Both the position numbers and the translations under genes were made by a program. A DNA stretch of 52,741 nucleotides from positions 1 through 52,741 of IMG/VR virus record IMGVR_UViG_3300031825_000389; one strand, given 5' to 3'. Source of the DNA: a virus. The notes under the pieces were generated by a model. It saw nothing but the letters and a program-made list of their open reading frames with translations. It did no database searches and was not told the DNA's origin. Below are positions 1-52,741 of this stretch, in pieces; the stretch's first letter is position 1, and every line of letters starts with the position of its first letter.

Positions 1-462
1 ATGCCGGCGTTTCGCTTTTATAACAACGATAACGGCACCGTTAGCATCACGTTCGAGCAGGGGGATTTGTCAGCGATCACGTTGGCAACCGGCCTTTCGC
101 AACGAGTCGCAGACGACATTGTTTCCAGCCTCGGGGCGATCCTTGCGAACGCCAAGGCCGAGCCCAAGATTGCTGCTGAGCAACTTCGCGCCGCCGCCAA
201 GGTGATCAACAAGGCCGCAATCAATAGGAATGGGGTGCAGCGCCCCGGCGCGGACGGCATCTGCGGCCGGACGTGGGCGCTGTTCGATGAAATGACGGAA
301 GACCTTGGACGCCCACCCGCTGCCACAGAAGCCATCGAGGAAGCCGAGAAGCGTGGGCTCGACTTCAATCCGAACAACGTGAAGGTCGAGCACAGCCGGT
401 GGAAAAGATGGAACGGCATCACGGAGACGCTGCGCAAGCCGCGAGCCACGGCGGAAGGTTGA
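1..462 (+). CDS. Hypothetical protein with C-terminal NVKVE-W-R-GI domain
   Basis: This is a 153-residue protein whose ATG is the first base of the window, so an upstream start cannot be excluded. Residues 85-140 (GICGRTW, DLGRPP, then NNVKVEHSRWKRWNG) match the same block in the 9339-9797 protein of this element (GLCWLAW, DLGRTP, NATNVKVEYSYWRRFHG). The two are paralogues with different N-termini. Similar small proteins ending in a Y/W-rich R-W-R-F-HG motif occur in alphaproteobacterial phages and plasmids, but I know no function for them. Its lone plus-strand position, facing the minus-strand alpA operon, says little more. Confidence 0.7.
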   Translation: MPAFRFYNNDNGTVSITFEQGDLSAITLATGLSQRVADDIVSSLGAILANAKAEPKIAAEQLRAAAKVINKAAINRNGVQRPGADGICGRTWALFDEMTEDLGRPPAATEAIEEAEKRGLDFNPNNVKVEHSRWKRWNGITETLRKPRATAEG

Positions 463-595
463 ACGGGTCCACGCGGGATAGCCCTGCCTCGCCAGCGGCG
501 GCGCAGGGCGGCCGTATGACCCGGCCGGCGCCCTTAACAGCCGGGGCGGCCCAAGCCAGCCCCACGGCCCGCCGCTGCGCTTCCGGCTTCAGGCG

Positions 596-997
596 TCAAG
601 CGAACCACTGATCGCCGACGCCATCCCAGCATTTGTCGATCAGGTTTCCTGCGAAACCGGCGTCTCCCCGATGCTTCGGAAGTCCCGTCACGTAGTCGAG
701 GAGTTCGTGCATGAGATCCTTGCCACCGAACTCGAAAGCGAGTTCCCCCACCTGTCGAATGCTCCACTTCAGCGAATTGCGAACAGGGCTCTTAGGGATG
801 GAACGCACCTGAATCCGCTCAAAGCTGCGGATGACTTTATCACCCATGGCAAGTTTCAGAGGGATATTGACGCTGACAGCCGGCCCCATTTTCGCCGCCT
901 GCCTCGCTTCGCGCTGCCGCCGTGCTTTGTCATGGTCCTTCACGGCTCCGACCAAAGCAGCCAAGGCATCGCGGAGTTCGAGTCTGTAGTCTTCCAC
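596..997 (-). CDS. Hypothetical protein, third gene of the alpA operon
   Basis: This is a 133-residue protein. The GTG start at 997 is chosen because GGAGGGG lies about 6 nt upstream; the longer open frame has no such signal. The N-terminus is helical and charged (LELRDALAALVGAVKDHDKARRQREARQAAKMG), and the C-terminal half has KWSIRQVGELAFEFGGKDL and LLDYVTGLP. I recognise no family. It starts 14 nt after the stop of the 1012-1308 gene, so it is very likely cotranscribed with alpA. A plus-strand frame over the same bases (671-1087) is judged a shadow. Confidence 0.6.
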   Translation of the reverse strand: MEDYRLELRDALAALVGAVKDHDKARRQREARQAAKMGPAVSVNIPLKLAMGDKVIRSFERIQVRSIPKSPVRNSLKWSIRQVGELAFEFGGKDLMHELLDYVTGLPKHRGDAGFAGNLIDKCWDGVGDQWFA

Positions 998-1011
998 GCC
1001 TTCCCCTCCTG

Positions 1012-1308
1012 TCAATTGACCGCAGCACCATCGGCGCGCCGGACGACACCGCCCACCGAGACCGTCCGCCACGGAGGCGGGGCGTAGGCGCGAGCATGGT
1101 GCCGCTCGCAATAGGACGAGCCCGGCTGCACCATGTCGCCACACGCCACAAGGTCTGCGCCGGACCCATCGACCGGCCATCGACAGTGCAGGCGCTCGCA
1201 GTCAATCAGGAGGCGGCGGTGCGGGGTGTCGGCGGGCGCCTCGCGCATGGCGGCTTCCGCCGCCTGCACCCATGCCCCGGCGGCCATAGTCTTCGCTGCC
1301 GCGCTCAT
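1012..1308 (-). CDS. Cys-rich small protein with a GcrA-like C-terminal metal-binding pattern
   Basis: This is a 98-residue protein whose ATG at 1308 overlaps the alpA stop (ATGA), indicating translational coupling. Residues 44-78 read as LIDCERLHCRW, then VACGDM, then YCERHHARAY, a C-x6-C, C, C-x2-HH arrangement suggesting one zinc site. The CRW plus SYCERHHARAY pattern resembles the C-terminus of GcrA-type cell-cycle regulators, but the GcrA DNA-binding N-terminus is missing. The prophage protein at 45789-46205 has a similar Cys/His cluster (CAW, CCGAP, WCREHRERVF). Its role is unknown; a transcription accessory factor is possible. Confidence 0.65.
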   Translation of the reverse strand: MSAAAKTMAAGAWVQAAEAAMREAPADTPHRRLLIDCERLHCRWPVDGSGADLVACGDMVQPGSSYCERHHARAYAPPPWRTVSVGGVVRRADGAAVN

Positions 1309-1577
1309 GCCAGCTCCCTCCGGCGTTGGACCTTGTGGGTTGCAGGCGGACGCGTCCGGCTGGTGGTCGCCTTGGTGCGCATCCAGGCGAGGACTTCGGC
1401 CTCGACCCAAACCCGCGTCTTTGCCGACAGGTAGATCGGCGTCGGGAAGTCGCCCTCCTTCACCAGATCGTCGAGGAAGCTGCGGCCGATGCCGACGAGC
1501 GCGTACACCTCCTCCACCCGCAGGAACCGAAGGTTCGGCTCGTTGCTGGTGAGGGCGTTGGAGTCTTCTTCCGACAT
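1305..1577 (-). CDS. alpA: AlpA-family phage/satellite transcriptional regulator
   Basis: This is a 90-residue winged-helix protein of the AlpA/MerR-like class. The diagnostic stretch is LRFLRVEEVYALVGIGRSFLDDLVKEGDFPTPIYLSAKTRVWVEAEVLAWM: a helix-turn-helix, the FP-x-P turn and the terminal W-x-EVxAW helix. The ATG at 1577 is preferred over a GTG at 1589 because GGAAG lies 7 nt upstream of it. AlpA proteins activate integrase/excision genes in P4-like satellites and cryptic prophages. It heads a three-gene operon, and inverted repeats in front of it (1612-1646) could be its own or a repressor's site. Confidence 0.8.
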   Translation of the reverse strand: MSEEDSNALTSNEPNLRFLRVEEVYALVGIGRSFLDDLVKEGDFPTPIYLSAKTRVWVEAEVLAWMRTKATTSRTRPPATHKVQRRRELA

Positions 1578-1611
1578 GACCGCTTCCACTGTGGCTATTG
1601 CCCCGCATGGG

Positions 1612-1646
1612 GCTGCATTACGTTGTGACCCACTGTAACCACAGTG
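1612..1646. promoter_or_regulatory. Putative operator region of the alpA operon
   Basis: Upstream of the alpA start lie an 18-bp block GCTGCATTACGTTGTGAC (1612-1629) and an inverted repeat CACTGT-4 nt-ACAGTG (1631-1646). The 18-bp block recurs with two mismatches at 9819-9836, just upstream of the minus-strand gene at 9797, so a shared regulator is likely. Copies of the TGTGGT motif on either side (1590-1601 and 1634-1643) overlap this region. Confidence 0.45.
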
Positions 1647-1649
1647 AAA

Positions 1650-2777
1650 ACGTTGATTTGAAGCGCTTTTTGCAGTCTGATGTGAAGTATTCGCAGTCGG
1701 ATTGCGGAAAATACTTATGCGGAGTGCTTTTGGCTGTGGAGGGCTTCAAGGGGTGGCAGGCCCTAGGGAGGTGTGTAATAGGGCATGACCGCGAAGGACG
1801 GCGAGGGCGGTGGGGACGGTGGGACGCGGAAGGCGAGAGCCGCACCCACTCTCGTATGCGCGCCCGCAAGGGCCGTCCAACGGCCGACCAAGGCAAATCG
1901 CTAGGGCAGGCCATGGGCGGGCGTTCGTGGTTCCGGGACTGCCTGCCTAGCCCGGCCACCCACCGCGCGAGCCCAGCGCCGCCGCTGGCAGCCCCGGCCG
2001 TGCTTTCCGTCCCGGTCCCTTCCCCCCGGTTGCCATGGGGGGGGGGGGTGCGAGCTTGCCGTGGGCGGCTGGCGGGCGACGGGGAGGTGGAGGCGATGAC
2101 CACACCATGGGACAGCCCGAGCCGGCAGGCTTGCAGGGGTTCGGCGGCACTGTCTGGCGCCGAACCCCGCTGAACTCATTGGAGGTATTTAGGTGGGTGT
2201 GGGGTAGCCTACGGCTGCACCCCGAAAAGTGGGCGGCTGCGCCGGGGAGACAGGTCGCATTTTGTGGCATAAGGCATTGAAATATAATGGTATTCCGAAC
2301 TGCATTTTACGCATTTGCGGCATATTTTAAGCATAAGTCATTGAAAATACGCATGTTTAAGGCTTTTCGCTCCCCCACACATATAGACAGAAATGAGACA
2401 AAATAAGCTACAGGGGGTGCGTCATTAAAAACCTAAAATATGTATACATATACCCCATATAACTTATTTGTTTTCAGTATGTTGTGCCGTTTTAAGGTGT
2501 TCCGCAAATGGCCTTAAAACCTAAAACGCCGCAGGCCGTGTCTCGGGCAGGCTTGCCGGCCCCCCAATGTGGTTACAGCACCGCCAAGGCTCCGCGATCA
2601 ACGCTGGCACAAGGGGCTTTCTAGGACGGGTTAGGTGGACCGCGCCGGGGCTGCGGCGGGGCCGCAGGGTGGGCATTCCAACCGGCGCCGGGCGACCTAC
2701 CGGCCGGGACCGCGAAGGCCGCCACGGGCTGCCCCGCGCGAGCGCCGGGCGGACTGGCGGCCGGGCTGGAAGCGCGG
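1650..2777. other. 1.1-kb gene-poor region; AT-rich patch at 2268-2527 may be a replication origin
   Basis: I see no convincing gene here; the open frames are GC-driven and lack ribosome sites. A G12 run sits at 2037-2048. From 2268 to 2527 the composition becomes strongly AT-rich, with the direct repeat GCATAAGNCATTGAAA at 2268-2283 and 2331-2346, several GCATTT/GCATATTTT words, and the word AAAACCTAAAA twice (about 2428 and 2515). This patch lies directly downstream of the DUF3987 primase/helicase-like gene, which is where an element's replication origin would be expected. The origin assignment is inference. Confidence 0.4.
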
Positions 2778-4379
2778 TCACGTTCTCCGCGCTGTTCCGC
2801 AGAGAACGAAGGCCCGAACGTTCGTATTGTACGGCTCCAACTGGAGCTTGTTCAGTTCGAGCAGGGTTTCGTTGGCAAGAGCCGACCTGAGCACGCCGTC
2901 TAGGGCCGCGTTGCTACCCTGTTTGTGGTTACGGAAGGCTGCCAAATTCGCGATCTGCGTGTGTATGTAGGAGCGAGGGATAACGCCTGCCTTGCGCAGA
3001 TGGTCAAAACGTCGCATCTGCGGCGGTACCTTGTTATCGTCAAGCTGTAGCCATTTCAGGCAAATCTGGAGCACCTTCTTTTCCCGGTCAGAGTCGTCGT
3101 TGCCGATATCGCCGGTGGCGAGCTGACCGAGGAACAGGTTCACATCCCGCATGACGAACTGGATCGCCCATTCAACGTGCTCCGTTGTGACGACTGGTTC
3201 CCAAAAGCGATCCGCCACAGCGAGCAACGAGGCCAGCTTCAGAGCCTTGAGGTGGGCACGGGTCCAAACAGCGCGTTCGCCTTCGTTCTCCTTGGCGTTC
3301 AGGGTGGTGATACACCGGATGTTGAAAGCGGACATTACGGCAAGCGCATCCGGGTCCATTTGTACCATCCGAACTTGGGGCGGGTTCGGAGCCGGTGGGT
3401 TGCGCTGCACCGCATCCGACAGGATGCTGCACCAGTATTGCCAGTGGTCATCGGCGAGCCGCGAGCCGCCGTTCTCGTTGGGCAAAGGCCGGTCGCCCTC
3501 GTATGTGGTCACAAGGAAGCGAGACAACAACCCATCCTCCATCATGTCGGAGGTGAGCGCTTCCTTGAACTTGCCCGGCGTCGTTTCGCCGAGGAAGGAC
3601 AGGGCGGGGTACGCGACGCCCGGCACGTTCTTTCCTGCGTCGCTGTACGTCTTGCCCTCCAGATAATCCTTTGAATAGGCGTTGGTGAGGACGCTGCGAA
3701 ACGCCTGCTCCGGCGCGTCGTTCGGGTTTGCCATGCGGCTGAGACGGCGCCCGAACTCGCCTTGCAGGTTCAGGAAGCCGGGCGTCGCGAGAAGCTGCTT
3801 ATGGAGTGCGGGACCGGACACGAAGTCCGTAGCCTGGATGAAGCGGTCACAACCAACGATGCCGTTCACCTTTATCCACTTCGGGATTTCCTTGTGAATG
3901 GCGTCCTTGCCGATGCCGCTACGCGCGACGAGAATTTGGTACAGGGACAAATCCACGTTCGTGTGTGTCCGGTAGGTCCGGCCGCACACGCCCGCGAGCA
4001 AGGCCACGGTCGCCACGGTAGCGACCTCCATGATCTGGCAATAGCTGTTCCCGTAAATGTTGCGCGCGATGGTGCCCGCAAAGCCCGGCGGGAAGCTGAA
4101 GGGGAGTTTCGCGCCCTGCTCGCACTTGTCTAGAGCAGCCTTGGTGTCGATCTCGCGCTCGCTTGGTTCCGGGGCAACGGAATTGGCGTCAAACATGAAA
4201 CCGATGTTAGTTGTGCCCGGCGGAGGCATTGGGGGCAGGGCGGGGTCAAGGCCCGGCTCGGCGCGGAACGCCGGCTTGGGCTCTGCCCTAGGTTCCGGCT
4301 CGGACGGTCTCTCAGGAACTGGTGTGCTGTCCCAAAATAAGCCCGGCTCGATCCTGGTAGACTTTTCAGAGGTAGACAC
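2778..4379 (-). CDS. DUF3987-type primase/helicase-like protein
   Basis: This is a 533-residue protein starting at GTG 4379, with GGAAG about 9 nt upstream. Residues 1-90 are a proline/glutamate-rich linker. The core begins near residue 95 (FPPGFAGTIARNIYGNS) and carries a degenerate Walker A, ARSGIGKDAIHK, around 152-163, and GEFGRRLSRM around 207-216, a feature typical of DUF3987 proteins. Further blocks are FLGETTPGKF and LSRFLVTTYEGDR. DUF3987 proteins belong to plasmid, phage and satellite replication modules and are thought to be primase-associated ATPases. The gene lies between a palindromic operator-like site (4451-4487) and the AT-rich patch at 2268-2527, so I infer it replicates this element. 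Confidence 0.75.
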   Translation of the reverse strand: MSTSEKSTRIEPGLFWDSTPVPERPSEPEPRAEPKPAFRAEPGLDPALPPMPPPGTTNIGFMFDANSVAPEPSEREIDTKAALDKCEQGAKLPFSFPPGFAGTIARNIYGNSYCQIMEVATVATVALLAGVCGRTYRTHTNVDLSLYQILVARSGIGKDAIHKEIPKWIKVNGIVGCDRFIQATDFVSGPALHKQLLATPGFLNLQGEFGRRLSRMANPNDAPEQAFRSVLTNAYSKDYLEGKTYSDAGKNVPGVAYPALSFLGETTPGKFKEALTSDMMEDGLLSRFLVTTYEGDRPLPNENGGSRLADDHWQYWCSILSDAVQRNPPAPNPPQVRMVQMDPDALAVMSAFNIRCITTLNAKENEGERAVWTRAHLKALKLASLLAVADRFWEPVVTTEHVEWAIQFVMRDVNLFLGQLATGDIGNDDSDREKKVLQICLKWLQLDDNKVPPQMRRFDHLRKAGVIPRSYIHTQIANLAAFRNHKQGSNAALDGVLRSALANETLLELNKLQLEPYNTNVRAFVLCGTARRT

Positions 4380-4450
4380 CCGTTACACCCTTCCGCGTGA
4401 AGTCTAAGCGGAGCGAGAGAAAGGAGGCGCTTGGCAAGCGCTTCCCTTTC

Positions 4451-4487
4451 GTGTAGAACAGGCGGTGCCACCTGTACTGTTCTACAC
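4451..4487. promoter_or_regulatory. 11-bp perfect inverted repeat upstream of the DUF3987 gene
   Basis: GTGTAGAACAG (4451-4461) and CTGTTCTACAC (4477-4487) form a perfect inverted repeat around a 15-bp centre. It lies about 70 bp upstream of the GTG start at 4379, the usual place for an operator. No poly-T follows, so a terminator is unlikely. Confidence 0.5.
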
Positions 4488-4504
4488 GGCCCTTCCGCCG
4501 AGAT

Positions 4505-4542
4505 ACACCCCCGCCAGCTTCACGGTTGGCGGGGGTGTTCTG
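4505..4542. terminator. Strong hairpin, likely terminator
   Basis: ACACCCCCGCCA (4505-4516) pairs perfectly with TGGCGGGGGTGT (4527-4538) across a 10-nt loop and is followed by TCTGTTT. It separates the DUF3987 gene from the terminase-like gene 4734-5291. The T-tract is short, so direction and efficiency are uncertain; on the minus strand it could stop transcripts of the upstream gene. Confidence 0.45.
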
Positions 4543-4733
4543 TTTCATGTACCCCATTGCGGCACCATGCGCCAGTTAAGCGCGCATTTACGATCCAATT
4601 GTACTTGTCGAATACCTAAATGCTTGGTTCGGTTCCCACCCCGGCCACCTTCGCCCTTTGACCTCCAAAGGCATTTCAGTGTGAGGCAGGACCCGCCCCG
4701 AGGCCAGCCCCCGGCCACCTTGACCTATTGTGG

Positions 4734-5291
4734 TCACTGCTCGTCCTTGTCGCACTCAGCGGACGCCAGCGCCGGGACAGGCTGCGTGAAATTCCCGGCG
4801 AGCTTGGCGGCCACCGCATCCAGCGCGCCTCGTAGTTCCTCGTTGAGCTCGGTTGGCGCATGCGTCACCACGGCATCCACCTGTTGCCGAATGTGCGGGT
4901 TCCAAATGGGATCCGCGCCACGTAGCGCGGACTCGGCGGCCCTGACGCCGGCCGCATTGCCCTCGGCCGCTGCCGCGTGCAGCGAGCGCTCAAGGTGGAG
5001 GACACGTTTTGCCTGCCCATGCTTCAGGGCATAGGCGAGCGCTTCATGGGCGTTCGCCCACTGGTAAACCGTATCCCGGCTGAGTCCGATTTCACCACAC
5101 GCTGCGGTGATTGAGAAGCCTTGCGACATAAGATCAACAATCAGGTCGCAGACAACCGGGTTATACTTGTTAATGTCGATATATTTCTCTGCGTAATACG
5201 CCTCCAAGGCGTCTATATTGTCCCGAACCGCTTTCGGCAGACGCTCCTTTGAGGCGTATTTCTTCAATGCCGATTTGTACGGGTTTGCCAT
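4734..5291 (-). CDS. Terminase-small-subunit-like HTH protein
   Basis: This is a 185-residue protein from ATG 5291 (MANPYKSALKKYASKERLP); a longer frame upstream looks non-coding and has no ribosome site. Residues 55-85 form a helix-turn-helix: VVCDLIVDLMSQGFSITAACGEIGLSRDTVYQWAN. A helical region follows (ALKHGQAKRVLHLERSL). The layout of I-x-LM-S-x-G-x-S, HTH, then helices is that of TerS-like or transposase-type HTH proteins. If it is a TerS it would fit a packaging-hijacking satellite, since no large terminase accompanies it here. The alternative is an HTH regulator; sequence alone does not decide. Confidence 0.55.
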   Translation of the reverse strand: MANPYKSALKKYASKERLPKAVRDNIDALEAYYAEKYIDINKYNPVVCDLIVDLMSQGFSITAACGEIGLSRDTVYQWANAHEALAYALKHGQAKRVLHLERSLHAAAAEGNAAGVRAAESALRGADPIWNPHIRQQVDAVVTHAPTELNEELRGALDAVAAKLAGNFTQPVPALASAECDKDEQ

Positions 5292-5456
5292 GAAAGACGA
5301 TCCATTACTTTGATTGCTTCGTGCAACCATAGCAGACAGCAGCGCATTCGGCAATTTATACTTGCCATTCCAAAAAGGCGGCATTATTGTTAAACGAAAT
5401 AACAAGCCCCCGTCATACCAATAGAAGGGCCGAACCGCGCAGGTGGAATCTAAGTT
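5292..5456. promoter_or_regulatory. Divergent promoter region
   Basis: The 165 bp separate the minus-strand TerS-like gene and the plus-strand 5457 gene. The DNA is less GC-rich than its surroundings and contains GGCATTATTGTTAAACG and AATTTATACTTGCCATT, which could hold promoters. I could not fix a confident -35/-10 pair. Confidence 0.35.
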
Positions 5457-5795
5457 ATGAAAGCGATTACTGGTGAAGCCCTCGTCAAACGACTTGTGAT
5501 TCTGCGAGGCAAATTCTTCTACGCCCATGAGCGCAGCGGCGACCATCGGCTTCACGCCGCGTTGAACGCCTTCGAGCGCGAAGCCATGACGCTCCGAGGC
5601 GTGGAGGTGAATTTCGCCAGCCAGTCCGAGGCGGGCCACGCAGGCGCGCTTTGGGATGAATGCCACGGGCTGGCGCTGAGGGCGTTCTACCAGCTTGGCC
5701 AGTGCCGCAGGGTTTTTGGGCTCGGGGTGGAGCCGCCGCCCCCTGCACCGCCGCAGTTCGGCGCGCCTTCTCCCTTCCCCATCGCCCACGCCTGA
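5457..5795 (+). CDS. Hypothetical protein, first gene of a three-gene plus operon
   Basis: This is a 112-residue protein from ATG 5457, with AGGTGGA about 9 nt upstream. It has a basic N-terminus (MKAITGEALVKRLVILRGK), then a helical acidic/histidine-rich middle (ALNAFEREAMTLRGVEVNFASQSEAGHAGALWDECHGLALRAFYQLG), and a proline-rich tail (PPPPAPPQF). I recognise no family. The next gene starts 15 nt after its stop with its own Shine-Dalgarno sequence, so the two are probably cotranscribed. Confidence 0.6.
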   Translation: MKAITGEALVKRLVILRGKFFYAHERSGDHRLHAALNAFEREAMTLRGVEVNFASQSEAGHAGALWDECHGLALRAFYQLGQCRRVFGLGVEPPPPAPPQFGAPSPFPIAHA

Positions 5796-5810
5796 AAGGA
5801 CACCCTACCG

Positions 5811-6197
5811 ATGTTCCCCTTGCTCAAGCGGATTTCGGCCAAAGATCTGGAGCCCATTCGGGGCCGCCCTCGGAAGCTATTCTTGGAAGATCGCGCGCCG
5901 GTCAATCCGACCGAGGTTCGGCTGACCCAGATTCGCGAAAGTTACTTGGCCCAGTTGACTGGCCGGCACACGCCCACGGTGAAGGAAATCGCCGAACGCA
6001 TCGCCGCCAAGACAATTGAAGCTGAGGTGATGGCGGCACTTTGGGGCGCGGATCACGCGTTCACGCGGCGGCAGGACTTTGAGATCGGCCGTCTGATCGC
6101 CGCCCTGCATTTGGAGCACGTCGAGCCGCTGCACCCGGCGGACCAGTGGCCGGACGAGCCGGACGATGACCACACCAGCACCCAGGCGGAGCACTAA
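5811..6197 (+). CDS. Hypothetical protein
   Basis: This is a 128-residue protein from ATG 5811, preceded by GAAAGGACACC. It contains a putative small HTH-like stretch (TPTVKEIAERIAAKTIEAEVMAALWG) and an acidic histidine-rich tail (PDEPDDDHTSTQAEH). The N-terminal motif RGRPRKLFLEDRAPVNPTE resembles an AT-hook-like basic patch. No family is recognised. Its stop is one base before the ATG of the next gene. One copy of the TGTGGTCATCG motif (minus orientation) lies in its last codons. Confidence 0.6.
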   Translation: MFPLLKRISAKDLEPIRGRPRKLFLEDRAPVNPTEVRLTQIRESYLAQLTGRHTPTVKEIAERIAAKTIEAEVMAALWGADHAFTRRQDFEIGRLIAALHLEHVEPLHPADQWPDEPDDDHTSTQAEH

Positions 6198-6198
6198 C

Positions 6199-7089
6199 AT
6201 GATCGATCCCAGACTGAACCACAGCGAGCAGGGCTTCCCTCCCCGCTATGCGACCGAGGCGCGCGATGCCTTGGCCGCCACCATCGCCAAGCTACCCCAG
6301 AGCGCTGCGGCGAAGCTGCGCGAGTTCGAGGACGCGGCCCTCAGCAGCGAGGGCGCGGTGAGGGTGGCGCAGGAGCGGCGCAACGAGAAGCTGCGCCCCA
6401 TCACCATGCTTCGGCAGGCCGTGGCGCAGAGCACCACGCCTCATCCCGCCAATCTTGAGCGTCTTTCGCAGCTTGAACCCGAGTTGGAGCACGTCGAGGA
6501 AATGCTGCGCCGGTTTCAGGCCGAGCGTGCCGCCGCCAACATGCTGTTCGGCGGCATCCAACGCGCGCTCGAAGCCCTGCCGTCCAATGCCCGCCTCGTG
6601 CAGGTCCCGGCGCCCGAGCCGAAGAAGGGCATGACGCTCACCGCTGCCCGCGAGGCCGTCACCAGCCTGACGCGCGACATCCACGCGCTGGAGACCTCCG
6701 CGCCCACCACCGAGGAGCAGGCTGCGACGCTCCGCGCCGCCATCGCAAAGCGAGGGGAAGCCGGGCGGCCGCGAATGGACCGCACAGGTCGGCTGAAGAC
6801 CGATGCCGCTGCCACAGCACAGGCTGCGGCGCTCGCGGTGATGTGCTGGGCATTCCCGGAAGCGGTGTTCGAGCGGATGGTGGAAGACGGCGCCTTGCGC
6901 GAGGGAGGCTCCCTGTCGGCGGCCGAGAAGGCGGCGGCGCTGGCCACCCTCCGCGCCAGCTTGTTCGAGACCGAACTTTTAGAAGAAGCGCTGATCCAGC
7001 GGGACGGCGGCACCCGCCGTCCCGACGCGGACGCGTTCGCAATCCTCGGCGTCCGGGTTGAGGCAGGACGAGCGGCGCGGGCCGCATGA
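6199..7089 (+). CDS. Hypothetical helical protein
   Basis: This is a 296-residue protein from ATG 6199, with GGAG 8 nt upstream. It is almost entirely alpha-helical by composition, with likely coiled-coil stretches at residues 85-130 (LEPELEHVEEMLRRFQAERAAANM) and 150-190. A basic, glycine-containing segment RGEAGRPRMDRTGRLKTDAAATAQAAALAVMCWAFPEAVFERMVE follows near 190-235. I do not recognise it. It closes the plus operon 5457-7089; the 300-bp gap downstream contains strong secondary structure. Confidence 0.6.
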   Translation: MIDPRLNHSEQGFPPRYATEARDALAATIAKLPQSAAAKLREFEDAALSSEGAVRVAQERRNEKLRPITMLRQAVAQSTTPHPANLERLSQLEPELEHVEEMLRRFQAERAAANMLFGGIQRALEALPSNARLVQVPAPEPKKGMTLTAAREAVTSLTRDIHALETSAPTTEEQAATLRAAIAKRGEAGRPRMDRTGRLKTDAAATAQAAALAVMCWAFPEAVFERMVEDGALREGGSLSAAEKAAALATLRASLFETELLEEALIQRDGGTRRPDADAFAILGVRVEAGRAARAA

Positions 7090-7393
7090 GGACCAAGGTT
7101 GCTCCCCCGGCGTTCGCCATCGCCGAGGTTGAGCACAGGCACCACCGGGCGCGCTTGTGACGACTCGGCGCGAGAGGAAAAGGGATGCGGTTCCCCCTAT
7201 CCCGCATCCCGAACCGTCCCCGGTGGTGCCCACAAATTCGAATCCGGGGCGCCGCTGAAGCGGCGGCCCGGCATCAAATCGCGGTTCGGTTCCTACCGGT
7301 GCCGCCCACACACAAGCGGGGCCAAGGGCCGGCACCACCCATGTGGTCACTGCCCACGACACCGCCCCCGCTGAGCAACGGAAAGGACAACAC
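7090..7393. other. Structured 300-bp intergenic region
   Basis: No gene is seen. GGCACCACCGGG (7138-7149) pairs with CCCGGTGGTGCC (7219-7230). Inside it GGGATGCGG (7182-7190) pairs with CCGCATCCC (7202-7210), and a weaker GC arm lies near 7150-7172. The whole could fold as a branched RNA or cruciform of about 93 nt. A further GGTGCC/GGCACC pair (about 7298 and 7331) precedes a TGTGGTCACTGC motif at 7342. It may be a small RNA, a leader or a protein-binding DNA structure. Confidence 0.4.
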
Positions 7394-7873
7394 ATGACGA
7401 TTATCGACCGCTTCGGCCGCCCCAAGGAAGTGGCGGCCGGCTACGTCCTTCAGGAGGGCGAGTCCCAGTTTGGCGACCTCGGCTCCATGCACCTGCCGGC
7501 GAACACCCGCCGCATGGGCGATGCCGCGCTTGCGGCCTTCTTCCGGGATGGCGGCATGGGCGGCGGCAAGCCCGACGATGCCGTGCCCGCCGGCTTCTTC
7601 AAGGATGCCTACGGCCGCACGCTGGTGCGCGGCACCACCTCCGGCAATGACCGGGCGGACGGCAAGGCGCTCGGCTACCGGCTGGCCTATGAGGCCGACC
7701 TGCGGGACGCGTACAAGGCCGGCGACGTCGAGCCTGCGGACACTTCGGCGAACACCGCACCCAACATCGCCCGGCACGGCGAGCAGGAAGGCCCCGAGGT
7801 GCGGAAGGCCCGCGAGCGGTACGAGAGCGACATGCGCGACGCGTGGCGCAGGCCGGTGAGCGAGACGGCCTGA
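7394..7873 (+). CDS. Hypothetical protein
   Basis: This is a 159-residue protein from ATG 7394, with a GGAAAGGAC ribosome site. It is Gly/Asp-rich (RDGGMGGGKPDDAVPAGFFKDAYGRTLVRGTTSGNDRADGKALGY) and ends in a charged helix (EVRKARERYESDMRDAWRRP). There is no membrane segment and no recognised family. It is monocistronic: structured DNA lies upstream, and a symmetric terminator (7991-8019) lies downstream after another TGTGGTC inverted pair. Confidence 0.6.
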   Translation: MTIIDRFGRPKEVAAGYVLQEGESQFGDLGSMHLPANTRRMGDAALAAFFRDGGMGGGKPDDAVPAGFFKDAYGRTLVRGTTSGNDRADGKALGYRLAYEADLRDAYKAGDVEPADTSANTAPNIARHGEQEGPEVRKARERYESDMRDAWRRPVSETA

Positions 7874-7990
7874 CGGTCGGCCCGTCGCGTGGGGGTGGGC
7901 GCAGGCTCGCTAGGACCACACGGTCGGCACCGTCGCCCCCATGTGGTCATCGCGAGTCCACGGGCTTCCCTAGCGATTCTTCCGACAACG

Positions 7991-8020
7991 AAAAAGGGCG
8001 CCCCACCGGGCGCCCTTTTG
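7991..8020. terminator. Bidirectional intrinsic terminator
   Basis: AAAAAGGGCGCCC, a 4-nt loop and GGGCGCCCTTTTG form a perfect stem flanked by A-run and T-run. It lies between the convergent genes 7394-7873 (+) and 8060-8245 (-), serving both directions. Confidence 0.85.
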
Positions 8021-8059
8021 TTGATGTGGTGGGGGCCGGCGGTGCCGGCCCCGTCTGGC

Positions 8060-8245
8060 TCAGAACTGGCGGCCCCGGCTGTCGGCGCCTTCCTTCAGGG
8101 CTTCCGTCATCGCCCAGCCCGGCCGGCGCTTCCGGGGCGCCGGGTCCGCCGGCTTCGTCCGCAGGGCGTTGAGCCAGCCCTTGCCGGGTTCGCCACCAAG
8201 TTCGATCTGGCTTCCGTCGCTGTAGGTGTGGATTCGCTTCGTCAT
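8060..8245 (-). CDS. Small basic hypothetical protein
   Basis: This is a 61-residue protein from ATG 8245, with GGGAG about 6 nt upstream. Sequence features are MTKRIHTYSDGSQIELGG followed by a Pro/Arg-rich basic stretch (KPADPAPRKRRPGWAM). No family is recognised. The convergent terminator at 7991-8020 ends it, and a 100-bp promoter region lies upstream. Confidence 0.55.
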   Translation of the reverse strand: MTKRIHTYSDGSQIELGGEPGKGWLNALRTKPADPAPRKRRPGWAMTEALKEGADSRGRQF

Positions 8246-8345
8246 GTTCGGCTCCCTGTCTGCGGTTGCCGCTGCAACCTAACTCAACCTTAAGATGTAG
8301 ATTCGGAGTAGTGCAAGCGAAAAATGCTCAGTATGAGCACAAGTG

Positions 8346-8379
8346 AAAAAGCCCCCGGCGCAGCGACGCACCGGGGGCC
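8346..8379 (-). terminator. Intrinsic terminator of the 9156-8426 operon
   Basis: Read on the minus strand, GCCCCCGG/CCGGGGGC stems around a 12-nt loop are followed by TTTTTC. It lies 47 bp beyond the last gene of the leftward operon. Confidence 0.8.
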
Positions 8380-8425
8380 AGTGGCCGGGCCAGCGATCAG
8401 GGGCGGGTGCGGCCCGGCTACCTCG

Positions 8426-8539
8426 TCACCGGGGCGGACGCCCCGTGCTTCCGAACAGCCCGTCGAGCAGGCGGCACATGGCCCATCCGGCGAGCACCGC
8501 GACGGACAGGAGGAGCAGGCCGGACACGGCGGCCGTCAT
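8426..8539 (-). CDS. Small single-pass membrane protein
   Basis: This is a 37-residue protein from ATG 8539, overlapping the stop of the upstream gene (ATGA). Residues 3-27 (AAVSGLLLLSVAVLAGWAMCRLL) form one clear transmembrane helix, followed by a short basic tail ending GRPPR. Such tiny membrane proteins in phage-like operons can be holins, inhibitors or leaderless regulators; nothing here discriminates. The ATGA coupling and hydrophobic pattern argue that it is real. Confidence 0.5.
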   Translation of the reverse strand: MTAAVSGLLLLSVAVLAGWAMCRLLDGLFGSTGRPPR

Positions 8540-8925
8540 GCCCGGCCCTCCGGTTCCACCTCGGCCAGCGCGTCGGCGCAGGTTGACAGGAAGACCGCGA
8601 CGGCGCGGGACGAGGCCGAGGCCAGCACCACCGTTCCGCGGAGCCATTTCCGTTGCCAGCGGCCGGGCAGGTAGGGCAGCGAGGCGCACTCATCGGCCGG
8701 GACACCCTGCGCCGTCCGACGCTCGTACAGCGCGCCGGACACTGCGAGGTAGCGGGCCAACTGCTCGTCGCGGTCGGCCCGGATACTTTCGGGCACGACG
8801 ATGCCCCGCGCCTCGCACTGCTCGATAAGGTCATCGGCGAGCACCAGCGCGTTGGCCAGCTCGGTCTGAGCGAAAGCCAATTCGTCATCGGTGAAGTGGG
8901 GAAGGTGGCGGGTGTCGAAGTTCAT
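8536..8925 (-). CDS. Hypothetical protein
   Basis: This is a 129-residue protein from ATG 8925, with GGAGG 8 nt upstream. It has an acidic helical N-terminus (MNFDTRHLPHFTDDELAFAQTELANALVLADDLIEQCEARG) and a C-terminal hydrophobic/alanine-rich helix (LRGTVVLASASSRAVAVFLSTCADALAEVE). No family is recognised. It is the middle gene of a three-gene operon: the upstream stop is 3 nt away and the downstream start overlaps. Confidence 0.6.
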   Translation of the reverse strand: MNFDTRHLPHFTDDELAFAQTELANALVLADDLIEQCEARGIVVPESIRADRDEQLARYLAVSGALYERRTAQGVPADECASLPYLPGRWQRKWLRGTVVLASASSRAVAVFLSTCADALAEVEPEGRA

Positions 8926-8928
8926 CGC

Positions 8929-9156
8929 TCAGCCCTCCACCGGCATGAACACGGGCTGTGCGCCCTTGTAGCTGCGCACGTCCTGTCCGAGGCGAGGAAG
9001 CACGCCCCGCGTGTCGCGCGCCTGGATCGTGTAGTGCTGCCCGTCCTTCGTGCGGACCACCGCGAGGCCCGGCGCCCACGACGACACCTCGGCGATTTGG
9101 TGAGCGTGTTCCGGGCGGACCTTGGCCCGCTGTGTCTTCACCTGAACCTTTGCCAT
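8929..9156 (-). CDS. Small basic hypothetical protein
   Basis: This is a 75-residue protein from ATG 9156 (MAKVQVKTQRAKVRPEHAHQIAEVSSW). It appears to be mostly beta (LAVVRTKDGQHYTIQARDTRGVLPRLG), perhaps an SH3-like or single small barrel fold. No family is recognised. It is the first gene of a leftward operon with 8536-8925 and 8426-8539. Its promoter region contains an imperfect palindrome TACAACC-3 nt-GATTGCA (about 9203-9219) resembling the one at 9837-9853. Confidence 0.55.
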   Translation of the reverse strand: MAKVQVKTQRAKVRPEHAHQIAEVSSWAPGLAVVRTKDGQHYTIQARDTRGVLPRLGQDVRSYKGAQPVFMPVEG

Positions 9157-9286
9157 GATGCGAAAATCCCTGATTGCGTAGCGCCTTGACGTTGGCGCCG
9201 CTATACAACCTTGGATTGCATAAGAGTTGAGTCAAGCGATTTGTACTCGATTTGTTCTCCATGTGGATAACCGGCTGCGAGGCAAA

Positions 9287-9314
9287 GAAAAAGGGCGCCC
9301 GAAGGCGCCCCGTT
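9287..9314 (-). terminator. Intrinsic terminator of the 9339-9797 gene
   Basis: On the minus strand GGGCGCC, a TTCG tetraloop and GGCGCCC are followed by TTTTTC. It lies just downstream of the stop at 9339. Confidence 0.85.
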
Positions 9315-9338
9315 CGATGACCACAAGTGCAGCGGCCG

Positions 9339-9797
9339 TCAGGCTTCCTTGCCCTCCTGCGCCGCCGTCCGCTTGCTGGCCTTGGTGACGAGGCCGATGG
9401 GCGGCAGCGCGGCGCGGGGGTGTCCGTGGAACCGGCGCCAGTAGGAATACTCAACCTTCACGTTGGTGGCGTTGAGCCCCGCCGCATGCTTGCTGGCGGC
9501 CACCTCGCCAGAGGTAGGGGTGCGCCCGAGGTCGGCCATGGCCTTGTCGCACGCCTGCCACGCGAGCCAGCACAGGCCCCCGCTGGTGGGCTCCTTGATG
9601 CCGTTCTGCTCCCGGCGGATAAGCCCAGTGGCGGCCTTCAACTGCGCCTCGCGGGCCGCGTCGGCCTTAGGCTTGGGGGCGGCCTTCGGCTGCACTGTGG
9701 CCACCGACTCGCCCTTGGCCTTCGCAGGCGCCTTCACCCGAGCCTTTTCCATGGGGCTGAGATCGGCGGTGTCGGCCTTCGTCGTCTTCGCGGTCAT
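9339..9797 (-). CDS. Hypothetical protein, paralogue of the 1-462 product
   Basis: This is a 152-residue protein from ATG 9797, with AGGGGA 6 nt upstream. The N-terminal 60 residues are Lys/Ala-rich and probably disordered (KAPAKAKGESVATVQPKAAPKPKAD). Residues 70-130 carry the conserved block GGLCWLAWQACDKAMADLGR, then NATNVKVEYSYWRRFHG, shared with 1-462. Its control region holds a perfect 17-bp palindrome (9837-9853), the 18-bp block also found before alpA, and a plausible promoter TTGACC-18 nt-TAGATT on the minus strand. It is probably a nucleic-acid-binding element protein, but the function is unknown. Confidence 0.65.
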   Translation of the reverse strand: MTAKTTKADTADLSPMEKARVKAPAKAKGESVATVQPKAAPKPKADAAREAQLKAATGLIRREQNGIKEPTSGGLCWLAWQACDKAMADLGRTPTSGEVAASKHAAGLNATNVKVEYSYWRRFHGHPRAALPPIGLVTKASKRTAAQEGKEA

Positions 9798-9836
9798 GTC
9801 GTGTCCCCTGTCATCGGCGCTGCATTGCGCTGTGAC

Positions 9837-9853
9837 TACAATCTATGATTGTA
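9837..9853. promoter_or_regulatory. 17-bp palindromic operator
   Basis: TACAATC-TAT-GATTGTA is a perfect inverted repeat overlapping the likely -10 of the 9797 gene. A related imperfect copy (TACAACC-TTG-GATTGCA, about 9203-9219) precedes the 9156 operon, suggesting one repressor for both. Confidence 0.6.
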
Positions 9854-9877
9854 ATTGGGTTGCGGTCAAGCGCATTT

Positions 9878-9915
9878 TTGACACACTCTGATCCCTTTTT
9901 GTTCTATTGCCGTTC
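9878..9915 (+). promoter_or_regulatory. Putative LexA-controlled promoter facing the integrase
   Basis: TTGACA (9878-9883), an 18-nt spacer and TTCTAT (9902-9907) form a plus-strand promoter. GTTC-N7-GTTC (9901-9915), the alphaproteobacterial LexA box, covers its -10. Transcription would cross attL and enter int at 10181. The site lies 72 bp outside the 47-bp att repeat, so it belongs to the left element or chromosome rather than to the phage. Confidence 0.5.
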
Positions 9916-9986
9916 AAAACCAAGCCGTGGGCTAGGCGGGGGTTAGGCCGCCGTAACCGGGCATTTTGCTAATGATTTCAAGGGAG

Positions 9987-10033
9987 TTTGGTGGGCGCAC
10001 TAGGGCTCGAACCTAGGACCCGCTGATTAAGAG
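9987..10033. repeat. attL: attL: 47-bp att core, partial tRNA-Lys copy
   Basis: These bases are identical to 51059-51105. They contain the 3' part of tRNA-Lys, from the anticodon loop to the CCA end, on the minus strand. The 5' half of the tRNA is absent here, so this copy is not functional. Confidence 0.9.
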
Positions 10034-10052
10034 GAGTGCCACGATCTTCTAC

Positions 10053-10171
10053 AGGAAGCAGCAGGAAGCGTCAAGAGTCTGCATCTGAACGCACTTGACG
10101 CTTGGTACCCGCTGATTTTAAGAACGCGAGGCGGCACGAAATTGCGCTGCCCTGCTTCCTATATGCTTCCT
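10053..10171. promoter_or_regulatory. Integrase arm-type binding sites, left arm
   Basis: AGGAAGC at 10053-10059 and 10063-10069, and its complement GCTTCCT at 10154-10160 and 10165-10171, occur as pairs spaced 10-11 bp, one helical turn. The same word recurs four times beside attR (50986-51032). The last pair lies just before the int start and could also autoregulate int. Confidence 0.65.
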
Positions 10172-10180
10172 GAGATCGGC

Positions 10181-11416
10181 ATGCCCACCATCAAGTTCAC
10201 GAAGGCCTCCGTCGCCCAGCTGCGGCTGTCAGAGGGTGAGAAGGAAAAGCTGTACTTCGATTCGGCCATGCCCGGCTTTGGCCTCCGGCTCCAGGGTGGT
10301 GCCGCCCGGTGGATCGCGCAATATCGCGTCAACGGGGTGACGAAGCGCACAACCCTCGGCCGCCGGGAGACCCTCGATCTAGACAAGGCGCGCGCAGCGG
10401 CGAAGCAGGTGCTGAGCAAGGCGGGCCTCGGCGTCGACACTCAGGAGGAGAAGAAGAAGGCCCGGCGCGCAGCACAGCTTACCCTGGGTTCCGTAGTCGA
10501 CACCTACCTGGAGGCCTATGAGCCGACCGTGCGGCCGAACACTTTCCGGAACGCAAAGCTCCACCTGAAGACCCACCTCAAGCCCCTGCACGGCATGGCG
10601 CTGGACCAGATCGGCCACGGCGACATCTCAGCGCGCCTCACGGCCCTGCGCAAGGAGATCGGCACCTCGACCGGCGACCACACCCGCGTCGCCCTGTCCG
10701 GCCTCTACGGCTGGGCGATCAGCGAGGGGTTGTTGAACGACAATCCCGTCGTGCGCACCCGATCCAGCCGCCTCGTAAAGGCCAAGGCCGGCGAGAGCCC
10801 GAGCGGCGGCCGGGCGCGCACGCTCTCCGCGGCAGAGCTCGGCGAAGTGTGGCGGGCCTGCCAGGATGACGACTTCGGCCGGATCGTGCGGCTCCTCATA
10901 CTCACCCTGCAGCGGCGTGAGGAAATCGCCGCCCTTGATTGGAGCGAGGTCGACCTCGTCAAGGGCATCATCTCCCTGCCGCCGGCGCGCACCAAGAATG
11001 GGCGCGAGCACCTGGTGCCGATCTCCACCGCGGCGGCGCAGATCCTCGCCGGCGTGGAGCACCGCGACGGGCGCGACTTCCTGTTCGGCGAGGGAAAGGG
11101 ATCGTTCTCCGGCTTCTCGAAGGCGAAGCGCATGCTGGAAGAGCGGGTGCACAAGGCGCGCATCAAGGCCGACCCCGCCGCCAAGCCCATGCCGCACTGG
11201 ACGCTGCACGACCTGCGGCGCACCGGCGCGACCATGATGAACGAGAGCCCTCCCCTCGGCCTCGGGATGCAGCCGCACATCGTCGAGGCGATCCTGAACC
11301 ACGTGAGCGGCACCCGGGCCGGCGTGGCCGGCATCTACAACCGGGCGCTCTACCTCGCCGAGAAGACGGCGGCGCTGGAGGCGTGGGGGAATTTCGTCGT
11401 CAGCGAGGCACCGTGA
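10181..11416 (+). CDS. int: Tyrosine recombinase integrase
   Basis: This 411-residue integrase is of the DUF4102-type N-terminal class (MPTIKFTKASVAQLRLSEGEKEKLYFDSAMPGFGLRL). The ATG at 10181 is preferred to an upstream TTG at 10142 because it matches the family N-terminus and the extra codons would overlap the arm sites. Catalytic residues are in place: Arg in LTLQRREEIAALDW (about 245), HDLRR (His343, Arg346), LNH (His374) and the tyrosine nucleophile in GIYNRALY (Tyr386). It catalyses site-specific recombination between attP and the tRNA-Lys attB and lies 148 bp from attL. A weak ribosome site suggests low expression; the LexA-type promoter at 9878-9915 could feed it. Confidence 0.95.
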   Translation: MPTIKFTKASVAQLRLSEGEKEKLYFDSAMPGFGLRLQGGAARWIAQYRVNGVTKRTTLGRRETLDLDKARAAAKQVLSKAGLGVDTQEEKKKARRAAQLTLGSVVDTYLEAYEPTVRPNTFRNAKLHLKTHLKPLHGMALDQIGHGDISARLTALRKEIGTSTGDHTRVALSGLYGWAISEGLLNDNPVVRTRSSRLVKAKAGESPSGGRARTLSAAELGEVWRACQDDDFGRIVRLLILTLQRREEIAALDWSEVDLVKGIISLPPARTKNGREHLVPISTAAAQILAGVEHRDGRDFLFGEGKGSFSGFSKAKRMLEERVHKARIKADPAAKPMPHWTLHDLRRTGATMMNESPPLGLGMQPHIVEAILNHVSGTRAGVAGIYNRALYLAEKTAALEAWGNFVVSEAP

Positions 11417-11684
11417 ATGTGTGGCCACCGGCTGTGACTACAACGCCTTCAGGCACATCGATGCCCTGGTTGTCTTCGGCGCAGGTCGTCAGACTGGCCT
11501 CTCCCCACGGGTTATGGAGTGTGCGGCTCTCGCGCTCATACATGCGCATTGAGGCGCCCATGACATTGAACCTCGCCTCATAGCTATCGTGCGCCCGCGT
11601 CCAGCACGTGTCGGTTATCAATGTCGCCCGCCAGTCTAACTCATCGCGCTTATGCTCTATAGGGTCCAGTCGAAAGATTGGCAT
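11400..11684 (-). CDS. Hypothetical protein
   Basis: This is a 94-residue protein from ATG 11684, with GGGGAGGG upstream. It has two cysteines and an aromatic-rich beta-like sequence (TLITDTCWTRAHDSYEARFNVMGASMRMYERESRTLHNPWGEASLTTCAED). It is not recognised. Its 3' end overlaps the int 3' end by 17 bp in convergent orientation. It is the last gene of the leftward arc-ant operon or an independent gene after an 84-bp gap with a GC-rich hairpin (11716-11735). Confidence 0.6.
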   Translation of the reverse strand: MPIFRLDPIEHKRDELDWRATLITDTCWTRAHDSYEARFNVMGASMRMYERESRTLHNPWGEASLTTCAEDNQGIDVPEGVVVTAGGHTFTVPR

Positions 11685-11768
11685 GGCACGCCCTCCCCTG
11701 TTGCCTATGTAGCACGGCCCCGCGCGCGGCGGGGCCTGGATTGATCGACAGGGTGTCGATGGTGTCGG

Positions 11769-12065
11769 TCAGGGGCTGTAGCCAAGGCCTGCCAGCAGGT
11801 CGTCCTTCAGCTTCTCGGACTTCTGCCACGCGTCGCTCACGGCATAGTGCAGGCGCTCCAGCTGGCCGGGATCGATGATGTGGCAGTGCTCCACGCCGCC
11901 CACGAGATCGGGCTTCTCCCCGGCGATCTTTCCCTCGAAAATGCCGGAGAGCAGGTCCCAGACGACGCCGGCCGCGTTCGCCGCGTCATAGAACCTGCCT
12001 TCGAGGTCATGGATGTGCTTGAGCCGATCCTCGGCCGAGAGGCCGTTCTTGCGGGGCGGGCTCAT
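11769..12065 (-). CDS. Hypothetical protein, arc-ant operon
   Basis: This is a 98-residue protein from ATG 12065 that overlaps the preceding stop (ATGA). The sequence is helical: GLSAEDRLKHIHDLEGRFYDAANAAGVVWDLLSGIFEG, then LERLHYAVSDAWQKSEKLKDDLLAGLG. It resembles the small helical proteins common in alphaproteobacterial prophages, but I can give no function. It is the fourth gene from the Arc-like repressor. Confidence 0.6.
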   Translation of the reverse strand: MSPPRKNGLSAEDRLKHIHDLEGRFYDAANAAGVVWDLLSGIFEGKIAGEKPDLVGGVEHCHIIDPGQLERLHYAVSDAWQKSEKLKDDLLAGLGYSP

Positions 12066-12355
12066 GCGGCACCGCCTTCCTGATGGCGGGTCACGGCAAT
12101 GGCGAGGCGCTCGCGGGCATACCGCTCCGCCCGCTTCGCCTTCTCCAGCGCGTCGAACGGCGCCTTGGTAGCCACCATCATCCGTGTCCAGTCGAGAGTG
12201 TCCCGCTCGACGTGCTCGATGCCGTGCTTGTTCTTCCATGCAGTGTAGGCGCGGCTCAGGTGGATCTGTGCCTCCTTCCGCCGCAGCCCGGCCTCGTGCG
12301 CCTTGATGGCCTGCTCGGCGATAGCGAGGATCGAGGAGAGGTCAGGGATGTCCAT
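12062..12355 (-). CDS. Hypothetical helical protein, arc-ant operon
   Basis: This is a 97-residue protein from ATG 12355, overlapping the ant stop (TGATG). It is highly charged and probably coiled-coil (AIAEQAIKAHEAGLRRKEAQIHLSRAYTAWKNKHG and ALEKAKRAERYARERLAIAVTRHQE). No family is recognised. Coupling to the antirepressor suggests coordinated production. Confidence 0.6.
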   Translation of the reverse strand: MDIPDLSSILAIAEQAIKAHEAGLRRKEAQIHLSRAYTAWKNKHGIEHVERDTLDWTRMMVATKAPFDALEKAKRAERYARERLAIAVTRHQEGGAA

Positions 12356-13209
12356 CAGGCCCTCCCAGCGAGGAAGCTGCGGAGGGTCTCCACCATGGAC
12401 AACGGCCAGCGGACCTGCTGGTACATGCCCATGTTGTTGCTGAAGGCGCCGGCATCGAGCGTGCCGCCGGCATCCTTCCCTTTCTGCGTCAGGGCCCACC
12501 GGCTCTTGCCCTTGTGGGTCGGCTCCTGCATCTGGAAGCCGAGCTGCTGCAGGTGCAGGTTCACCGTCTGCGCCGAGAGGCCGTTCAGCCGCCGGCCGAT
12601 CTCGGTGGCGTTGAGCAGTATGTCGTCGGCGGTGTCGTGCAGGCGGGGAATGCCGAGGGCTTCCAGGTGGTCGAAGCCCGTGAGCCGGGTGGTGGCGAGG
12701 TTCGCAGCGATGAGGGCGCGGGAACCCTCGAATCCGGCCATCTTCATGAGCTTGAGGTTGTGCGACATGGTCAGGCGCACCTCTTTCGCGCTCGCGTCGC
12801 CAGCAGGCGGCGGGGGCGGCAGCACGACGCCGGACTTCACCATGAAGTAGGTGTCCTCCAGCTTCGAGAACACCTCCCACGCCTTCGGGCTCTCCAGCAG
12901 CTTCGCGTGGCGCAGGGCACCGGCCTCGGTCCAGAGGATGAGGCTGGGAGCGCGTGCCGCGACTACCCGGCTATTTTCCGGGTAGTCCTTGAAGGCCTTC
13001 AGCGCAGCGCCGGTCAGCTTGTGGAAGTGGTAGCCTTCCTCGAACTTGTCCGGGTTCTTGCGCTGTCCGTCGTAGATGTTGTCCGGCGTGACCCCATAGG
13101 CCTTCGCCAGCTGCTCCGTCGTCATGACGGGCTTGCCGCGGTACATGATGCGCGGATTGTCGGGGCCTTCCCCGTCACCGCCTTCGGTGGTATTAACAAG
13201 ACCGTTCAT
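12355..13209 (-). CDS. ant: ORF6N-domain phage antirepressor
   Basis: This is a 284-residue protein. Residues 20-105 are an ORF6N domain (IMYRGKPVMTTEQLAKAYGVTPDNIYDGQRKNPDKFEEGYHFHKLTGAALKAF, later LWTEAGALRHAKLLESPKAWEVFSKLEDTY). The remainder includes a second winged-helix-like part (LNATEIGRRLNGLSAQTVNLHLQQLGFQ and RWALTQKGK), usual for Ant/Rha-class proteins. Such antirepressors bind and inactivate the phage CI repressor. ATG 13209 is 6 nt after GAGGGA; ATG 13215, which overlaps the arc stop, is the alternative. Arc-Ant coupling mirrors P22 immI. Confidence 0.8.
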   Translation of the reverse strand: MNGLVNTTEGGDGEGPDNPRIMYRGKPVMTTEQLAKAYGVTPDNIYDGQRKNPDKFEEGYHFHKLTGAALKAFKDYPENSRVVAARAPSLILWTEAGALRHAKLLESPKAWEVFSKLEDTYFMVKSGVVLPPPPPAGDASAKEVRLTMSHNLKLMKMAGFEGSRALIAANLATTRLTGFDHLEALGIPRLHDTADDILLNATEIGRRLNGLSAQTVNLHLQQLGFQMQEPTHKGKSRWALTQKGKDAGGTLDAGAFSNNMGMYQQVRWPLSMVETLRSFLAGRA

Positions 13210-13211
13210 CG

Positions 13212-13586
13212 TCATTCCCTCGCAGGATGATTGTGATCTCCAGGAGCGACGACGGGGCCTGCCAGGGTTTGACCGTCGTCGCTCTTCTCGTTTCCGGCCA
13301 TGGTAATGGCCGAGCCGCCATCGGTGGCAGGTATCTCACCCGCGTCCGCGGGTTTCTCACCCACGGCCCGCGTACCGGTACAGATAGCTGTTTGACTTTC
13401 CGGAAATCCGGAAAAGTCTTCCGGAATTCGAGAAACTGCGGCGCTTGCGCGATCCATCCGCTCCCGGACAGACCTGATAATCTCGCTGTTGATCGAGGCC
13501 CCGTTGCGCTCGGCTTCCGCGTCCACCCACCGTTTCAGGTCGGGCGGCAGGCGAAGCATGAAGCGGGGCCATGTAGCTTGCGTCAT
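13212..13586 (-). CDS. arc: Arc-like ribbon-helix-helix repressor
   Basis: This is a 124-residue protein. Residues 6-50 (WPRFMLRLPPDLKRWVDAEAERNGASINSEIIRSVRERMD) match the Arc/Mnt fold: beta strand FMLRLPP, helix A, the GASINSEI turn and helix B. The C-terminal 70 residues are Ser/Thr/Gly-rich and probably disordered. Arc represses the ant promoter in P22. Here it precedes ant with a 4-bp overlap and faces a second Arc-like gene across three palindromes (13594-13672). Confidence 0.85.
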   Translation of the reverse strand: MTQATWPRFMLRLPPDLKRWVDAEAERNGASINSEIIRSVRERMDRASAAVSRIPEDFSGFPESQTAICTGTRAVGEKPADAGEIPATDGGSAITMAGNEKSDDGQTLAGPVVAPGDHNHPARE

Positions 13587-13593
13587 AAACCTC

Positions 13594-13672
13594 CTTCCAC
13601 CATTTTGGTGTCGTTAACCCTAACTGACACTGTTTTAGTGTCAATCTATTTGTGACACCGTTTTGGTGCTAT
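13594..13672. promoter_or_regulatory. Array of three RHH operators between divergent arc-like genes
   Basis: Three related palindromes occupy the 95-bp divergent gap: CACCATTTTGGTGTCG, TGACACTGTTTTAGTGTCA and TGACACCGTTTTGGTGCT, with consensus TGACACY-GTTTT-RGTGTCA. Their place between two Arc-like genes identifies them as Arc/Mnt-type operators covering both promoters. Confidence 0.75.
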
Positions 13673-13681
13673 GCACTGTAC

Positions 13682-14116
13682 ATGGCAACGAAACCAGCGA
13701 AGAAGCCCGCCGCCCGGGCCCCGACAAAATTCGCCAAGGCAGCGAAGCAGGACGATTTCGTCCGCATCACCCTGAGGCTTCCGCCCGACCTGCACGAAGT
13801 CCTTGTTAAATCAGCGGGCGCGAGTTCGTTGAACGCTGAGATTGTTTCGCGCATAGAGCAGTCATTTTCGAGCCAGTCGCTAGAGCATCGCCTCGAACGG
13901 TTTGAGGACAACGAAAATCGACTGATGTTCTTGGTTGCGGACCTTCGCAAGTCTCAACTAACTCTTGAAAACCAAGCGCAGCAATTGGCTGATCTTGCAA
14001 CTCGGTATGCAGCAGAACGTGATGGAGAGGCCGAGAGACGACGAGAATTAGAGGATCAGCTGAAGCTCTTGCTCGACGTTCTGCGTTTTAACTCGCAGCA
14101 AGATCCCGGCACTTAA
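13682..14116 (+). CDS. Arc/Mnt-like RHH repressor with C-terminal coiled coil
   Basis: This is a 144-residue protein from ATG 13682. The N-terminus is basic (MATKPAKKPAARAPTKFAKAAKQ). The RHH spans residues 25-60 (FVRITLRLPPDLHEVLVKSAGASSLNAEIVSRIEQSF). Residues 65-140 form a long coiled coil (ENRLMFLVADLRKSQLTLENQAQQLADLATRYAAERDGEAERRRELEDQLKLLL), a tetramerisation layout like Mnt. In P22, Mnt is made divergently from arc-ant and keeps ant off during lysogeny; position and architecture suggest the same job here. The start has no strong ribosome site, so it may be translated from a short leader. Confidence 0.75.
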   Translation: MATKPAKKPAARAPTKFAKAAKQDDFVRITLRLPPDLHEVLVKSAGASSLNAEIVSRIEQSFSSQSLEHRLERFEDNENRLMFLVADLRKSQLTLENQAQQLADLATRYAAERDGEAERRRELEDQLKLLLDVLRFNSQQDPGT

Positions 14117-14286
14117 CGCTCCCGGGCGACGGCCTCCAGGCCCTTCTTGATCAGGAACCGGATCGTCTCGGCCTGCGTCGGCTTCCGGTGCGCGTAGCGC
14201 GCATCCTCGACCTCGGCGACCTCGGCTTCCGTCATCATGATCGTCACGCGCTTTTCGCGGGCCGGACTGGCGCGGGCTTCCTGCAC
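14113..14286 (-). CDS. Small ribbon-helix-helix protein
   Basis: This is a 57-residue protein from GTG 14286 with the excellent ribosome site GAGGAGG. It reads KRVTIMMTEAEVAEVEDARYAHRKPTQAETIRFLIKKGLEAVA, a typical RHH (beta strand RVTIMMT, then two helices, the second RKPTQAETIRFLIKKGL). It is divergent from the RHH-like 14402 gene across an array of GGCACAA repeats. Its 3' end overlaps the 13682-14116 gene by a few bases, tail to tail. Confidence 0.7.
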   Translation of the reverse strand: MQEARASPAREKRVTIMMTEAEVAEVEDARYAHRKPTQAETIRFLIKKGLEAVARER

Positions 14287-14304
14287 TGCTTTGCCTCCTC
14301 AAAT

Positions 14305-14381
14305 CGGCACAAGTTGTGCCGGTAAGGATCAGTTAACCGGCACAAGAAGCGCCGGTCAAGCCCGATTGTGCCGCTTGTGCC
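14305..14381. promoter_or_regulatory. Operator array of GGCACAA half-sites
   Basis: The gap between divergent RHH genes contains a perfect palindrome CGGCACAA-G-TTGTGCCG (14305-14321), a CCGGCACAAGAAGCGCCGG pair (14337-14355) and two direct TTGTGCC copies (14366-14372, 14375-14381). Clusters of this kind are usual for RHH autoregulators. Confidence 0.7.
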
Positions 14382-14401
14382 TATTTTGTATGGTGCGCAG
14401 C

Positions 14402-14803
14402 ATGAGCGACGAACCCAAAGACCAGCGCATTCCAATCATGATGTCCGCCTCCGAGGTGAAGGCCATCGATGATTGGAGCTTTGAGAACCGTATCCGTACG
14501 CGAGCGGAGGCAGTTAGGCGTCTGTGCCAAATAGGTCTGATGACGAGTTCGGCTGCAAAGGATATCGCTCACCGCAGCGGCGACCTCAGCCAACTCCTTT
14601 ACATACTTGATGATGCAGAGCGCCTTCAAAGCAAGGAACATCTGATGGAGCTAAAACATCATATTCTTTCACTTATTCAATTAAATATTGGCATATTATC
14701 ATCTACCGTAATCCCGACTAAGTCGGACGACGATCTTACCGTTTCAATCAGCTTTCTCCGTCAATGGCTTAAGGGCAGAATTGAAATATCTAACTCGGAA
14801 TGA
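14402..14803 (+). CDS. RHH-like N-terminal domain protein
   Basis: This is a 133-residue protein from ATG 14402. Residues 8-48 (QRIPIMMSASEVKAIDDWSFENRIRTRAEAVRRLCQIGLM) match the RHH-like proteins frequent in rhizobial genomes. The C-terminal half is hydrophobic helix (LMELKHHILSLIQLNIGILSSTV) and lower in GC. It is probably a DNA-binding autoregulator acting at the GGCACAA array. Its partner 14113-14286 lacks the C-terminal extension. Confidence 0.65.
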   Translation: MSDEPKDQRIPIMMSASEVKAIDDWSFENRIRTRAEAVRRLCQIGLMTSSAAKDIAHRSGDLSQLLYILDDAERLQSKEHLMELKHHILSLIQLNIGILSSTVIPTKSDDDLTVSISFLRQWLKGRIEISNSE

Positions 14804-15119
14804 TCAAAAGCCGCCCCTCCGGAGAGAGCGAAGCTGATCGGAAGCCGCCTACATGGACAAGCTCGGCCCTCGGGGCGAGGATCTGTGCCTCTGGCGATCC
14901 ATCATCGATGTGAGTGGAGTATGCCCTGAAAAGGCCGGCGGGCTTCTTTGCTGCCTGCTTGTCTTGAGGCGTGGGCTTGGGCGTAGGTGGCCCCGATGCT
15001 ACCCTGCGTAGCGCTGCGTTGAATTGCTCCTCGGACTCGTCGCAGCCGAGGCCGCGGGCTGCGTCAACAAACTGGCTAGCTTGACTTTTCCGTTGATCCG
15101 GACTTCCTGTTTTCAACAT
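14790..15119 (-). CDS. Hypothetical protein of a phage-associated small family
   Basis: This is a 109-residue protein from ATG 15119. The stretch SQASQFVDAARGLGCDESEEQFNAALRRVA resembles the KSQSDKFKxAARxLxxDxDExxFxxxLRKxA pattern seen in many rhizobial prophages; I know no function for it. A Pro/Lys-rich linker follows. Its start codon shares CATG with the start of the divergent DUF3800 gene, so the two promoters must lie inside each other's coding regions. Confidence 0.6.
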   Translation of the reverse strand: MLKTGSPDQRKSQASQFVDAARGLGCDESEEQFNAALRRVASGPPTPKPTPQDKQAAKKPAGLFRAYSTHIDDGSPEAQILAPRAELVHVGGFRSASLSPEGRLLIIPS

Positions 15120-16011
15120 GGCTAAAGCGCCTCTAGACCAACCTGACTACAAATACGTCGCCTATATCGACGAGGCCGGTGATCCCGGCCTAAACCGCGT
15201 TCGCCCCATCGACCCAGTCGGGGGCACTGAGTGGATGGTAGTCGGCGCATCCCTCATCCGGAAAGAGAATGAGGCAAATCCGCCCAAATGGGTTGGTGGT
15301 ATGCTGCATGACATCGGCATTCGACAGAGGCCTGATTTGCATTTCAGAGACTTAAGTCCAACCAGACAGACGCGAATATGTAGCTTGATGGCGGCGCTTC
15401 CAGCCGTTTATTTCGTAGTGGCCTCAAATAAAAAGAATATGAGGAACTACAAAAATGAGCGCGCAGAAGCTAAGTCATATTCTCAGCAGTGGTTTTATAA
15501 TTGGCTCTGCCGCATACTTATTGAGAGAATTACGGATTTTGTCCTGCGTGATGCGCTACGCCATCATGGTCGCGCAGAAAATGTAAAATTCGAATTCTCG
15601 CAGCGCGGCGGCCACCGATATAGCCAGACCCAGGCATACCACTGGCTACTAAAGACCCAAGCCAGAACGGAAAATATGGTTCTGAAGAGAAGAATACCAA
15701 AATGGGAAGTTATGGATTATCGACTGGTGCATGTATATCAGCACAAGGAGCGCGCCGGCCTTCAACTTGCGGACGCAGTGTCTAGCGCATTTTACACTGC
15801 TATTGATAATTTGGATACAGGACCATGTTTTTATGATCCATCTAAAGCACTAAAGCCCCGGATCGCGTTCGAAAAGACAGAATTTGGAGATAAAAAAACA
15901 GACGATTACGGCGTTGTGTTACAGCCGACCCCAGCGTGCGACGTAGATATAAGCGAAGACCAGAAACATATATTCAAATATTACGGATACTATTTCAAAA
16001 AAAAGAGGTAG
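15118..16011 (+). CDS. DUF3800 family protein
   Basis: This is a 297-residue protein. Diagnostic DUF3800 motifs are YVAYIDEAGDPG (residues 12-24) near the N-terminus, and HVYQHKERAGLQLADAVSSAF (about 205-225). The family has an RNase H-like fold, with the Asp/Glu of YIDEAG and the D of LQLADxVS proposed as metal ligands. DUF3800 genes are common in prophage accessory loci and beside defence systems, and a nuclease-based anti-phage or exclusion role is plausible. GC content is clearly lower than that of neighbours, suggesting separate acquisition. No partner gene is adjacent. Confidence 0.8.
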   Translation: MAKAPLDQPDYKYVAYIDEAGDPGLNRVRPIDPVGGTEWMVVGASLIRKENEANPPKWVGGMLHDIGIRQRPDLHFRDLSPTRQTRICSLMAALPAVYFVVASNKKNMRNYKNERAEAKSYSQQWFYNWLCRILIERITDFVLRDALRHHGRAENVKFEFSQRGGHRYSQTQAYHWLLKTQARTENMVLKRRIPKWEVMDYRLVHVYQHKERAGLQLADAVSSAFYTAIDNLDTGPCFYDPSKALKPRIAFEKTEFGDKKTDDYGVVLQPTPACDVDISEDQKHIFKYYGYYFKKKR

Positions 16012-16167
16012 GCCCCGGACACTGTTTCGTCCATTGGGATAGGCTGTTCATCTAGAGACAGCCATCAATGGATAAGGTCGCAGTCAGCGTTGGGCGAACC
16101 CAGCCCCGCAACCAGTGTTTGCCCCGGCGTTGCCTACCGTCTTCAATGTGGCAGATTCGCGCTGCAA

Positions 16168-16194
16168 AATCAATAACTTACTAAGCTATTGATT
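16168..16194. repeat. 12-bp inverted repeat next to the IS remnant
   Basis: AATCAATAACTT (16168-16179) and AAGCTATTGATT (16183-16194) pair with one mismatch around a 3-nt loop. It stands immediately beside the end of the transposase fragment and 157 bp after the DUF3800 stop. It may be a terminator for 15118-16011 or an IS-related structure. The rest of 16012-16167 shows only a short TTGGG/CCCAG hairpin near 16090. Confidence 0.35.
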
Positions 16195-16198
16195 GGAC

Positions 16199-16346
16199 TC
16201 AAATATCCGCTTCCGCGTTAGCTCGCCGATACGTCAGGCGCTTGCTCTTCGCGCCTGTCAGAGCGTGGCTCACGCCACCCATATCGCTCACGCCCAGCGC
16301 CACGCGGTTGTTGTACCGGAAATCAAACTCGGCAAGGTAGCGATGT
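16199..16346 (-). pseudogene. IS1595-family (ISXO2-like) transposase C-terminal remnant
   Basis: About 48 codons read HRYLAEFDFRYNNRVALGVSD, then ALTGAKSKRLTYRR, ending at a stop. This is the characteristic C-terminus of ISXO2-like transposases (HRYLAEFDFRYNNR and GKRLTYR). Everything upstream of the HRYLAEF motif, including the DDE catalytic core, is absent; the preceding bases do not continue the family. It marks an old IS insertion in the accessory region. Confidence 0.75.
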
Positions 16347-16455
16347 GAGGTCGCACACCAGGGACTTCCCCGTCCGGCTTCACATGGCGGGCTTTTTCGC
16401 GCGCCCACCCATAGGCGCCCGGCCCGCAGATGGAGCCAGGCACCTCGAAGGACGA

Positions 16456-17298
16456 CTATGCAGCGCGCCTCGCCGGCTTGAACTTTCGGCTCAGGTGCTT
16501 CCGGATGCGATCAGCGATCTCCGGGAGGACCGGCAGGCACAAGTGTGAAGTCGCGCCGGCCATCGCCTCGTCCCAGGCGACGATGAAGTCGAAATCGTCC
16601 ATGGCTTCGAGGAGTGCCGATCCAGCTTCCCTCCACTGCGCGTTCTCGGAAAGCACCACGCAGAGAGCCTCGACGATCTTCCCACGGACCGAGCCCGAAT
16701 TTCCGTCACCGGTCTGGGTGATGCACTGCAAGGCCGTGATGAGGGTGTCGCGGCCGTATTTCTCCAGACATTGCTGAAGAGCGGCAACTGACTGTGTCTG
16801 CCCCTTCTTCACCCGGTGGCGCCCCAGACTCTTGCGCGAAATTGATACCTCAGCCGCCGCGCAGACTTCAGCCAGTGCCAGAGCCTGTGGATCACCTGCA
16901 GTCAAACGGGCGTAGAAGATCTGCTGCGGCTGGATCTTCGTCACATGACCGTTCACGGCCGCGAAGGCTTCAGCCTGCTTGGCGCGGTCCGCCTGAACGA
17001 CCTGACACGGGACGGTCTCGAACCCGCGAAGCATCGCGGCCGTGGTGCGGTGCTGCCCGTCGACGACGGCAAAGCGCCCACCCTCTACAGGTGCGACGAT
17101 GACGGGAGCGAATTTTGACCAGTCGAAGCCTTCCGCGATCCGGCGGACATTCGATTGCCCGCGGGTACTCATCTCTCGTTGATAGCCGGGGTCGACCACG
17201 AGCTTATCGACCTCGATCCACTGGAGCATCGGGAAAGGCCCCGCATTGAGCGCGGACTTGGGGGCCGAGAAATTGGCGGTAGATAAGGCTTTGAGCAT
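16456..17298 (-). CDS. ParB/Srx-like nuclease-domain protein (accessory region copy)
   Basis: This is a 280-residue protein from ATG 17298, with GAGGAC 5 nt upstream. Residues 27-100 are the ParB N-terminal-like domain: WIEVDKLVVDPGYQREMSTRG, VAPVEGGRFAVVDGQHRTTAAMLRGFETVPCQVV, with the DGQHR box that binds nucleotide in ParB/Srx folds. The C-terminal 150 residues are helical. It lacks a ParA partner and probably acts in phage DNA processing or regulation rather than partition. A second, divergent relative lies in the early operon (46202-47035). Confidence 0.8.
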   Translation of the reverse strand: MLKALSTANFSAPKSALNAGPFPMLQWIEVDKLVVDPGYQREMSTRGQSNVRRIAEGFDWSKFAPVIVAPVEGGRFAVVDGQHRTTAAMLRGFETVPCQVVQADRAKQAEAFAAVNGHVTKIQPQQIFYARLTAGDPQALALAEVCAAAEVSISRKSLGRHRVKKGQTQSVAALQQCLEKYGRDTLITALQCITQTGDGNSGSVRGKIVEALCVVLSENAQWREAGSALLEAMDDFDFIVAWDEAMAGATSHLCLPVLPEIADRIRKHLSRKFKPARRAA

Positions 17299-17422
17299 GG
17301 CGTCCTCACAGGTTGTTAACCATAAAAGGACGCGCCCGCCGCCGCGGGCTGTCACGCTGTGGGGGCGAAATATCCCCGGTATCCCGATGAGCAGCGCACA
17401 CAGTGCATATGCGAAGGTACTC

Positions 17423-17665
17423 CTACTGCCCCACGGCATCCTTCACACACTTGGTCGTGAAGCTGGTCTTCGCCGCACCGGCGAGCTTCTTTTCGGCCGC
17501 CTGCGTGTCGCACGTTGCCTGGGCGTCCTTCTGGCATTTTCCCATGAAGCTGGTCTTAGCGGCGCCCGCGAGGTTCTTGCTGGCAGAGGTGGCCGTGCAG
17601 GTGTCGGCCAGGGAGACGGTGGTCGCCATCGAAGCGATGGCCAGCGCAAGAGCGAACGTCTTCAT
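17423..17665 (-). CDS. PsiF-repeat periplasmic protein
   Basis: This is an 80-residue protein. ATG 17665 is 6 nt after GGAGG; ATG 17671 abuts it. Residues 1-20 are a signal peptide (MKTFALALAIASMATTVSLA), and two PsiF repeats follow: CTATSASKNLAGAAKTSFMGKC and CDTQAAEKKLAGAAKTSFTTKC, with paired cysteines. PsiF proteins are small periplasmic proteins first known as phosphate-starvation induced in E. coli; their function is unclear. It is not a phage structural gene, so it is a likely lysogenic-conversion gene (moron). It is monocistronic. Confidence 0.75.
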   Translation of the reverse strand: MKTFALALAIASMATTVSLADTCTATSASKNLAGAAKTSFMGKCQKDAQATCDTQAAEKKLAGAAKTSFTTKCVKDAVGQ

Positions 17666-17738
17666 CTTCATTCCTCCCGAGGGTCCGTACTGAAGGAGGC
17701 TAGCGCCTCGCCGACCTGCCTTCCATCGTGCCCATGCG

Positions 17739-17894
17739 TCACCAAACCAGAACGGCCGCAAGGGCGTGCCAGCCCCACCCGATAAGCTTCGCGAAGGACA
17801 CACCAACGATCAGAACGGTCGTGACGGCGATGCAAGTCCAAGCAAGCGCCCGCTTCCACCGCGCGGCATCGGGAGAAGTCCAGGGCTCATTCAT
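17739..17894 (-). CDS. Small membrane protein
   Basis: This is a 51-residue protein from ATG 17894, overlapping the preceding gene by 8 bp. A basic N-terminal segment is followed by two hydrophobic stretches, LAWTCIAVTTVLIVGVSFA (18-36) and GWGWHALAAVLVW (39-51), separated by a short turn. It is probably membrane-inserted. It is the last gene of a three-gene leftward operon. Function unknown. Confidence 0.5.
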   Translation of the reverse strand: MNEPWTSPDAARWKRALAWTCIAVTTVLIVGVSFAKLIGWGWHALAAVLVW

Positions 17895-18120
17895 GGCGTC
17901 GCTTTGGCCTTGGGATCGAGTTTGGATGCGCCCAGTCATGACCCAAGAAGACAGCGGCCCTGTGGAGCGCGTGCAGCAGCTCGGAAAGCTGCCGGTACTC
18001 CTCACTGGCCACCGGCGCCCCGACAAGAAGCTTGAGCACATCATCCCTGCCTTTGAGGACCAAGTCGATGAAGCGCTCAGTATCGAATTCCGTCCACACT
18101 CTGCGGTGCCGGGAGGACAT
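17887..18120 (-). CDS. Hypothetical protein
   Basis: This is a 77-residue protein from ATG 18120, with the strong ribosome site AGGAGGGG. The sequence is RRVWTEFDTERFIDLVLKGRDDVLKLLVGAPVASEEYRQLSELLHALHRAAVFLGHDWAHP, a soluble helical protein with a basic tail. No family is recognised. It lies 3 nt after the upstream gene's stop in the same operon. Confidence 0.6.
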   Translation of the reverse strand: MSSRHRRVWTEFDTERFIDLVLKGRDDVLKLLVGAPVASEEYRQLSELLHALHRAAVFLGHDWAHPNSIPRPKRRHE

Positions 18121-18123
18121 AGG

Positions 18124-18333
18124 CTACCCCTCCTGAGCACGGCGCCCGCGGCGGAAGCCGGCCGAGGCATCCGCCATCAGACGCGACATCTCGTGCTCCA
18201 GGTACGCCTGCCCCACCAGCAGCGCCCGGATTGTCGCGCGCGGGTCGCCCTCGCACGCCTCCAACGCGGCATCCACCTCCGCTTCGCTCACGTCAAAAGG
18301 GAATTGTTCGGCGGGCGCGGGCTCGCTCGGCAT
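18124..18333 (-). CDS. Small conserved hypothetical protein of rhizobial type
   Basis: This is a 69-residue protein from ATG 18333, with GGAGAG upstream. PFDVSEAEVDAALEACEGDPRATIRALLVGQAYLEHEM is a pattern I associate with a small conserved hypothetical family frequent in Hyphomicrobiales genomes; the fold resembles a UBA-like three-helix unit (EALEACGGD-x2-AIRALL). Function unknown. It is the first gene of the operon 18333-17739, divergent from the SRAP gene. Confidence 0.6.
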   Translation of the reverse strand: MPSEPAPAEQFPFDVSEAEVDAALEACEGDPRATIRALLVGQAYLEHEMSRLMADASAGFRRGRRAQEG

Positions 18334-18372
18334 GGCACTCTCCAGGGCTGATCTGCCCTATCGATTCCACGA

Positions 18373-18387
18373 GAACGAAAAGAGAAC
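18373..18387. promoter_or_regulatory. LexA (SOS) box upstream of the SRAP gene
   Basis: GAAC-GAAAAGA-GAAC is an exact match to the alphaproteobacterial LexA consensus (GTTC-N7-GTTC read on the other strand). It lies 56 bp upstream of the SRAP start and 40 bp from the divergent 18333 start, so it could govern both. Confidence 0.7.
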
Positions 18388-18443
18388 AAGCCACGAGATA
18401 TGGGGGGTGGAAGTTCGCCGAGGCAGAGGCTAGCGTTTGTGGA

Positions 18444-19163
18444 ATGTGCAACCTCTACAGCCAGACCAGCAACGCCCAGGCGATCATCGATTTCGTCAAG
18501 GCCACGCGGAACAGGGCCGGCAACCTTCAGTCCCAGCCGGGAATCTTCCCGGACTACAGCGCGCCGATCGTGCGCACCGCAGAGGACGGGGTGCGCGAGC
18601 TCGCCATGGTGCGCTGGGGCATGCCGTCATCGCAGCTGGCGCTCATGGAGTCCGCCAAGAAGCGCGCGGCGAAGCTGGAGGCGAAGGGGCAGACGGTCGA
18701 CTTCAAGGAGCTGCTGCGCCTGGAGCCGGACAGCGGCACCACCAACATCCGCAACACCAGCAGCAAGCACTGGCAGCGCTGGCTTGGCCCGGCGAACCGG
18801 TGCGTGGTCCCCTTCACGAGCTTCAGCGAATTCAACAAGGCGGCCGGCGGCGACGTGTGGTTCGCCTTCTCGGAGGAGCGGCCCCTCGCCTTCTTCGCCG
18901 GCATCTGGACGGCGGGGTGGACCTCGGTCCGCAAGATGAAGACCGGGGTCGAGACCATCGACCTGTTCGGCTTTCTCACCACGGAGCCGAGCGAGCCGGT
19001 GGTCAGCATCCACCCGAAGGCCATGCCGGTGATCCTAACGGAACCGGAAGAAATCGAGATATGGATGACGGCTCCATGGGCAGACGCGAAGGCGCTGCAG
19101 AGACCGTTGCCGGCTGGCGCGCTGCAGATTGTGGCCCGGGGCACCAAAAAGGATGAGGTCTGA
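18444..19163 (+). CDS. yedK: SOS response-associated peptidase (SRAP/YedK/HMCES)
   Basis: This is a 239-residue protein starting MCNLYS. Cys2, exposed after Met removal, is the residue that crosslinks to abasic sites in single-stranded DNA. Further family residues are Asn in TNIRNTSSKHW, Glu in CVVPFTSFSEF (the usual EW is EF here) and His in SIHPKAMPVIL. SRAP proteins shield abasic sites at replication forks. The LexA box at 18373-18387 makes damage induction very likely. It lies between the accessory genes and the end of the late operon, oriented against the latter. Confidence 0.9.
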   Translation: MCNLYSQTSNAQAIIDFVKATRNRAGNLQSQPGIFPDYSAPIVRTAEDGVRELAMVRWGMPSSQLALMESAKKRAAKLEAKGQTVDFKELLRLEPDSGTTNIRNTSSKHWQRWLGPANRCVVPFTSFSEFNKAAGGDVWFAFSEERPLAFFAGIWTAGWTSVRKMKTGVETIDLFGFLTTEPSEPVVSIHPKAMPVILTEPEEIEIWMTAPWADAKALQRPLPAGALQIVARGTKKDEV

Positions 19164-19168
19164 AACGC

Positions 19169-19201
19169 AAAAAAAGCCCCGCCCTCCTGAGAGAGCGGGG
19201 C
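19169..19201 (-). terminator. Intrinsic terminator of the late operon
   Basis: On the minus strand GCCCCGC, a 12-nt loop and GCGGGGC are followed by seven Ts. It lies 78 bp beyond the last late gene (stop at 19279). Confidence 0.9.
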
Positions 19202-19278
19202 GGTGCCGGGAGCAAGCATTCCGGCCCGGTCGGCCTTATGCTGCAACGGTTTTAGGTGGTGCCGGTGGCGGCGCTCGC

Positions 19279-19512
19279 CTACTCCCCCAGCGCCCCGATG
19301 AAGTGCGGCGCTTCGCCTTCGGTATAATCCGGTCCGGATGGATTATACCTTGCGGCCCGCCTCCCCTCCTCCACCAGCACCACCTCGGCCGCCTCGCTCA
19401 TGAGCCGGACGGCGTCGCGATGCGTGAGCGGGACCCGCTCTGCTTCCTGCCCCGGCCGGCTGATGACCGCATAGGCGCCATCATCGTCCCAATCGATCGA
19501 GAGGCGGGTCAT
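19279..19512 (-). CDS. Hypothetical protein, last late gene
   Basis: This is a 77-residue soluble protein from ATG 19512, overlapping the upstream stop (ATGA). It begins MTRLSIDWDDDGAYAVISRPGQEAERVPLTHRDAVRLMSEAAEVVLVEEGRRAARY, perhaps an alpha/beta fold. No family is recognised. It belongs to the lysis end of the late operon by position. Confidence 0.55.
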   Translation of the reverse strand: MTRLSIDWDDDGAYAVISRPGQEAERVPLTHRDAVRLMSEAAEVVLVEEGRRAARYNPSGPDYTEGEAPHFIGALGE

Positions 19513-19838
19513 GGATGGGGCGGCTTCATGAGGCTGATCTGGGCACCCACCCACATCACGCCCATGGTGGCCACGATGATCACCCCGATGATCGTAATCC
19601 CGATCTGGCGCGCGAGCACGTCGGTCAGCTCGCGCCAGCGCCGCAAGTGGTGGAAGTCGGCCCGGATGCGCTTTCGCTCGTCCGAGTCGTCGGCATAAAG
19701 CCCCACCTCCATGAAGGCGCGCTGCACGGCTTTGCTGGTCTCGGTGGCATAGGCCTCCCGCTCCTCCCGCAGAACCTCCCGCAACTCCTCGCGGGAGATG
19801 ACCACCATTTCGGACCCGACCTCATTCGTTGGCGTCAT
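19509..19838 (-). CDS. Membrane protein of the lysis cassette (DUF6127-like, possible holin)
   Basis: This is a 109-residue protein from ATG 19838. A long charged helix (SREELREVLREEREAYATETSKAVQRAF), a middle helix (DERKRIRADFHHLRRWRELTDVLARQ) and a C-terminal transmembrane segment (IGITIIGVIIVATMGVMWVGAQI, about 80-102) resemble DUF6127 phage proteins, which are often holin candidates. It overlaps the Rz1-like gene by 4 bp. The lysin gene upstream carries its own membrane anchor, so the role of this protein remains open. Confidence 0.55.
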   Translation of the reverse strand: MTPTNEVGSEMVVISREELREVLREEREAYATETSKAVQRAFMEVGLYADDSDERKRIRADFHHLRRWRELTDVLARQIGITIIGVIIVATMGVMWVGAQISLMKPPHP

Positions 19839-20062
19839 CGCGCTCCCCGCCATCCGCAAATTTCCTTGCCGACGGCATTGTGCGCCCGCACCTGCCGCTT
19901 GGTCGGTACAGTGTCGCTCTGCGACCATGTGATGGCGCGGAACGCGCCGCAGGCGACCTTAGTCCCGGCGGAACCCGTCGTCTGGCATGCCGTCAGGCCC
20001 AACAGGCACAGCATCGCTGCGCTCGCGCGCGCGGCTCGCCCGGTCAATGACACCCTGCGCAT
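19835..20062 (-). CDS. Rz1-like outer-membrane spanin lipoprotein
   Basis: This is a 75-residue protein from ATG 20062 with a lipoprotein signal, MLCLLGLTAC (lipobox LTAC, Cys at about residue 25), and then GTKVACGAFRAITWSQSDTVPTKRQVRAHNAVGKEICGW. The latter pattern is common in alphaproteobacterial phage lipoproteins next to lysins. It is nested by 104 bp, in another frame, within the 3' end of the 19959-20252 gene, the arrangement typical of Rz/Rz1. It would join the inner spanin to fuse the membranes at lysis. Confidence 0.7.
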   Translation of the reverse strand: MRRVSLTGRAARASAAMLCLLGLTACQTTGSAGTKVACGAFRAITWSQSDTVPTKRQVRAHNAVGKEICGWRGAR

Positions 20063-20252
20063 CGCTTTCCGCCTTCTGCTTGAGGTACGCGGCACGGTCA
20101 TCGCCGCCCTTGTCGTAGGCCACCCACACCAGGGCGAGGGCCGCATAGATCACCGCCGGCCGGGAGCCGAAGCGGACCCACAGCGCGGCGACGATGGCGC
20201 CGTTGGCGGCCACGTACAGCCACCAGGGGATGAGGGAGAGGAGCCACTGCAT
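19959..20252 (-). CDS. Rz-like inner-membrane spanin/holin-like protein
   Basis: This is a 97-residue protein from ATG 20252, overlapping the lysin stop (TGATG). There are two hydrophobic stretches at 3-22 (WLLSLIPWWLYVAANGAIVAAL) and 28-45 (RPAVIYAALALVWVAY), then a charged helical tail (DDRAAYLKQKAESDAQGVIDRASRARERSD). The tail plus the nested lipoprotein gene favours an i-spanin; the two membrane segments also suit a holin. I regard it as spanin-like with moderate confidence. Confidence 0.6.
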   Translation of the reverse strand: MQWLLSLIPWWLYVAANGAIVAALWVRFGSRPAVIYAALALVWVAYDKGGDDRAAYLKQKAESDAQGVIDRASRARERSDAVPVGPDGMPDDGFRRD

Positions 20253-21154
20253 CACGCCGCCGCCTCTGCAGCCTCGTTGCCATTGTCCGGCGCGGGAGAC
20301 GGGGCGAGGTCCAGGTCGGCCCGGAGCTGCTTCGCCCTGCGGTTGGCCCACCATGCATAGCCGGCACCCGCGAGGGTGAGCGCGACGCCGAGCACGATCA
20401 GCACATTGAGCACCACGTCGAGCGTGGTGGAGATGCCCTGTGCCGGCTGGATCGCCGTGGTCGCCGTTGAGACGGCCGAAGACGCTCCACCCACGCCAGC
20501 GGCCAGCGTCCCCTTGTCCGGGCTGGGGAGCGGCTTGGCGTCGGTCGGCAGGGCCTTTCCGGGGGCCGTGGTCCATCCGGGAGGCGGCTCGAGCGGCACG
20601 GACCCGCGTGCGACGGCCTGCCCGAGCTTGCGCACGTCGGCGACGCGCCGCCCCCAGCCCTTGCCGTAGACAGACCACGTCCGGAGGGCCTTCAGCATCG
20701 CGAGGCGGCGAGCCTGCATCGCAGCGATCACCGCATCCGTGTCGTCCAGCGCATTAGCCGCCACGACGGTGTTGGTGCCCATCTGCCCATCCACGAGGAT
20801 AGGGCTGTCACCGGTTTTCGCCCGCACGTCGTTGATGGCGCGCTGAAGCCACTTCACCGACTGCGCCGGGCCGGAGTTCACCCCGCCGTCGAACACCACG
20901 TAATCGAGCCCCGCCGGCAGATCGTCGCAGTGCATCACGTCCCAATAATAGGTGCGCCAGATCTCCACCCGCTCGGGCACCGTAATGCCCCACACATCGG
21001 CACGGGGACGCCCCTTGTCCCGAAGATACTGGTTGTAGCGGGCCTGCGTGACGCCGTAGGCCGTCCGGCCGCCGGGGTCCCTCTTGTCGTCGTCCTTGCC
21101 GCCCTCGTGGACGTTGACGCACGCGAGCGCCGGCTCAAAGTTCTGAGCGACCAT
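20252..21154 (-). CDS. Glycoside hydrolase 108-type endolysin with C-terminal membrane anchor
   Basis: This is a 300-residue protein. Residues 1-85 match the GH108 (ZliS-like) muramidase domain: NFEPALACVNVHEGGKDDDKRDPGGRTAYGVTQ, with Glu17 of HEGG as catalytic acid. Residues 85-185 match the associated peptidoglycan-binding domain (YVVFDGGVNSGPAQSVKWLQRAIN, then RRLAMLKALRTWSVYGKGWGRRV). A Pro/Ser/Thr-rich linker leads to a transmembrane helix near 245-268 (VLNVLIVLGVALTLAGAGYAWW) and a basic cytoplasmic-type end. This lysin carries its own C-terminal anchor. It is followed directly by spanin-like genes. Confidence 0.85.
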   Translation of the reverse strand: MVAQNFEPALACVNVHEGGKDDDKRDPGGRTAYGVTQARYNQYLRDKGRPRADVWGITVPERVEIWRTYYWDVMHCDDLPAGLDYVVFDGGVNSGPAQSVKWLQRAINDVRAKTGDSPILVDGQMGTNTVVAANALDDTDAVIAAMQARRLAMLKALRTWSVYGKGWGRRVADVRKLGQAVARGSVPLEPPPGWTTAPGKALPTDAKPLPSPDKGTLAAGVGGASSAVSTATTAIQPAQGISTTLDVVLNVLIVLGVALTLAGAGYAWWANRRAKQLRADLDLAPSPAPDNGNEAAEAAA

Positions 21155-21250
21155 GGATCACCTGTGGTGTTGGAGAGACGCACGTCGGCGCGCCCCGGCT
21201 GGTGCAGGGACGGGGAGAGCGGTCAGGGGGTGGCTGGGCTAGAGAGCGGA

Positions 21251-21583
21251 TCAGCGCAGGCGGGTGATGTAAACTCGCGCCCCAGCAGCCAGATATTGCT
21301 GGTTGGCCTCATCACTCTCGACGAGCCACACGCTCACCGGGTCATAGACTGGCGGGTCGGCGCCGATGCGGGGCATATGCGTCACCAATTCGACCGCCTC
21401 GCCGTCGGCCGTTACATTGACGGACGGCGCATCTCCTGCAACGGGGCCAATATCAACGATGCACCACCCACCAGCATCAGGCAGGCCGGCCTCGTAGCCG
21501 TCCGCGAGGGAGAGGACATCTCCGGACTCAATAGTGATCGTCCCGGACGATCCGGGCGGGAGCGAGAAAAGCAGATCGGCCAT
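21251..21583 (-). CDS. Hypothetical small tail-associated protein
   Basis: This is a 110-residue protein from ATG 21583, acidic and beta-rich (MADLLFSLPPGSSGTITIESGDVLSLADGYEAGLPDAGGWCIVDIGP), ending VYITRLR. No family is recognised. Its position between the SGNH tail protein and the lysin suggests a baseplate or fibre accessory. The 97 bp between it and the lysin gene hold only that gene's ribosome site. Confidence 0.6.
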   Translation of the reverse strand: MADLLFSLPPGSSGTITIESGDVLSLADGYEAGLPDAGGWCIVDIGPVAGDAPSVNVTADGEAVELVTHMPRIGADPPVYDPVSVWLVESDEANQQYLAAGARVYITRLR

Positions 21584-21608
21584 TTGCGCATCCTATGTAT
21601 TCGATGGA

Positions 21609-22856
21609 TCAAATAGCGGCGATCGCCGCCCGGAGCGCCGTGTAGGTCAGGCGCGCGTAGTAGTCGGACCCATAGATGGAGCCATGCACCCCGTCCGCGT
21701 TGGTCACAAAGTCCGCATTGCCGTCGCCGGTTGGGCTCCCGTCCTTCCCGGTGCCGGTGCACCATGGTGCCTGCCCCGCATGGCCCGTAGCCCCCGAGCT
21801 GTTGACCCACACGCCGGCCGTCATGTCGATGTCAATCCAGGGGCCCGCGATGGACTGGAGTGCCGGGTAGACCAGTGCATGCTTGGCCACGCCGGACCCA
21901 TAGGACGAGGTCTGCGGTGTGAAGGTAGACATGCTCACGATGACTGCATTGGGCAGCGCCGCCCGGAGCGCCGCGAATACAGCAGTACAGCCGGCAGTTA
22001 GTCCTGTGGTCCCATCATTATACGGGTCCGCGACAATAACGAGGTCAGGATTTGAGTTAGTGATGCATGCCAACCGTCCAGCGTCCTGAAAGGTCTTGAG
22101 GCCAGATCCTCCGGTGATAAAGCCGGAGCCGCCCCCCGCTGAGAGTGTGAAGAGGGGGCTTATCTCCTTGTCGACCATTCGAAAAAGGCATTCGAGGAAC
22201 TGCCCGCACACACTGTTCCCGGCGATGGCCTGTCCATAAGAATTCGTCAGAGCGGCCACCTTGATCTGCTGGTCGAGAGCCACCGCCGCGATGGAGCTGT
22301 TCCGGTCTGTCGCCACCCCCGCGAAGCCGAAGGACTGCCCATAGCAGACGATCCGTTTGGAGACGCGGCCCGGGAATGTGACCCCCAGCCGGACGGCCGC
22401 GAACCCGCCGGCAGATGTGAGGGTGTAAAAACCGGACTGCACAAATTCGCCGTCCGCAAAGATGGTCCACCGACCTCCTGCACGGTCGCATAGGTCAAAC
22501 GCGGTACCGTCAAAGTCAAAGGAGACAATCGCCTGATTGACACCCTCCGTCCCTGATGCGGAGGGGCCATAGAAAGTCACCCCCGAGCTGGTGAATATTG
22601 TCCGCCAATTCACCCAGTCATGGATGGAATAGTACGTCCCTACAACACCAGCCGTCTGTGCCCGCCGCTCATTGTAGGGAGACGTGAGGGCGGTGGACGT
22701 GCCGGTAGCTGATGCGCTCGGGGCTGTCTGGCTCAGGGTTGGTGGCGCAGCCATCACGGATGGCATCTTGCCCACCGTTCGGCCGAAAACCGTCTGAAGG
22801 CGGCGCAATGGGGAAGCGGAGAAGTCGCGATAGTATTTCGTCATGTCGACCGCCAT
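21609..22856 (-). CDS. SGNH/GDSL hydrolase-like tail protein
   Basis: This is a 415-residue protein from ATG 22856, coupled to the preceding small gene (TGATG). The N-terminal 160 residues are beta-rich (probable carbohydrate or tail-attachment domain). The C-terminal part has the SGNH blocks: LTNSYGQ (block I, Ser about 206, with Asn in place of the usual Asp), AGGGSGF, PDLVIVADPYND (block III Asn) and NADGVH (block V Asp/His). Such tail hydrolases remove acetyl or other esters from surface polysaccharide. It follows tip protein J, fitting a receptor-processing role. Confidence 0.7.
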   Translation of the reverse strand: MAVDMTKYYRDFSASPLRRLQTVFGRTVGKMPSVMAAPPTLSQTAPSASATGTSTALTSPYNERRAQTAGVVGTYYSIHDWVNWRTIFTSSGVTFYGPSASGTEGVNQAIVSFDFDGTAFDLCDRAGGRWTIFADGEFVQSGFYTLTSAGGFAAVRLGVTFPGRVSKRIVCYGQSFGFAGVATDRNSSIAAVALDQQIKVAALTNSYGQAIAGNSVCGQFLECLFRMVDKEISPLFTLSAGGGSGFITGGSGLKTFQDAGRLACITNSNPDLVIVADPYNDGTTGLTAGCTAVFAALRAALPNAVIVSMSTFTPQTSSYGSGVAKHALVYPALQSIAGPWIDIDMTAGVWVNSSGATGHAGQAPWCTGTGKDGSPTGDGNADFVTNADGVHGSIYGSDYYARLTYTALRAAIAAI

Positions 22857-23020
22857 CAGTAGAAGTAGTAATACGGAGCGGCGATGATTTGCCCATCATC
22901 GTCAAGGATCAGAGAGCTATCGTCGTCACGAAGCCATTCGTATCCAATGGGCGGAAACGTATCGTCCATCCCCCATCCGAAGATCCACGTCACTCGTAGA
23001 GTAAGCACCGGAAGGGCCAT
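22856..23020 (-). CDS. Small hypothetical tail protein
   Basis: This is a 54-residue protein from ATG 23020 (MALPVLTLRVTWIFGWGMDD), with a DDDSSLILDDDGQIIAAP segment and an aromatic end (YYYFY). It begins 3 nt after the J stop and ends with TGATG, overlapping the SGNH start. The tight coupling on both sides argues for a real gene; DGQxI-x-AP-type short proteins are frequent next to phage fibre genes. Function unknown. Confidence 0.6.
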   Translation of the reverse strand: MALPVLTLRVTWIFGWGMDDTFPPIGYEWLRDDDSSLILDDDGQIIAAPYYYFY

Positions 23021-23023
23021 GTC

Positions 23024-26000
23024 TCAGCTCCACTCAAATCTGGCTTGCCCCGTCCGTCCGGCGCCGCCGTCGTAGCTATTGCCGTCACCTGGCAAACCGG
23101 CAGCGCCGACCTCCACCATCATCACCGTGCCGGGCACGAGGTCGCCCGGCGCATAGGTCTTGATGACCACCCCGCCGGGGCCGGTGCCCGATGTCGAGTA
23201 GACCGTGCCGGAAATGGTGCGCCGGGCACCGGAGGCACCAGCACCGGCCGCCGCGCCCGAAAGGCCGTCGCCGTCCGCTCCGACGCTGGCTCCGCCAGAA
23301 CCGGGAATGCCGGGCGTGTCACCTCCGGCGCCGGAGGCCGAGACGCTGGGAGCCGCGCCTGCGGAGCCGGTGTAATTTCCGTCGCCGCCACTGGCGCTGC
23401 CGGCGAGGCCGCCGGTGGTCCGGTCGGCCGGCACCGGGCTTCCTCCCGCCACCATTCCGTCAAACGTGGTGTCGCCCCCCGCCGTGCCAGCTGGAAAGGT
23501 GCCGGCGTTGGAGATGCCGTGCGCGCCGGCCGACGCCCCCACCAGCGTCACCACCAGCTCGGTTTCATAGTTCGGGACGATGATCGGATAGGTGCCTGGT
23601 ACGCTCAGCGTCCGCGAGCCAGGTGCATCGAAACTCCCCGCCGCGGTGCGCACCAACTCCGGCGCCTCATCCACCAGCGTGAGCGCGAACAGGCCGTCGT
23701 CGGTTTCCTCGATACCGAAAACGATGCACCGCACCGTTTCCTCTGTCGCGGGCCCCCAATAGACCAGCGACGCCTCAGCGCCTTCGCCGACAGCCGGGAC
23801 AACCTGCACGTCCCAGCCCGAGATGACGGTCACGGTGGCATCCGGGACCGGCGTGACGAGGGTCACCGTCGTGTGCTCGCCTTCGCCTTGCGCGATTGCA
23901 TGGGCGGAGAACGTCCCGTCCATGCGCGAGATGACGACGCCGAAGCCAGGGTCGCCGGCGGCGATTTCAACGGCGCTGTCCAGCACCAGCCCGGTGATAT
24001 TTCCGCCCGACACGATCTTGCTCTTGATCCGCGCGGAGCCTGCCCGCTTGGTGAGCACGTCGTGGGTGATGCCGACAAGATCGCCGCGTCGGCAGGCGAT
24101 GGCGATCGCATGCGTGTCGAGATAGTAAAACGTGCCGCGCGCCGTCGGCTGGGCGAGGTCGAAGTTGGCGCGGCCGAGCACCTTCGCCTCGGTCACCAGC
24201 CCGCGGTAACGCACGTCCTCGAAGTTGCTGCCCGTGGCACCCGGACGGAAGACGATACTCTGCCGATCCTCGTAGTTGGCGGCCTTGTCCGGCCAAGTGA
24301 CCCGCCAGCCGTCTGCGAGCCGGGGGAGGGCGCGCTCCCACCGGAAATTGGTGCTGTTGCGCGAAGAGAAGATCTGCCGCAGCGGCTCGCCGGTGCGGTC
24401 CTTATCCTCGAAGACGCCCCACACCTCGCTCTGCGTCGGCCGCGCAAAACCGCAGGACGCCAGCATGTTGAGCACGTCCTGAGTTGCTTCGCCCTGCACC
24501 AGTGCATCGCAGGTGTAGCCCTGCGCGTCGCAGGTGTTGCGCCACTCCTGAAGCGCATCTTCGTCCACCAGGTCGTCCGGCAATGGGTCCTTGTTGAGCA
24601 CGCCGGCGAGCACGTCACGATAGTGGTGCGCCGGGTTGCTGGTGGTGATCCAGTCGCCCGTTTCCAAGTCCGGCACCCAGCCGGAGGCGAGGGCGGAGAT
24701 GTTCTCGATCGTGCGGTTTTTCCCCCGCACCGCAATGAGCGCGTCGCCGCCCATGGCCACCGGGTGCTCGTTCCAAACCGACTGCCCGCGGATTACATAA
24801 AGGTCAGAGAACCAGTCGTCGTTGGCAATGACAGACGCGTTTCCGCCCGTGATGTAGTAGCCAAACCAATCATAGGTCGCCACGGCATAGACATACGCCG
24901 TACTCAACACATCCTTTCGCACCGGGGCACCACGACGAATACGAAATTCCCACGCCGCCTTCGGAAACAAATTTGGATTTAGGTAGAATGTTATATTGTC
25001 TGTCGTGAGGTGGGTATGCAGAACACCACTGGTTCCGGGGTTACTATCATCAAGAAAGATGCTGCCGGTCTCTCCGAAGTAGGGGTGAGCCTCCCACCCG
25101 CCAGACCCGATGGGATTGACCGATTGCGTCGGGACGCTCCGAAAGGCGAGCGGGAACCCACGATTGGCGGGCGCGGTGGGTGGCGATGGCTCGGTGTCGG
25201 TGAAAGCGATGATGACTTCGCCCCGCACCTCTGTCTGCCGCCGGCCAGAAATCCAGAACTCGGGAAAGTTGATCCAGGTGTTGGAGCCGCGCGGGCGCCC
25301 CTGTAGGCGCAGCGGCACCATCAGCCAATAGTTCTCAAAGCTCGGGTCCGAGATGCCGATGCCGCCGGGTGCCCCAAGGCGGATGCGAAACTGGTCCGGC
25401 GCGTCGCCGGTGGCCATCGTCTGCCACTTGGGCAGGCTGTTCGCCGGCGTCGCCTGATCCTTCAGGCGAACCGGGTTATCGGGGTTGGTGATGTGCTTGG
25501 ACAGCTCGGCCGAGACATTCACCGCCCGCACCTGGCGCGTCACCAGCGTCAGCGGCGCATCGTCGTCCCATCCCTCGCGGGTCTCGTATTCGATATCTTC
25601 CGCCTCGGCGATATTCGCGTCGCCGAGGCGGATGTCATCGAGGAGATGCGGGCCCGCGAGAGCGCCGCCAAGGGACACGAATTCGTCGCCGTCGATCACC
25701 TCGTAGAACGGGTCCGTGAACGGCATGGGATAGGCGCGATAGGTGCCGAAGACCCGCGGCAGCGGGCCGCCCGGCTGCATCACGTTCGCCTGCGCGGCGG
25801 CCGCCCCCCGCTCATCCTGGCCGCGACGCGTAGGCGAGGCTGTCGGCGGCGCCGACAGGGCGCTGAGCGCGAGCGATCCGGCAAGGCCGATTCCAAGAGC
25901 GAGGAACTTCGCGCCGATGCCGGTGCCAAGTGCGGAGAGCGCGCCGGCCGATGTGAACAGGCCGCCCGTCAAGGTCGCGCCGATGCCGCCCGCCGCCGCC

Positions 26001-26383
26001 AGTGCGCCCGACGCGACGCCTGCGGTTGCCAGCGTGAGGGCGAGCGCCGCCACCATGACGAACGGGCTTTTCTCGCCGGAGCCGCTCTCCCCGCCCCCAC
26101 CCGGGCCGGCCGGGGCCATGTGCAGGGTGACATAGGTTGGAAGGCCGGACGCCGAAGGCTTGGGCTTAACCCAGCACCACAGCTCACGCGGGATAAGGTG
26201 GTCAGACAGGCGCACTTCGCCATGCGCTATGAAACCCGGCGGCAGCGCATCGGACATGGCCACCACCAGCTCGGCGATGGTCGGCCCATGCGTGGCAAAG
26301 AGCTGGGCGTGCCTGCCGAGGAAGGGGCTCGCGAACGACACCGAATAGACAGGAGCGCCGACAGGCGGCTGCACGTGCTTCAC
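23024..26383 (-). CDS. Tail tip/central hub protein J with Gly-rich receptor-binding end
   Basis: This is a 1119-residue protein. Residues 1-110 are the N-terminal tip domain; 110-180 is a long Gly/Ala hydrophobic region (VMVAALALTLATAGVASGALAAAGGIGATLTGG) also seen in J-like proteins; PLPRVFGTYRAYPMPFTDPFYEV opens the conserved core. The core continues through DVLAGVLNKDPLPDDLVDEDALQEWRNTCDAQGYTCDALV and WGVFEDKDRTGEPLRQIFSSRN. The last about 190 residues are extremely Gly/Ala-rich (AGTAGGDTTFDGMVAGGSPV and similar), resembling polyglycine adhesin tips. It mediates host recognition at the tail tip. It overlaps the NlpC/P60 gene by 4 bp. Confidence 0.85.
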   Translation of the reverse strand: MKHVQPPVGAPVYSVSFASPFLGRHAQLFATHGPTIAELVVAMSDALPPGFIAHGEVRLSDHLIPRELWCWVKPKPSASGLPTYVTLHMAPAGPGGGGESGSGEKSPFVMVAALALTLATAGVASGALAAAGGIGATLTGGLFTSAGALSALGTGIGAKFLALGIGLAGSLALSALSAPPTASPTRRGQDERGAAAAQANVMQPGGPLPRVFGTYRAYPMPFTDPFYEVIDGDEFVSLGGALAGPHLLDDIRLGDANIAEAEDIEYETREGWDDDAPLTLVTRQVRAVNVSAELSKHITNPDNPVRLKDQATPANSLPKWQTMATGDAPDQFRIRLGAPGGIGISDPSFENYWLMVPLRLQGRPRGSNTWINFPEFWISGRRQTEVRGEVIIAFTDTEPSPPTAPANRGFPLAFRSVPTQSVNPIGSGGWEAHPYFGETGSIFLDDSNPGTSGVLHTHLTTDNITFYLNPNLFPKAAWEFRIRRGAPVRKDVLSTAYVYAVATYDWFGYYITGGNASVIANDDWFSDLYVIRGQSVWNEHPVAMGGDALIAVRGKNRTIENISALASGWVPDLETGDWITTSNPAHHYRDVLAGVLNKDPLPDDLVDEDALQEWRNTCDAQGYTCDALVQGEATQDVLNMLASCGFARPTQSEVWGVFEDKDRTGEPLRQIFSSRNSTNFRWERALPRLADGWRVTWPDKAANYEDRQSIVFRPGATGSNFEDVRYRGLVTEAKVLGRANFDLAQPTARGTFYYLDTHAIAIACRRGDLVGITHDVLTKRAGSARIKSKIVSGGNITGLVLDSAVEIAAGDPGFGVVISRMDGTFSAHAIAQGEGEHTTVTLVTPVPDATVTVISGWDVQVVPAVGEGAEASLVYWGPATEETVRCIVFGIEETDDGLFALTLVDEAPELVRTAAGSFDAPGSRTLSVPGTYPIIVPNYETELVVTLVGASAGAHGISNAGTFPAGTAGGDTTFDGMVAGGSPVPADRTTGGLAGSASGGDGNYTGSAGAAPSVSASGAGGDTPGIPGSGGASVGADGDGLSGAAAGAGASGARRTISGTVYSTSGTGPGGVVIKTYAPGDLVPGTVMMVEVGAAGLPGDGNSYDGGAGRTGQARFEWS

Positions 26384-26811
26384 GCGAGGGCCTCATGACG
26401 ATGAAGGGATTGCCGGCGGGATCGGACGTGCGGGTCCAGGGCGACGGGCACGACCACAGATGAGGTGGCGGCCTCGACGTGGAGCACCTGGCGGGCATCC
26501 ACCATGACCCCGACATGGAAGGGCGAACCGCGCATCACCAGCACGTCGAATGGGCGCGCGGCGCCGGCCACCGGGAGCCATGGCGCCGCGGCGCTGGTGT
26601 TGCGGATATGGCGCGAGGCCTCGACCACGCGACGCGCGGAAATCTCGCCATAGGTGGGGAGCTCGATGCCGAGCACTTCGGCATAAACGAGGCGCGCCAG
26701 TCCCCAGCAGTCGCAGGCCGAACGGTCGCGCCCGCCGTCGAGATAAGGGATGCCGACGTAGCTGTTCGCCCACCCGGCCGGAGCCGGGAGGCGCAGAACT
26801 GGCAATGTCAT
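26380..26811 (-). CDS. NlpC/P60 cysteine peptidase tail protein
   Basis: This is a 143-residue protein from ATG 26811. The catalytic Cys lies in SACDCWGLARLVYAEVLG (about residue 32), and the His in RGSPFHVGVMVDARQVLHVE (GV-V pattern, about 108). These tail-tip peptidases cut peptide stems of murein during DNA entry. It lies between DUF1833 and J, the usual GTA/siphophage order. Confidence 0.85.
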   Translation of the reverse strand: MTLPVLRLPAPAGWANSYVGIPYLDGGRDRSACDCWGLARLVYAEVLGIELPTYGEISARRVVEASRHIRNTSAAAPWLPVAGAARPFDVLVMRGSPFHVGVMVDARQVLHVEAATSSVVVPVALDPHVRSRRQSLHRHEALA

Positions 26812-26816
26812 GAAGC

Positions 26817-26891
26817 CTAGAAGCCCCCGGCGTTGATCCAGACGAGGACCGCGCCCGCGCCCGATGCGGCGACCACTGCCGCGGCCCTCAC
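26817..26891 (-). CDS. Possible 24-residue membrane peptide
   Basis: From GTG 26891, overlapping the DUF1833 stop (GTGA), 24 codons encode VRAAAVVAASGAGAVLVWINAGGF, one hydrophobic helix, and stop 5 bp before the NlpC/P60 start. It fills the only gap in this tightly packed region. It could be a genuine micro-protein or just a coupling sequence. Confidence 0.35.
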   Translation of the reverse strand: MRAAAVVAASGAGAVLVWINAGGF

Positions 26892-27400
26892 CGGAAGGCA
26901 CCGGGATAACGGTCCTGCGATGCGCAGCGGCCGGGATAGGTGGACTGCGTGTAGTCCCAGCCGACCACGTCGGCGGTCACGCTGCCCGCGTTCACCTGCG
27001 CGTTCACGAGAAACAGGTGGGACGCCTCATAGAAGGCGGGCGCCGTGTCGATCGGCACCCGCGGCGTCACAGACTGGTCGAAATCGTCGGCCCGCGCGAA
27101 CTGGATCAGCAGCCGCGCCGGGCCGACGATGGAGCGCAGGGCGTCGCCGATCATGCGGTCAACGTTCTGCAGCTCGATCTGTTGCCGCGGCATCGCATCG
27201 GTGTCGCTGAGCATCCCGATTTTGAAGAGGAGGCCTTGCCAGTCTTCCCCCTGCCAGGCGGCATAGGGCACCCGGTCGCTCACCACCCGGATTGGCGACG
27301 CCAGATCATCGTGCGTGACGGTCACGGCCTTGACGATGCCGTCGGCCGTCCCCGGCATGAGCAGGGCGCGCCGGAGCGCCGATGGAAGGAAACGGGCCAT
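26888..27400 (-). CDS. DUF1833 tail protein
   Basis: This is a 170-residue protein from ATG 27400, coupled to the previous gene (TGATG). MARFLPSALRRALLMPGTADGIVKAVTVTHDDLASPIRVVSD and the following EDWQGLLFKIGMLSDTDAMPRQQIELQNVDRMIGDALRS match DUF1833 proteins located between tape measure and NlpC/P60 in GTA-like tails. Presumed distal tail component. Confidence 0.75.
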   Translation of the reverse strand: MARFLPSALRRALLMPGTADGIVKAVTVTHDDLASPIRVVSDRVPYAAWQGEDWQGLLFKIGMLSDTDAMPRQQIELQNVDRMIGDALRSIVGPARLLIQFARADDFDQSVTPRVPIDTAPAFYEASHLFLVNAQVNAGSVTADVVGWDYTQSTYPGRCASQDRYPGAFR

Positions 27401-27762
27401 CAGGGCAGCTCCCGCCACTGCATAGCGACACGGAACTTGCGGTTCGTGATCCCGGTCATCTGCCACCCCGGCTTGGGATCAAACCTCCACTCGCATGGAT
27501 CGCCGAGGGCGGGGTGTGCAAGGGAGAACGACAGGGCACCACCTCGAAGGTCTTTCCGAAACCAATCGCGGAAAATCCTGTACTGCACCTTGGAGAAGAC
27601 GAAGGTGCAGGTGGACCCCATCGTCTGCACGGTGCTGCGGCGACGGTCGATAGGCGGACCCGCCTCGGGCTGGAACGACACCACGTCCGGCTGCGGCGTC
27701 TCCTGCCACGAGCCCTGTTCGGGCTGGCATGGCAGCTCGGCGGGCCACGGGATAGCAGGCAT
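27400..27762 (-). CDS. Minor tail protein
   Basis: This is a 120-residue protein from ATG 27762, 2 nt after the tape-measure stop. It has beta-rich features (TMGSTCTFVFSKVQYRIFRDWFRKDLRGGALSFSLAHPALGDPCEWRFD) and ends NRKFRVAMQWRELP. Proteins of this size and place occur in GTA-like tails before DUF1833. Specific role unknown. Confidence 0.65.
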   Translation of the reverse strand: MPAIPWPAELPCQPEQGSWQETPQPDVVSFQPEAGPPIDRRRSTVQTMGSTCTFVFSKVQYRIFRDWFRKDLRGGALSFSLAHPALGDPCEWRFDPKPGWQMTGITNRKFRVAMQWRELP

Positions 27763-27764
27763 CG

Positions 27765-30500
27765 TCAGCTCCGACGCACGAGGGCAGGCGGCGTGCCGAA
27801 GCGCACGCGCTGCACCTGGTCAAAGCCGCCCGACGCATAGTCGCGCTTCACCGCACCGAGGAGGACGCGCATCATCGCCTGACCATTCGGGCCGCGGGTC
27901 ATCTCCGCCTTGCCAGTCGCCGGTACGCCCGTTTGGTTGACGATCTGGACAGCCATGCCGCCGAAGCCGCCCCCGCCGCGTGGAACCGAGGGCATGTTGA
28001 CCGGCCCGCCGGCCGCGCGCCGCAGGATCTTGCCGGAGTTGATCGCGTTGAGGAACGGCTTGCCCACCCGGCGCGCGGCTGCGGCCCGCACGACATATTC
28101 GCCGTTGGATAGCGCGAAGAGGCCGGCGGTATCCGATGTGCCGGAACCTGGACCGATGATCTCGCCGCCCGTGGCCGCGCTGCCGATGCCGCCCGACGGC
28201 ACGAAGCTCGAACCCGACCCCGAACCGAGAGACCCGAGCAGGCCTCCGGACGACGACGTGCCGAACATGTTGGCCAGCGGACCCTGCCCCAGCAGAGCCG
28301 CCTGGAGGACCAGCTTGATGAGGAGCTTCAGCGTGTCGTCCAGAATGTCATTCAGGGACTGAGCGCCGGTCGCAAGATCCGTGATGCCGTTCACCAGCGT
28401 GTTTCCGGCGAGGTCGCTCAGTTCCTTGTTGGCTTCCTGCTTCTTGCGCGCATCTTCCAGCGCCACTGCGGCGCGCGCATGCGCCTCGGCCTGCTGATTG
28501 ATCGCCTCGGTGATGCCAGCGTCATTTTCGCGCCCGGCTTCCTTGGCCGCGTTCAGCAGTTCCTGCGCAGCCTTGGCGCGCTCGATTTCGTAGGTGCTCT
28601 TGCCGAGCGTCTGCGCCTCCAGCTCCAGCGCCTCGGTGCTTTTGCGCAGAGATTCCGTCTGGCGGTCGTACTCGTCCGAGGAATTGCTCTTGCCCTCCCT
28701 GGAGCGGGCTTCCTGGCCGGCAAGTTCCTTCTGGGCGAGGTCACGCGCCTGCTGGTTCGTGAGCGTGACACCGGCCTTCGCCGCCCGGGTCTGCACCTCG
28801 GCGATCTGTTTTTCGAGATCGAGCTGATCCTTGCTCAGCGCTGCCTTGCGCTCGGCATCCTTGATGAACTGCGCTCCCGCCGTGGCCATCTTGTCGTAGG
28901 CCGCCATGGAGGCGTTTTCGCTCTCGCGGAAGCTCGGAGGCGCAAGAGCGGCGATCTGCGATTTCAACGCGCCCGTGGCGGCGATAGCCTTGGCGAGCTG
29001 GTCCAGGAGAGGAGCAAGCTGATCGGCCAGCTTCTGGAAAGCCGGATTGGCATTCGCCAATGCAAATAGCGCATCTTTGGTCTGCCCGGCCGTCGACGCA
29101 CCCGTGTTGAGCTTGTCACGCAACTCTTCAAGCGAGGCGATCTGCTCTCCACTTACGATGCGCCGCGGCGCATTTTGGATAATGGTCGAGAACAGATCGA
29201 CCGCCGCCGCCTTGGCCGACACGATGGCCCGCTCGCCTTCCTTCACGCCGGCGGCCAGCTGGTTTGCGACCTGCGCGCTGATCGATGTGGTGGTCTTTCC
29301 AACCGCATCCGACGATGCCTTCGCCGCAGCCTCCACCTGTCGCAGCGCTTCAGCATAGACCTTTGCACCAGCACTGGCCTTCGTCGCCGTCGAGCCGAAG
29401 AGCGTCAGCGCAGCAACGACCGTGCCGCCAATGACGAGCCCCAACGGCCCCGCTGCGGCAGACAGGCCGCCGATGGCCGTCGCGACCCCCCCCATGGTGG
29501 CAACGGAACGCAATGCGACCACGAAGGCTTTCACCGCGGTGGTCGCGAGCCCCAATTGCACCAGCATTCCGCCAATGGCCCGGCCCACCAGCGCGCCGGC
29601 GATGATGCTCGCCAGCTGAACCACGATGTCCGCCGTCTCCTGGAAATTATCGGCGAGGGCGTTCAGGCCGGCCACGAGGCGCTGTGTGCCGCCAAGGCTC
29701 TCGTCCGTCTGGCCAATGTACTTGGTGAACGCGTTGGTGACCTTCGTCACCCCCTGCTCAATCGTTTGCGTGGAGCTGGCGGCCATCGCCTGGATCGTGG
29801 GGAGCCCCTTCAGGAAGGCCTGAAAGAACTGCTGCCCGGACACCTTGCCGTCGTTGACCAGCTGCTTCAGCTTGTTGACCGAACCGCCGGCCGCATCGAG
29901 GCCGTTCGCCACGGCGATGAGGATGGGGCGAGCACCCTCATTCACGCTGTTGAATTCTTCCGCCTGCACGCGGGCGGACCCGAGCAGTTGGCCGAGCTGC
30001 GTGAGCGAGCCGGAAGCCGCCGCAGCACCCGTGCCCGCCACCTTCAGGGCGACGGCCACACCGTCCGAGAACTTGATCAGATCCTCATTCGATGCGCCGA
30101 GATTGTCCGAGGCCTGCGCCGCCTTGCCGAACAGATCGGCGAGGGCGCCGATCGGCGTGGCATTGGCCTGTGCCGACTGATAGAGCCGCTCAAGCACCGC
30201 GACCTGCGTCACCCCCGTGACACCCGCCACAGCCAGGCTATTTTTGGCCTTGGTCCACGCGTCCGCGTAGGACAGCACTTCCTTCGCCGTCAGCGCGGCC
30301 GCGATGCCGCCAAGGGGGGCGATGAGCCCGCGCGCCATGCTGCCGCCGATGGCATTGAGGTTCTTCTCGCTTTGCTTCCAGCGGTTCTCGATCGCCCGGG
30401 CCTGACGGTTCGTCACGCCCATGGCATTCTGCAACCCGCGCTGGTACTGGTTGATGTCCGCCGATAGCTGAACAACAAGGCGTTCGAGGTCAGTGGCCAT
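27765..30500 (-). CDS. Tail tape measure protein
   Basis: This is a 911-residue protein. The N-terminal part (LVVQLSADINQYQRGLQNAM, then AAGGSVNKLKQLVNDGKVSGQQFFQAFLKGLPTIQ) is the tape-measure N-terminal domain. Hydrophobic segments around 300-370 (IVVQLASIIAGALVGRAIGGML, AGPLGLVIGGTVVAALTLFG) and coiled coils at 550-720 follow. A Gly/Ser-rich C-terminus (SGGLLGSLGSGSGSSF) ends in a basic region. It sets the length of the siphoviral tail and probably assists DNA passage. Its ATG shares CATG with the divergent 30499 gene. Confidence 0.9.
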   Translation of the reverse strand: MATDLERLVVQLSADINQYQRGLQNAMGVTNRQARAIENRWKQSEKNLNAIGGSMARGLIAPLGGIAAALTAKEVLSYADAWTKAKNSLAVAGVTGVTQVAVLERLYQSAQANATPIGALADLFGKAAQASDNLGASNEDLIKFSDGVAVALKVAGTGAAAASGSLTQLGQLLGSARVQAEEFNSVNEGARPILIAVANGLDAAGGSVNKLKQLVNDGKVSGQQFFQAFLKGLPTIQAMAASSTQTIEQGVTKVTNAFTKYIGQTDESLGGTQRLVAGLNALADNFQETADIVVQLASIIAGALVGRAIGGMLVQLGLATTAVKAFVVALRSVATMGGVATAIGGLSAAAGPLGLVIGGTVVAALTLFGSTATKASAGAKVYAEALRQVEAAAKASSDAVGKTTTSISAQVANQLAAGVKEGERAIVSAKAAAVDLFSTIIQNAPRRIVSGEQIASLEELRDKLNTGASTAGQTKDALFALANANPAFQKLADQLAPLLDQLAKAIAATGALKSQIAALAPPSFRESENASMAAYDKMATAGAQFIKDAERKAALSKDQLDLEKQIAEVQTRAAKAGVTLTNQQARDLAQKELAGQEARSREGKSNSSDEYDRQTESLRKSTEALELEAQTLGKSTYEIERAKAAQELLNAAKEAGRENDAGITEAINQQAEAHARAAVALEDARKKQEANKELSDLAGNTLVNGITDLATGAQSLNDILDDTLKLLIKLVLQAALLGQGPLANMFGTSSSGGLLGSLGSGSGSSFVPSGGIGSAATGGEIIGPGSGTSDTAGLFALSNGEYVVRAAAARRVGKPFLNAINSGKILRRAAGGPVNMPSVPRGGGGFGGMAVQIVNQTGVPATGKAEMTRGPNGQAMMRVLLGAVKRDYASGGFDQVQRVRFGTPPALVRRS

Positions 30501-30831
30501 GAGGACCTTCTATTACCGGTTCAACATTCTGGGTTGGACAGGTGCCGCACTCTTTGTGCTACCGGTACCAATTGCCGCATTTTTGCTCGCGCCGACGGTT
30601 CTATCCCAAGGTGAGTCCGGATATCGCGCAGCACTGTCTATCGTAAGCGAGGGCAAGAGCGATCTAGAGGCCGTCGCCAACCACTTAGCTATGACTTTTT
30701 GGGTCGGCGCAGGCTCCGGCACATCTATGCTGATCGGACTCGTTTTACTTCTAATCGGCCGGGAAATGATTTCTAACGAGGCGGGAATTTATCAGAAATA
30801 CGAGGAAGCGCCGCCCCGACGCACTCGCTAA
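30499..30831 (+). CDS. Two-helix membrane protein (moron) inside the late operon, opposite strand
   Basis: This is a 110-residue protein from ATG 30499. Membrane helices are at about 11-33 (LGWTGAALFVLPVPIAAFLLAPTV) and 67-88 (FWVGAGSGTSMLIGLVLLLIG); the rest is polar. It is oriented against the tail operon, with lower GC than the flanking genes. Its start overlaps that of the tape measure gene, so its promoter must lie inside that gene. Such isolated prophage membrane proteins often act in superinfection exclusion, but no family is recognised. Confidence 0.6.
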   Translation: MRTFYYRFNILGWTGAALFVLPVPIAAFLLAPTVLSQGESGYRAALSIVSEGKSDLEAVANHLAMTFWVGAGSGTSMLIGLVLLLIGREMISNEAGIYQKYEEAPPRRTR

Positions 30832-30980
30832 GCGCCCTGCACGAACACCCACAGATCCTCTTTCTCGCCCGCCGTGAGCTTCTTCGCGGCCTCCGGATCG
30901 TGGTGCTTCGCGTACCCATCCAGCGCCGCCATGAACTGCCACATGCTCATGGCGTCCACCTGCTGCGGCGTGAAGCCCAT
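30828..30980 (-). CDS. GTA-type tail assembly chaperone, short ORF
   Basis: This is a 50-residue protein from ATG 30980 (TGATG overlap with the upstream stop): MGFTPQQVDAMSMWQFMAALDGYAKHHD, ending WVFVQGA. The FTPxxVDxMSxWxFxAAxDGY pattern is the C-terminal half of rcc01693/TIGR02216-like tail assembly chaperones. The same frame stays open and plausible upstream inside the 30980-31393 gene, so a frameshift product (G-GT style) is possible. Acts with the tape measure protein. Confidence 0.65.
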   Translation of the reverse strand: MGFTPQQVDAMSMWQFMAALDGYAKHHDPEAAKKLTAGEKEDLWVFVQGA

Positions 30981-31393
30981 CACTGCGCCAGCTCCGTAGA
31001 CGGCGGCGAGCCTGAACTTTCCGTTCGGGAGGCTGTCGAGGCGCTCCCCTGGCTCGCCGCCTCCGGATTTCCCAAGGCTTCCTCCGGGGCGCCGTAGCAG
31101 CCGCAAGAGAGCACGGCGCGGGCGATGAGCAGGCTCTCGGCCGGCGGCCGGTCCTCCACATAGGCCCGCACCTTCTTCAGGGCCGAGGCGGGCTCCATGC
31201 CCCCGCCGATGAGCCCGAGGCGGATGACATTCGAGATGTCCTCGACCCGCCACGCAACGCTGTCCAGGCGATCCAGAACCATGAGCGGCCCGGCGTCGCA
31301 GGCCTCCTGTAGCTTGGCCAGATCGCCCCAGCCGAGACGGAAGGAATAGGTCCCGTCCGCCCAGTCGAGTTCAATGCGCGCGTCGCGGGACAT
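30980..31393 (-). CDS. GTA-gp11-like tail assembly protein (TAC_11 family)
   Basis: This is a 137-residue protein from ATG 31393, coupled to the tail tube gene (TGATG). The sequence ARIELDWADGTYSFRLGWGDLAKLQEACDAGPLMVLDRLDSVAWRVEDISNVIRLGLIGGGM is characteristic of the gene-transfer-agent tail protein family next to the major tail protein. The C-terminus is Ser-rich (QGSASTASRTESSGSPPS), where the overlapping frame also looks coding. Presumed tail assembly chaperone. Confidence 0.75.
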   Translation of the reverse strand: MSRDARIELDWADGTYSFRLGWGDLAKLQEACDAGPLMVLDRLDSVAWRVEDISNVIRLGLIGGGMEPASALKKVRAYVEDRPPAESLLIARAVLSCGCYGAPEEALGNPEAASQGSASTASRTESSGSPPSTELAQ

Positions 31394-31833
31394 CAGGGCG
31401 CCACCGTCCGCACCAGTTCGCCGTCGCTCTGCATCTCGACCGACATGGTGGTGCGCCCTCCCTGCTCGACGGATGGGTTCAGCGTGGCGATGTGCATCTT
31501 GCCGGTCCAGACGATCGTCTTCGTCGGGAACTCGATCTCCAGGCGCACATTGATGGAATCCTCGCTCTCCCACGCGTCGAGCCATGTCTCCACGCTCTCG
31601 GATGCGAGCACCCCCTCTCCCGAGACCTGGGCGGACAGGCTCTCGGCATCTCGCCCAACCCATGCGACCGCATCGGGATCGTCGCAGTCGGGGAGGTTCA
31701 CCTCGGACAGGTTTTTCGTCAGGGTGAGCGACTTGGACGTGAACCCGCATGGCGCGGCAAAGGTGCCGCTGCCGGGGGCCGTCTCCATCTTGATGCGAAA
31801 CTTTCCGAACCGCGCCGTGACAGGCTGGGCCAT
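31393..31833 (-). CDS. Major tail (tube) protein
   Basis: This is a 146-residue protein from ATG 31833, with the strong site AGGAG 8 nt upstream, fitting high expression. Motifs KTKTIxW-like (FPTKTIVWTGKMHIATL), FTSKSLTLTKNLSEVNLPDCDDPDAVAWVGRDAESLSAQVSGEGVL match the TP901-1/GTA-type major tail protein family. It polymerises into the siphoviral tail tube. Confidence 0.8.
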   Translation of the reverse strand: MAQPVTARFGKFRIKMETAPGSGTFAAPCGFTSKSLTLTKNLSEVNLPDCDDPDAVAWVGRDAESLSAQVSGEGVLASESVETWLDAWESEDSINVRLEIEFPTKTIVWTGKMHIATLNPSVEQGGRTTMSVEMQSDGELVRTVAP

Positions 31834-31869
31834 GTTACTTCTCCTGTGAGATGTATGCCGGCGCGCCGG

Positions 31870-32274
31870 CTATGCGACTTCCACGAAAGCCGTGAAGGTG
31901 AGGGCGACGTGGGCAGTGAGCCCATCCGGATCACGGATCGCGCGCGAGGTGCGGTGCTCGCAGAGGACGGCGGCGTTGTCAGCAAGGACGACGTCCGCGC
32001 CGTGGAGCGCCTTGCGCACGACACCGCCGATCTGCTTCGCATCGGTCCCGCCACCGGAGCGAGACCAGACATCGATCTGAAAGGTGATCTCCAGCCCATC
32101 GATGCACTCGGCATCTTCCGATGCAGCGTCGGCAGGGCCGAAGGACACATATGGAAAGGCCGGGCTCTCCGGTACCGTCACGTAGATGCGAGCGGCCACG
32201 AGCGTGGCAAGGGCGGTGTCGGCACGCAGCATGGCGTGTACGGCCCCTTGGACTTCCAGGAGAGCATCGGCCAT
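31870..32274 (-). CDS. DUF3168 tail completion protein
   Basis: This is a 134-residue protein from ATG 32274: MADALLEVQGAVHAMLRADTALATLVAARIYVTVPESPAFPYVSFGPADAAS, then FQIDVWSRSGGGTDAKQIGGVVRKAL. This is typical DUF3168 (gp17-like tail terminator), capping the tail before joining the head. A 14-bp palindrome (GCCGGCGCGCCGGC, about 31858) lies after its stop, before the tail tube gene. Confidence 0.85.
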   Translation of the reverse strand: MADALLEVQGAVHAMLRADTALATLVAARIYVTVPESPAFPYVSFGPADAASEDAECIDGLEITFQIDVWSRSGGGTDAKQIGGVVRKALHGADVVLADNAAVLCEHRTSRAIRDPDGLTAHVALTFTAFVEVA

Positions 32275-32277
32275 CCG

Positions 32278-32769
32278 TCAGCTCCCCGCCGCCACTTTCT
32301 TCGCAGCCTCCCTGACGGCCTTCCGGATCGTCGATTTCGCCCGCTTTCTGCTCGCCCGGTAGGCGGGGAAAAAGAAGGGCTTCGCCGCCGCGCCCGGATG
32401 CCCGACGCGGGCACCCGAGAACGACTTGTTTCCGCCGCCCTTGGCGACATTGTGAGGGGCGGTGCCGAACTCCACCCAACGGGCGTAGAATGCCTTCTCG
32501 TCTCCGGCATAGACCGTGACCGTAAGGTCCTTGCCAAGCGCCGCGGCGGCCACCTTTCCAAGCGTGATCGATCCCCGTGGCGGGGCGCCCCATGTCCACC
32601 CGATGCTGGCCCGCAGGTCTCCATCCTCAATCGGGGCGAGGTTCCGGGCAAGACGGACGATCTCTTCCGCCTGCGCCTCGATCGCCGCCTTGATTTCTGC
32701 ACGCGCCACGTCCGGAAGACGCTTGAGCTTCTGCTCGAGCTTGGCGAGGCCGAGGATGGATTTTGCCAT
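32278..32769 (-). CDS. HK97 gp10-like tail completion protein
   Basis: This is a 163-residue protein from ATG 32769 (TGATG overlap). MAKSILGLAKLEQKLKRLPDVARAEIKAAIEAQAEEIVRLARNLAPIEDGDLRASIGW and ARWVEFGTAPHN, KPFFFPAYRASR are hallmarks of the HK97 gp10 family. It works at the head-tail junction. The C-terminus is Lys/Arg-rich. Confidence 0.85.
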   Translation of the reverse strand: MAKSILGLAKLEQKLKRLPDVARAEIKAAIEAQAEEIVRLARNLAPIEDGDLRASIGWTWGAPPRGSITLGKVAAAALGKDLTVTVYAGDEKAFYARWVEFGTAPHNVAKGGGNKSFSGARVGHPGAAAKPFFFPAYRASRKRAKSTIRKAVREAAKKVAAGS

Positions 32770-33113
32770 CAGGTCGCAACCCCGCTGCGCCCGAGCATCT
32801 TCACAAATGCCCGACTTCCGTCCGGATCGAAGGGTGGCGCCACCAGCGCGAACATTTCGCCGCTGTGCACGTCGATCACCCGCCACGCGGACGTGATGCG
32901 TGCCGTCGCCGCAAAGCGCCGCACGGTGATCTCGACCGGCTGGATGCCGGAAAGCCGCGCCGCCAGAACCTGCTCGCCGCCGGAGCGCGCGAACACCTCG
33001 GCCGAGGTGGTGAATTCCTCCTGCCATATGGTCACGGCATCGCCATAGCCGTCCGGCTGTGCCTGCGGGCTCTCGAAACGCAGGCGGCGCGTCAGCTTGC
33101 CGGATGGCGTCAT
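32769..33113 (-). CDS. Head-tail adaptor (SPP1 gp16/HK97 gp9-like)
   Basis: This is a 114-residue protein from ATG 33113: SGKLTRRLRFESPQAQPDGYGDAVTIWQEEFTTSAEVFARSGGEQVLAARLSGIQPVEITVRRFAATARITSAWRVID, the standard Phage_H_T_join pattern (LR-x-RI-x-Q, R-G-E-x2-A, T-R-x-T-W). It stops the connector against DNA leakage and joins the tail. Confidence 0.85.
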   Translation of the reverse strand: MTPSGKLTRRLRFESPQAQPDGYGDAVTIWQEEFTTSAEVFARSGGEQVLAARLSGIQPVEITVRRFAATARITSAWRVIDVHSGEMFALVAPPFDPDGSRAFVKMLGRSGVAT

Positions 33114-33115
33114 GA

Positions 33116-33622
33116 TCAGGCCGAGGTTCCAAGGATGATGATCTCGTATTCGACGGCCGTGCCGGCGCCGCCGTTCAGCACCTTCACCTGGTCCCCGGTG
33201 CCCGCGGTCACGGTCCACCCGGTGTTGGGCGCGACCAGCAGAAGCGTCCCGCCGGGCTTGACGGCCAACGTGTGCGCCGCTGCTCCGAAGGGACCGACGA
33301 AGGCATTGGCCGCGGCATTGCCGAGCACCACGTCATTGACGTTGGTGGCGGTCGCGCGGACGAAGATCGCCTTGACCTTGACGAAGGTAACGGTGGCGCC
33401 GCCCGGATCCGTGAGGCTCCCCGCAAGATCGAGGTTCTCGGAGGCCGAGGCCGCGAGCGTGCGAACATCCGACCACAGGCGGTCGGCCTTTCCGTCCGTC
33501 GTTCCGTCCTGAAAGGAGATCACCTTCGACCCGGTGTCCGCCTCGATGAGGCGTCGCCACGGGGCGTCGACCACGGCGTCACGGGCGCGCACGCCGGCAT
33601 AGATGTCAGCGGAGACGGTCAT
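33116..33622 (-). CDS. Hypothetical head-associated protein
   Basis: This is a 168-residue protein from ATG 33622, overlapping the previous gene by 17 bp. It is beta-rich with many Val/Thr/Gly (DLAGSLTDPGGATVTFVKVKAIFVRATATNVNDVVLGNAAANAFVGPFGAAAHTLAVKPGGTLLLVAP). The pattern recalls small head-decoration or fibre domains in HK97-like phages. No named family is certain. Confidence 0.6.
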   Translation of the reverse strand: MTVSADIYAGVRARDAVVDAPWRRLIEADTGSKVISFQDGTTDGKADRLWSDVRTLAASASENLDLAGSLTDPGGATVTFVKVKAIFVRATATNVNDVVLGNAAANAFVGPFGAAAHTLAVKPGGTLLLVAPNTGWTVTAGTGDQVKVLNGGAGTAVEYEIIILGTSA

Positions 33623-33794
33623 TTGGCTTTTCCTCAGGCTTGGTGGTGGGGGCCGCCGCCCCGGCGGTGATGGCGTCCGCCGCGCAACGCCGCCGCACGA
33701 ACAGCACGGCGCCGGCGGGATAGACGATGGTGACCTGGCCCTTGCGCTCCGGAGGGTTCCAGGGGAACTGCCGCAGGAAGTGGACCCAGGGCAT
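33606..33794 (-). CDS. Small hypothetical protein in the connector region
   Basis: This is a 62-residue protein from ATG 33794 (TGATG overlap). MPWVHFLRQFPWNPPERKGQVTIVYPAGAVLFVRRRCAADAI, then a Lys/Pro tail. Short proteins with WxPP-x6-V-x-YPAG-x2-V-RR-CA-xA are common next to phage connectors; no function is known. Confidence 0.6.
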   Translation of the reverse strand: MPWVHFLRQFPWNPPERKGQVTIVYPAGAVLFVRRRCAADAITAGAAAPTTKPEEKPNDRLR

Positions 33795-34348
33795 CAGACG
33801 CCGCGACGGTAGTTGCACAGCAGGCTGTCGACGGTCGTCCATGTACCGGCCGGAGCCGGCTCGCGGTTCGTGAACGCATCGTCAATCCACAGCAGCATGG
33901 CGTGCACCACAGGGGCGGGGGTCACAGCGAACCCCGCCTCCAACGTCACCATGATCCGGGAGCCCTGCTGGATCGCCGGCCACTGGACGCCATAGACCGG
34001 CATGATGGCCGGCTCCGTTCCGTCTTCGTCTCGGTTCACCAATTCGTAGCTCACGTCCGGCACCGTCTGGGGCGCACCGGCCGTGTCCGTGTAGATAAGG
34101 GACGCGACAGCGGAGACGGGCGCGACGGGCACGCGGCAGAGGTCCGAGAAGCTGGTGCAGGACAGCGCCACGGCCCGGGTACCGAAATAGAGGCCACACA
34201 CCTTCTCGACGTGCTGGCGCGACACGGTGATGAGCAGGGTCAGCTTGTCGTCGAAGTCAGTTTCGTCCGCCAGCAGGTTGCACTGCCGGCGCGCCTGTTC
34301 GAGCGAGACGGGCTCGGCCGGCGTCGCGACGGAAATGAAGCGCCACAT
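33794..34348 (-). CDS. Head-tail connector protein (gp6-like)
   Basis: This is a 184-residue protein from ATG 34348 (TGATG overlap). PAEPVSLEQARRQCNLLADETDFDDKLTLLITVSRQHVEKVCGLYFGTRAV matches the HK97 gp6 family (VSLAEAKxHLR-x-D-x2-DDxLI-x2-A-x3-E). The C-terminus has VVHAMLLWIDDAFTNRE, also typical. It forms the ring under the portal. Confidence 0.8.
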   Translation of the reverse strand: MWRFISVATPAEPVSLEQARRQCNLLADETDFDDKLTLLITVSRQHVEKVCGLYFGTRAVALSCTSFSDLCRVPVAPVSAVASLIYTDTAGAPQTVPDVSYELVNRDEDGTEPAIMPVYGVQWPAIQQGSRIMVTLEAGFAVTPAPVVHAMLLWIDDAFTNREPAPAGTWTTVDSLLCNYRRGV

Positions 34349-34734
34349 CAGCCGGCCGCCTTCGCCTTGGCGGCCTCGATCTCTGACTTCAGCCGAGCGA
34401 TGCCCCAGCGCTTGTCCACGTCGACGCCGAGGGCCTCGGCCCCCACCTGCAGCGCCGCCTTGTCGTCGGCTTCGGCTGTCTCGCTGGCCGGGACGGGCGG
34501 CACCTCGCCTTCGGCAGCGGGCGGGTCAGGCACGGCGCTCGGCTCGGCCGTCCAGTCGAAGACGATCTCGCCTGCCTGCACCCGCGCCGCCGTCTCAGCC
34601 TCACCCGTTATCACCACCGCGTAATCGGCCTGCACGAGCCGCACCGCCTCTTCGTCGCCGAAGCGCTCGGTCAGCTCGCCTGGCGCCAGGGCGAAATCCA
34701 CCCCCGCCATGCTCACCAGCATCCTGATTTTCAT
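34348..34734 (-). CDS. Hypothetical protein downstream of the capsid gene
   Basis: This is a 128-residue protein from ATG 34734. The N-terminal half (KIRMLVSMAGVDFALAPGELTERFGDEEAVRLVQADYAVVI) resembles small phage proteins with a LxxGxxyxlxxGexxxl-x6-L-x2-GxA pattern encoded after the major capsid. The middle is acidic/Pro-rich, and the C-terminus (VDKRWGIARLKSEIEAAKAK) resembles a HeH/LEM helix pair. Head accessory role is inferred from position. Confidence 0.6.
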   Translation of the reverse strand: MKIRMLVSMAGVDFALAPGELTERFGDEEAVRLVQADYAVVITGEAETAARVQAGEIVFDWTAEPSAVPDPPAAEGEVPPVPASETAEADDKAALQVGAEALGVDVDKRWGIARLKSEIEAAKAKAAG

Positions 34735-34785
34735 GGGATCAACCTTCGGGAGGAACGGCGGGCACCGAAGCGCCCGCCGCCTACG

Positions 34786-36060
34786 TCACGCCTGGATGAG
34801 GTGCTTGACGGCGGCGGTGTCGCCGAGCTCGCCATCGAAGCGGATCAGGCCGGCAATGCCGAGGTCCGGCCAGAAGCGCTCGCGCATGACGCCGATGACC
34901 GGCGAGCCGACCTTGCGGACGAAGAACTTGCCGAAGTCACCGAACAGCATGGTCTTGTTGCCGGTGGCGATGGACGCCATGGCCTGGTTGACGCTGTAGC
35001 GGTAGCCCAGCAGCGTGCCCGGCTGGCCGGTGGTCACGTCGCCCATCTGCCACAGATAATTGCCCTGGCCATCCTTGAGCTTGCGGATGGCGCCCAGGGT
35101 CGCATCGTTGAACATGAACCGCGCCTTCGGCGACTGGCGATAGGCCGGGTCCACCGAATGCAGGAGGTCGATGATCTCGTCAGAGGCGATGGCCGTCGCG
35201 GACGCAGCAGTCTTGCCAAGGGTAGACGCGGTGACGATGCCGTTCGGCGCCGAGGAGCCGGTGCCGGTGGTGAGCTGGCTGTTGGCGATGCGACCGAGGC
35301 GCTCACCCAGCAGGCTGGCGAGGAGCGTCTCGACGTTAAAGATGCTGTCCTGCGCCAGCTCGAATGACCAGCGCACGAACTGCGTGTCGAAGGGATAGGC
35401 ATCGAGCGACTTCTGACCGAAGGTCACATCCTTCGCACCGGTGTCGGTGAGCGCCGTGCCCTCGGTGTGCGCCACCGCAGTGACGCCGGTGTCGTCGGTC
35501 GTCGGGATCTTGATGGGATTGCCCGACGCGGTGTTGAGCGAGGTGCAGATATCCTCATCATACATCGGCCCCCACGCCTTCATGGTGACGATGAGCTTAG
35601 ACGACAGCTCAGTCGGAACGGTGTAGCCGCCCGCGGTCGAGGTGCCGGCCGACTGGGCACGGAATTCGGCCTGCGCCTTCACGTCGGCGCCGGCGCGCAG
35701 GATGGAGCGCTCTTCCGCCGAAAGCTCGGACGGATCGCCGCCCGCGCGGATCATGCGGTGGAACACCTCACGATAGGTCGGCGCCTCGCCCTCCTCCTGA
35801 CCGCGGGCCTCGCCGCCGTCGCGGGAGTGCGGACGCTGGCGGGCGCGGGCCTCCTCCTGCTTCTTCTCCAGGCCGGCGAGGTGCTCCTCGCGCTCGATCT
35901 GCTTGCCGATCCGATCATACTCGGCCATGGCGGTGTCGTGCTGGGTCTCCAGCTCCCTCGCGCGCGCCTCGTCCGCATTGTCGATCTGGCCGAGACGCTC
36001 ACGGGCCTCGGAAACGATGGTGGCCTGCTTCTCACGCAGTTCCTTGATGCGATTGGACAT
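34786..36060 (-). CDS. HK97-family major capsid protein
   Basis: This is a 424-residue protein from ATG 36060. Residues 1-115 are the helical scaffolding delta domain (RIKELREKQATIVSEARERLGQIDNADEARARELETQHDTAMAEYDRIGKQIEREE), removed by the protease on maturation. The HK97 fold follows: TSTAGGYTVPTELSSKLIVTMKAWGPMYDEDICTSLNTASGNPIKIPTTD, QKSLDAYPFDTQFVRWSFELAQDS, and the C-terminal FGDFGKFFVRKVGSPVIGVMRERFWPDLGIAGLIRFDG. It forms the capsid shell. Confidence 0.95.
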   Translation of the reverse strand: MSNRIKELREKQATIVSEARERLGQIDNADEARARELETQHDTAMAEYDRIGKQIEREEHLAGLEKKQEEARARQRPHSRDGGEARGQEEGEAPTYREVFHRMIRAGGDPSELSAEERSILRAGADVKAQAEFRAQSAGTSTAGGYTVPTELSSKLIVTMKAWGPMYDEDICTSLNTASGNPIKIPTTDDTGVTAVAHTEGTALTDTGAKDVTFGQKSLDAYPFDTQFVRWSFELAQDSIFNVETLLASLLGERLGRIANSQLTTGTGSSAPNGIVTASTLGKTAASATAIASDEIIDLLHSVDPAYRQSPKARFMFNDATLGAIRKLKDGQGNYLWQMGDVTTGQPGTLLGYRYSVNQAMASIATGNKTMLFGDFGKFFVRKVGSPVIGVMRERFWPDLGIAGLIRFDGELGDTAAVKHLIQA

Positions 36061-36109
36061 CGCTCAGCTCCTCAAGATGTTCGGGGTGCTTGGGCGGAGG
36101 CCCGCGGCC

Positions 36110-36709
36110 TCAAGCCTTACTCCTCGCCCGCACCTGCAGGTCGAGGGTGACTTTCATTCCGACGCGGCGGGCGGCGGCGGTGAAATTGTGCTGGCGCCGC
36201 TCCTGCCGCGCGGCCTCAAGGCTGCGCAGCGCGACGGACGTGCCGTCGTAGGCCGGCTCGGAAACAATGGAGACTTCGTGCAGTTCCACCGCGAGGATGG
36301 TGCGGAGCGGAACCTTGGTGGTCTCGTCCCATTCTTCGCGCGTGGCACGGAACCGGAACGACATGCCGGTCACGTCGCCGCGGCGGATCAGCTCCTGCAC
36401 GTCGTTGCCATCGCTGGTGGCGGGAAGATCGACTTCGACGGCGAGGCCCTTGCTGTCTTCCTTGAGCCGCAGGGTGCCGGCGGTGGAGCGTCCAAGCACC
36501 CGCCCGGTGTCGTGGTCGAAATAGGCGCGTACGTCCGCCGTCTTCAGCGTCTCGGTGAAGGCGCCCGGCGCGATCTTCTCCCGGAAGAAGCCGCCCACGT
36601 CGGCCTCCTGATCGAACACCGCCGCGTATCCGGCCACAATGCGGCCCGAGCCTTCGGCGCGGAATTCGACCGGGGCGACAAGCGCGCGCTTCTCAGGACT
36701 GTCCGCCAT
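36110..36709 (-). CDS. Prohead protease (HK97 gp4-like, peptidase U35)
   Basis: This is a 199-residue protein from ATG 36709, overlapping the portal gene by 17 bp. Motifs are SGRIVAGYAAVFDQEAD, FFREKIAPGAFTETL, His66 in AYFDHDTGRVLGR and Ser117 in GDVTGMSFRF, the His/Ser pair of the family; VELHEVSIVSEPAYDGTSVA follows. It cleaves the capsid delta domain. It lies between portal and capsid as usual. Confidence 0.95.
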   Translation of the reverse strand: MADSPEKRALVAPVEFRAEGSGRIVAGYAAVFDQEADVGGFFREKIAPGAFTETLKTADVRAYFDHDTGRVLGRSTAGTLRLKEDSKGLAVEVDLPATSDGNDVQELIRRGDVTGMSFRFRATREEWDETTKVPLRTILAVELHEVSIVSEPAYDGTSVALRSLEAARQERRQHNFTAAARRVGMKVTLDLQVRARSKA

Positions 36710-37934
36710 CACCTTGTCCCCCTCCTGATTGCGGATCATCCTGCGCCTGGCTGTCATTGGCGCCGCTGGAGCCGCCGGGAAGAACGTTCGTGCCCAGCGG
36801 GACCGTCGCACCTTGGATCATCAGCTTGTCGCCATCCGGCAGGGCGGGAAGATCCTCCAGCGCCCGAACCTCGTTCGGCGTGCGCACCGCGTTCTGGATC
36901 GAGGTGGCGTAGCCGGTCATGCGAGAGGCGAAATCACCGCGCAGCAGGCCGTCCAGATTGTGCTTCACGTACCGGCCGTTGTTCATCCGGCCAAAGACCT
37001 TCAGGTTCATCTCACCTTCGAGCGCCGCGGCCCACTGGCCAATCAGGTGCTTCACCAGGTGCAGATCCTGCTGCTCCGCGTTCGAGAACGTCGCGCGGGT
37101 GAGATCCTGCAGGAATACCGGCGGAAGCTGGTAGGCGCGGGCGATCTCCTCCACCTGGAAGCGCCGCGCGTCCACCATCTGTCCCTTGGCCGGGTCGAAT
37201 CCGACCGGCTTCAATTCGTGGCCCGGCGGCAACGGGAAGAGCGGCTTTTCGCTGCTCTTCGCCGCGTCGATGGCGCGATGCACATCCGTCAGCGCCCGCT
37301 TCATCCCATCCGCGCCCTGCGGAAGCGGACCTGTCAGAGCGAGGGGCGGAACGCCGCCCCCGGCGAAAAACTTGCTGCCATAGTCGTTCATGGCGATGGC
37401 GAGCTGGACCGCCTTGCCCGCCATGGCGATCGGCCCGTAATGCTTCAGGCCGCACGAGCGCAGCATGAACGGCACGTCGATCACGTCGGCCGCGGGATAT
37501 TCCTTGTTCTCGAACTGGTAGACCGTCCGCCCGCCCGAACGCTTGATGGTCGTTTTGCGCGGGTCCATGGGCCACAGGGCTTCAACGCTCTGTCCGTTCC
37601 GCTCGATCCAGGCTAGACCCCGGCCGCCGGTGAACACCTGCTGCCAGAACCATTGCCGGAACTTGAAGGCGTCCATCTCCGGATTCGGGTTCTCGTGCAC
37701 GACGATGGCGAGCTTGCCTGTGAGCTTTTCCGGCCCGGCTTTCGACCGCCGATACGGGTGCAGCGGGATCGCCGCCAGCGTGCGCGACAAGAACGCCACC
37801 GCCGCCCACACCGCCGGCACGGACAGCGCCGAGTCGATGGTGACGTTCGGCAGGTTCGCCGAGCTCACCCCGAAGAACGCGAGGAAGTTCTCGGCGCTCA
37901 CCGGGATGGTGGGGTTTTCGATGGTCTCGCTCAT
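36693..37934 (-). CDS. HK97-family portal protein
   Basis: This is a 413-residue protein from ATG 37934, overlapping the TerL stop (ATGA). Signature segments are SALSVPAVWAAVAFLSRTLAAIPLHPYRR, WFWQQVFTGGRGLAWIERNG and FQVEEIARAYQLPPVFLQDLTRATFSNAEQQDLHLVKHLIGQWAAALEGEMN, which mark Phage_portal (HK97 gp3). It forms the dodecameric DNA entry pore. The C-terminus is Gly/Gln-rich. Confidence 0.95.
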   Translation of the reverse strand: MSETIENPTIPVSAENFLAFFGVSSANLPNVTIDSALSVPAVWAAVAFLSRTLAAIPLHPYRRSKAGPEKLTGKLAIVVHENPNPEMDAFKFRQWFWQQVFTGGRGLAWIERNGQSVEALWPMDPRKTTIKRSGGRTVYQFENKEYPAADVIDVPFMLRSCGLKHYGPIAMAGKAVQLAIAMNDYGSKFFAGGGVPPLALTGPLPQGADGMKRALTDVHRAIDAAKSSEKPLFPLPPGHELKPVGFDPAKGQMVDARRFQVEEIARAYQLPPVFLQDLTRATFSNAEQQDLHLVKHLIGQWAAALEGEMNLKVFGRMNNGRYVKHNLDGLLRGDFASRMTGYATSIQNAVRTPNEVRALEDLPALPDGDKLMIQGATVPLGTNVLPGGSSGANDSQAQDDPQSGGGQGDGGQS

Positions 37935-39772
37935 GCACCCACCAGCGTGAATTCCGGGTCGTCCCAGGGCGAGGTCGCGGGCGGTGGCTCCTGCATGGCC
38001 GTATCCGCCGCGCCGACACCCATCGCCAGCGTCACAATTCCGTCGATGCGCCCTCGCGAACGCTTCTTGTCGAATGCCCGGTTCTTCATGCCGTCCGCGA
38101 TCAGCAACGCGTTCCCGGCGCACCAATAGGTAACGGGCGAGGCCTCCACGACGATCTCACCCTTCAGGATGCGGTCTTCCAGGCGCTCCACCGAGCGCGG
38201 CATGCACAGCTGCCGGTCTTCGAAAATCACGCGCGTGCCCTGCGCATGCGCCACCAGCTTCAGCCCAATGCCCTCTGGCTCGCTCGGCCCCTTGAACCGC
38301 CAAGCCGAGAATCCGATCGTCTCGCACGCCGCCATGAAATCGGCCATGCCGGCCGTGTCGAAGGCGAGAAACTGAACCTCATGCGCGGCGTAGATTTCGG
38401 CCACCTTCGCGGCGACGAAGGTCTTATCGATGGTGGCGCCGGGAACGGCCTCAAGCCACCCCTCATCCACCCATTGCTCATAGGGCGCCTGATCCGCCCT
38501 GCCGCGATCGGCGAGCCCGGCCCGCGTCGTCCAGTACCAGGTCTTGGCGTAGAGCTTGCCGCCCTTCAGCCACACCGCCGTCAAGGCGGTAAGGTCGTTC
38601 TTCTGCGACAGGTCGAGGGACAGCCAGCACGGGCACCCTCGCATGTCGTCGATATCGAACTCACCTTGAACCGCCGCCCACGCCTCCTCGGCGATCCAAA
38701 AGTCGGTCGACCCGATGGGGATCCCGAAATAGAGCCGCTTCACCGACATGGCGGTGGAGAGCAGCACCTTTGCCGTCGCCACCTCGCCACGGATGTTCTC
38801 CACCGGGAAGGTGATGCCCAGCGCGGGGAGAGCCTTCGGCCAGGCCTTTTCGTTCTCGAAGATCGACTCGCGGTCGGCCTTGTCCACCCGGGCGATGAAC
38901 GCGAAGGCCTGATCGTCCTTCACCTCGCCGCGTGCCACCTTCTGGAAAAACTCGCTGAATGCCGTGCCCACCGGCTGGGTGCTCGCTGGCGTGTTCGTGC
39001 CGAGCATCATCAGCGCGTCGCCCGGCATCTTCGCAATGGCGCGCTGCCAGGTCTCGATCGCGTCCGCCGACTTGAACTCGTGGATTTCGTCCGCCGCCAC
39101 CAGCGTCGGCCGGGGGCCTGAGATGGCCTCGCCGTTCGCCAGCGCCTGAAACTTTGAGCTGGTGGCCGGGTGCTCGATCTTCCAGGCGTTGTCGCCCTCG
39201 CCGCGGATCAGCACATCTCCGCGGCTCTCCAGCGTCTCCCGCAGTTCGTCCGGTTCATCATCCTGGCCCGGGATGGCGTGCCGGCACATGGCCACAGCAT
39301 CCGCGAACAGCACGTTCGCTGTGCGGCGGTCCTGCCCGATGGAATAGACCTCCGAGCGCTGGATGCCGTACCAGCCCATCATGTACAAGCCGATGGCCGC
39401 CATGAACGGGCTCTTCGCCTGCCCCTTCCCCGTCTCCAGCCAAGCTCTGCGGAACCGCATGCGCCCGCTATCGAGCCGCCAGCCGAACAGCGACCCGGCG
39501 CAGAATACTTGCCACGGCAGCGGATGAAACGGCTGGCCAGCCTTGGCGCCCGCCGTGATCGGCAGCACCGCCGGCAAGAACCGCAGGACGTGGCCGGCCA
39601 TCTCCGGGCGCCAGTGCAGATCCTTGCCGCTCCGGTCTACGATGTCCTTCAGGTGGCGTTCAGCAGCTGCCGCGACGATCTCCCCGACGACGACTCGCCC
39701 CTCTACCGCGTCCCGGGCCCACCGGGTCGTGGGATCATCGGGCAGCTTTGCCGAGGAATTCGTCCGACGCAC
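37931..39772 (-). CDS. terL: Terminase large subunit
   Basis: This is a protein of about 613 residues; the GTG at 39772, inside terS, is my best start but is uncertain. ATPase motifs are WLETGKGQAKS (Walker A, about 113-121) and LVAADEIHEF (Walker B, 224-229). The nuclease has LSLDLSQKNDLTALTAVW (first Asp), VQFLAFDTAGMADF and SRGRIDGIVTLAMGVGAA (last Asp). The order with P27-type TerS fits cos-packaging HK97-like phages. It translocates and cuts concatemeric DNA. Confidence 0.9.
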   Translation of the reverse strand: MRRTNSSAKLPDDPTTRWARDAVEGRVVVGEIVAAAAERHLKDIVDRSGKDLHWRPEMAGHVLRFLPAVLPITAGAKAGQPFHPLPWQVFCAGSLFGWRLDSGRMRFRRAWLETGKGQAKSPFMAAIGLYMMGWYGIQRSEVYSIGQDRRTANVLFADAVAMCRHAIPGQDDEPDELRETLESRGDVLIRGEGDNAWKIEHPATSSKFQALANGEAISGPRPTLVAADEIHEFKSADAIETWQRAIAKMPGDALMMLGTNTPASTQPVGTAFSEFFQKVARGEVKDDQAFAFIARVDKADRESIFENEKAWPKALPALGITFPVENIRGEVATAKVLLSTAMSVKRLYFGIPIGSTDFWIAEEAWAAVQGEFDIDDMRGCPCWLSLDLSQKNDLTALTAVWLKGGKLYAKTWYWTTRAGLADRGRADQAPYEQWVDEGWLEAVPGATIDKTFVAAKVAEIYAAHEVQFLAFDTAGMADFMAACETIGFSAWRFKGPSEPEGIGLKLVAHAQGTRVIFEDRQLCMPRSVERLEDRILKGEIVVEASPVTYWCAGNALLIADGMKNRAFDKKRSRGRIDGIVTLAMGVGAADTAMQEPPPATSPWDDPEFTLVGA

Positions 39773-40169
39773 GGGCCGCCCTCGCCTTCTTCTCCACCTT
39801 CGCAGCCGCCGCGCGTCGGCGGGGCGCAAGCCCCAACTCCGCCTCAAGGGTCGCGGCGTCCGCCCCCGCTTCGCGCATGGCCGTGAAGTGCGGGTTGAGC
39901 CGGGCAATGGCCTTCGCGTTGCCACGCTTCGGCTTCGTCACTGCCCCCTGGTCCGCCACGATCCGCGACGAGCGGTCATAGATCACGTAGGCGAGCACAA
40001 GGCGCTGGATCGCGTGCCGGTTCGCCGGCGCCAGCAAGCTGCGCTCCCGCATCTCGGTGGTGACGGCCCGCCAGTATTCCGCGGCCGCCTCGATCTCGAT
40101 TTCGTCGGTGAGCAGCATTTGCCAATGCGGCTCGGCGATGATTAGCCCGGTGCCTTCCACGACGTTCAT
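39735..40169 (-). CDS. terS: P27-family terminase small subunit
   Basis: This is a 144-residue protein from ATG 40169. Helices at 20-65 (LLTDEIEIEAAAEYWRAVTTEMRERSLLAPANRHAIQRLVLAYVIYDRSSRIV) and KPKRGNAKAIARLNPHFTAMREAGADAATLEAELGLAPRRRA are typical of P27-type TerS (NP-x3-I, A-x-LGLTP-x-SR). It recognises the packaging site and recruits TerL, whose start lies inside its 3' end. Confidence 0.85.
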   Translation of the reverse strand: MNVVEGTGLIIAEPHWQMLLTDEIEIEAAAEYWRAVTTEMRERSLLAPANRHAIQRLVLAYVIYDRSSRIVADQGAVTKPKRGNAKAIARLNPHFTAMREAGADAATLEAELGLAPRRRAAAAKVEKKARAARASDEFLGKAAR

Positions 40170-40348
40170 GCCAGATCAGAGCTACGCTCTGCCCTCAACT
40201 TTTGGGTCTGTGACTGCTCTCGGTGCGAACGGAGGGACCCCGCCGGTGCTGGGGCCGAGACCCATGGACTTTTTACCCACCCCCACCCCCACGAAGAGGT
40301 CGAAAAATTGCAGAGATAGGCGCCTTCCCTTGCAAGGGAAGCTCACAA
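40170..40348. other. terS-HNH gap with 18-bp perfect palindrome; possible cos region
   Basis: The 179 bp between HNH and terS genes carry no gene. CTTCCCTT-GCAAGGGAAG (40324-40341) is a perfect 18-bp palindrome, and a C-rich stretch ACCCCCACCCCCAC lies at about 40287. Cohesive-end sites of HNH-containing phages usually lie between HNH and terminase genes, so this is the best candidate cos/packaging region; the palindrome may instead be a regulatory or TerS site. Confidence 0.35.
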
Positions 40349-40741
40349 TTATCTTGCGCGGTTCCATGGGTGCTGCGGGTCCCGTGGTCGGCCATCCGCA
40401 TCACAGCCCTTCACGTAGCCGAGGCGCTCCTCGCTCTGCTTGGCCGATGCATGGCAGGAGGCACACAGGGATTGGAAGGGCCCGTTCCAGAACCTCTCCG
40501 GGTCTCCACAATGCGGCGTGACGTGATCGCATTGGGTCGCCGCTGTCACCCTCCCCAGATCATCACACGCCCGGCACAGAGGATGCGTGACGAGCTGGGC
40601 CTTTGCGATCCGGCGCCAGCGTGCCGTCCAGTACCATCGACGCCAGGGCTGGTCCTCGGTGCGGCGCCTGTCGTGGTCTCTATTCGCCTCTCGCCGTGTG
40701 CGTTGGCCCGCAGGGCGATGAAGCGATGGGCGCATGGGCAT
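40349..40741 (-). CDS. HNH endonuclease
   Basis: This is a 130-residue protein from ATG 40741 (TGATG overlap with a small upstream ORF). The basic N-terminus is followed by RWYWTARWRRIAKAQLVTHPLCRACDDLGRVTAATQCDHVTPHCGDPERFWNGPFQSLCASCHASAKQ: C-x2-C, the DHV catalytic His, N and C-x2-CH, an HNH fold with structural zinc. HNH proteins adjacent to terminase assist cos cleavage in several siphophages. It is effectively the first substantial late gene. Confidence 0.85.
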   Translation of the reverse strand: MPMRPSLHRPAGQRTRREANRDHDRRRTEDQPWRRWYWTARWRRIAKAQLVTHPLCRACDDLGRVTAATQCDHVTPHCGDPERFWNGPFQSLCASCHASAKQSEERLGYVKGCDADGRPRDPQHPWNRAR

Positions 40742-40824
40742 CAGGCCTCTGCCGGCACGGGCCCGGACTTCCCGGCCAACAGACGACGGCCGGCCTCTGC
40801 CAGCCACGCACGGAAGCGGGACAT
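40741..40824 (-). CDS. 27-residue leader ORF of the HNH gene
   Basis: From ATG 40824 with AGGA 7 nt upstream: MSRFRAWLAEAGRRLLAGKS, then GPVPAEA and a stop overlapping the HNH start (TGATG). It has a better ribosome site than the HNH gene itself, so it probably couples translation; it may also be a small helical protein in its own right. Confidence 0.5.
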   Translation of the reverse strand: MSRFRAWLAEAGRRLLAGKSGPVPAEA

Positions 40825-40840
40825 GTCGGTTCCTATCATT

Positions 40841-40895
40841 CAAATTGTACATACAATATGATTGACCTTGGCGCGGCAGTCGTATATACAATTTG
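40841..40895. promoter_or_regulatory. Inverted-repeat operator between the HNH and brnTA operons
   Basis: CAAATTGTACATAC (40841-40854) and GTATATACAATTTG (40882-40895) form a 14-bp inverted repeat with one mismatch across 27 bp. TATACAAT beside the brnT start looks like a -10, so the transcript may be almost leaderless. BrnTA systems are autorepressed, and this is the expected operator; it may also influence the divergent late operon. Confidence 0.6.
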
Positions 40896-40897
40896 CC

Positions 40898-41146
40898 ATG
40901 ATCATCACTTGGGACGAACCGAAGCGCCTCGCGAACCTTGCCAAGCACGGCATGGATTTCGCGGACCTCGACCTTGGGTTCTTCCTCTCGTCTCTCGTGA
41001 TCCCGGCGAAGCTGGGCAGGCACATGGCCATCGGCCGGAACGCCAACGGGACGATCGTCGTGGTGTTCGCCACGCTCGGCACCGAAGGCGTCTCGATCAT
41101 CAGCATGCGCCCCGCCAGCGCCAAGGAACGGAGGCTTCTCGGATGA
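40898..41146 (+). CDS. brnT: BrnT-family ribonuclease toxin
   Basis: This is an 82-residue protein from ATG 40898. IITWDEPKRLANLAKHGMDFADLDLGFFLSSLVIPAKLGRHMAIGRNANGTIVVVFATLGTEGVSIISMRPASAKERRLL matches BrnT: WDxxKxxxNxxKHGxxF, then the C-terminal ISxRxAxxxERR, with RelE-like catalytic Arg residues. The family normally cleaves RNA and is blocked by BrnA. The central region departs from the usual RxxxG-x2-DG pattern, so activity is unproven. Confidence 0.8.
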   Translation: MIITWDEPKRLANLAKHGMDFADLDLGFFLSSLVIPAKLGRHMAIGRNANGTIVVVFATLGTEGVSIISMRPASAKERRLLG

Positions 41147-41445
41147 CGAAGCGCAAGGCGAATGAATTCGAGCCCGGGAAGGGCTACACCAAGGCGGATT
41201 GGGACGCAGTGTCCGACAGCCCGGAAATCACTCCCGCCAACATGAAGAAGGCCAAGCCGTTCGCGGACGCCTTCCCTGCCCTCGCCGAAAAGGCTCGACA
41301 GGCACGCGGCCCCCAGAAGACGCCCACCAAGGTGCCCGTCTCCATCCGGCTGAGCCCCGAGGTGGTAGAGCACTTCAAGGCAGGCGGGCCAGGGTGGCAG
41401 GCCAGGATAGATGAAGCGCTGCGCAAGGTGGTGGGCGGTCGGTGA
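41143..41445 (+). CDS. brnA: BrnA-family antitoxin
   Basis: This is a 100-residue protein from ATG 41143, overlapping the toxin stop (ATGA). The N-terminal part wraps the toxin (FEPGKGYTKADWDAVSDSPEITPANMKKAKPFADAFPALAEK), and the C-terminal RHH binds DNA (KVPVSIRLSPEVVEHFKAGGPGWQARIDEALRKVV). The VSIRLSPEVVExFKAxGxGWQxRIxEALRK motif is diagnostic. It presumably represses via the repeats at 40841-40895. Confidence 0.9.
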   Translation: MTKRKANEFEPGKGYTKADWDAVSDSPEITPANMKKAKPFADAFPALAEKARQARGPQKTPTKVPVSIRLSPEVVEHFKAGGPGWQARIDEALRKVVGGR

Positions 41446-41448
41446 AGG

Positions 41449-41673
41449 TCACTTCCGAAGCAGGTCGGCGGTCGGCTCGGCAACGTAATGCTTGCCGTCC
41501 TTGTCGGACTTCCAGGGATCGCCAAACCTAAGAGCGTGCGGCGGCTCGGAACCAAGAGCTAATGCCGCGTTGACGGCGCGGCGCTCCCGGCGATGCTCCG
41601 CCACCTTGAATGGCTTGTCGCTCTCAGCCGTCGTGATGCCGACGATCGGCGTCTTTCTTCGGGACCGGCTCAT
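41449..41673 (-). CDS. Hypothetical protein of a small phage family
   Basis: This is a 74-residue protein from ATG 41673. MSRSRRKTPIVGITTAESDKPFKVAEHRRERRAVNAAL, then PHALRFGDPWKSDKDGKHYV. The MSRSxRKTPIxGxTxAxSxKxxKxxxHRxxRR pattern is common in proteobacterial prophages and plasmids; function unknown. It ends 3 bp from the brnA stop, tail to tail, and begins after the early-operon terminator. Confidence 0.7.
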   Translation of the reverse strand: MSRSRRKTPIVGITTAESDKPFKVAEHRRERRAVNAALALGSEPPHALRFGDPWKSDKDGKHYVAEPTADLLRK

Positions 41674-41710
41674 GATCGCGCACCCTGAACATCAACTCCT
41701 CTGAAACGCA

Positions 41711-41735
41711 AAACCCCCGCCGAAGCGAGGGTTTC
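41711..41735 (-). terminator. Intrinsic terminator of the early leftward operon
   Basis: On the minus strand AACCCTCG, a short CTTCGG-containing loop and CGGGGGTT are followed by TTTGCG. It lies 57 bp beyond the stop of 41792-42031. Confidence 0.7.
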
Positions 41736-41791
41736 AGGTTCAGGGCGCAAATCGCCGAATGACGCGATGAGGCCATATGAAAGGGCCCTTG

Positions 41792-42031
41792 TCAACAATC
41801 GGTTGGCGCGATTTCCCCACGCTCGGCCGCGCGCAAAATCCGGTTCGCGCTCAGATAGCTCCGCGCATACACCCGATTGGAGGCCAACATCTGAGCCGTG
41901 GTGATCGCCACCGTTCCCGTCAGGCTTCGTTCCTCAGCCGTCATTCCGCGGCGCCGAATGAACCGATCCTGCTGCCGGATCTCCAACAGCCGTTGCTGAT
42001 TGGCCTTTTTCGTGTGAGCAATATTGTCCAT
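41792..42031 (-). CDS. Hypothetical protein, last early gene
   Basis: This is a 79-residue protein from ATG 42031, chosen for the AGGAG site 9 nt upstream; an in-frame ATG at 42097 would add 22 residues. The sequence is MDNIAHTKKANQQRLLEIRQQDRFIRRRGMTAEERSLTGTVAITTAQMLASNRVYARSYLSANRILRAAERG, helical and basic. No family is recognised. Confidence 0.6.
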   Translation of the reverse strand: MDNIAHTKKANQQRLLEIRQQDRFIRRRGMTAEERSLTGTVAITTAQMLASNRVYARSYLSANRILRAAERGEIAPTDC

Positions 42032-42108
42032 CGCAATTTCTCCTGCCGCCTCTATGTCCCGCGGCCGAAGGATGGTCAGGGGACATTGGGGCGGCATGAT
42101 GATCGTTC

Positions 42109-43119
42109 CTATTTCACCGCTCCCGGCACGTGCATCAGCTTGTCCACCGCCCGTGCCGGCCGGACCAGATGGTGCACCACCTGCGGCCCTGTGATGCTGA
42201 TCGGCCCATCTCCACCGGTGCCCGTGATCCGGTGGCGGCACCGCCCCTCCGCGATCAGCCCCCAACGGTCCACCAGCTGGTCAAGCGCCTCGATCAACCG
42301 GCCGGTGACATAGCCCTGCGCCCGCTTGTCCTGAAGGTGCGGGTATCGCCTGGCCATGACATCCAGGGTCACGCCCTCGCCCACCACGTCGATCAGCAGT
42401 GCCGCGGCGACGCCCCCGACGCTCCGGTTGGTGGCGGCAAGCTCGCGCGCAGCCTCCAGCATGCTGTCGCTGAAGGCGTCGCCCGCGCCGCCGCCGTCCA
42501 ACTTCTCCTTCAGCGGATCCATGGCACGCAGCGGGCCGAGCTGGGCGCGCTCATAGAGATCCCGGTATCGATCCGCAGCGTCCTTCTGCGCGCCGTCGAT
42601 CCGCTTCCGAGCCGCCATGTGCTCGATCGGGCTCTCCCGCATGTTGCAGGGCACCGAGATGCGTGCGCCGGGCTCCCACGGGTCCGGGACCTCCTTGCGG
42701 CCGCGCTGCACCTTCCCGTCTTCGCCCGCCGCCTTCAGCCCCTTGCGCTGGCGCTTCACCTCATCGAGCTGCTCTCGCTTGCGTTCCGCGCCCCACCGGG
42801 CCTGCACGGCCGGCGCAGCGGCGGCGACACGCTCCGCCAGCTTCACCCCGCCGCGGATGGAGCGCTGCACCGCCTGCTCCCGCTTCAGCGCCTTGGGAAG
42901 GCCCTCGCGCAGGTGCACGAGGCGCCCCTCGGCTGCGGCCAGCCGATCCTTCAGCCGCTCCAGCTTGTCCAGGATGGACACCACCCGATTGTGGTCCCCC
43001 TTGTCCGCAGCGCGCAGCTTGTCCGTTTCGGCGGCGGCGATGGACTTGCGCCAGCGGGCCACCGCGCCCTCGGCGGCGGCGAGGCGGGCCCGGGCGTCCA
43101 GCTTCGGTTTCGTCGTCAT
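42109..43119 (-). CDS. DUF6456-like protein with N-terminal coiled coil
   Basis: This is a 336-residue protein from ATG 43119, overlapping the replication-protein stop (ATGA). Residues 5-90 are a coiled coil (ARLAAAEGAVARWRKSIAAAETDKLRAADKGDHNRVVSILDKLERLKDRLAAAEGRL). Residues 165-320 (SPIEHMAARKRIDGAQKDAADRYRDLYERAQL, later LLIDVVGEGVTLDVMARRYPHLQDKRAQGYVTGRLIEALDQLVDRWGL) resemble the DUF6456 pattern of a helical domain ending in LxxALDxLAxHxGL. It is probably a DNA-binding regulator, in some phages controlling late genes; that role is inference. Confidence 0.6.
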   Translation of the reverse strand: MTTKPKLDARARLAAAEGAVARWRKSIAAAETDKLRAADKGDHNRVVSILDKLERLKDRLAAAEGRLVHLREGLPKALKREQAVQRSIRGGVKLAERVAAAAPAVQARWGAERKREQLDEVKRQRKGLKAAGEDGKVQRGRKEVPDPWEPGARISVPCNMRESPIEHMAARKRIDGAQKDAADRYRDLYERAQLGPLRAMDPLKEKLDGGGAGDAFSDSMLEAARELAATNRSVGGVAAALLIDVVGEGVTLDVMARRYPHLQDKRAQGYVTGRLIEALDQLVDRWGLIAEGRCRHRITGTGGDGPISITGPQVVHHLVRPARAVDKLMHVPGAVK

Positions 43120-44162
43120 GCGGCCTCCGCGCGGCGCTTTTGCCATTCGTCAGTGATGGTTCGGGGGAGCTGGCAGGACGCATCGCCGGGCGGGAAGCCC
43201 CATGCCGTCATGGACCACTTGCCGGCCATCCAAATCTCAAACAGGCTCTCGGGGTCAGGGAAACCGCTTGGCCAGCCAAGGGGACGTGCTGGCGGCCCTC
43301 CGACTGAGGATGGCCCCACCGAGCCAGGCGGCGGGTGGTATCCCTTCCGCTCCGCGATTTGCCGGCACCGGTTGCGCCACGTGGCCGACCAATCGAGCTT
43401 GGCGCCCTTCTCGCTCCCCACCCCGGCCCAGTAATCCACGAACTCCGCGCCATGCCGGGCGATGTCGGCCGCCGGGATGCCCACCGACACGGCGAAAGCT
43501 CGGTCGGTGTCGTCCGGCTTCCAGGCTGGATCGATCCTCGTGGCCCGCTTCTTCGGCTTGGCGGCCCTGGCCGGCGAAGGTGGCTCGGCCCCGACCTCCG
43601 AATCGACCTCTGGCCGCGGGACGGCGTTGCCGTCCTGTCTAACCTCTTTTCTTTCTTCCCTCCTCCATCCTCCATCCTCCATCTGCGGAGGAATTTCCCC
43701 ACCGGTTCCGAACTTGTTCCCCACCGGTTCCCCACTCGTCGGTACCGGGCCTGCATCATCGGCGTTTAGTTCCCCACCGGTTCCGAACTCGTTCCCCACC
43801 GTGGCATCCGTGAGACCGACGTATTTGCGAACCAGTTCCGGCTTGGGGTGGATCGCCTTCGGCTTCTTTGGGCGCTGCCACCGAGTGAAGTTCCGAACCG
43901 CTCCATAGCTGCGACCATCAACCTCGAACCGCATGAGAAACCGGTTATCCACCAGGGCGGCCATAAGCGGATCGATTGAGGCGCTGATGGCCGGCAGAAT
44001 GCGGGCCTTCAGGGTGAGCGGCTTCCATTCGAAGACGCCTTCGTCGTCCGCCTCGGTCCAAATGCCGATCAGGAGCACCGCAGCGAGCGGGGCTTCCACG
44101 GTCAGCACCATGAAGTTCTCATCAGAGAAGAGGCCGGGATGAGCCGAGCGGATGCGCGACAT
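43116..44162 (-). CDS. Phage replication initiation-type protein
   Basis: This is a 348-residue protein from ATG 44162. The N-terminus (MSRIRSAHPGLFSDENFMVLTVEAPLAAVLLIGIWTEADDEGVFEWKPLTLKARILP, then RRFEVDGRSYGAVRNFTRWQRPKKPKAIHP) is the winged-helix part of a replication protein family found upstream of DnaB or DnaC loaders in many phages. A linker with repeated GNEFGTGGE-type words follows (encoded by the iterons 43693-43803), then a DnaD/DnaT-like C-terminus (WSATWRNRCRQIAER). It likely recruits DnaB to the origin, similar in layout to lambda O. Confidence 0.8.
   Translation of the reverse strand: MSRIRSAHPGLFSDENFMVLTVEAPLAAVLLIGIWTEADDEGVFEWKPLTLKARILPAISASIDPLMAALVDNRFLMRFEVDGRSYGAVRNFTRWQRPKKPKAIHPKPELVRKYVGLTDATVGNEFGTGGELNADDAGPVPTSGEPVGNKFGTGGEIPPQMEDGGWRREERKEVRQDGNAVPRPEVDSEVGAEPPSPARAAKPKKRATRIDPAWKPDDTDRAFAVSVGIPAADIARHGAEFVDYWAGVGSEKGAKLDWSATWRNRCRQIAERKGYHPPPGSVGPSSVGGPPARPLGWPSGFPDPESLFEIWMAGKWSMTAWGFPPGDASCQLPRTITDEWQKRRAEAA
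43639..43803. repeat. Iteron-like repeats and polypyrimidine tract inside the replication gene (possible origin)
   Basis: GTTCCCCACC recurs at about 43694, 43716, 43727, 43770 and 43791, and a 32-bp block beginning TTCCCCACCGGTTCCGAACT occurs twice (about 43694 and 43771) with one mismatch. A 40-bp polypyrimidine tract (43639-43679) flanks them. Iterons within the initiator gene are the lambda ori arrangement, so this is a candidate prophage origin. Confidence 0.5.
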
Positions 44163-44164
44163 TG

Positions 44165-45574
44165 CTATCGGTCTCCATAGAGGTTTTGCGCGCTCCGGAT
44201 CGCGGATGCGCCAATGTCGCAGAACAGGTTCACCGAGCACGTCGGCCCGTTGCGGTTCTTCGGGATGACCATTTCAAGCTTGTGGGCGACGGCCTCATGG
44301 GCGATCCGCGCCTCGGGAGCGCCGGCCTTGAACTCGGCCGACTTCTCGATGTAGTGCGCCTCCCGGAAAAGGAACATCACCACGTCAGCATCCGCCTCTA
44401 TGTCCCCGCTTTCCCGAAGGTGGTGCAGGTCAGGCCGCTTGTCCTTCTCCGCCTCTATGCCGCGGTTCAGCTGGGCCAGCAGCATGATGCAGACCTCCTG
44501 ATCCTTCGCGATACCCTTCAGGCCTGCCGTGATCTCGCCGACCTCGTAGGTGCGGTACCCTCGGTATCGATCCGTTGCCTTGATGAACTTCAGGTAGTCG
44601 ATCGCAACGCACCGGAGCACGGCGCCCTTCGCTGCCATCCGGCGCTTGGTGGCGGAGACCTTGGCGGCGATCTCCGCCACCGCCAGCCGGGGGCTGTACT
44701 CGATCTCGAACGGTAGCTTCCGGATGGCGTCGTCCGCCTCCTGGATGCGCCAGAACTGTTCGTCGGACAGATCCTTCCCCTTCCGGATGTCTGAGTGGGT
44801 CAGGGGGAAGCGGGGATCGAAAGCCATGTCGGCAAGGAGGCGCGCCGCAATGGCCTCGCGCGGCAGCTCCAGCGAGAACAGCAGCACGCCGTTTCCCGCC
44901 TTCGCGCTCCGGAGAAGAGAGGAGGTTCCGAATGTCGTCTTGCCCATGCCCGGGCGGGCGGCGATCACCACCAGCTCCCCCGGCCGATAGCCGAGCATCA
45001 CCCGATCGAGGTCGGAATAGCCGGTGGTGGCGCCGGAGGGCTGCGCCTCGCCCATGCGGATGCTGTTCACCTGCAGCAGCATGGCATGGGCGCTGTCTCC
45101 CGCGCTCTCGCGCGTCGCCTTGGCGTCCACAAGCTCGGCCCGCACCTGGTCGATCGCGTCGAAGGCTTCGGCCAGATGCGTGCGGATCTCTCCGTCCGCG
45201 CCGAGCGCGCGCGTCGCCGCTTCCTGGACGGCGCGCAGAGCCCACATGCCCTTGATATCCTCGGCATAGCCCTGAAGCATGACCGTGGGCGCCGCATTGG
45301 CCACCAGCTTCGCCACGTAGGAGCCGAAGGTCTCATTGGCTACAAACGGCGCACCCCATTCCTGCTTCAGGTGCGAGGCGAGCGTCGTCAGGCTGGCAAG
45401 CTCGCCGATATCTCCGCGCGCCTGGATGGCCTCGAAGATGCGGGCATGGGCCGGTTCGAAGAAGTGCTGGGGGAGGATGCTCGAGGATGCGGCGCGGCCG
45501 GCCTGCGGCGTCGCGATCAGCGCCCCAAGGAACTCCTGCTCGATCATGACATTGGAGAAAGCCTCTGCGCTCAT
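44165..45574 (-). CDS. dnaB: DnaB-like replicative helicase
   Basis: This is a 469-residue protein from ATG 45574, overlapping the upstream stop (ATGA). The N-terminal DnaB domain (IEQEFLGALIATP, LPQHFFEPAHARIFEAIQ) is followed by the RecA-like core: TTGYSDLDRVMLGYRPGELVVIAARPGMGKTTFG (Walker A 206-214), CVAIDYLKFI (Walker B) and LHHLRESGDIEADADVVMFLFRE with the arginine finger region. It unwinds the fork for phage replication, presumably loaded by the next gene's product. Confidence 0.9.
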   Translation of the reverse strand: MSAEAFSNVMIEQEFLGALIATPQAGRAASSSILPQHFFEPAHARIFEAIQARGDIGELASLTTLASHLKQEWGAPFVANETFGSYVAKLVANAAPTVMLQGYAEDIKGMWALRAVQEAATRALGADGEIRTHLAEAFDAIDQVRAELVDAKATRESAGDSAHAMLLQVNSIRMGEAQPSGATTGYSDLDRVMLGYRPGELVVIAARPGMGKTTFGTSSLLRSAKAGNGVLLFSLELPREAIAARLLADMAFDPRFPLTHSDIRKGKDLSDEQFWRIQEADDAIRKLPFEIEYSPRLAVAEIAAKVSATKRRMAAKGAVLRCVAIDYLKFIKATDRYRGYRTYEVGEITAGLKGIAKDQEVCIMLLAQLNRGIEAEKDKRPDLHHLRESGDIEADADVVMFLFREAHYIEKSAEFKAGAPEARIAHEAVAHKLEMVIPKNRNGPTCSVNLFCDIGASAIRSAQNLYGDR

Positions 45575-45792
45575 CCGCGAGCGCCTCCGCGCCCGTGCAA
45601 TACGCCGATCTTCGCGGATTGCTCCTGCGTCATGAACAGATCGAGCCAAGCGCGCCACGCGCGGCCGGCGAGAATACCGTCCTCCTGCTTCAGCGAGCGC
45701 TGGGCCTTCGCCGCCGCCTGCCGATAGGCTTCCCACCGCGCATCGATCTGGGCATCGCGGTGCTCCGCGAGGGACACGACCTTGTCGCTCAT
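45571..45792 (-). CDS. Small hypothetical helical protein
   Basis: This is a 73-residue protein from ATG 45792 (ATGA overlap on both sides). MSDKVVSLAEHRDAQIDARWEAYRQAAAKAQRSLKQEDGILAGRAWRAWLDLFMTQ: one charged helix, then a hydrophobic helix. The VVSLAEHR start resembles many small phage and rhizobial proteins of unknown function. Operon position suggests a replication accessory. Confidence 0.6.
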   Translation of the reverse strand: MSDKVVSLAEHRDAQIDARWEAYRQAAAKAQRSLKQEDGILAGRAWRAWLDLFMTQEQSAKIGVLHGRGGARG

Positions 45793-46205
45793 CGTCCACC
45801 ACCTTTCGGAAACACGCGCTCGCGGTGCTCCCGGCACCACGACTTGCCGGTGAGCACCGGCGCGCCGCAGCAGGTCGCGCGGCCGTCATCGCCGGTGCCG
45901 ACGATCCACGCGCACTGGAATTCCCGCCTGTCCAAGATGGACATCGCGCAGCCGACATGATCGGCAGGGGCGTCGATCAACCGGCTAAGTGTCGGAACAA
46001 CGTTGGCCAGCTTCTCGGAGCGGAACCGCAGGAAGCCGATGGCGGCGCCGGAGAGCGGCCTCGCCTGGGCACGAGCTGGGGACAACCTGGGCTCGTGCCG
46101 AACTTGGTGAATTTCGCTCGCATCCACCAAGTCCGGCGGCAGCTCACGCACAAAGGCGCAGGCCGGCGGGAAAGGTGCAGGTGATGCAGGTGCCGCCGCG
46201 ATCAT
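45789..46205 (-). CDS. Cys-rich protein with GcrA-like C-terminal metal site
   Basis: This is a 138-residue protein from ATG 46205 (ATGA overlap). The first 80 residues are Ala/Pro-rich without clear domains. Residues 95-132 (FQCAWIVGTGDDGRATCCGAPVLTGKSWCREHRERVF) place C, CC and C-x2-H as a likely zinc knuckle, similar to the left-element protein 1012-1308 and to GcrA C-termini. Function unknown; DNA or RNA-polymerase contact is conceivable. Confidence 0.6.
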   Translation of the reverse strand: MIAAAPASPAPFPPACAFVRELPPDLVDASEIHQVRHEPRLSPARAQARPLSGAAIGFLRFRSEKLANVVPTLSRLIDAPADHVGCAMSILDRREFQCAWIVGTGDDGRATCCGAPVLTGKSWCREHRERVFPKGGGR

Positions 46206-47035
46206 GCTGCCTCCGCCTTTCGGGCGCGGCCTTTTTTTTTGAACCACGTGACCGCCAGCGCCTTCCAGAACGGCACCCGGTGCGCGGCGGCGAACAACTT
46301 GGCATCCTGTTCCGCCGCCGGACCCGCCGCGACGATGGCGGCGGCGAGCACCTCAGGGTCCATCTCGCCGGCATAGTCCGGGTCCGTGAGCAGCAGCTCG
46401 CCCGCCTTGATGTCGTTCGCCGTCAGCGGCGCCCGGCCCGACTTCACCAGCGCTTCGAGGATCTCGCGCGCACGCTTGGCGCCGCGCCGGGACACCAGTG
46501 CCTTGATGCTGGAGATGGCCACCGTCTCGCCGGCATGGAAGGCTCGGCCGGGAGGCCCGCGGAGGATGCGCACCCCTGCCCGGCTGCACACCTGCTCCAC
46601 CGTGAGCGCGTCTTCGTCACCTGCCGTGACGGCCGCGTGGTGGAGCTGCGTCGCCGAGACGGCGAGGCGGTCGCGGTTGTGCCCAATGAAGGCGGCGGCC
46701 CGTTGGGCGATGTCCGCTGCCTCCACGATCATCACCGGGATCTTGTCGATGTCCGGATGGCAAGCCGCCGCGATAGCAGTGTGCTGCCCGTCGATCAGCT
46801 CCAAACCGGCTTCGGTCAGCACCGCCACCGGCGGCTTGTATCGAGGCCAGCTCCATCCAGCCACCATCTTGGCAATCAGCCGCCGCGAGGCATCCGACAG
46901 GTCGCGCTGGTAGCGCGGGTCCACCAGCAACGTGCTCGGCGGCACCCACTCGAAGATCGGCTTCGCGCTGACCTCGGGTGCCGGCGATACGTGGGGCAGG
47001 TCGATCGCGGTGATGGGGCGGCGCGGGTCAGTCAC
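46202..47035 (-). CDS. ParB-like nuclease-domain protein (early operon)
   Basis: This is a 277-residue protein from GTG 47035, overlapping the upstream stop (GTGA). The ParB-type core spans residues 25-110: FEWVPPSTLLVDPRYQRDLSDASRRLI, PPVAVLTEAGLELIDGQHTAIAAACHPDIDKIPVMIVEA, with a DGQHT box. The C-terminus is helical and basic (WFKKKGRARKAEAA). It lacks the usual ParB HTH partner context and ParA. Relatives in phages may modify or nick DNA or regulate transcription. It differs clearly from the 16456 copy. Confidence 0.75.
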   Translation of the reverse strand: MTDPRRPITAIDLPHVSPAPEVSAKPIFEWVPPSTLLVDPRYQRDLSDASRRLIAKMVAGWSWPRYKPPVAVLTEAGLELIDGQHTAIAAACHPDIDKIPVMIVEAADIAQRAAAFIGHNRDRLAVSATQLHHAAVTAGDEDALTVEQVCSRAGVRILRGPPGRAFHAGETVAISSIKALVSRRGAKRAREILEALVKSGRAPLTANDIKAGELLLTDPDYAGEMDPEVLAAAIVAAGPAAEQDAKLFAAAHRVPFWKALAVTWFKKKGRARKAEAA

Positions 47036-47421
47036 GGCCGCTCGCCCTCCGGCCACAGGTCGGGGCGAAGCTGGGATCGCGTCACGGCACCGTCGGTCGC
47101 GCGTTCGATGGCCATGGCGCTTTCGGCCGAGACAGGAAGCTGGAAGTTCAGCATTTGCGAAATCGCTTGCTGCGCACACCCTGCGGCTTCCGCGAGCCGG
47201 CTCTGGGCGCCAAAGAGATTGATGGCTCGCAGGATGTCCGGATGCTGGTTCTCCGGAGGCTTTCTAGGACGGCTGGCGGCGGCATTACCTGCGTCGGACA
47301 GGGCGGAAATCTCAACATCACCGCGCTGCGCAGTCTCCACCCGGTCGATCGCCGCCAGCAGCGCCTCGCCCGACAGCCCAGCTTTCACAAGTTCGCGGAT
47401 CATCTGGACGATGGCGCTCAT
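47032..47421 (-). CDS. YdaS/Cro-like DNA-binding protein (second of tandem pair)
   Basis: This is a 129-residue protein from ATG 47421, overlapping the first gene's stop. The N-terminal 60 residues are low complexity; residues 62-125 (DILRAINLFGAQSRLAEAAGCAQQAISQMLNFQLPVSAESAMAIERATDGAVTRSQLRPDLWP) match the YdaS fold: RLAxAxGCxQQAISQM-x6-VSAExAxxIExATxGxVTRxxLRPDLWP. Early phage regulator, CII- or Cro-like by position. Confidence 0.75.
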   Translation of the reverse strand: MSAIVQMIRELVKAGLSGEALLAAIDRVETAQRGDVEISALSDAGNAAASRPRKPPENQHPDILRAINLFGAQSRLAEAAGCAQQAISQMLNFQLPVSAESAMAIERATDGAVTRSQLRPDLWPEGERP

Positions 47422-47660
47422 GGCTGGGCCTCGCCGACTGCCGGGACCGGAAGAACCGGGCGGGCGATGGGCGGATAGATATCCGGGCGCAGTTCATGCC
47501 GCGGAATGCCGGTGATCCGCTCGACATCAAGCACGCGCATATGCGGCACCCGCTTCCATTGCGAGAGCGCCTGCGCGGTGATACCGAGGGCATCAGCCAG
47601 CGCTTGAGCCGTTCGGAGCGTTCGAATTGCACGAACGAGGGATTGTGATTTCCTGCTCAT
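47418..47660 (-). CDS. cro: YdaS/Cro-like repressor
   Basis: This is an 80-residue protein from ATG 47660. RAIRTLRTAQALADALGITAQALSQWKRVPHMRVLDVERITGIPRHELRPDIYPP is a YdaS/Cro-type HTH (ALADALGITAQALSQWKRVPxxRVxxVExxTGIPRxELRPDIYP). It is divergent from the CI-like gene and heads the leftward early operon, the classic Cro position. The Pro-rich tail is short. Confidence 0.85.
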   Translation of the reverse strand: MSRKSQSLVRAIRTLRTAQALADALGITAQALSQWKRVPHMRVLDVERITGIPRHELRPDIYPPIARPVLPVPAVGEAQP

Positions 47661-47692
47661 AGAACCGCATTCAAGCCGATCTTTACCATAAC

Positions 47693-47735
47693 TTCAAGAG
47701 TGGCTTGATAGATTTTCATAAAGTGAGCCTTTATG
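47693..47735. promoter_or_regulatory. Operators in the cro/cI divergent region
   Basis: TTCAAG-AGTGG-CTTGAT (47693-47709) is a 17-bp palindromic site with the same design as ATCAAG-TGACG-CTTGAA at 48465-48481. A second palindrome CATAAAG-TGAGC-CTTTATG (47717-47735) sits just before the cI start. The first pair are the likely CI/Cro operators; the second may autoregulate cI. Confidence 0.6.
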
Positions 47736-47743
47736 CTCCTGCC

Positions 47744-48433
47744 ATGACAGATGAAATTAGCACCATCGGCGCCCGCATACGGCAGGCGCGCACCGCCCTC
47801 GGCCTCACTCAACAGGGGCTCGCGGATAAGCTGAACGTCACTGTGCAGTCCGTATCTCAATGGGAGACGGGGCGGACACGGCCCAACTATGACCGCATAA
47901 ACCTATTGGAGGAGGTTCTTGGCTTACAATATGGTTGGCTAATCTCTGGCGAAGGAGAAATGACGTTAGATCCACCGAAAAAGCATGACGGCTACGAGGA
48001 ATTTAGAAATCGCTTAGCCCGTGAATTGGAATGGGATGAAAAACTTGCGCACTATGGCCAAATGAGATTGGAAAGCGTCCCGTACGAATTGGGCGATGGA
48101 GCGATTTTAGCCACTCATAATGCGGAGCGTGATTTATTTGCCTTAACAATCAAAGACAGCGCAAATTCTCCACTATTTGAGATTGGCGATATAGTAATTG
48201 GAGATACTGGAACCGGCGTTCGTCCAGGAGACATGGTGTTCGTAAAATTGCGAAAAAGAGATGATGTTATATTTCGGCAAATTAAGGCATTTCGGCGCGA
48301 AGAAAATGACAAACTTTTCGCCGAACTCCGGCCTCTGAACTCGGACTATGAGACGGAGACGATAAACCTTACAGATGATGATGACAGGGTTATAGGCGTA
48401 ATGGTGGAGCACCGACGATTCAGGCGGCGCTAG
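47744..48433 (+). CDS. cI: CI-like repressor with S24 domain lacking the catalytic Lys
   Basis: This is a 229-residue protein from ATG 47744; there is no clear ribosome site, so it may be leaderless. HTH_3 spans residues 8-62 (IGARIRQARTALGLTQQGLADKLNVTVQSVSQWETGRTRPN). The C-terminal S24-type fold is at about 115-225 (LTIKDSANSPLFEIGDIVIGDTGTGVRPGDMVFVKLRKRDDVIFRQIKAF). The Ser aligns with lambda CI Ser149 (KDSA), but the Lys position is Arg/Gln (IFRQI), so self-cleavage is unlikely. GC is low. It maintains lysogeny through the flanking operators. Confidence 0.85.
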   Translation: MTDEISTIGARIRQARTALGLTQQGLADKLNVTVQSVSQWETGRTRPNYDRINLLEEVLGLQYGWLISGEGEMTLDPPKKHDGYEEFRNRLARELEWDEKLAHYGQMRLESVPYELGDGAILATHNAERDLFALTIKDSANSPLFEIGDIVIGDTGTGVRPGDMVFVKLRKRDDVIFRQIKAFRREENDKLFAELRPLNSDYETETINLTDDDDRVIGVMVEHRRFRRR

Positions 48434-48451
48434 AATTTTAGTTAAGACGCG

Positions 48452-48481
48452 CTTGACATCTCATATCAAGTGACGCTTGAA
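48452..48481. promoter_or_regulatory. Promoter/operator of the rightward operon
   Basis: TTGACA (48453-48458) is a good -35. CTTGA/TCAAG half-sites at 48452, 48466 and 48476 include ATCAAG-TGACG-CTTGAA (48465-48481), matching the operator in the cI-cro gap. CI would cover this promoter. The -10 is not clear. Confidence 0.55.
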
Positions 48482-48513
48482 TGCCTCCATCGCCACCCGA
48501 TGGAGCGCCCGCC

Positions 48514-49104
48514 ATGCTCGCCAAGAGCCCCGCGCCTGAAGCACCCACAGATCCCATCCTCGCGTTGCTTGCCCGCTGGAAAGTGGCGAATGAGCTGTTC
48601 GAGTCCAAGCCGGATGACGACAGCGTTGAGTGGGCCGCCGAGACCTACGGCCGGCTGGAATACGAGATGGGCAATCCGCCGAAGGTCGGGACTGCCGCCG
48701 GGGCCGTGGCCGCGCTCGAATATGCGATGGTCGAGCACACGATGTGCATCGATGGCCACCATGCCGCTTTCGTGAAGAGGGCGCACCGGTTCATGGTGCG
48801 GTTCCTCGCCGGCCCGGACCCCATCTTCGCTGCCATCGCCGAGCACAAGCGCCTCTGGAACGAGGTGAATACTGCGCAGGGCGACATGGCCATGAACGCC
48901 GCCTCCGACATCGAGACCGCCTACCTCGACGGGATGCTTCGGATGGCGCCTGCCACCCTGCCGGGGCTGCTCGCCTGGCTGGAGTACATCTTCACCGAGC
49001 CGGGCATTGGTACCGGCGCCAATGACGAGGAACTGCAGATCGTCTGCGAGACGCTCCGCCAGTTCGGCGCACGCCACCTCGGCCAGCCGGTGGGAGGCCT
49101 GTGA
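48514..49104 (+). CDS. Hypothetical protein, first gene of the rightward operon
   Basis: This is a 196-residue protein from ATG 48514 with GGAG 8 nt upstream; ATG 48481 is the alternative. It is helical and acidic (DPILALLARWKVANELFESKPDDDSVEWAAETYGRLEYEMG, later MNAASDIETAYLDGMLRMAPATLPGLLAWLEYIF). The pattern resembles small unnamed proteins with (I)LxLWxxW-type starts encoded in rhizobial prophages. Function unknown. Under the putative CI operator 48465-48481. Confidence 0.65.
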   Translation: MLAKSPAPEAPTDPILALLARWKVANELFESKPDDDSVEWAAETYGRLEYEMGNPPKVGTAAGAVAALEYAMVEHTMCIDGHHAAFVKRAHRFMVRFLAGPDPIFAAIAEHKRLWNEVNTAQGDMAMNAASDIETAYLDGMLRMAPATLPGLLAWLEYIFTEPGIGTGANDEELQIVCETLRQFGARHLGQPVGGL

Positions 49105-49766
49105 TGCTCGCCATCCCGAAGGCATCCGCCGCCGCGCCGCTCAGGTCAAAGAAGGTGGCCGCACCGCCCGCCAAATCCCGCCTCATGGTCCTGAAGGAGG
49201 AGTGGGAGCACCTGCTGGCGCGCTCAACCGAATTGGCCGAACGCCGCAAGCCGCTCGACGAAAGAGCCGTAGACCTCGCGCCTTCCATGCCGAAGCCCGC
49301 GCCCCTCCTCTATCGCGCCGAGGACGCAGACCTCGACCTGTCCTGTGGCATCCCGCGCAGCCACGACACCGGGCCGCCTGCCTTCTATGGCCGCGACGCG
49401 GTGGACCACCTTCGTCTCCAGCGCCAGCAGTCACAGACTGCCCAGGCGCGCGCCATCGAGATCGTCGCCGCTTGGGACGCACACAGGGCCCTTCGCGATG
49501 GTGTGGAGATGGCCCTCGGCATCCCCGCCCTCGACGCCGAGGAAAAGGCGCTGGATGAAGAACACGAGCGGCTGCGGATGGAGATCATGCGCGAGGTCGC
49601 GACCACCATGGAAGATATCCGCTTCAAGTGCGCGCTCGCCCTCTGGTGCCGCGCCGACAGCATCGAGGAGTTCGAGCAGGAGGTCCAGCAAGCGGAAACC
49701 GCCGATGCCGAGACGCTCGCCATCTCCATCGTCCGCGACCTCCTGATGATGGAGAGCGGCCGGTGA
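49104..49766 (+). CDS. Hypothetical protein
   Basis: This is a 220-residue protein from ATG 49104 (TGATG overlap), with GGGAGG 7 nt upstream. The N-terminus is basic/Ala-rich, and the middle and C-terminus helical (QQSQTAQARAIEIVAAWDAHRALRDGVEMALGIPALDAEEKALDEEHERLRMEIMREVATTMEDIRFKCALALW). No family is recognised. Together with the first gene of this operon it may represent duplicated helical phage proteins with W-D-x2-R motifs. Confidence 0.65.
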   Translation: MLAIPKASAAAPLRSKKVAAPPAKSRLMVLKEEWEHLLARSTELAERRKPLDERAVDLAPSMPKPAPLLYRAEDADLDLSCGIPRSHDTGPPAFYGRDAVDHLRLQRQQSQTAQARAIEIVAAWDAHRALRDGVEMALGIPALDAEEKALDEEHERLRMEIMREVATTMEDIRFKCALALWCRADSIEEFEQEVQQAETADAETLAISIVRDLLMMESGR

Positions 49767-50440
49767 AGCAGGTCGGCACCTTCCCCACCGCCTATGGCGT
49801 CGCCGTGCCCCTCTTCGAGAAGGAGGGGGTCAGCCCCGACGACGAGGTCCTCTTCGATATGGACGGCTGCATGACCATGATGGGAATGCACGGACCCATT
49901 CAGCGCGAGGCCTGTCGCGCCGCCACGCGCGGTCAAACCAGCATGCCGCTGGACTTCTTCGAGCGTCACGGCGGGCAGAAGATCCCGCGCATCCCGATCG
50001 AGCGGCCCACGCAGCCGGCCTACCTCAGCTTCCCGGCCGAGGTGAAGGGCCTGGTGCCGGTGGAGCGCTGGATCGACCTGATCCTCTACACCCCGCGCTG
50101 GTGCGACCGCGCCGAGGCGCTGCTTGCGATCATCGGCGGGAACCTCGAACAGGATCTCGACATGCCGAAGGAGATCATGGCCTTCAGCATGAGCATCCTG
50201 CTCACCTGCGCCCTGGAGCACGCGGCCGAAAAGGAGATCGACTGCCTGGAGGCGGCGGCCTTCTATGCGCTCACCATCCATAACCACTGGGCCGAGGCCG
50301 GCGCGCGATGGCTGGAGCCGATGCGCAAGACGTGGTTCCGCGACTGGGTCAAGGATCGGCCCGGCTACACCGCCTTCGCCGCGGCCCTGAGGCCGGCGCT
50401 GGTGAAGCCCTTCCCCCGCTGGATCGCAGGTGCCGCATGA
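49763..50440 (+). CDS. Hypothetical protein
   Basis: This is a 225-residue protein from GTG 49763, overlapping the previous stop (GTGA). It begins VKQVGTFPTAYGVAVPLFEKEGVSPDDEVLFDMDGCMTMMGMHGPIQREACRAATRGQ, includes LIIGGNLEQDL-like and FSMSILLTCALEHAAEKEIDCLEAAAFYALTIHNHWAEAG segments, and ends KPFPRWIAGAA. Mixed alpha/beta with several Met/Cys. No family is recognised. Confidence 0.65.
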   Translation: MKQVGTFPTAYGVAVPLFEKEGVSPDDEVLFDMDGCMTMMGMHGPIQREACRAATRGQTSMPLDFFERHGGQKIPRIPIERPTQPAYLSFPAEVKGLVPVERWIDLILYTPRWCDRAEALLAIIGGNLEQDLDMPKEIMAFSMSILLTCALEHAAEKEIDCLEAAAFYALTIHNHWAEAGARWLEPMRKTWFRDWVKDRPGYTAFAAALRPALVKPFPRWIAGAA

Positions 50441-50793
50441 GCAACGTCATTCCCATGAAGCGCCGAGCCCGCGCGGAGCGAAAGCAGCCACACCTGCACA
50501 CGCTCTGCTATCACCCACTCGCGCGCAGTCAGGACGAGAACAGCCTTCTCGGCGAGATCACCCACTATGACGACTGCGTGGTGGTGCACGCCCTCCTCGA
50601 AGAGCGCCATTGGCGCAAGGTCCGTGGCGAAAGCCGGATGGTCCGCAAGACCCGGAAGTACATCGTGGACACCGCCATCGAGGGCGTGCGGCTGCTGCTG
50701 CGCGTCAACGGCCTCCATCACGCCACCGTGCAGCACACGCCGGAGGGGTTCCGGGTCGAGGTGCCGCCGCTGCCGGCGGGAGAAGCGTCATGA
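50437..50793 (+). CDS. Hypothetical protein
   Basis: This is a 118-residue protein from ATG 50437 (ATGA overlap). A basic N-terminus (MSNVIPMKRRARAERKQPHLHTLCYHPLARSQDENSL) is followed by EITHYDDCVVVHALLEERHWRKVRGESRMVRKTRKYIVDTAIEGVRLLLRVNG. Probably a nucleic-acid-binding small protein; no family is recognised. Coupled to the excisionase-like gene after it. Confidence 0.6.
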   Translation: MSNVIPMKRRARAERKQPHLHTLCYHPLARSQDENSLLGEITHYDDCVVVHALLEERHWRKVRGESRMVRKTRKYIVDTAIEGVRLLLRVNGLHHATVQHTPEGFRVEVPPLPAGEAS

Positions 50794-50987
50794 TTGCGCC
50801 AGCGACATCCAGCTTGGACGACATGCGTGTGATCAGCCTGCAGGACAGCGCGAAGGTCGCCGGTGTGAGCCTCGCCACCTTGCGCCGGCGAATCGATGCA
50901 GGCGACGGCCCACCAGTGGTGCGTATGTCGCCGCGGCGAGTGGGTGTGCGTGCAGGAGAACTCAGGAAGTGGCTGGAGGCGCGCTAG
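50790..50987 (+). CDS. xis: AlpA/MerR-like small HTH protein, probable excisionase
   Basis: This is a 65-residue protein from ATG 50790 (ATGA overlap). VISLQDSAKVAGVSLATLRRRIDAGDGPPVVRMSPRRVGVRAGELRKWLEAR is a winged-helix of the AlpA/Xis class (HTH, GxGPP-x-VR-x-SPRRVG wing, W-x3-R end). It lies 70 bp from attR and its stop is inside the first arm site, the usual position of a recombination directionality factor. It would act with Int to excise the prophage. Confidence 0.75.
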   Translation: MIAPATSSLDDMRVISLQDSAKVAGVSLATLRRRIDAGDGPPVVRMSPRRVGVRAGELRKWLEAR

Positions 50988-51032
50988 GAAGCACGCTTCC
51001 TATACGCTTCCTAAATCCTGATTTCAGGAAGC
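50986..51032. promoter_or_regulatory. Integrase arm-type binding sites, right arm
   Basis: AGGAAGC at 50986-50992 and 51026-51032, with GCTTCCT at 50995-51001 and 51006-51012, reproduce the words of the left arm (10053-10171). The 20-bp stretch GCTTCCTATAYGCTTCCT is nearly identical on both sides. Confidence 0.65.
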
Positions 51033-51058
51033 AGATTTTCTGATAAGTGCTTGGAAAA

Positions 51059-51136
<78 letters not shown>

Positions 51137-51189
51137 GTTCCAGGGGTGCCCCCGGAAGGAGGCGTCCGTTTAGCAAATGCGTTCCCGCC

Positions 51190-51222
51190 TGACAAGGGCG
51201 GCGGCGAAGATTCTCGCCGCCG
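51190..51222. terminator. Possible hairpin terminator of tctA
   Basis: GGCGGCGGCGA and TCGCCGCCGC form a strong stem-loop at about 51192-51222, just after the tctA stop on the minus strand. There is no good T-run, so it may be Rho-assisted or a simple stabilising hairpin. Confidence 0.4.
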
Positions 51223-51241
51223 CTTCGGTCGCCGCGCACGC

Positions 51242-52741
51242 TTACTCCTTGAAGGCCTCCTCGCGGGTCTTCTGCACCGAGGGCAGGAGCACCACCACCA
51301 GCGCCGCCAGAGCCAGCGCCAGGAGCACCGCGGAGATGGGGCGCGTCACGAACACCAAGGGATCTCCGCGGGAGATCAGCATGGCGCGGCGCAGGTATTC
51401 CTCCAGCATGGGGCCGATGACGAAGCCGAGCAGCAGCGGCGCCGGCTCGCAGTCCAGCTTCACCAGCGCGTAGCCCAGGAGCCCGAACAGCGCCATCGAG
51501 TACACGTCGAAGGTGTTGTTGTTCACGCTGTACACGCCGATGCAGCAGAACGCGATGATGGCCGGGAACATCACGTGGTACGGCACCGTCAGCAGCTTCA
51601 CCCACAGACCGATCAGCGGCAGGTTCAAGAGCACCAGCATGAAGTTGCCGATCCACATGGAGGCGATCACGCCCCAGAACAGGTCCGGCTTCTCGGTGAC
51701 CACATTCGGCCCCGGCGTGATGCCCTGGATGATGAGGGCGCCGATCATCAGGGCCATCACCGGGTTGGAGGGGATGCCGAGGGTCAGCATGGGGATGAAG
51801 GAGGTTTGCGCCCCGGCGTTGTTGGCGCTCTCCGGCCCCGCCACGCCCTCGATGGCACCGCGCCCGAACTCCTGCGGGTGTTTCGACATCTTCTTCTCGA
51901 TCGAATAGGACGCGAAGGAGGACAGCATGGCGCCGCCGCCCGGCAGGATGCCGAGAAACGAGCCCAGGGTGGTTCCGCGCAGCACCGGCCAGATGATGCG
52001 CTTGAACTCGTCCTTCGTGAGCATCAGGCTCTTCACCTTGGCGGCGACGAGGGAGCGCGTGTGCTCGTCCTCGAGATTCCTGATGATCTCGCTGATGCCG
52101 AACATGCCCATGGCGAGCGCCACGAAGTCGAAGCCGTCGGACAGTTCCGGCAGGTCAAAGGTGAAACGCGGCGTGCCGGTGTAGATGTCCTGCCCCGACA
52201 GGCCGAGCATCAGGCCGAGGACGATCATGGCGATGGCCTTGACCACCGAGCCGGAGGCCAGCGTCACCGAGGCGACGAGGCCGAGCACCATGAGGGAGAA
52301 ATATTCCGGCGGCCCGAACTTCAGCGCCAACTCCGCCAGGGGCGGCGCGAAGACGGCGAGCAGGAAGGTGGCGACCGTGCCGGCGAAGAAGGAGCCGAGC
52401 GCCGCGGTGGCCAGCGCGGCGCCGGCGCGGCCCTTCCTGGCCATCTGGTGGCCGTCGATGGCGGTGACCACCGAGGAGCTCTCCCCCGGCAGGTTGATGA
52501 GGATGGCCGTGGTCGATCCGCCATACTGGGCGCCGTAATAGATGCCCGACAGCATGATCAGCGCCGACACCGGCGGCAGGCCGAAGGTGATGGGCAAAAG
52601 CATGGCGATGGTGGCGATGGGGCCGAGGCCCGGCAGCACGCCGATGAGGGTGCCCAGCAGCACGCCCACGAAGCAGTAGAGGACGTTCTGCAGCGAGAGG
52701 GCGACGGAGAAGCCGAGGGCGAGGTTGTCGAAGAGTTCCAT
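51242..52741 (-). CDS. tctA: Tripartite tricarboxylate transporter large membrane subunit TctA
   Basis: This is a 499-residue protein whose ATG is the last base of the window. About 12 hydrophobic segments are visible; family signatures include GTLIGVLPGLGPIATIAMLLPITFGLPPVSALIMLSGIYYGAQYGGSTTAILINLPGE (N-terminal half) and its inverted counterpart GSFLGILPGGGAMLSSFASYSIEKK, SANNAGAQTSFIPMLTLGIPSNPVMALMIGAL. It is the large permease subunit of a TTT system that imports tricarboxylates or similar acids with a TctB subunit and a TctC binding protein, which should lie to the right, outside the window. It is chromosomal, not part of the prophage. Confidence 0.95.
   Translation of the reverse strand: MELFDNLALGFSVALSLQNVLYCFVGVLLGTLIGVLPGLGPIATIAMLLPITFGLPPVSALIMLSGIYYGAQYGGSTTAILINLPGESSSVVTAIDGHQMARKGRAGAALATAALGSFFAGTVATFLLAVFAPPLAELALKFGPPEYFSLMVLGLVASVTLASGSVVKAIAMIVLGLMLGLSGQDIYTGTPRFTFDLPELSDGFDFVALAMGMFGISEIIRNLEDEHTRSLVAAKVKSLMLTKDEFKRIIWPVLRGTTLGSFLGILPGGGAMLSSFASYSIEKKMSKHPQEFGRGAIEGVAGPESANNAGAQTSFIPMLTLGIPSNPVMALMIGALIIQGITPGPNVVTEKPDLFWGVIASMWIGNFMLVLLNLPLIGLWVKLLTVPYHVMFPAIIAFCCIGVYSVNNNTFDVYSMALFGLLGYALVKLDCEPAPLLLGFVIGPMLEEYLRRAMLISRGDPLVFVTRPISAVLLALALAALVVVLLPSVQKTREEAFKE

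Follow-up and report, generated by a model that had tools for sequence, protein, structure and literature searches.

An immI-like module with an ORF6N antirepressor as a candidate secondary immunity switch of a tRNA-Lys-integrated prophage

We analyzed a 52,741-nucleotide stretch of viral DNA ("the window", the whole of IMG/VR record IMGVR_UViG_3300031825_000389) and find that a module consisting of two divergent RHH genes, arcL and mntL, and an antirepressor gene, ant, is best explained as a secondary immunity switch of the immI-like kind, carried by a siphovirus-type prophage integrated at tRNA-Lys, with Ant most likely targeting the CI repressor (probability about 0.68). The genes and their domains, the overlap of arcL with ant, the operators, the conservation of operator and RHH strand, and a separate CI/Cro region can all be read from the sequence. 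The module is one variant of a type that is widespread, as the combination of ORF6N with an RHH/RHH layout already exists in other genomes; what is added here is a rule linking operator and recognition strand, the swapping of cassettes, and an unusual stacking of RHH pairs.

The prophage and its arcL-ant/mntL module

A repeat search identified a 47-bp perfect direct repeat that brackets a 41-kb integrated prophage with host flanks:

9987..10033, no strand: attL, left copy of the 47-bp perfect repeat (repeat search)
10163..11416, plus strand: tyrosine integrase (Pfam Phage_integrase 2.8e-15, PHROG 1 1.3e-57)
51059..51105, no strand: attR, 3' end of tRNA-Lys at 51061-51136 (repeat search and tRNA gene)

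Besides the integrase gene, the prophage has late genes directed leftward, genes for replication and, at 47.0-48.4 kb, a CI/Cro region. Because the flanking TctA is ~75% identical to its Shinella/Rhizobium counterparts and the nearest match of the terminase is that of Azospirillum phage Cd (44%), the alphaproteobacterial assignment made in a preliminary description of this DNA holds. The same description spoke of a siphophage: the head-tail genes, which include those for a tape measure and a J-like fibre, form a siphovirus-like set and, judged from those genes alone, fit a siphovirus-type phage, whereas the element itself is an integrated prophage. Elsewhere in the prophage, GTTCC-type direct repeats at 43694-43801 lie within the replication initiation gene and are possible iterons or an origin, and a gene for a BrnT-type toxin may form a BrnTA toxin-antitoxin pair with the small gene after it (40898-41445, both on the strand opposite the late genes).

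The module lies downstream of the integrase gene and comprises the following genes, together with two small genes downstream of ant:

11769..12065, minus strand: small gene downstream of ant, function not assigned (ORF and codon-usage call; no Pfam match)
12062..12355, minus strand: conserved small gene that accompanies ant and touches its end (phmmer E 2e-11, 4e-20, 1.6e-14 for Pkon1, L200, L253)
12355..13215, minus strand: ant, ORF6N antirepressor, 286 aa (PF10543 E 4.7e-15; PHROG anti-repressor 1e-30)
13212..13586, minus strand: arcL, Arc-type RHH repressor, 124 aa (PF03869 E 6.8e-8)
13682..14116, plus strand: mntL, divergent Arc/Mnt-type RHH protein, 144 aa (homology, family profile, AlphaFold)

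As originally proposed, an Arc-like gene is coupled by overlap to an ORF6N antirepressor gene: arcL and ant share 4 bp (ATGA), and both the Arc domain of ArcL (score 32.7, Pfam cut-off 20.4) and the ORF6N domain of Ant (56.1 bits, cut-off 27.8) score above threshold. The ArcL profile also matches Arc structures at ~3e-6. The RHH domain of ArcL (residues 5-48) is 63% identical to the RHH protein of locus L002 and 44% identical to p52 of Paracoccus phage vB_PkoS_Pkon1 (hereafter Pkon1); it is followed by a tail of ~75 residues that has lower GC3 and no counterpart in the homologues compared.

The claim of a divergent Arc-like gene with a coiled coil at the mnt position is likewise supported. MntL alone matches Arc PF03869 weakly (E 8e-4, 19.6 bits, just under the cut-off of 20.4), and its family profile, compared to the PDB, matches P22 Mnt (1mnt, E 3e-6), Arc and AmrZ; its identity to Pkon1 p51 is 61% over 46 aa, and its reading strand is R-I-T-L-R. 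The AlphaFold model predicts two RHH helices and then a single unbroken 77-residue helix (residues 64-140, pLDDT ~98) that fits a coiled coil. Foldseek gave no match with this model, which is uninformative because the query is a single RHH chain carrying a long helix. In MntL and some of its homologues (L179, L180, L257), two residues are deleted from the turn that joins the RHH helices. A simple codon-usage caller missed arcL, mntL and rhh4 (described below), and all three are supported by homology instead.

Ant is 35% identical over its full length to gp43 of Azospirillum phage Cd, and the two proteins have the C-terminal half in common. No P22_AR match to Ant was found in Pfam, and BLASTP against P22 Ant returned no detectable similarity. 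Its structure model was of low confidence (mean pLDDT 69) and gave no match in a PDB fold search. Single-sequence scans with Ant found zero relatives in viral or genome contigs, while a two-sequence Ant profile retrieved two loci and a ten-sequence ORF6N profile 160. Homologues of the companion gene at 12062-12355 adjoin the RHH cassettes of Pkon1, L200 and L253, where they are found with other cargo.

Operator sites and the recognition strand

The gap between arcL and mntL measures 95 bp and holds three operator-like repeats:

13595..13613, no strand: candidate operator A (TTCCACCATTTTGGTGTCG), 3 mismatches (motif scan)
13625..13643, no strand: candidate operator B (TGACACTGTTTTAGTGTCA), perfect 7-5-7 palindrome (motif scan)
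13653..13671, no strand: candidate operator C (TGACACCGTTTTGGTGCTA), 2 mismatches, shortly before mntL begins (motif scan)

All three conform to one common motif, TGACACY-N5-RGTGTCA. The shared region had previously been said to be filled by three palindromes; three sites are indeed present, but only the one at 13625-13643 is exact and the others carry 2-3 mismatches. For operator A the 3 mismatches are counted against a slightly looser consensus, and its centre is ATTTT, not GTTTT. Operator B overlaps a minus-strand TTGACA that may serve as the -35 box of arcL-ant; a sigma-70 scan found no consensus promoter. Scanning the window with TGACACYNNTTTRGTGTCA at up to 3 mismatches gave four matches (B on both strands, A and C) compared to 0.11 expected, the chance expectation for the operator motif over the whole window being 0.01 to 0.11.

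The motif recurs in related loci. In Pkon1, corresponding repeats separate the two genes of the RHH pair, and the motif stands in three places. In L180, three tandem copies lie upstream of an MntL homologue (5 strand-wise matches compared to 0.01 expected) that has the same R-I-T-L-R strand and the same two-residue gap in the RHH turn, and no Arc homologue adjoins it. The RHH protein of L002 has a different strand (K-F-M-L-R) and different sites. Counting against a pairing of operator and strand, L179 encodes a protein closely homologous to MntL whose strand is identical, yet lacks such operators. We compared 87 RHH proteins from loci that were not selected by operator, scoring a site as present when a score of at least 10/12 was reached upstream. 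A site was present for 4 of the 5 proteins with an R-x-T-x-R strand and for 1 of the 82 others (Fisher p ~1e-5, a value that overstates independence, as the four site-bearing proteins come from only three genomes, the window included). The sole site-bearing protein without this strand was ArcL, which shares its sites with MntL.

A scan of 2.9 million viral contigs with the motif only yielded 65 stretches and recovered further divergent RHH pairs: 25 sites lay within 300 bp of an RHH gene, compared to a random mean of 4.3 and a maximum of 10. Many of these stretches are near-copies, and 9 loci remained after thinning. The R-x-T-x-R strand was present in 8 of the 9, and a recognizable antirepressor, either BRO-type, P22_AR-type or one resembling the Ant of Acinetobacter phage TCUAN1, lay near the pair in four (L220, L237, L242 and L284). 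Because the motif stands beside homologous RHH genes in Pkon1 and L180, and because the motif-only scan recovers RHH pairs, we conclude from these sequence comparisons that the operator sites are not due to chance. L220 and its near-identical contigs represent another phage group, in which the TGACAC operator is accompanied by R-x-T-x-R in both RHH partners and the pair is flanked by BRO- and KilAC-type antirepressor genes.

The second RHH pair

A second divergent RHH pair, absent from the preliminary description, abuts mntL at 14113-14803. It belongs to a different RHH subfamily and has its own GGCACAA sites:

14113..14286, minus strand: rhh3, arc-position RHH (PHROG 4738 transcriptional repressor 1.1e-5)
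14302..14381, no strand: candidate operator cluster between rhh3 and rhh4, made up of CGGCACAA/TTGTGCCG copies (repeat/motif comparison)
14402..14803, plus strand: rhh4, divergent mnt-position RHH (84% to the L199 RHH over 44 aa)

The stop of rhh3 overlaps the end of mntL, the two genes being convergent. In Azospirillum phage Cd, the arc-position RHH matches rhh3 at 34% and the mnt-position RHH matches rhh4 at 56% over 27 aa, and this related pair adjoins the full-length Ant homologue. A related GCACAA motif lies beside related RHH pairs in L199, L200, L201, L204 and L207, and relatives of rhh3/rhh4 form divergent pairs adjoining Rha/KilAC antirepressors in L200, L202, L206 and L210. By comparison with these relatives, rhh3/rhh4 is a predicted switch of the same kind with different operators, whose antirepressor is either lost or shared. 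Also adjoining the second pair is a gene for a DUF3800 protein (15118-16011) with low GC3, a possible cargo or defence gene.

We consider it fairly probable that the stacking is a recombination patchwork, in which rhh3/rhh4 is an orphan that has lost its own antirepressor and the tandem arrangement carries no regulatory meaning. Relatives of the second pair adjoin Rha/KilAC antirepressors or the Cd Ant homologue and rhh3 here is without one of its own, two complete RHH pairs in tandem were seen in no other surveyed locus, and base composition changes sharply along the stretch; the retention of open reading frames and multi-copy operators by both pairs speaks against decay of this sort. A patchwork would concern the stacking only and is compatible with the reading of arcL/mntL/ant as an immI-like switch. 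It is improbable, in our estimate, that the antirepressor is double-locked, with leftward transcription from the rhh3 promoter running antisense through mntL into arcL-ant; if it were, release of the second lock would silence mntL and feed ant, and two signals would be joined via the independent operators TGACAC and GGCACAA. Modular recombination is the simplest reading of the stacking; a functional double lock, though conceivable, is unsupported.

Related immunity systems and the target of Ant

The logic of P22 immI (mnt-arc-sar-ant), which the module had been said to reproduce with a different antirepressor domain and host group, is recognizable in its layout: divergent Mnt- and Arc-type RHH genes flank a control region of 95 bp here and 90 bp in P22, arc is upstream of ant in one operon, the CI/Cro region lies elsewhere, and the operators are phylogenetically footprinted. 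The resemblance ends at the Ant family (ORF6N here, with no detectable homology to the P22_AR-type Ant) and at the operator scheme, since three copies of one motif stand where P22 has separate annotated Arc and Mnt operators. Furthermore, sar occupies the arc-ant gap in P22, whereas there is no room for it here because arcL and ant overlap. ArcL also has its extra tail, and CI is without the catalytic Lys. The module likely works in an immI-like manner but, taken as a unit, is not homologous to P22 immI; immI is variable among P22-like phages (PMC8022706).

Neither the antirepressor domain nor the host group proved distinctive. Alphaproteobacterial phage Pkon1 (p51-p54) has the same RHH pair lineage, gene order, operator motif and downstream companion gene, but its antirepressor is of the KilA-N type and the locus as fetched has no second RHH pair; the terms "antirepressor" and "KilA" are absent from the main text of the paper describing it. 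The gp43 locus of phage Cd, a relative of this prophage, resembles the window in its full-length Ant homologue and related terminase. There, an RHH gene overlaps gp43 (anti-repressor) with a divergent RHH gene beside it, both directly upstream (L004:5201-5909), unannotated and found by translation; however, this pair resembles the second pair of the window, not arcL/mntL, and the operators differ. TCUAN1 combines a divergent Arc-like gene, an RHH gene and an ORF6N Ant in one cassette, but has an extra gene between RHH and ant, a BrnA-like RHH at the arc position and different operators.

More widely, 31 of ~174 loci chosen by ORF6N, not all of them independent, combine in the 2.5 kb upstream an RHH gene on the same strand with a divergent one, with the arc-position gene within 100 bp of ant in ~11 of the 31 by hand count. 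Named examples are TCUAN1, Giesbergeria, Acidovorax, Yersinia pekkanenii and Xenorhabdus. The combination of ORF6N with RHH/RHH was not found described in a short search of the open-access literature; repressor-antirepressor pairs have been noted in phages generally (PMC2701414).

The presumed target of Ant is encoded in the separate primary immunity region:

47032..47421, minus strand: Cro/YdaS-like regulator (PF15943 5e-18, P22_Cro 4e-7)
47744..48433, plus strand: CI-like repressor, HTH_3 and S24-like (PF01381 6e-15, PF00717 2e-8)

When CI was aligned with P22 C2, the S24 Ser was kept, the catalytic Lys was replaced by Arg and the hinge was without Ala-Gly or Cys-Gly; identity is low (26%), so that column placement is only moderately certain, and the catalytic residues are those we take to be such from general knowledge of the family. 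A CI relative in L199 likewise lacks the catalytic Lys. With Arg in place of the catalytic Lys and without an Ala-Gly hinge, CI is probably not RecA-cleavable, which makes antirepression a plausible route of induction. Gifsy prophages are an established case in which antirepressors bring about induction although the repressor is not cleaved. GfoR/GfoA resembles the arrangement proposed here in having a non-cleaved repressor and an inducing antirepressor encoded outside the immunity region, but differs in that the Gifsy antirepressors are small and LexA-controlled; the abstract of that study makes no mention of RHH control (PMC3121763). Exact LexA-type sites were neither present in the module or the CI-Cro interval nor in excess, and these gave no sign of a derepression trigger.

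In the described working of P22 immI, Mnt keeps arc and ant repressed, Arc holds back mnt as well as ant, and the protein bound by Ant is C2 (PMC11016777). Counterparts of the P22 parts are all present here, except for a sar between arc and ant. For the occupancy of the sites by each RHH protein, the direction of regulation and the target of Ant, we infer a similar course. In the lysogen, MntL, and probably ArcL too, would occupy the three TGACACY-N5-RGTGTCA sites and keep the arcL-ant promoter off. Loss of repression, through infection of a naive cell or a drop in MntL, would yield ArcL and Ant from one coupled message, and autorepression by ArcL would then limit the burst, as Arc does in P22. 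Ant would most likely bind CI (47744-48433) and favour lytic growth or induction. Consistent with this, the ORF6N domain is common to Ant and the P1-type Ant of phage RCS47, whose record annotates an experimentally demonstrated antirepressor; by analogy, that annotation supports a role of ORF6N in antirepression generally, although the P1-type protein has a KilAC C-terminal domain and adjoins c1/coi, with no RHH pair annotated beside it.

Less likely, the RHH pair and operators work as proposed but Ant spares its own CI and instead targets, in trans, repressors encoded by phages that are co-resident or superinfecting, or else a different early regulator. Divergent RHH pairs elsewhere adjoin varied cargo, antirepressors not being the only kind, and the ORF6N N-domains of the proteins compared are fused to very different C-terminal parts, both of which would suit such an activity, whereas the apparently broken catalytic pair of the prophage's own CI would make a cognate antirepressor useful. 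A toxin-antitoxin-like addiction unit, in which Ant would be the toxic, DNA-binding protein and the RHH protein the antitoxin-like repressor, is very improbable: a toxin-antitoxin search did surface repressor/antirepressor pairs and some Ant-domain proteins are toxic, but its authors themselves favoured a regulatory role (PMC2701414), no toxin family in Pfam or PHROGs matches Ant, and the gene order, the divergent second RHH gene and the separate CI/Cro region fit an immunity switch.

These comparisons present the P22 immI design as a swappable cassette, RHH pairs with this operator occurring together with ORF6N, KilA-N, BRO-type or P22_AR-type antirepressors, or with none. The correlation between the R-x-T-x-R strand and the TGACAC half-site yields a recognition rule for RHH repressors of phages that can be tested and that would help to predict operators and induction circuits where prophages lack annotation. 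Moreover, an apparently non-cleavable CI accompanied by an antirepressor is in line with the idea that induction of many prophages does not proceed by self-cleavage of their repressor.
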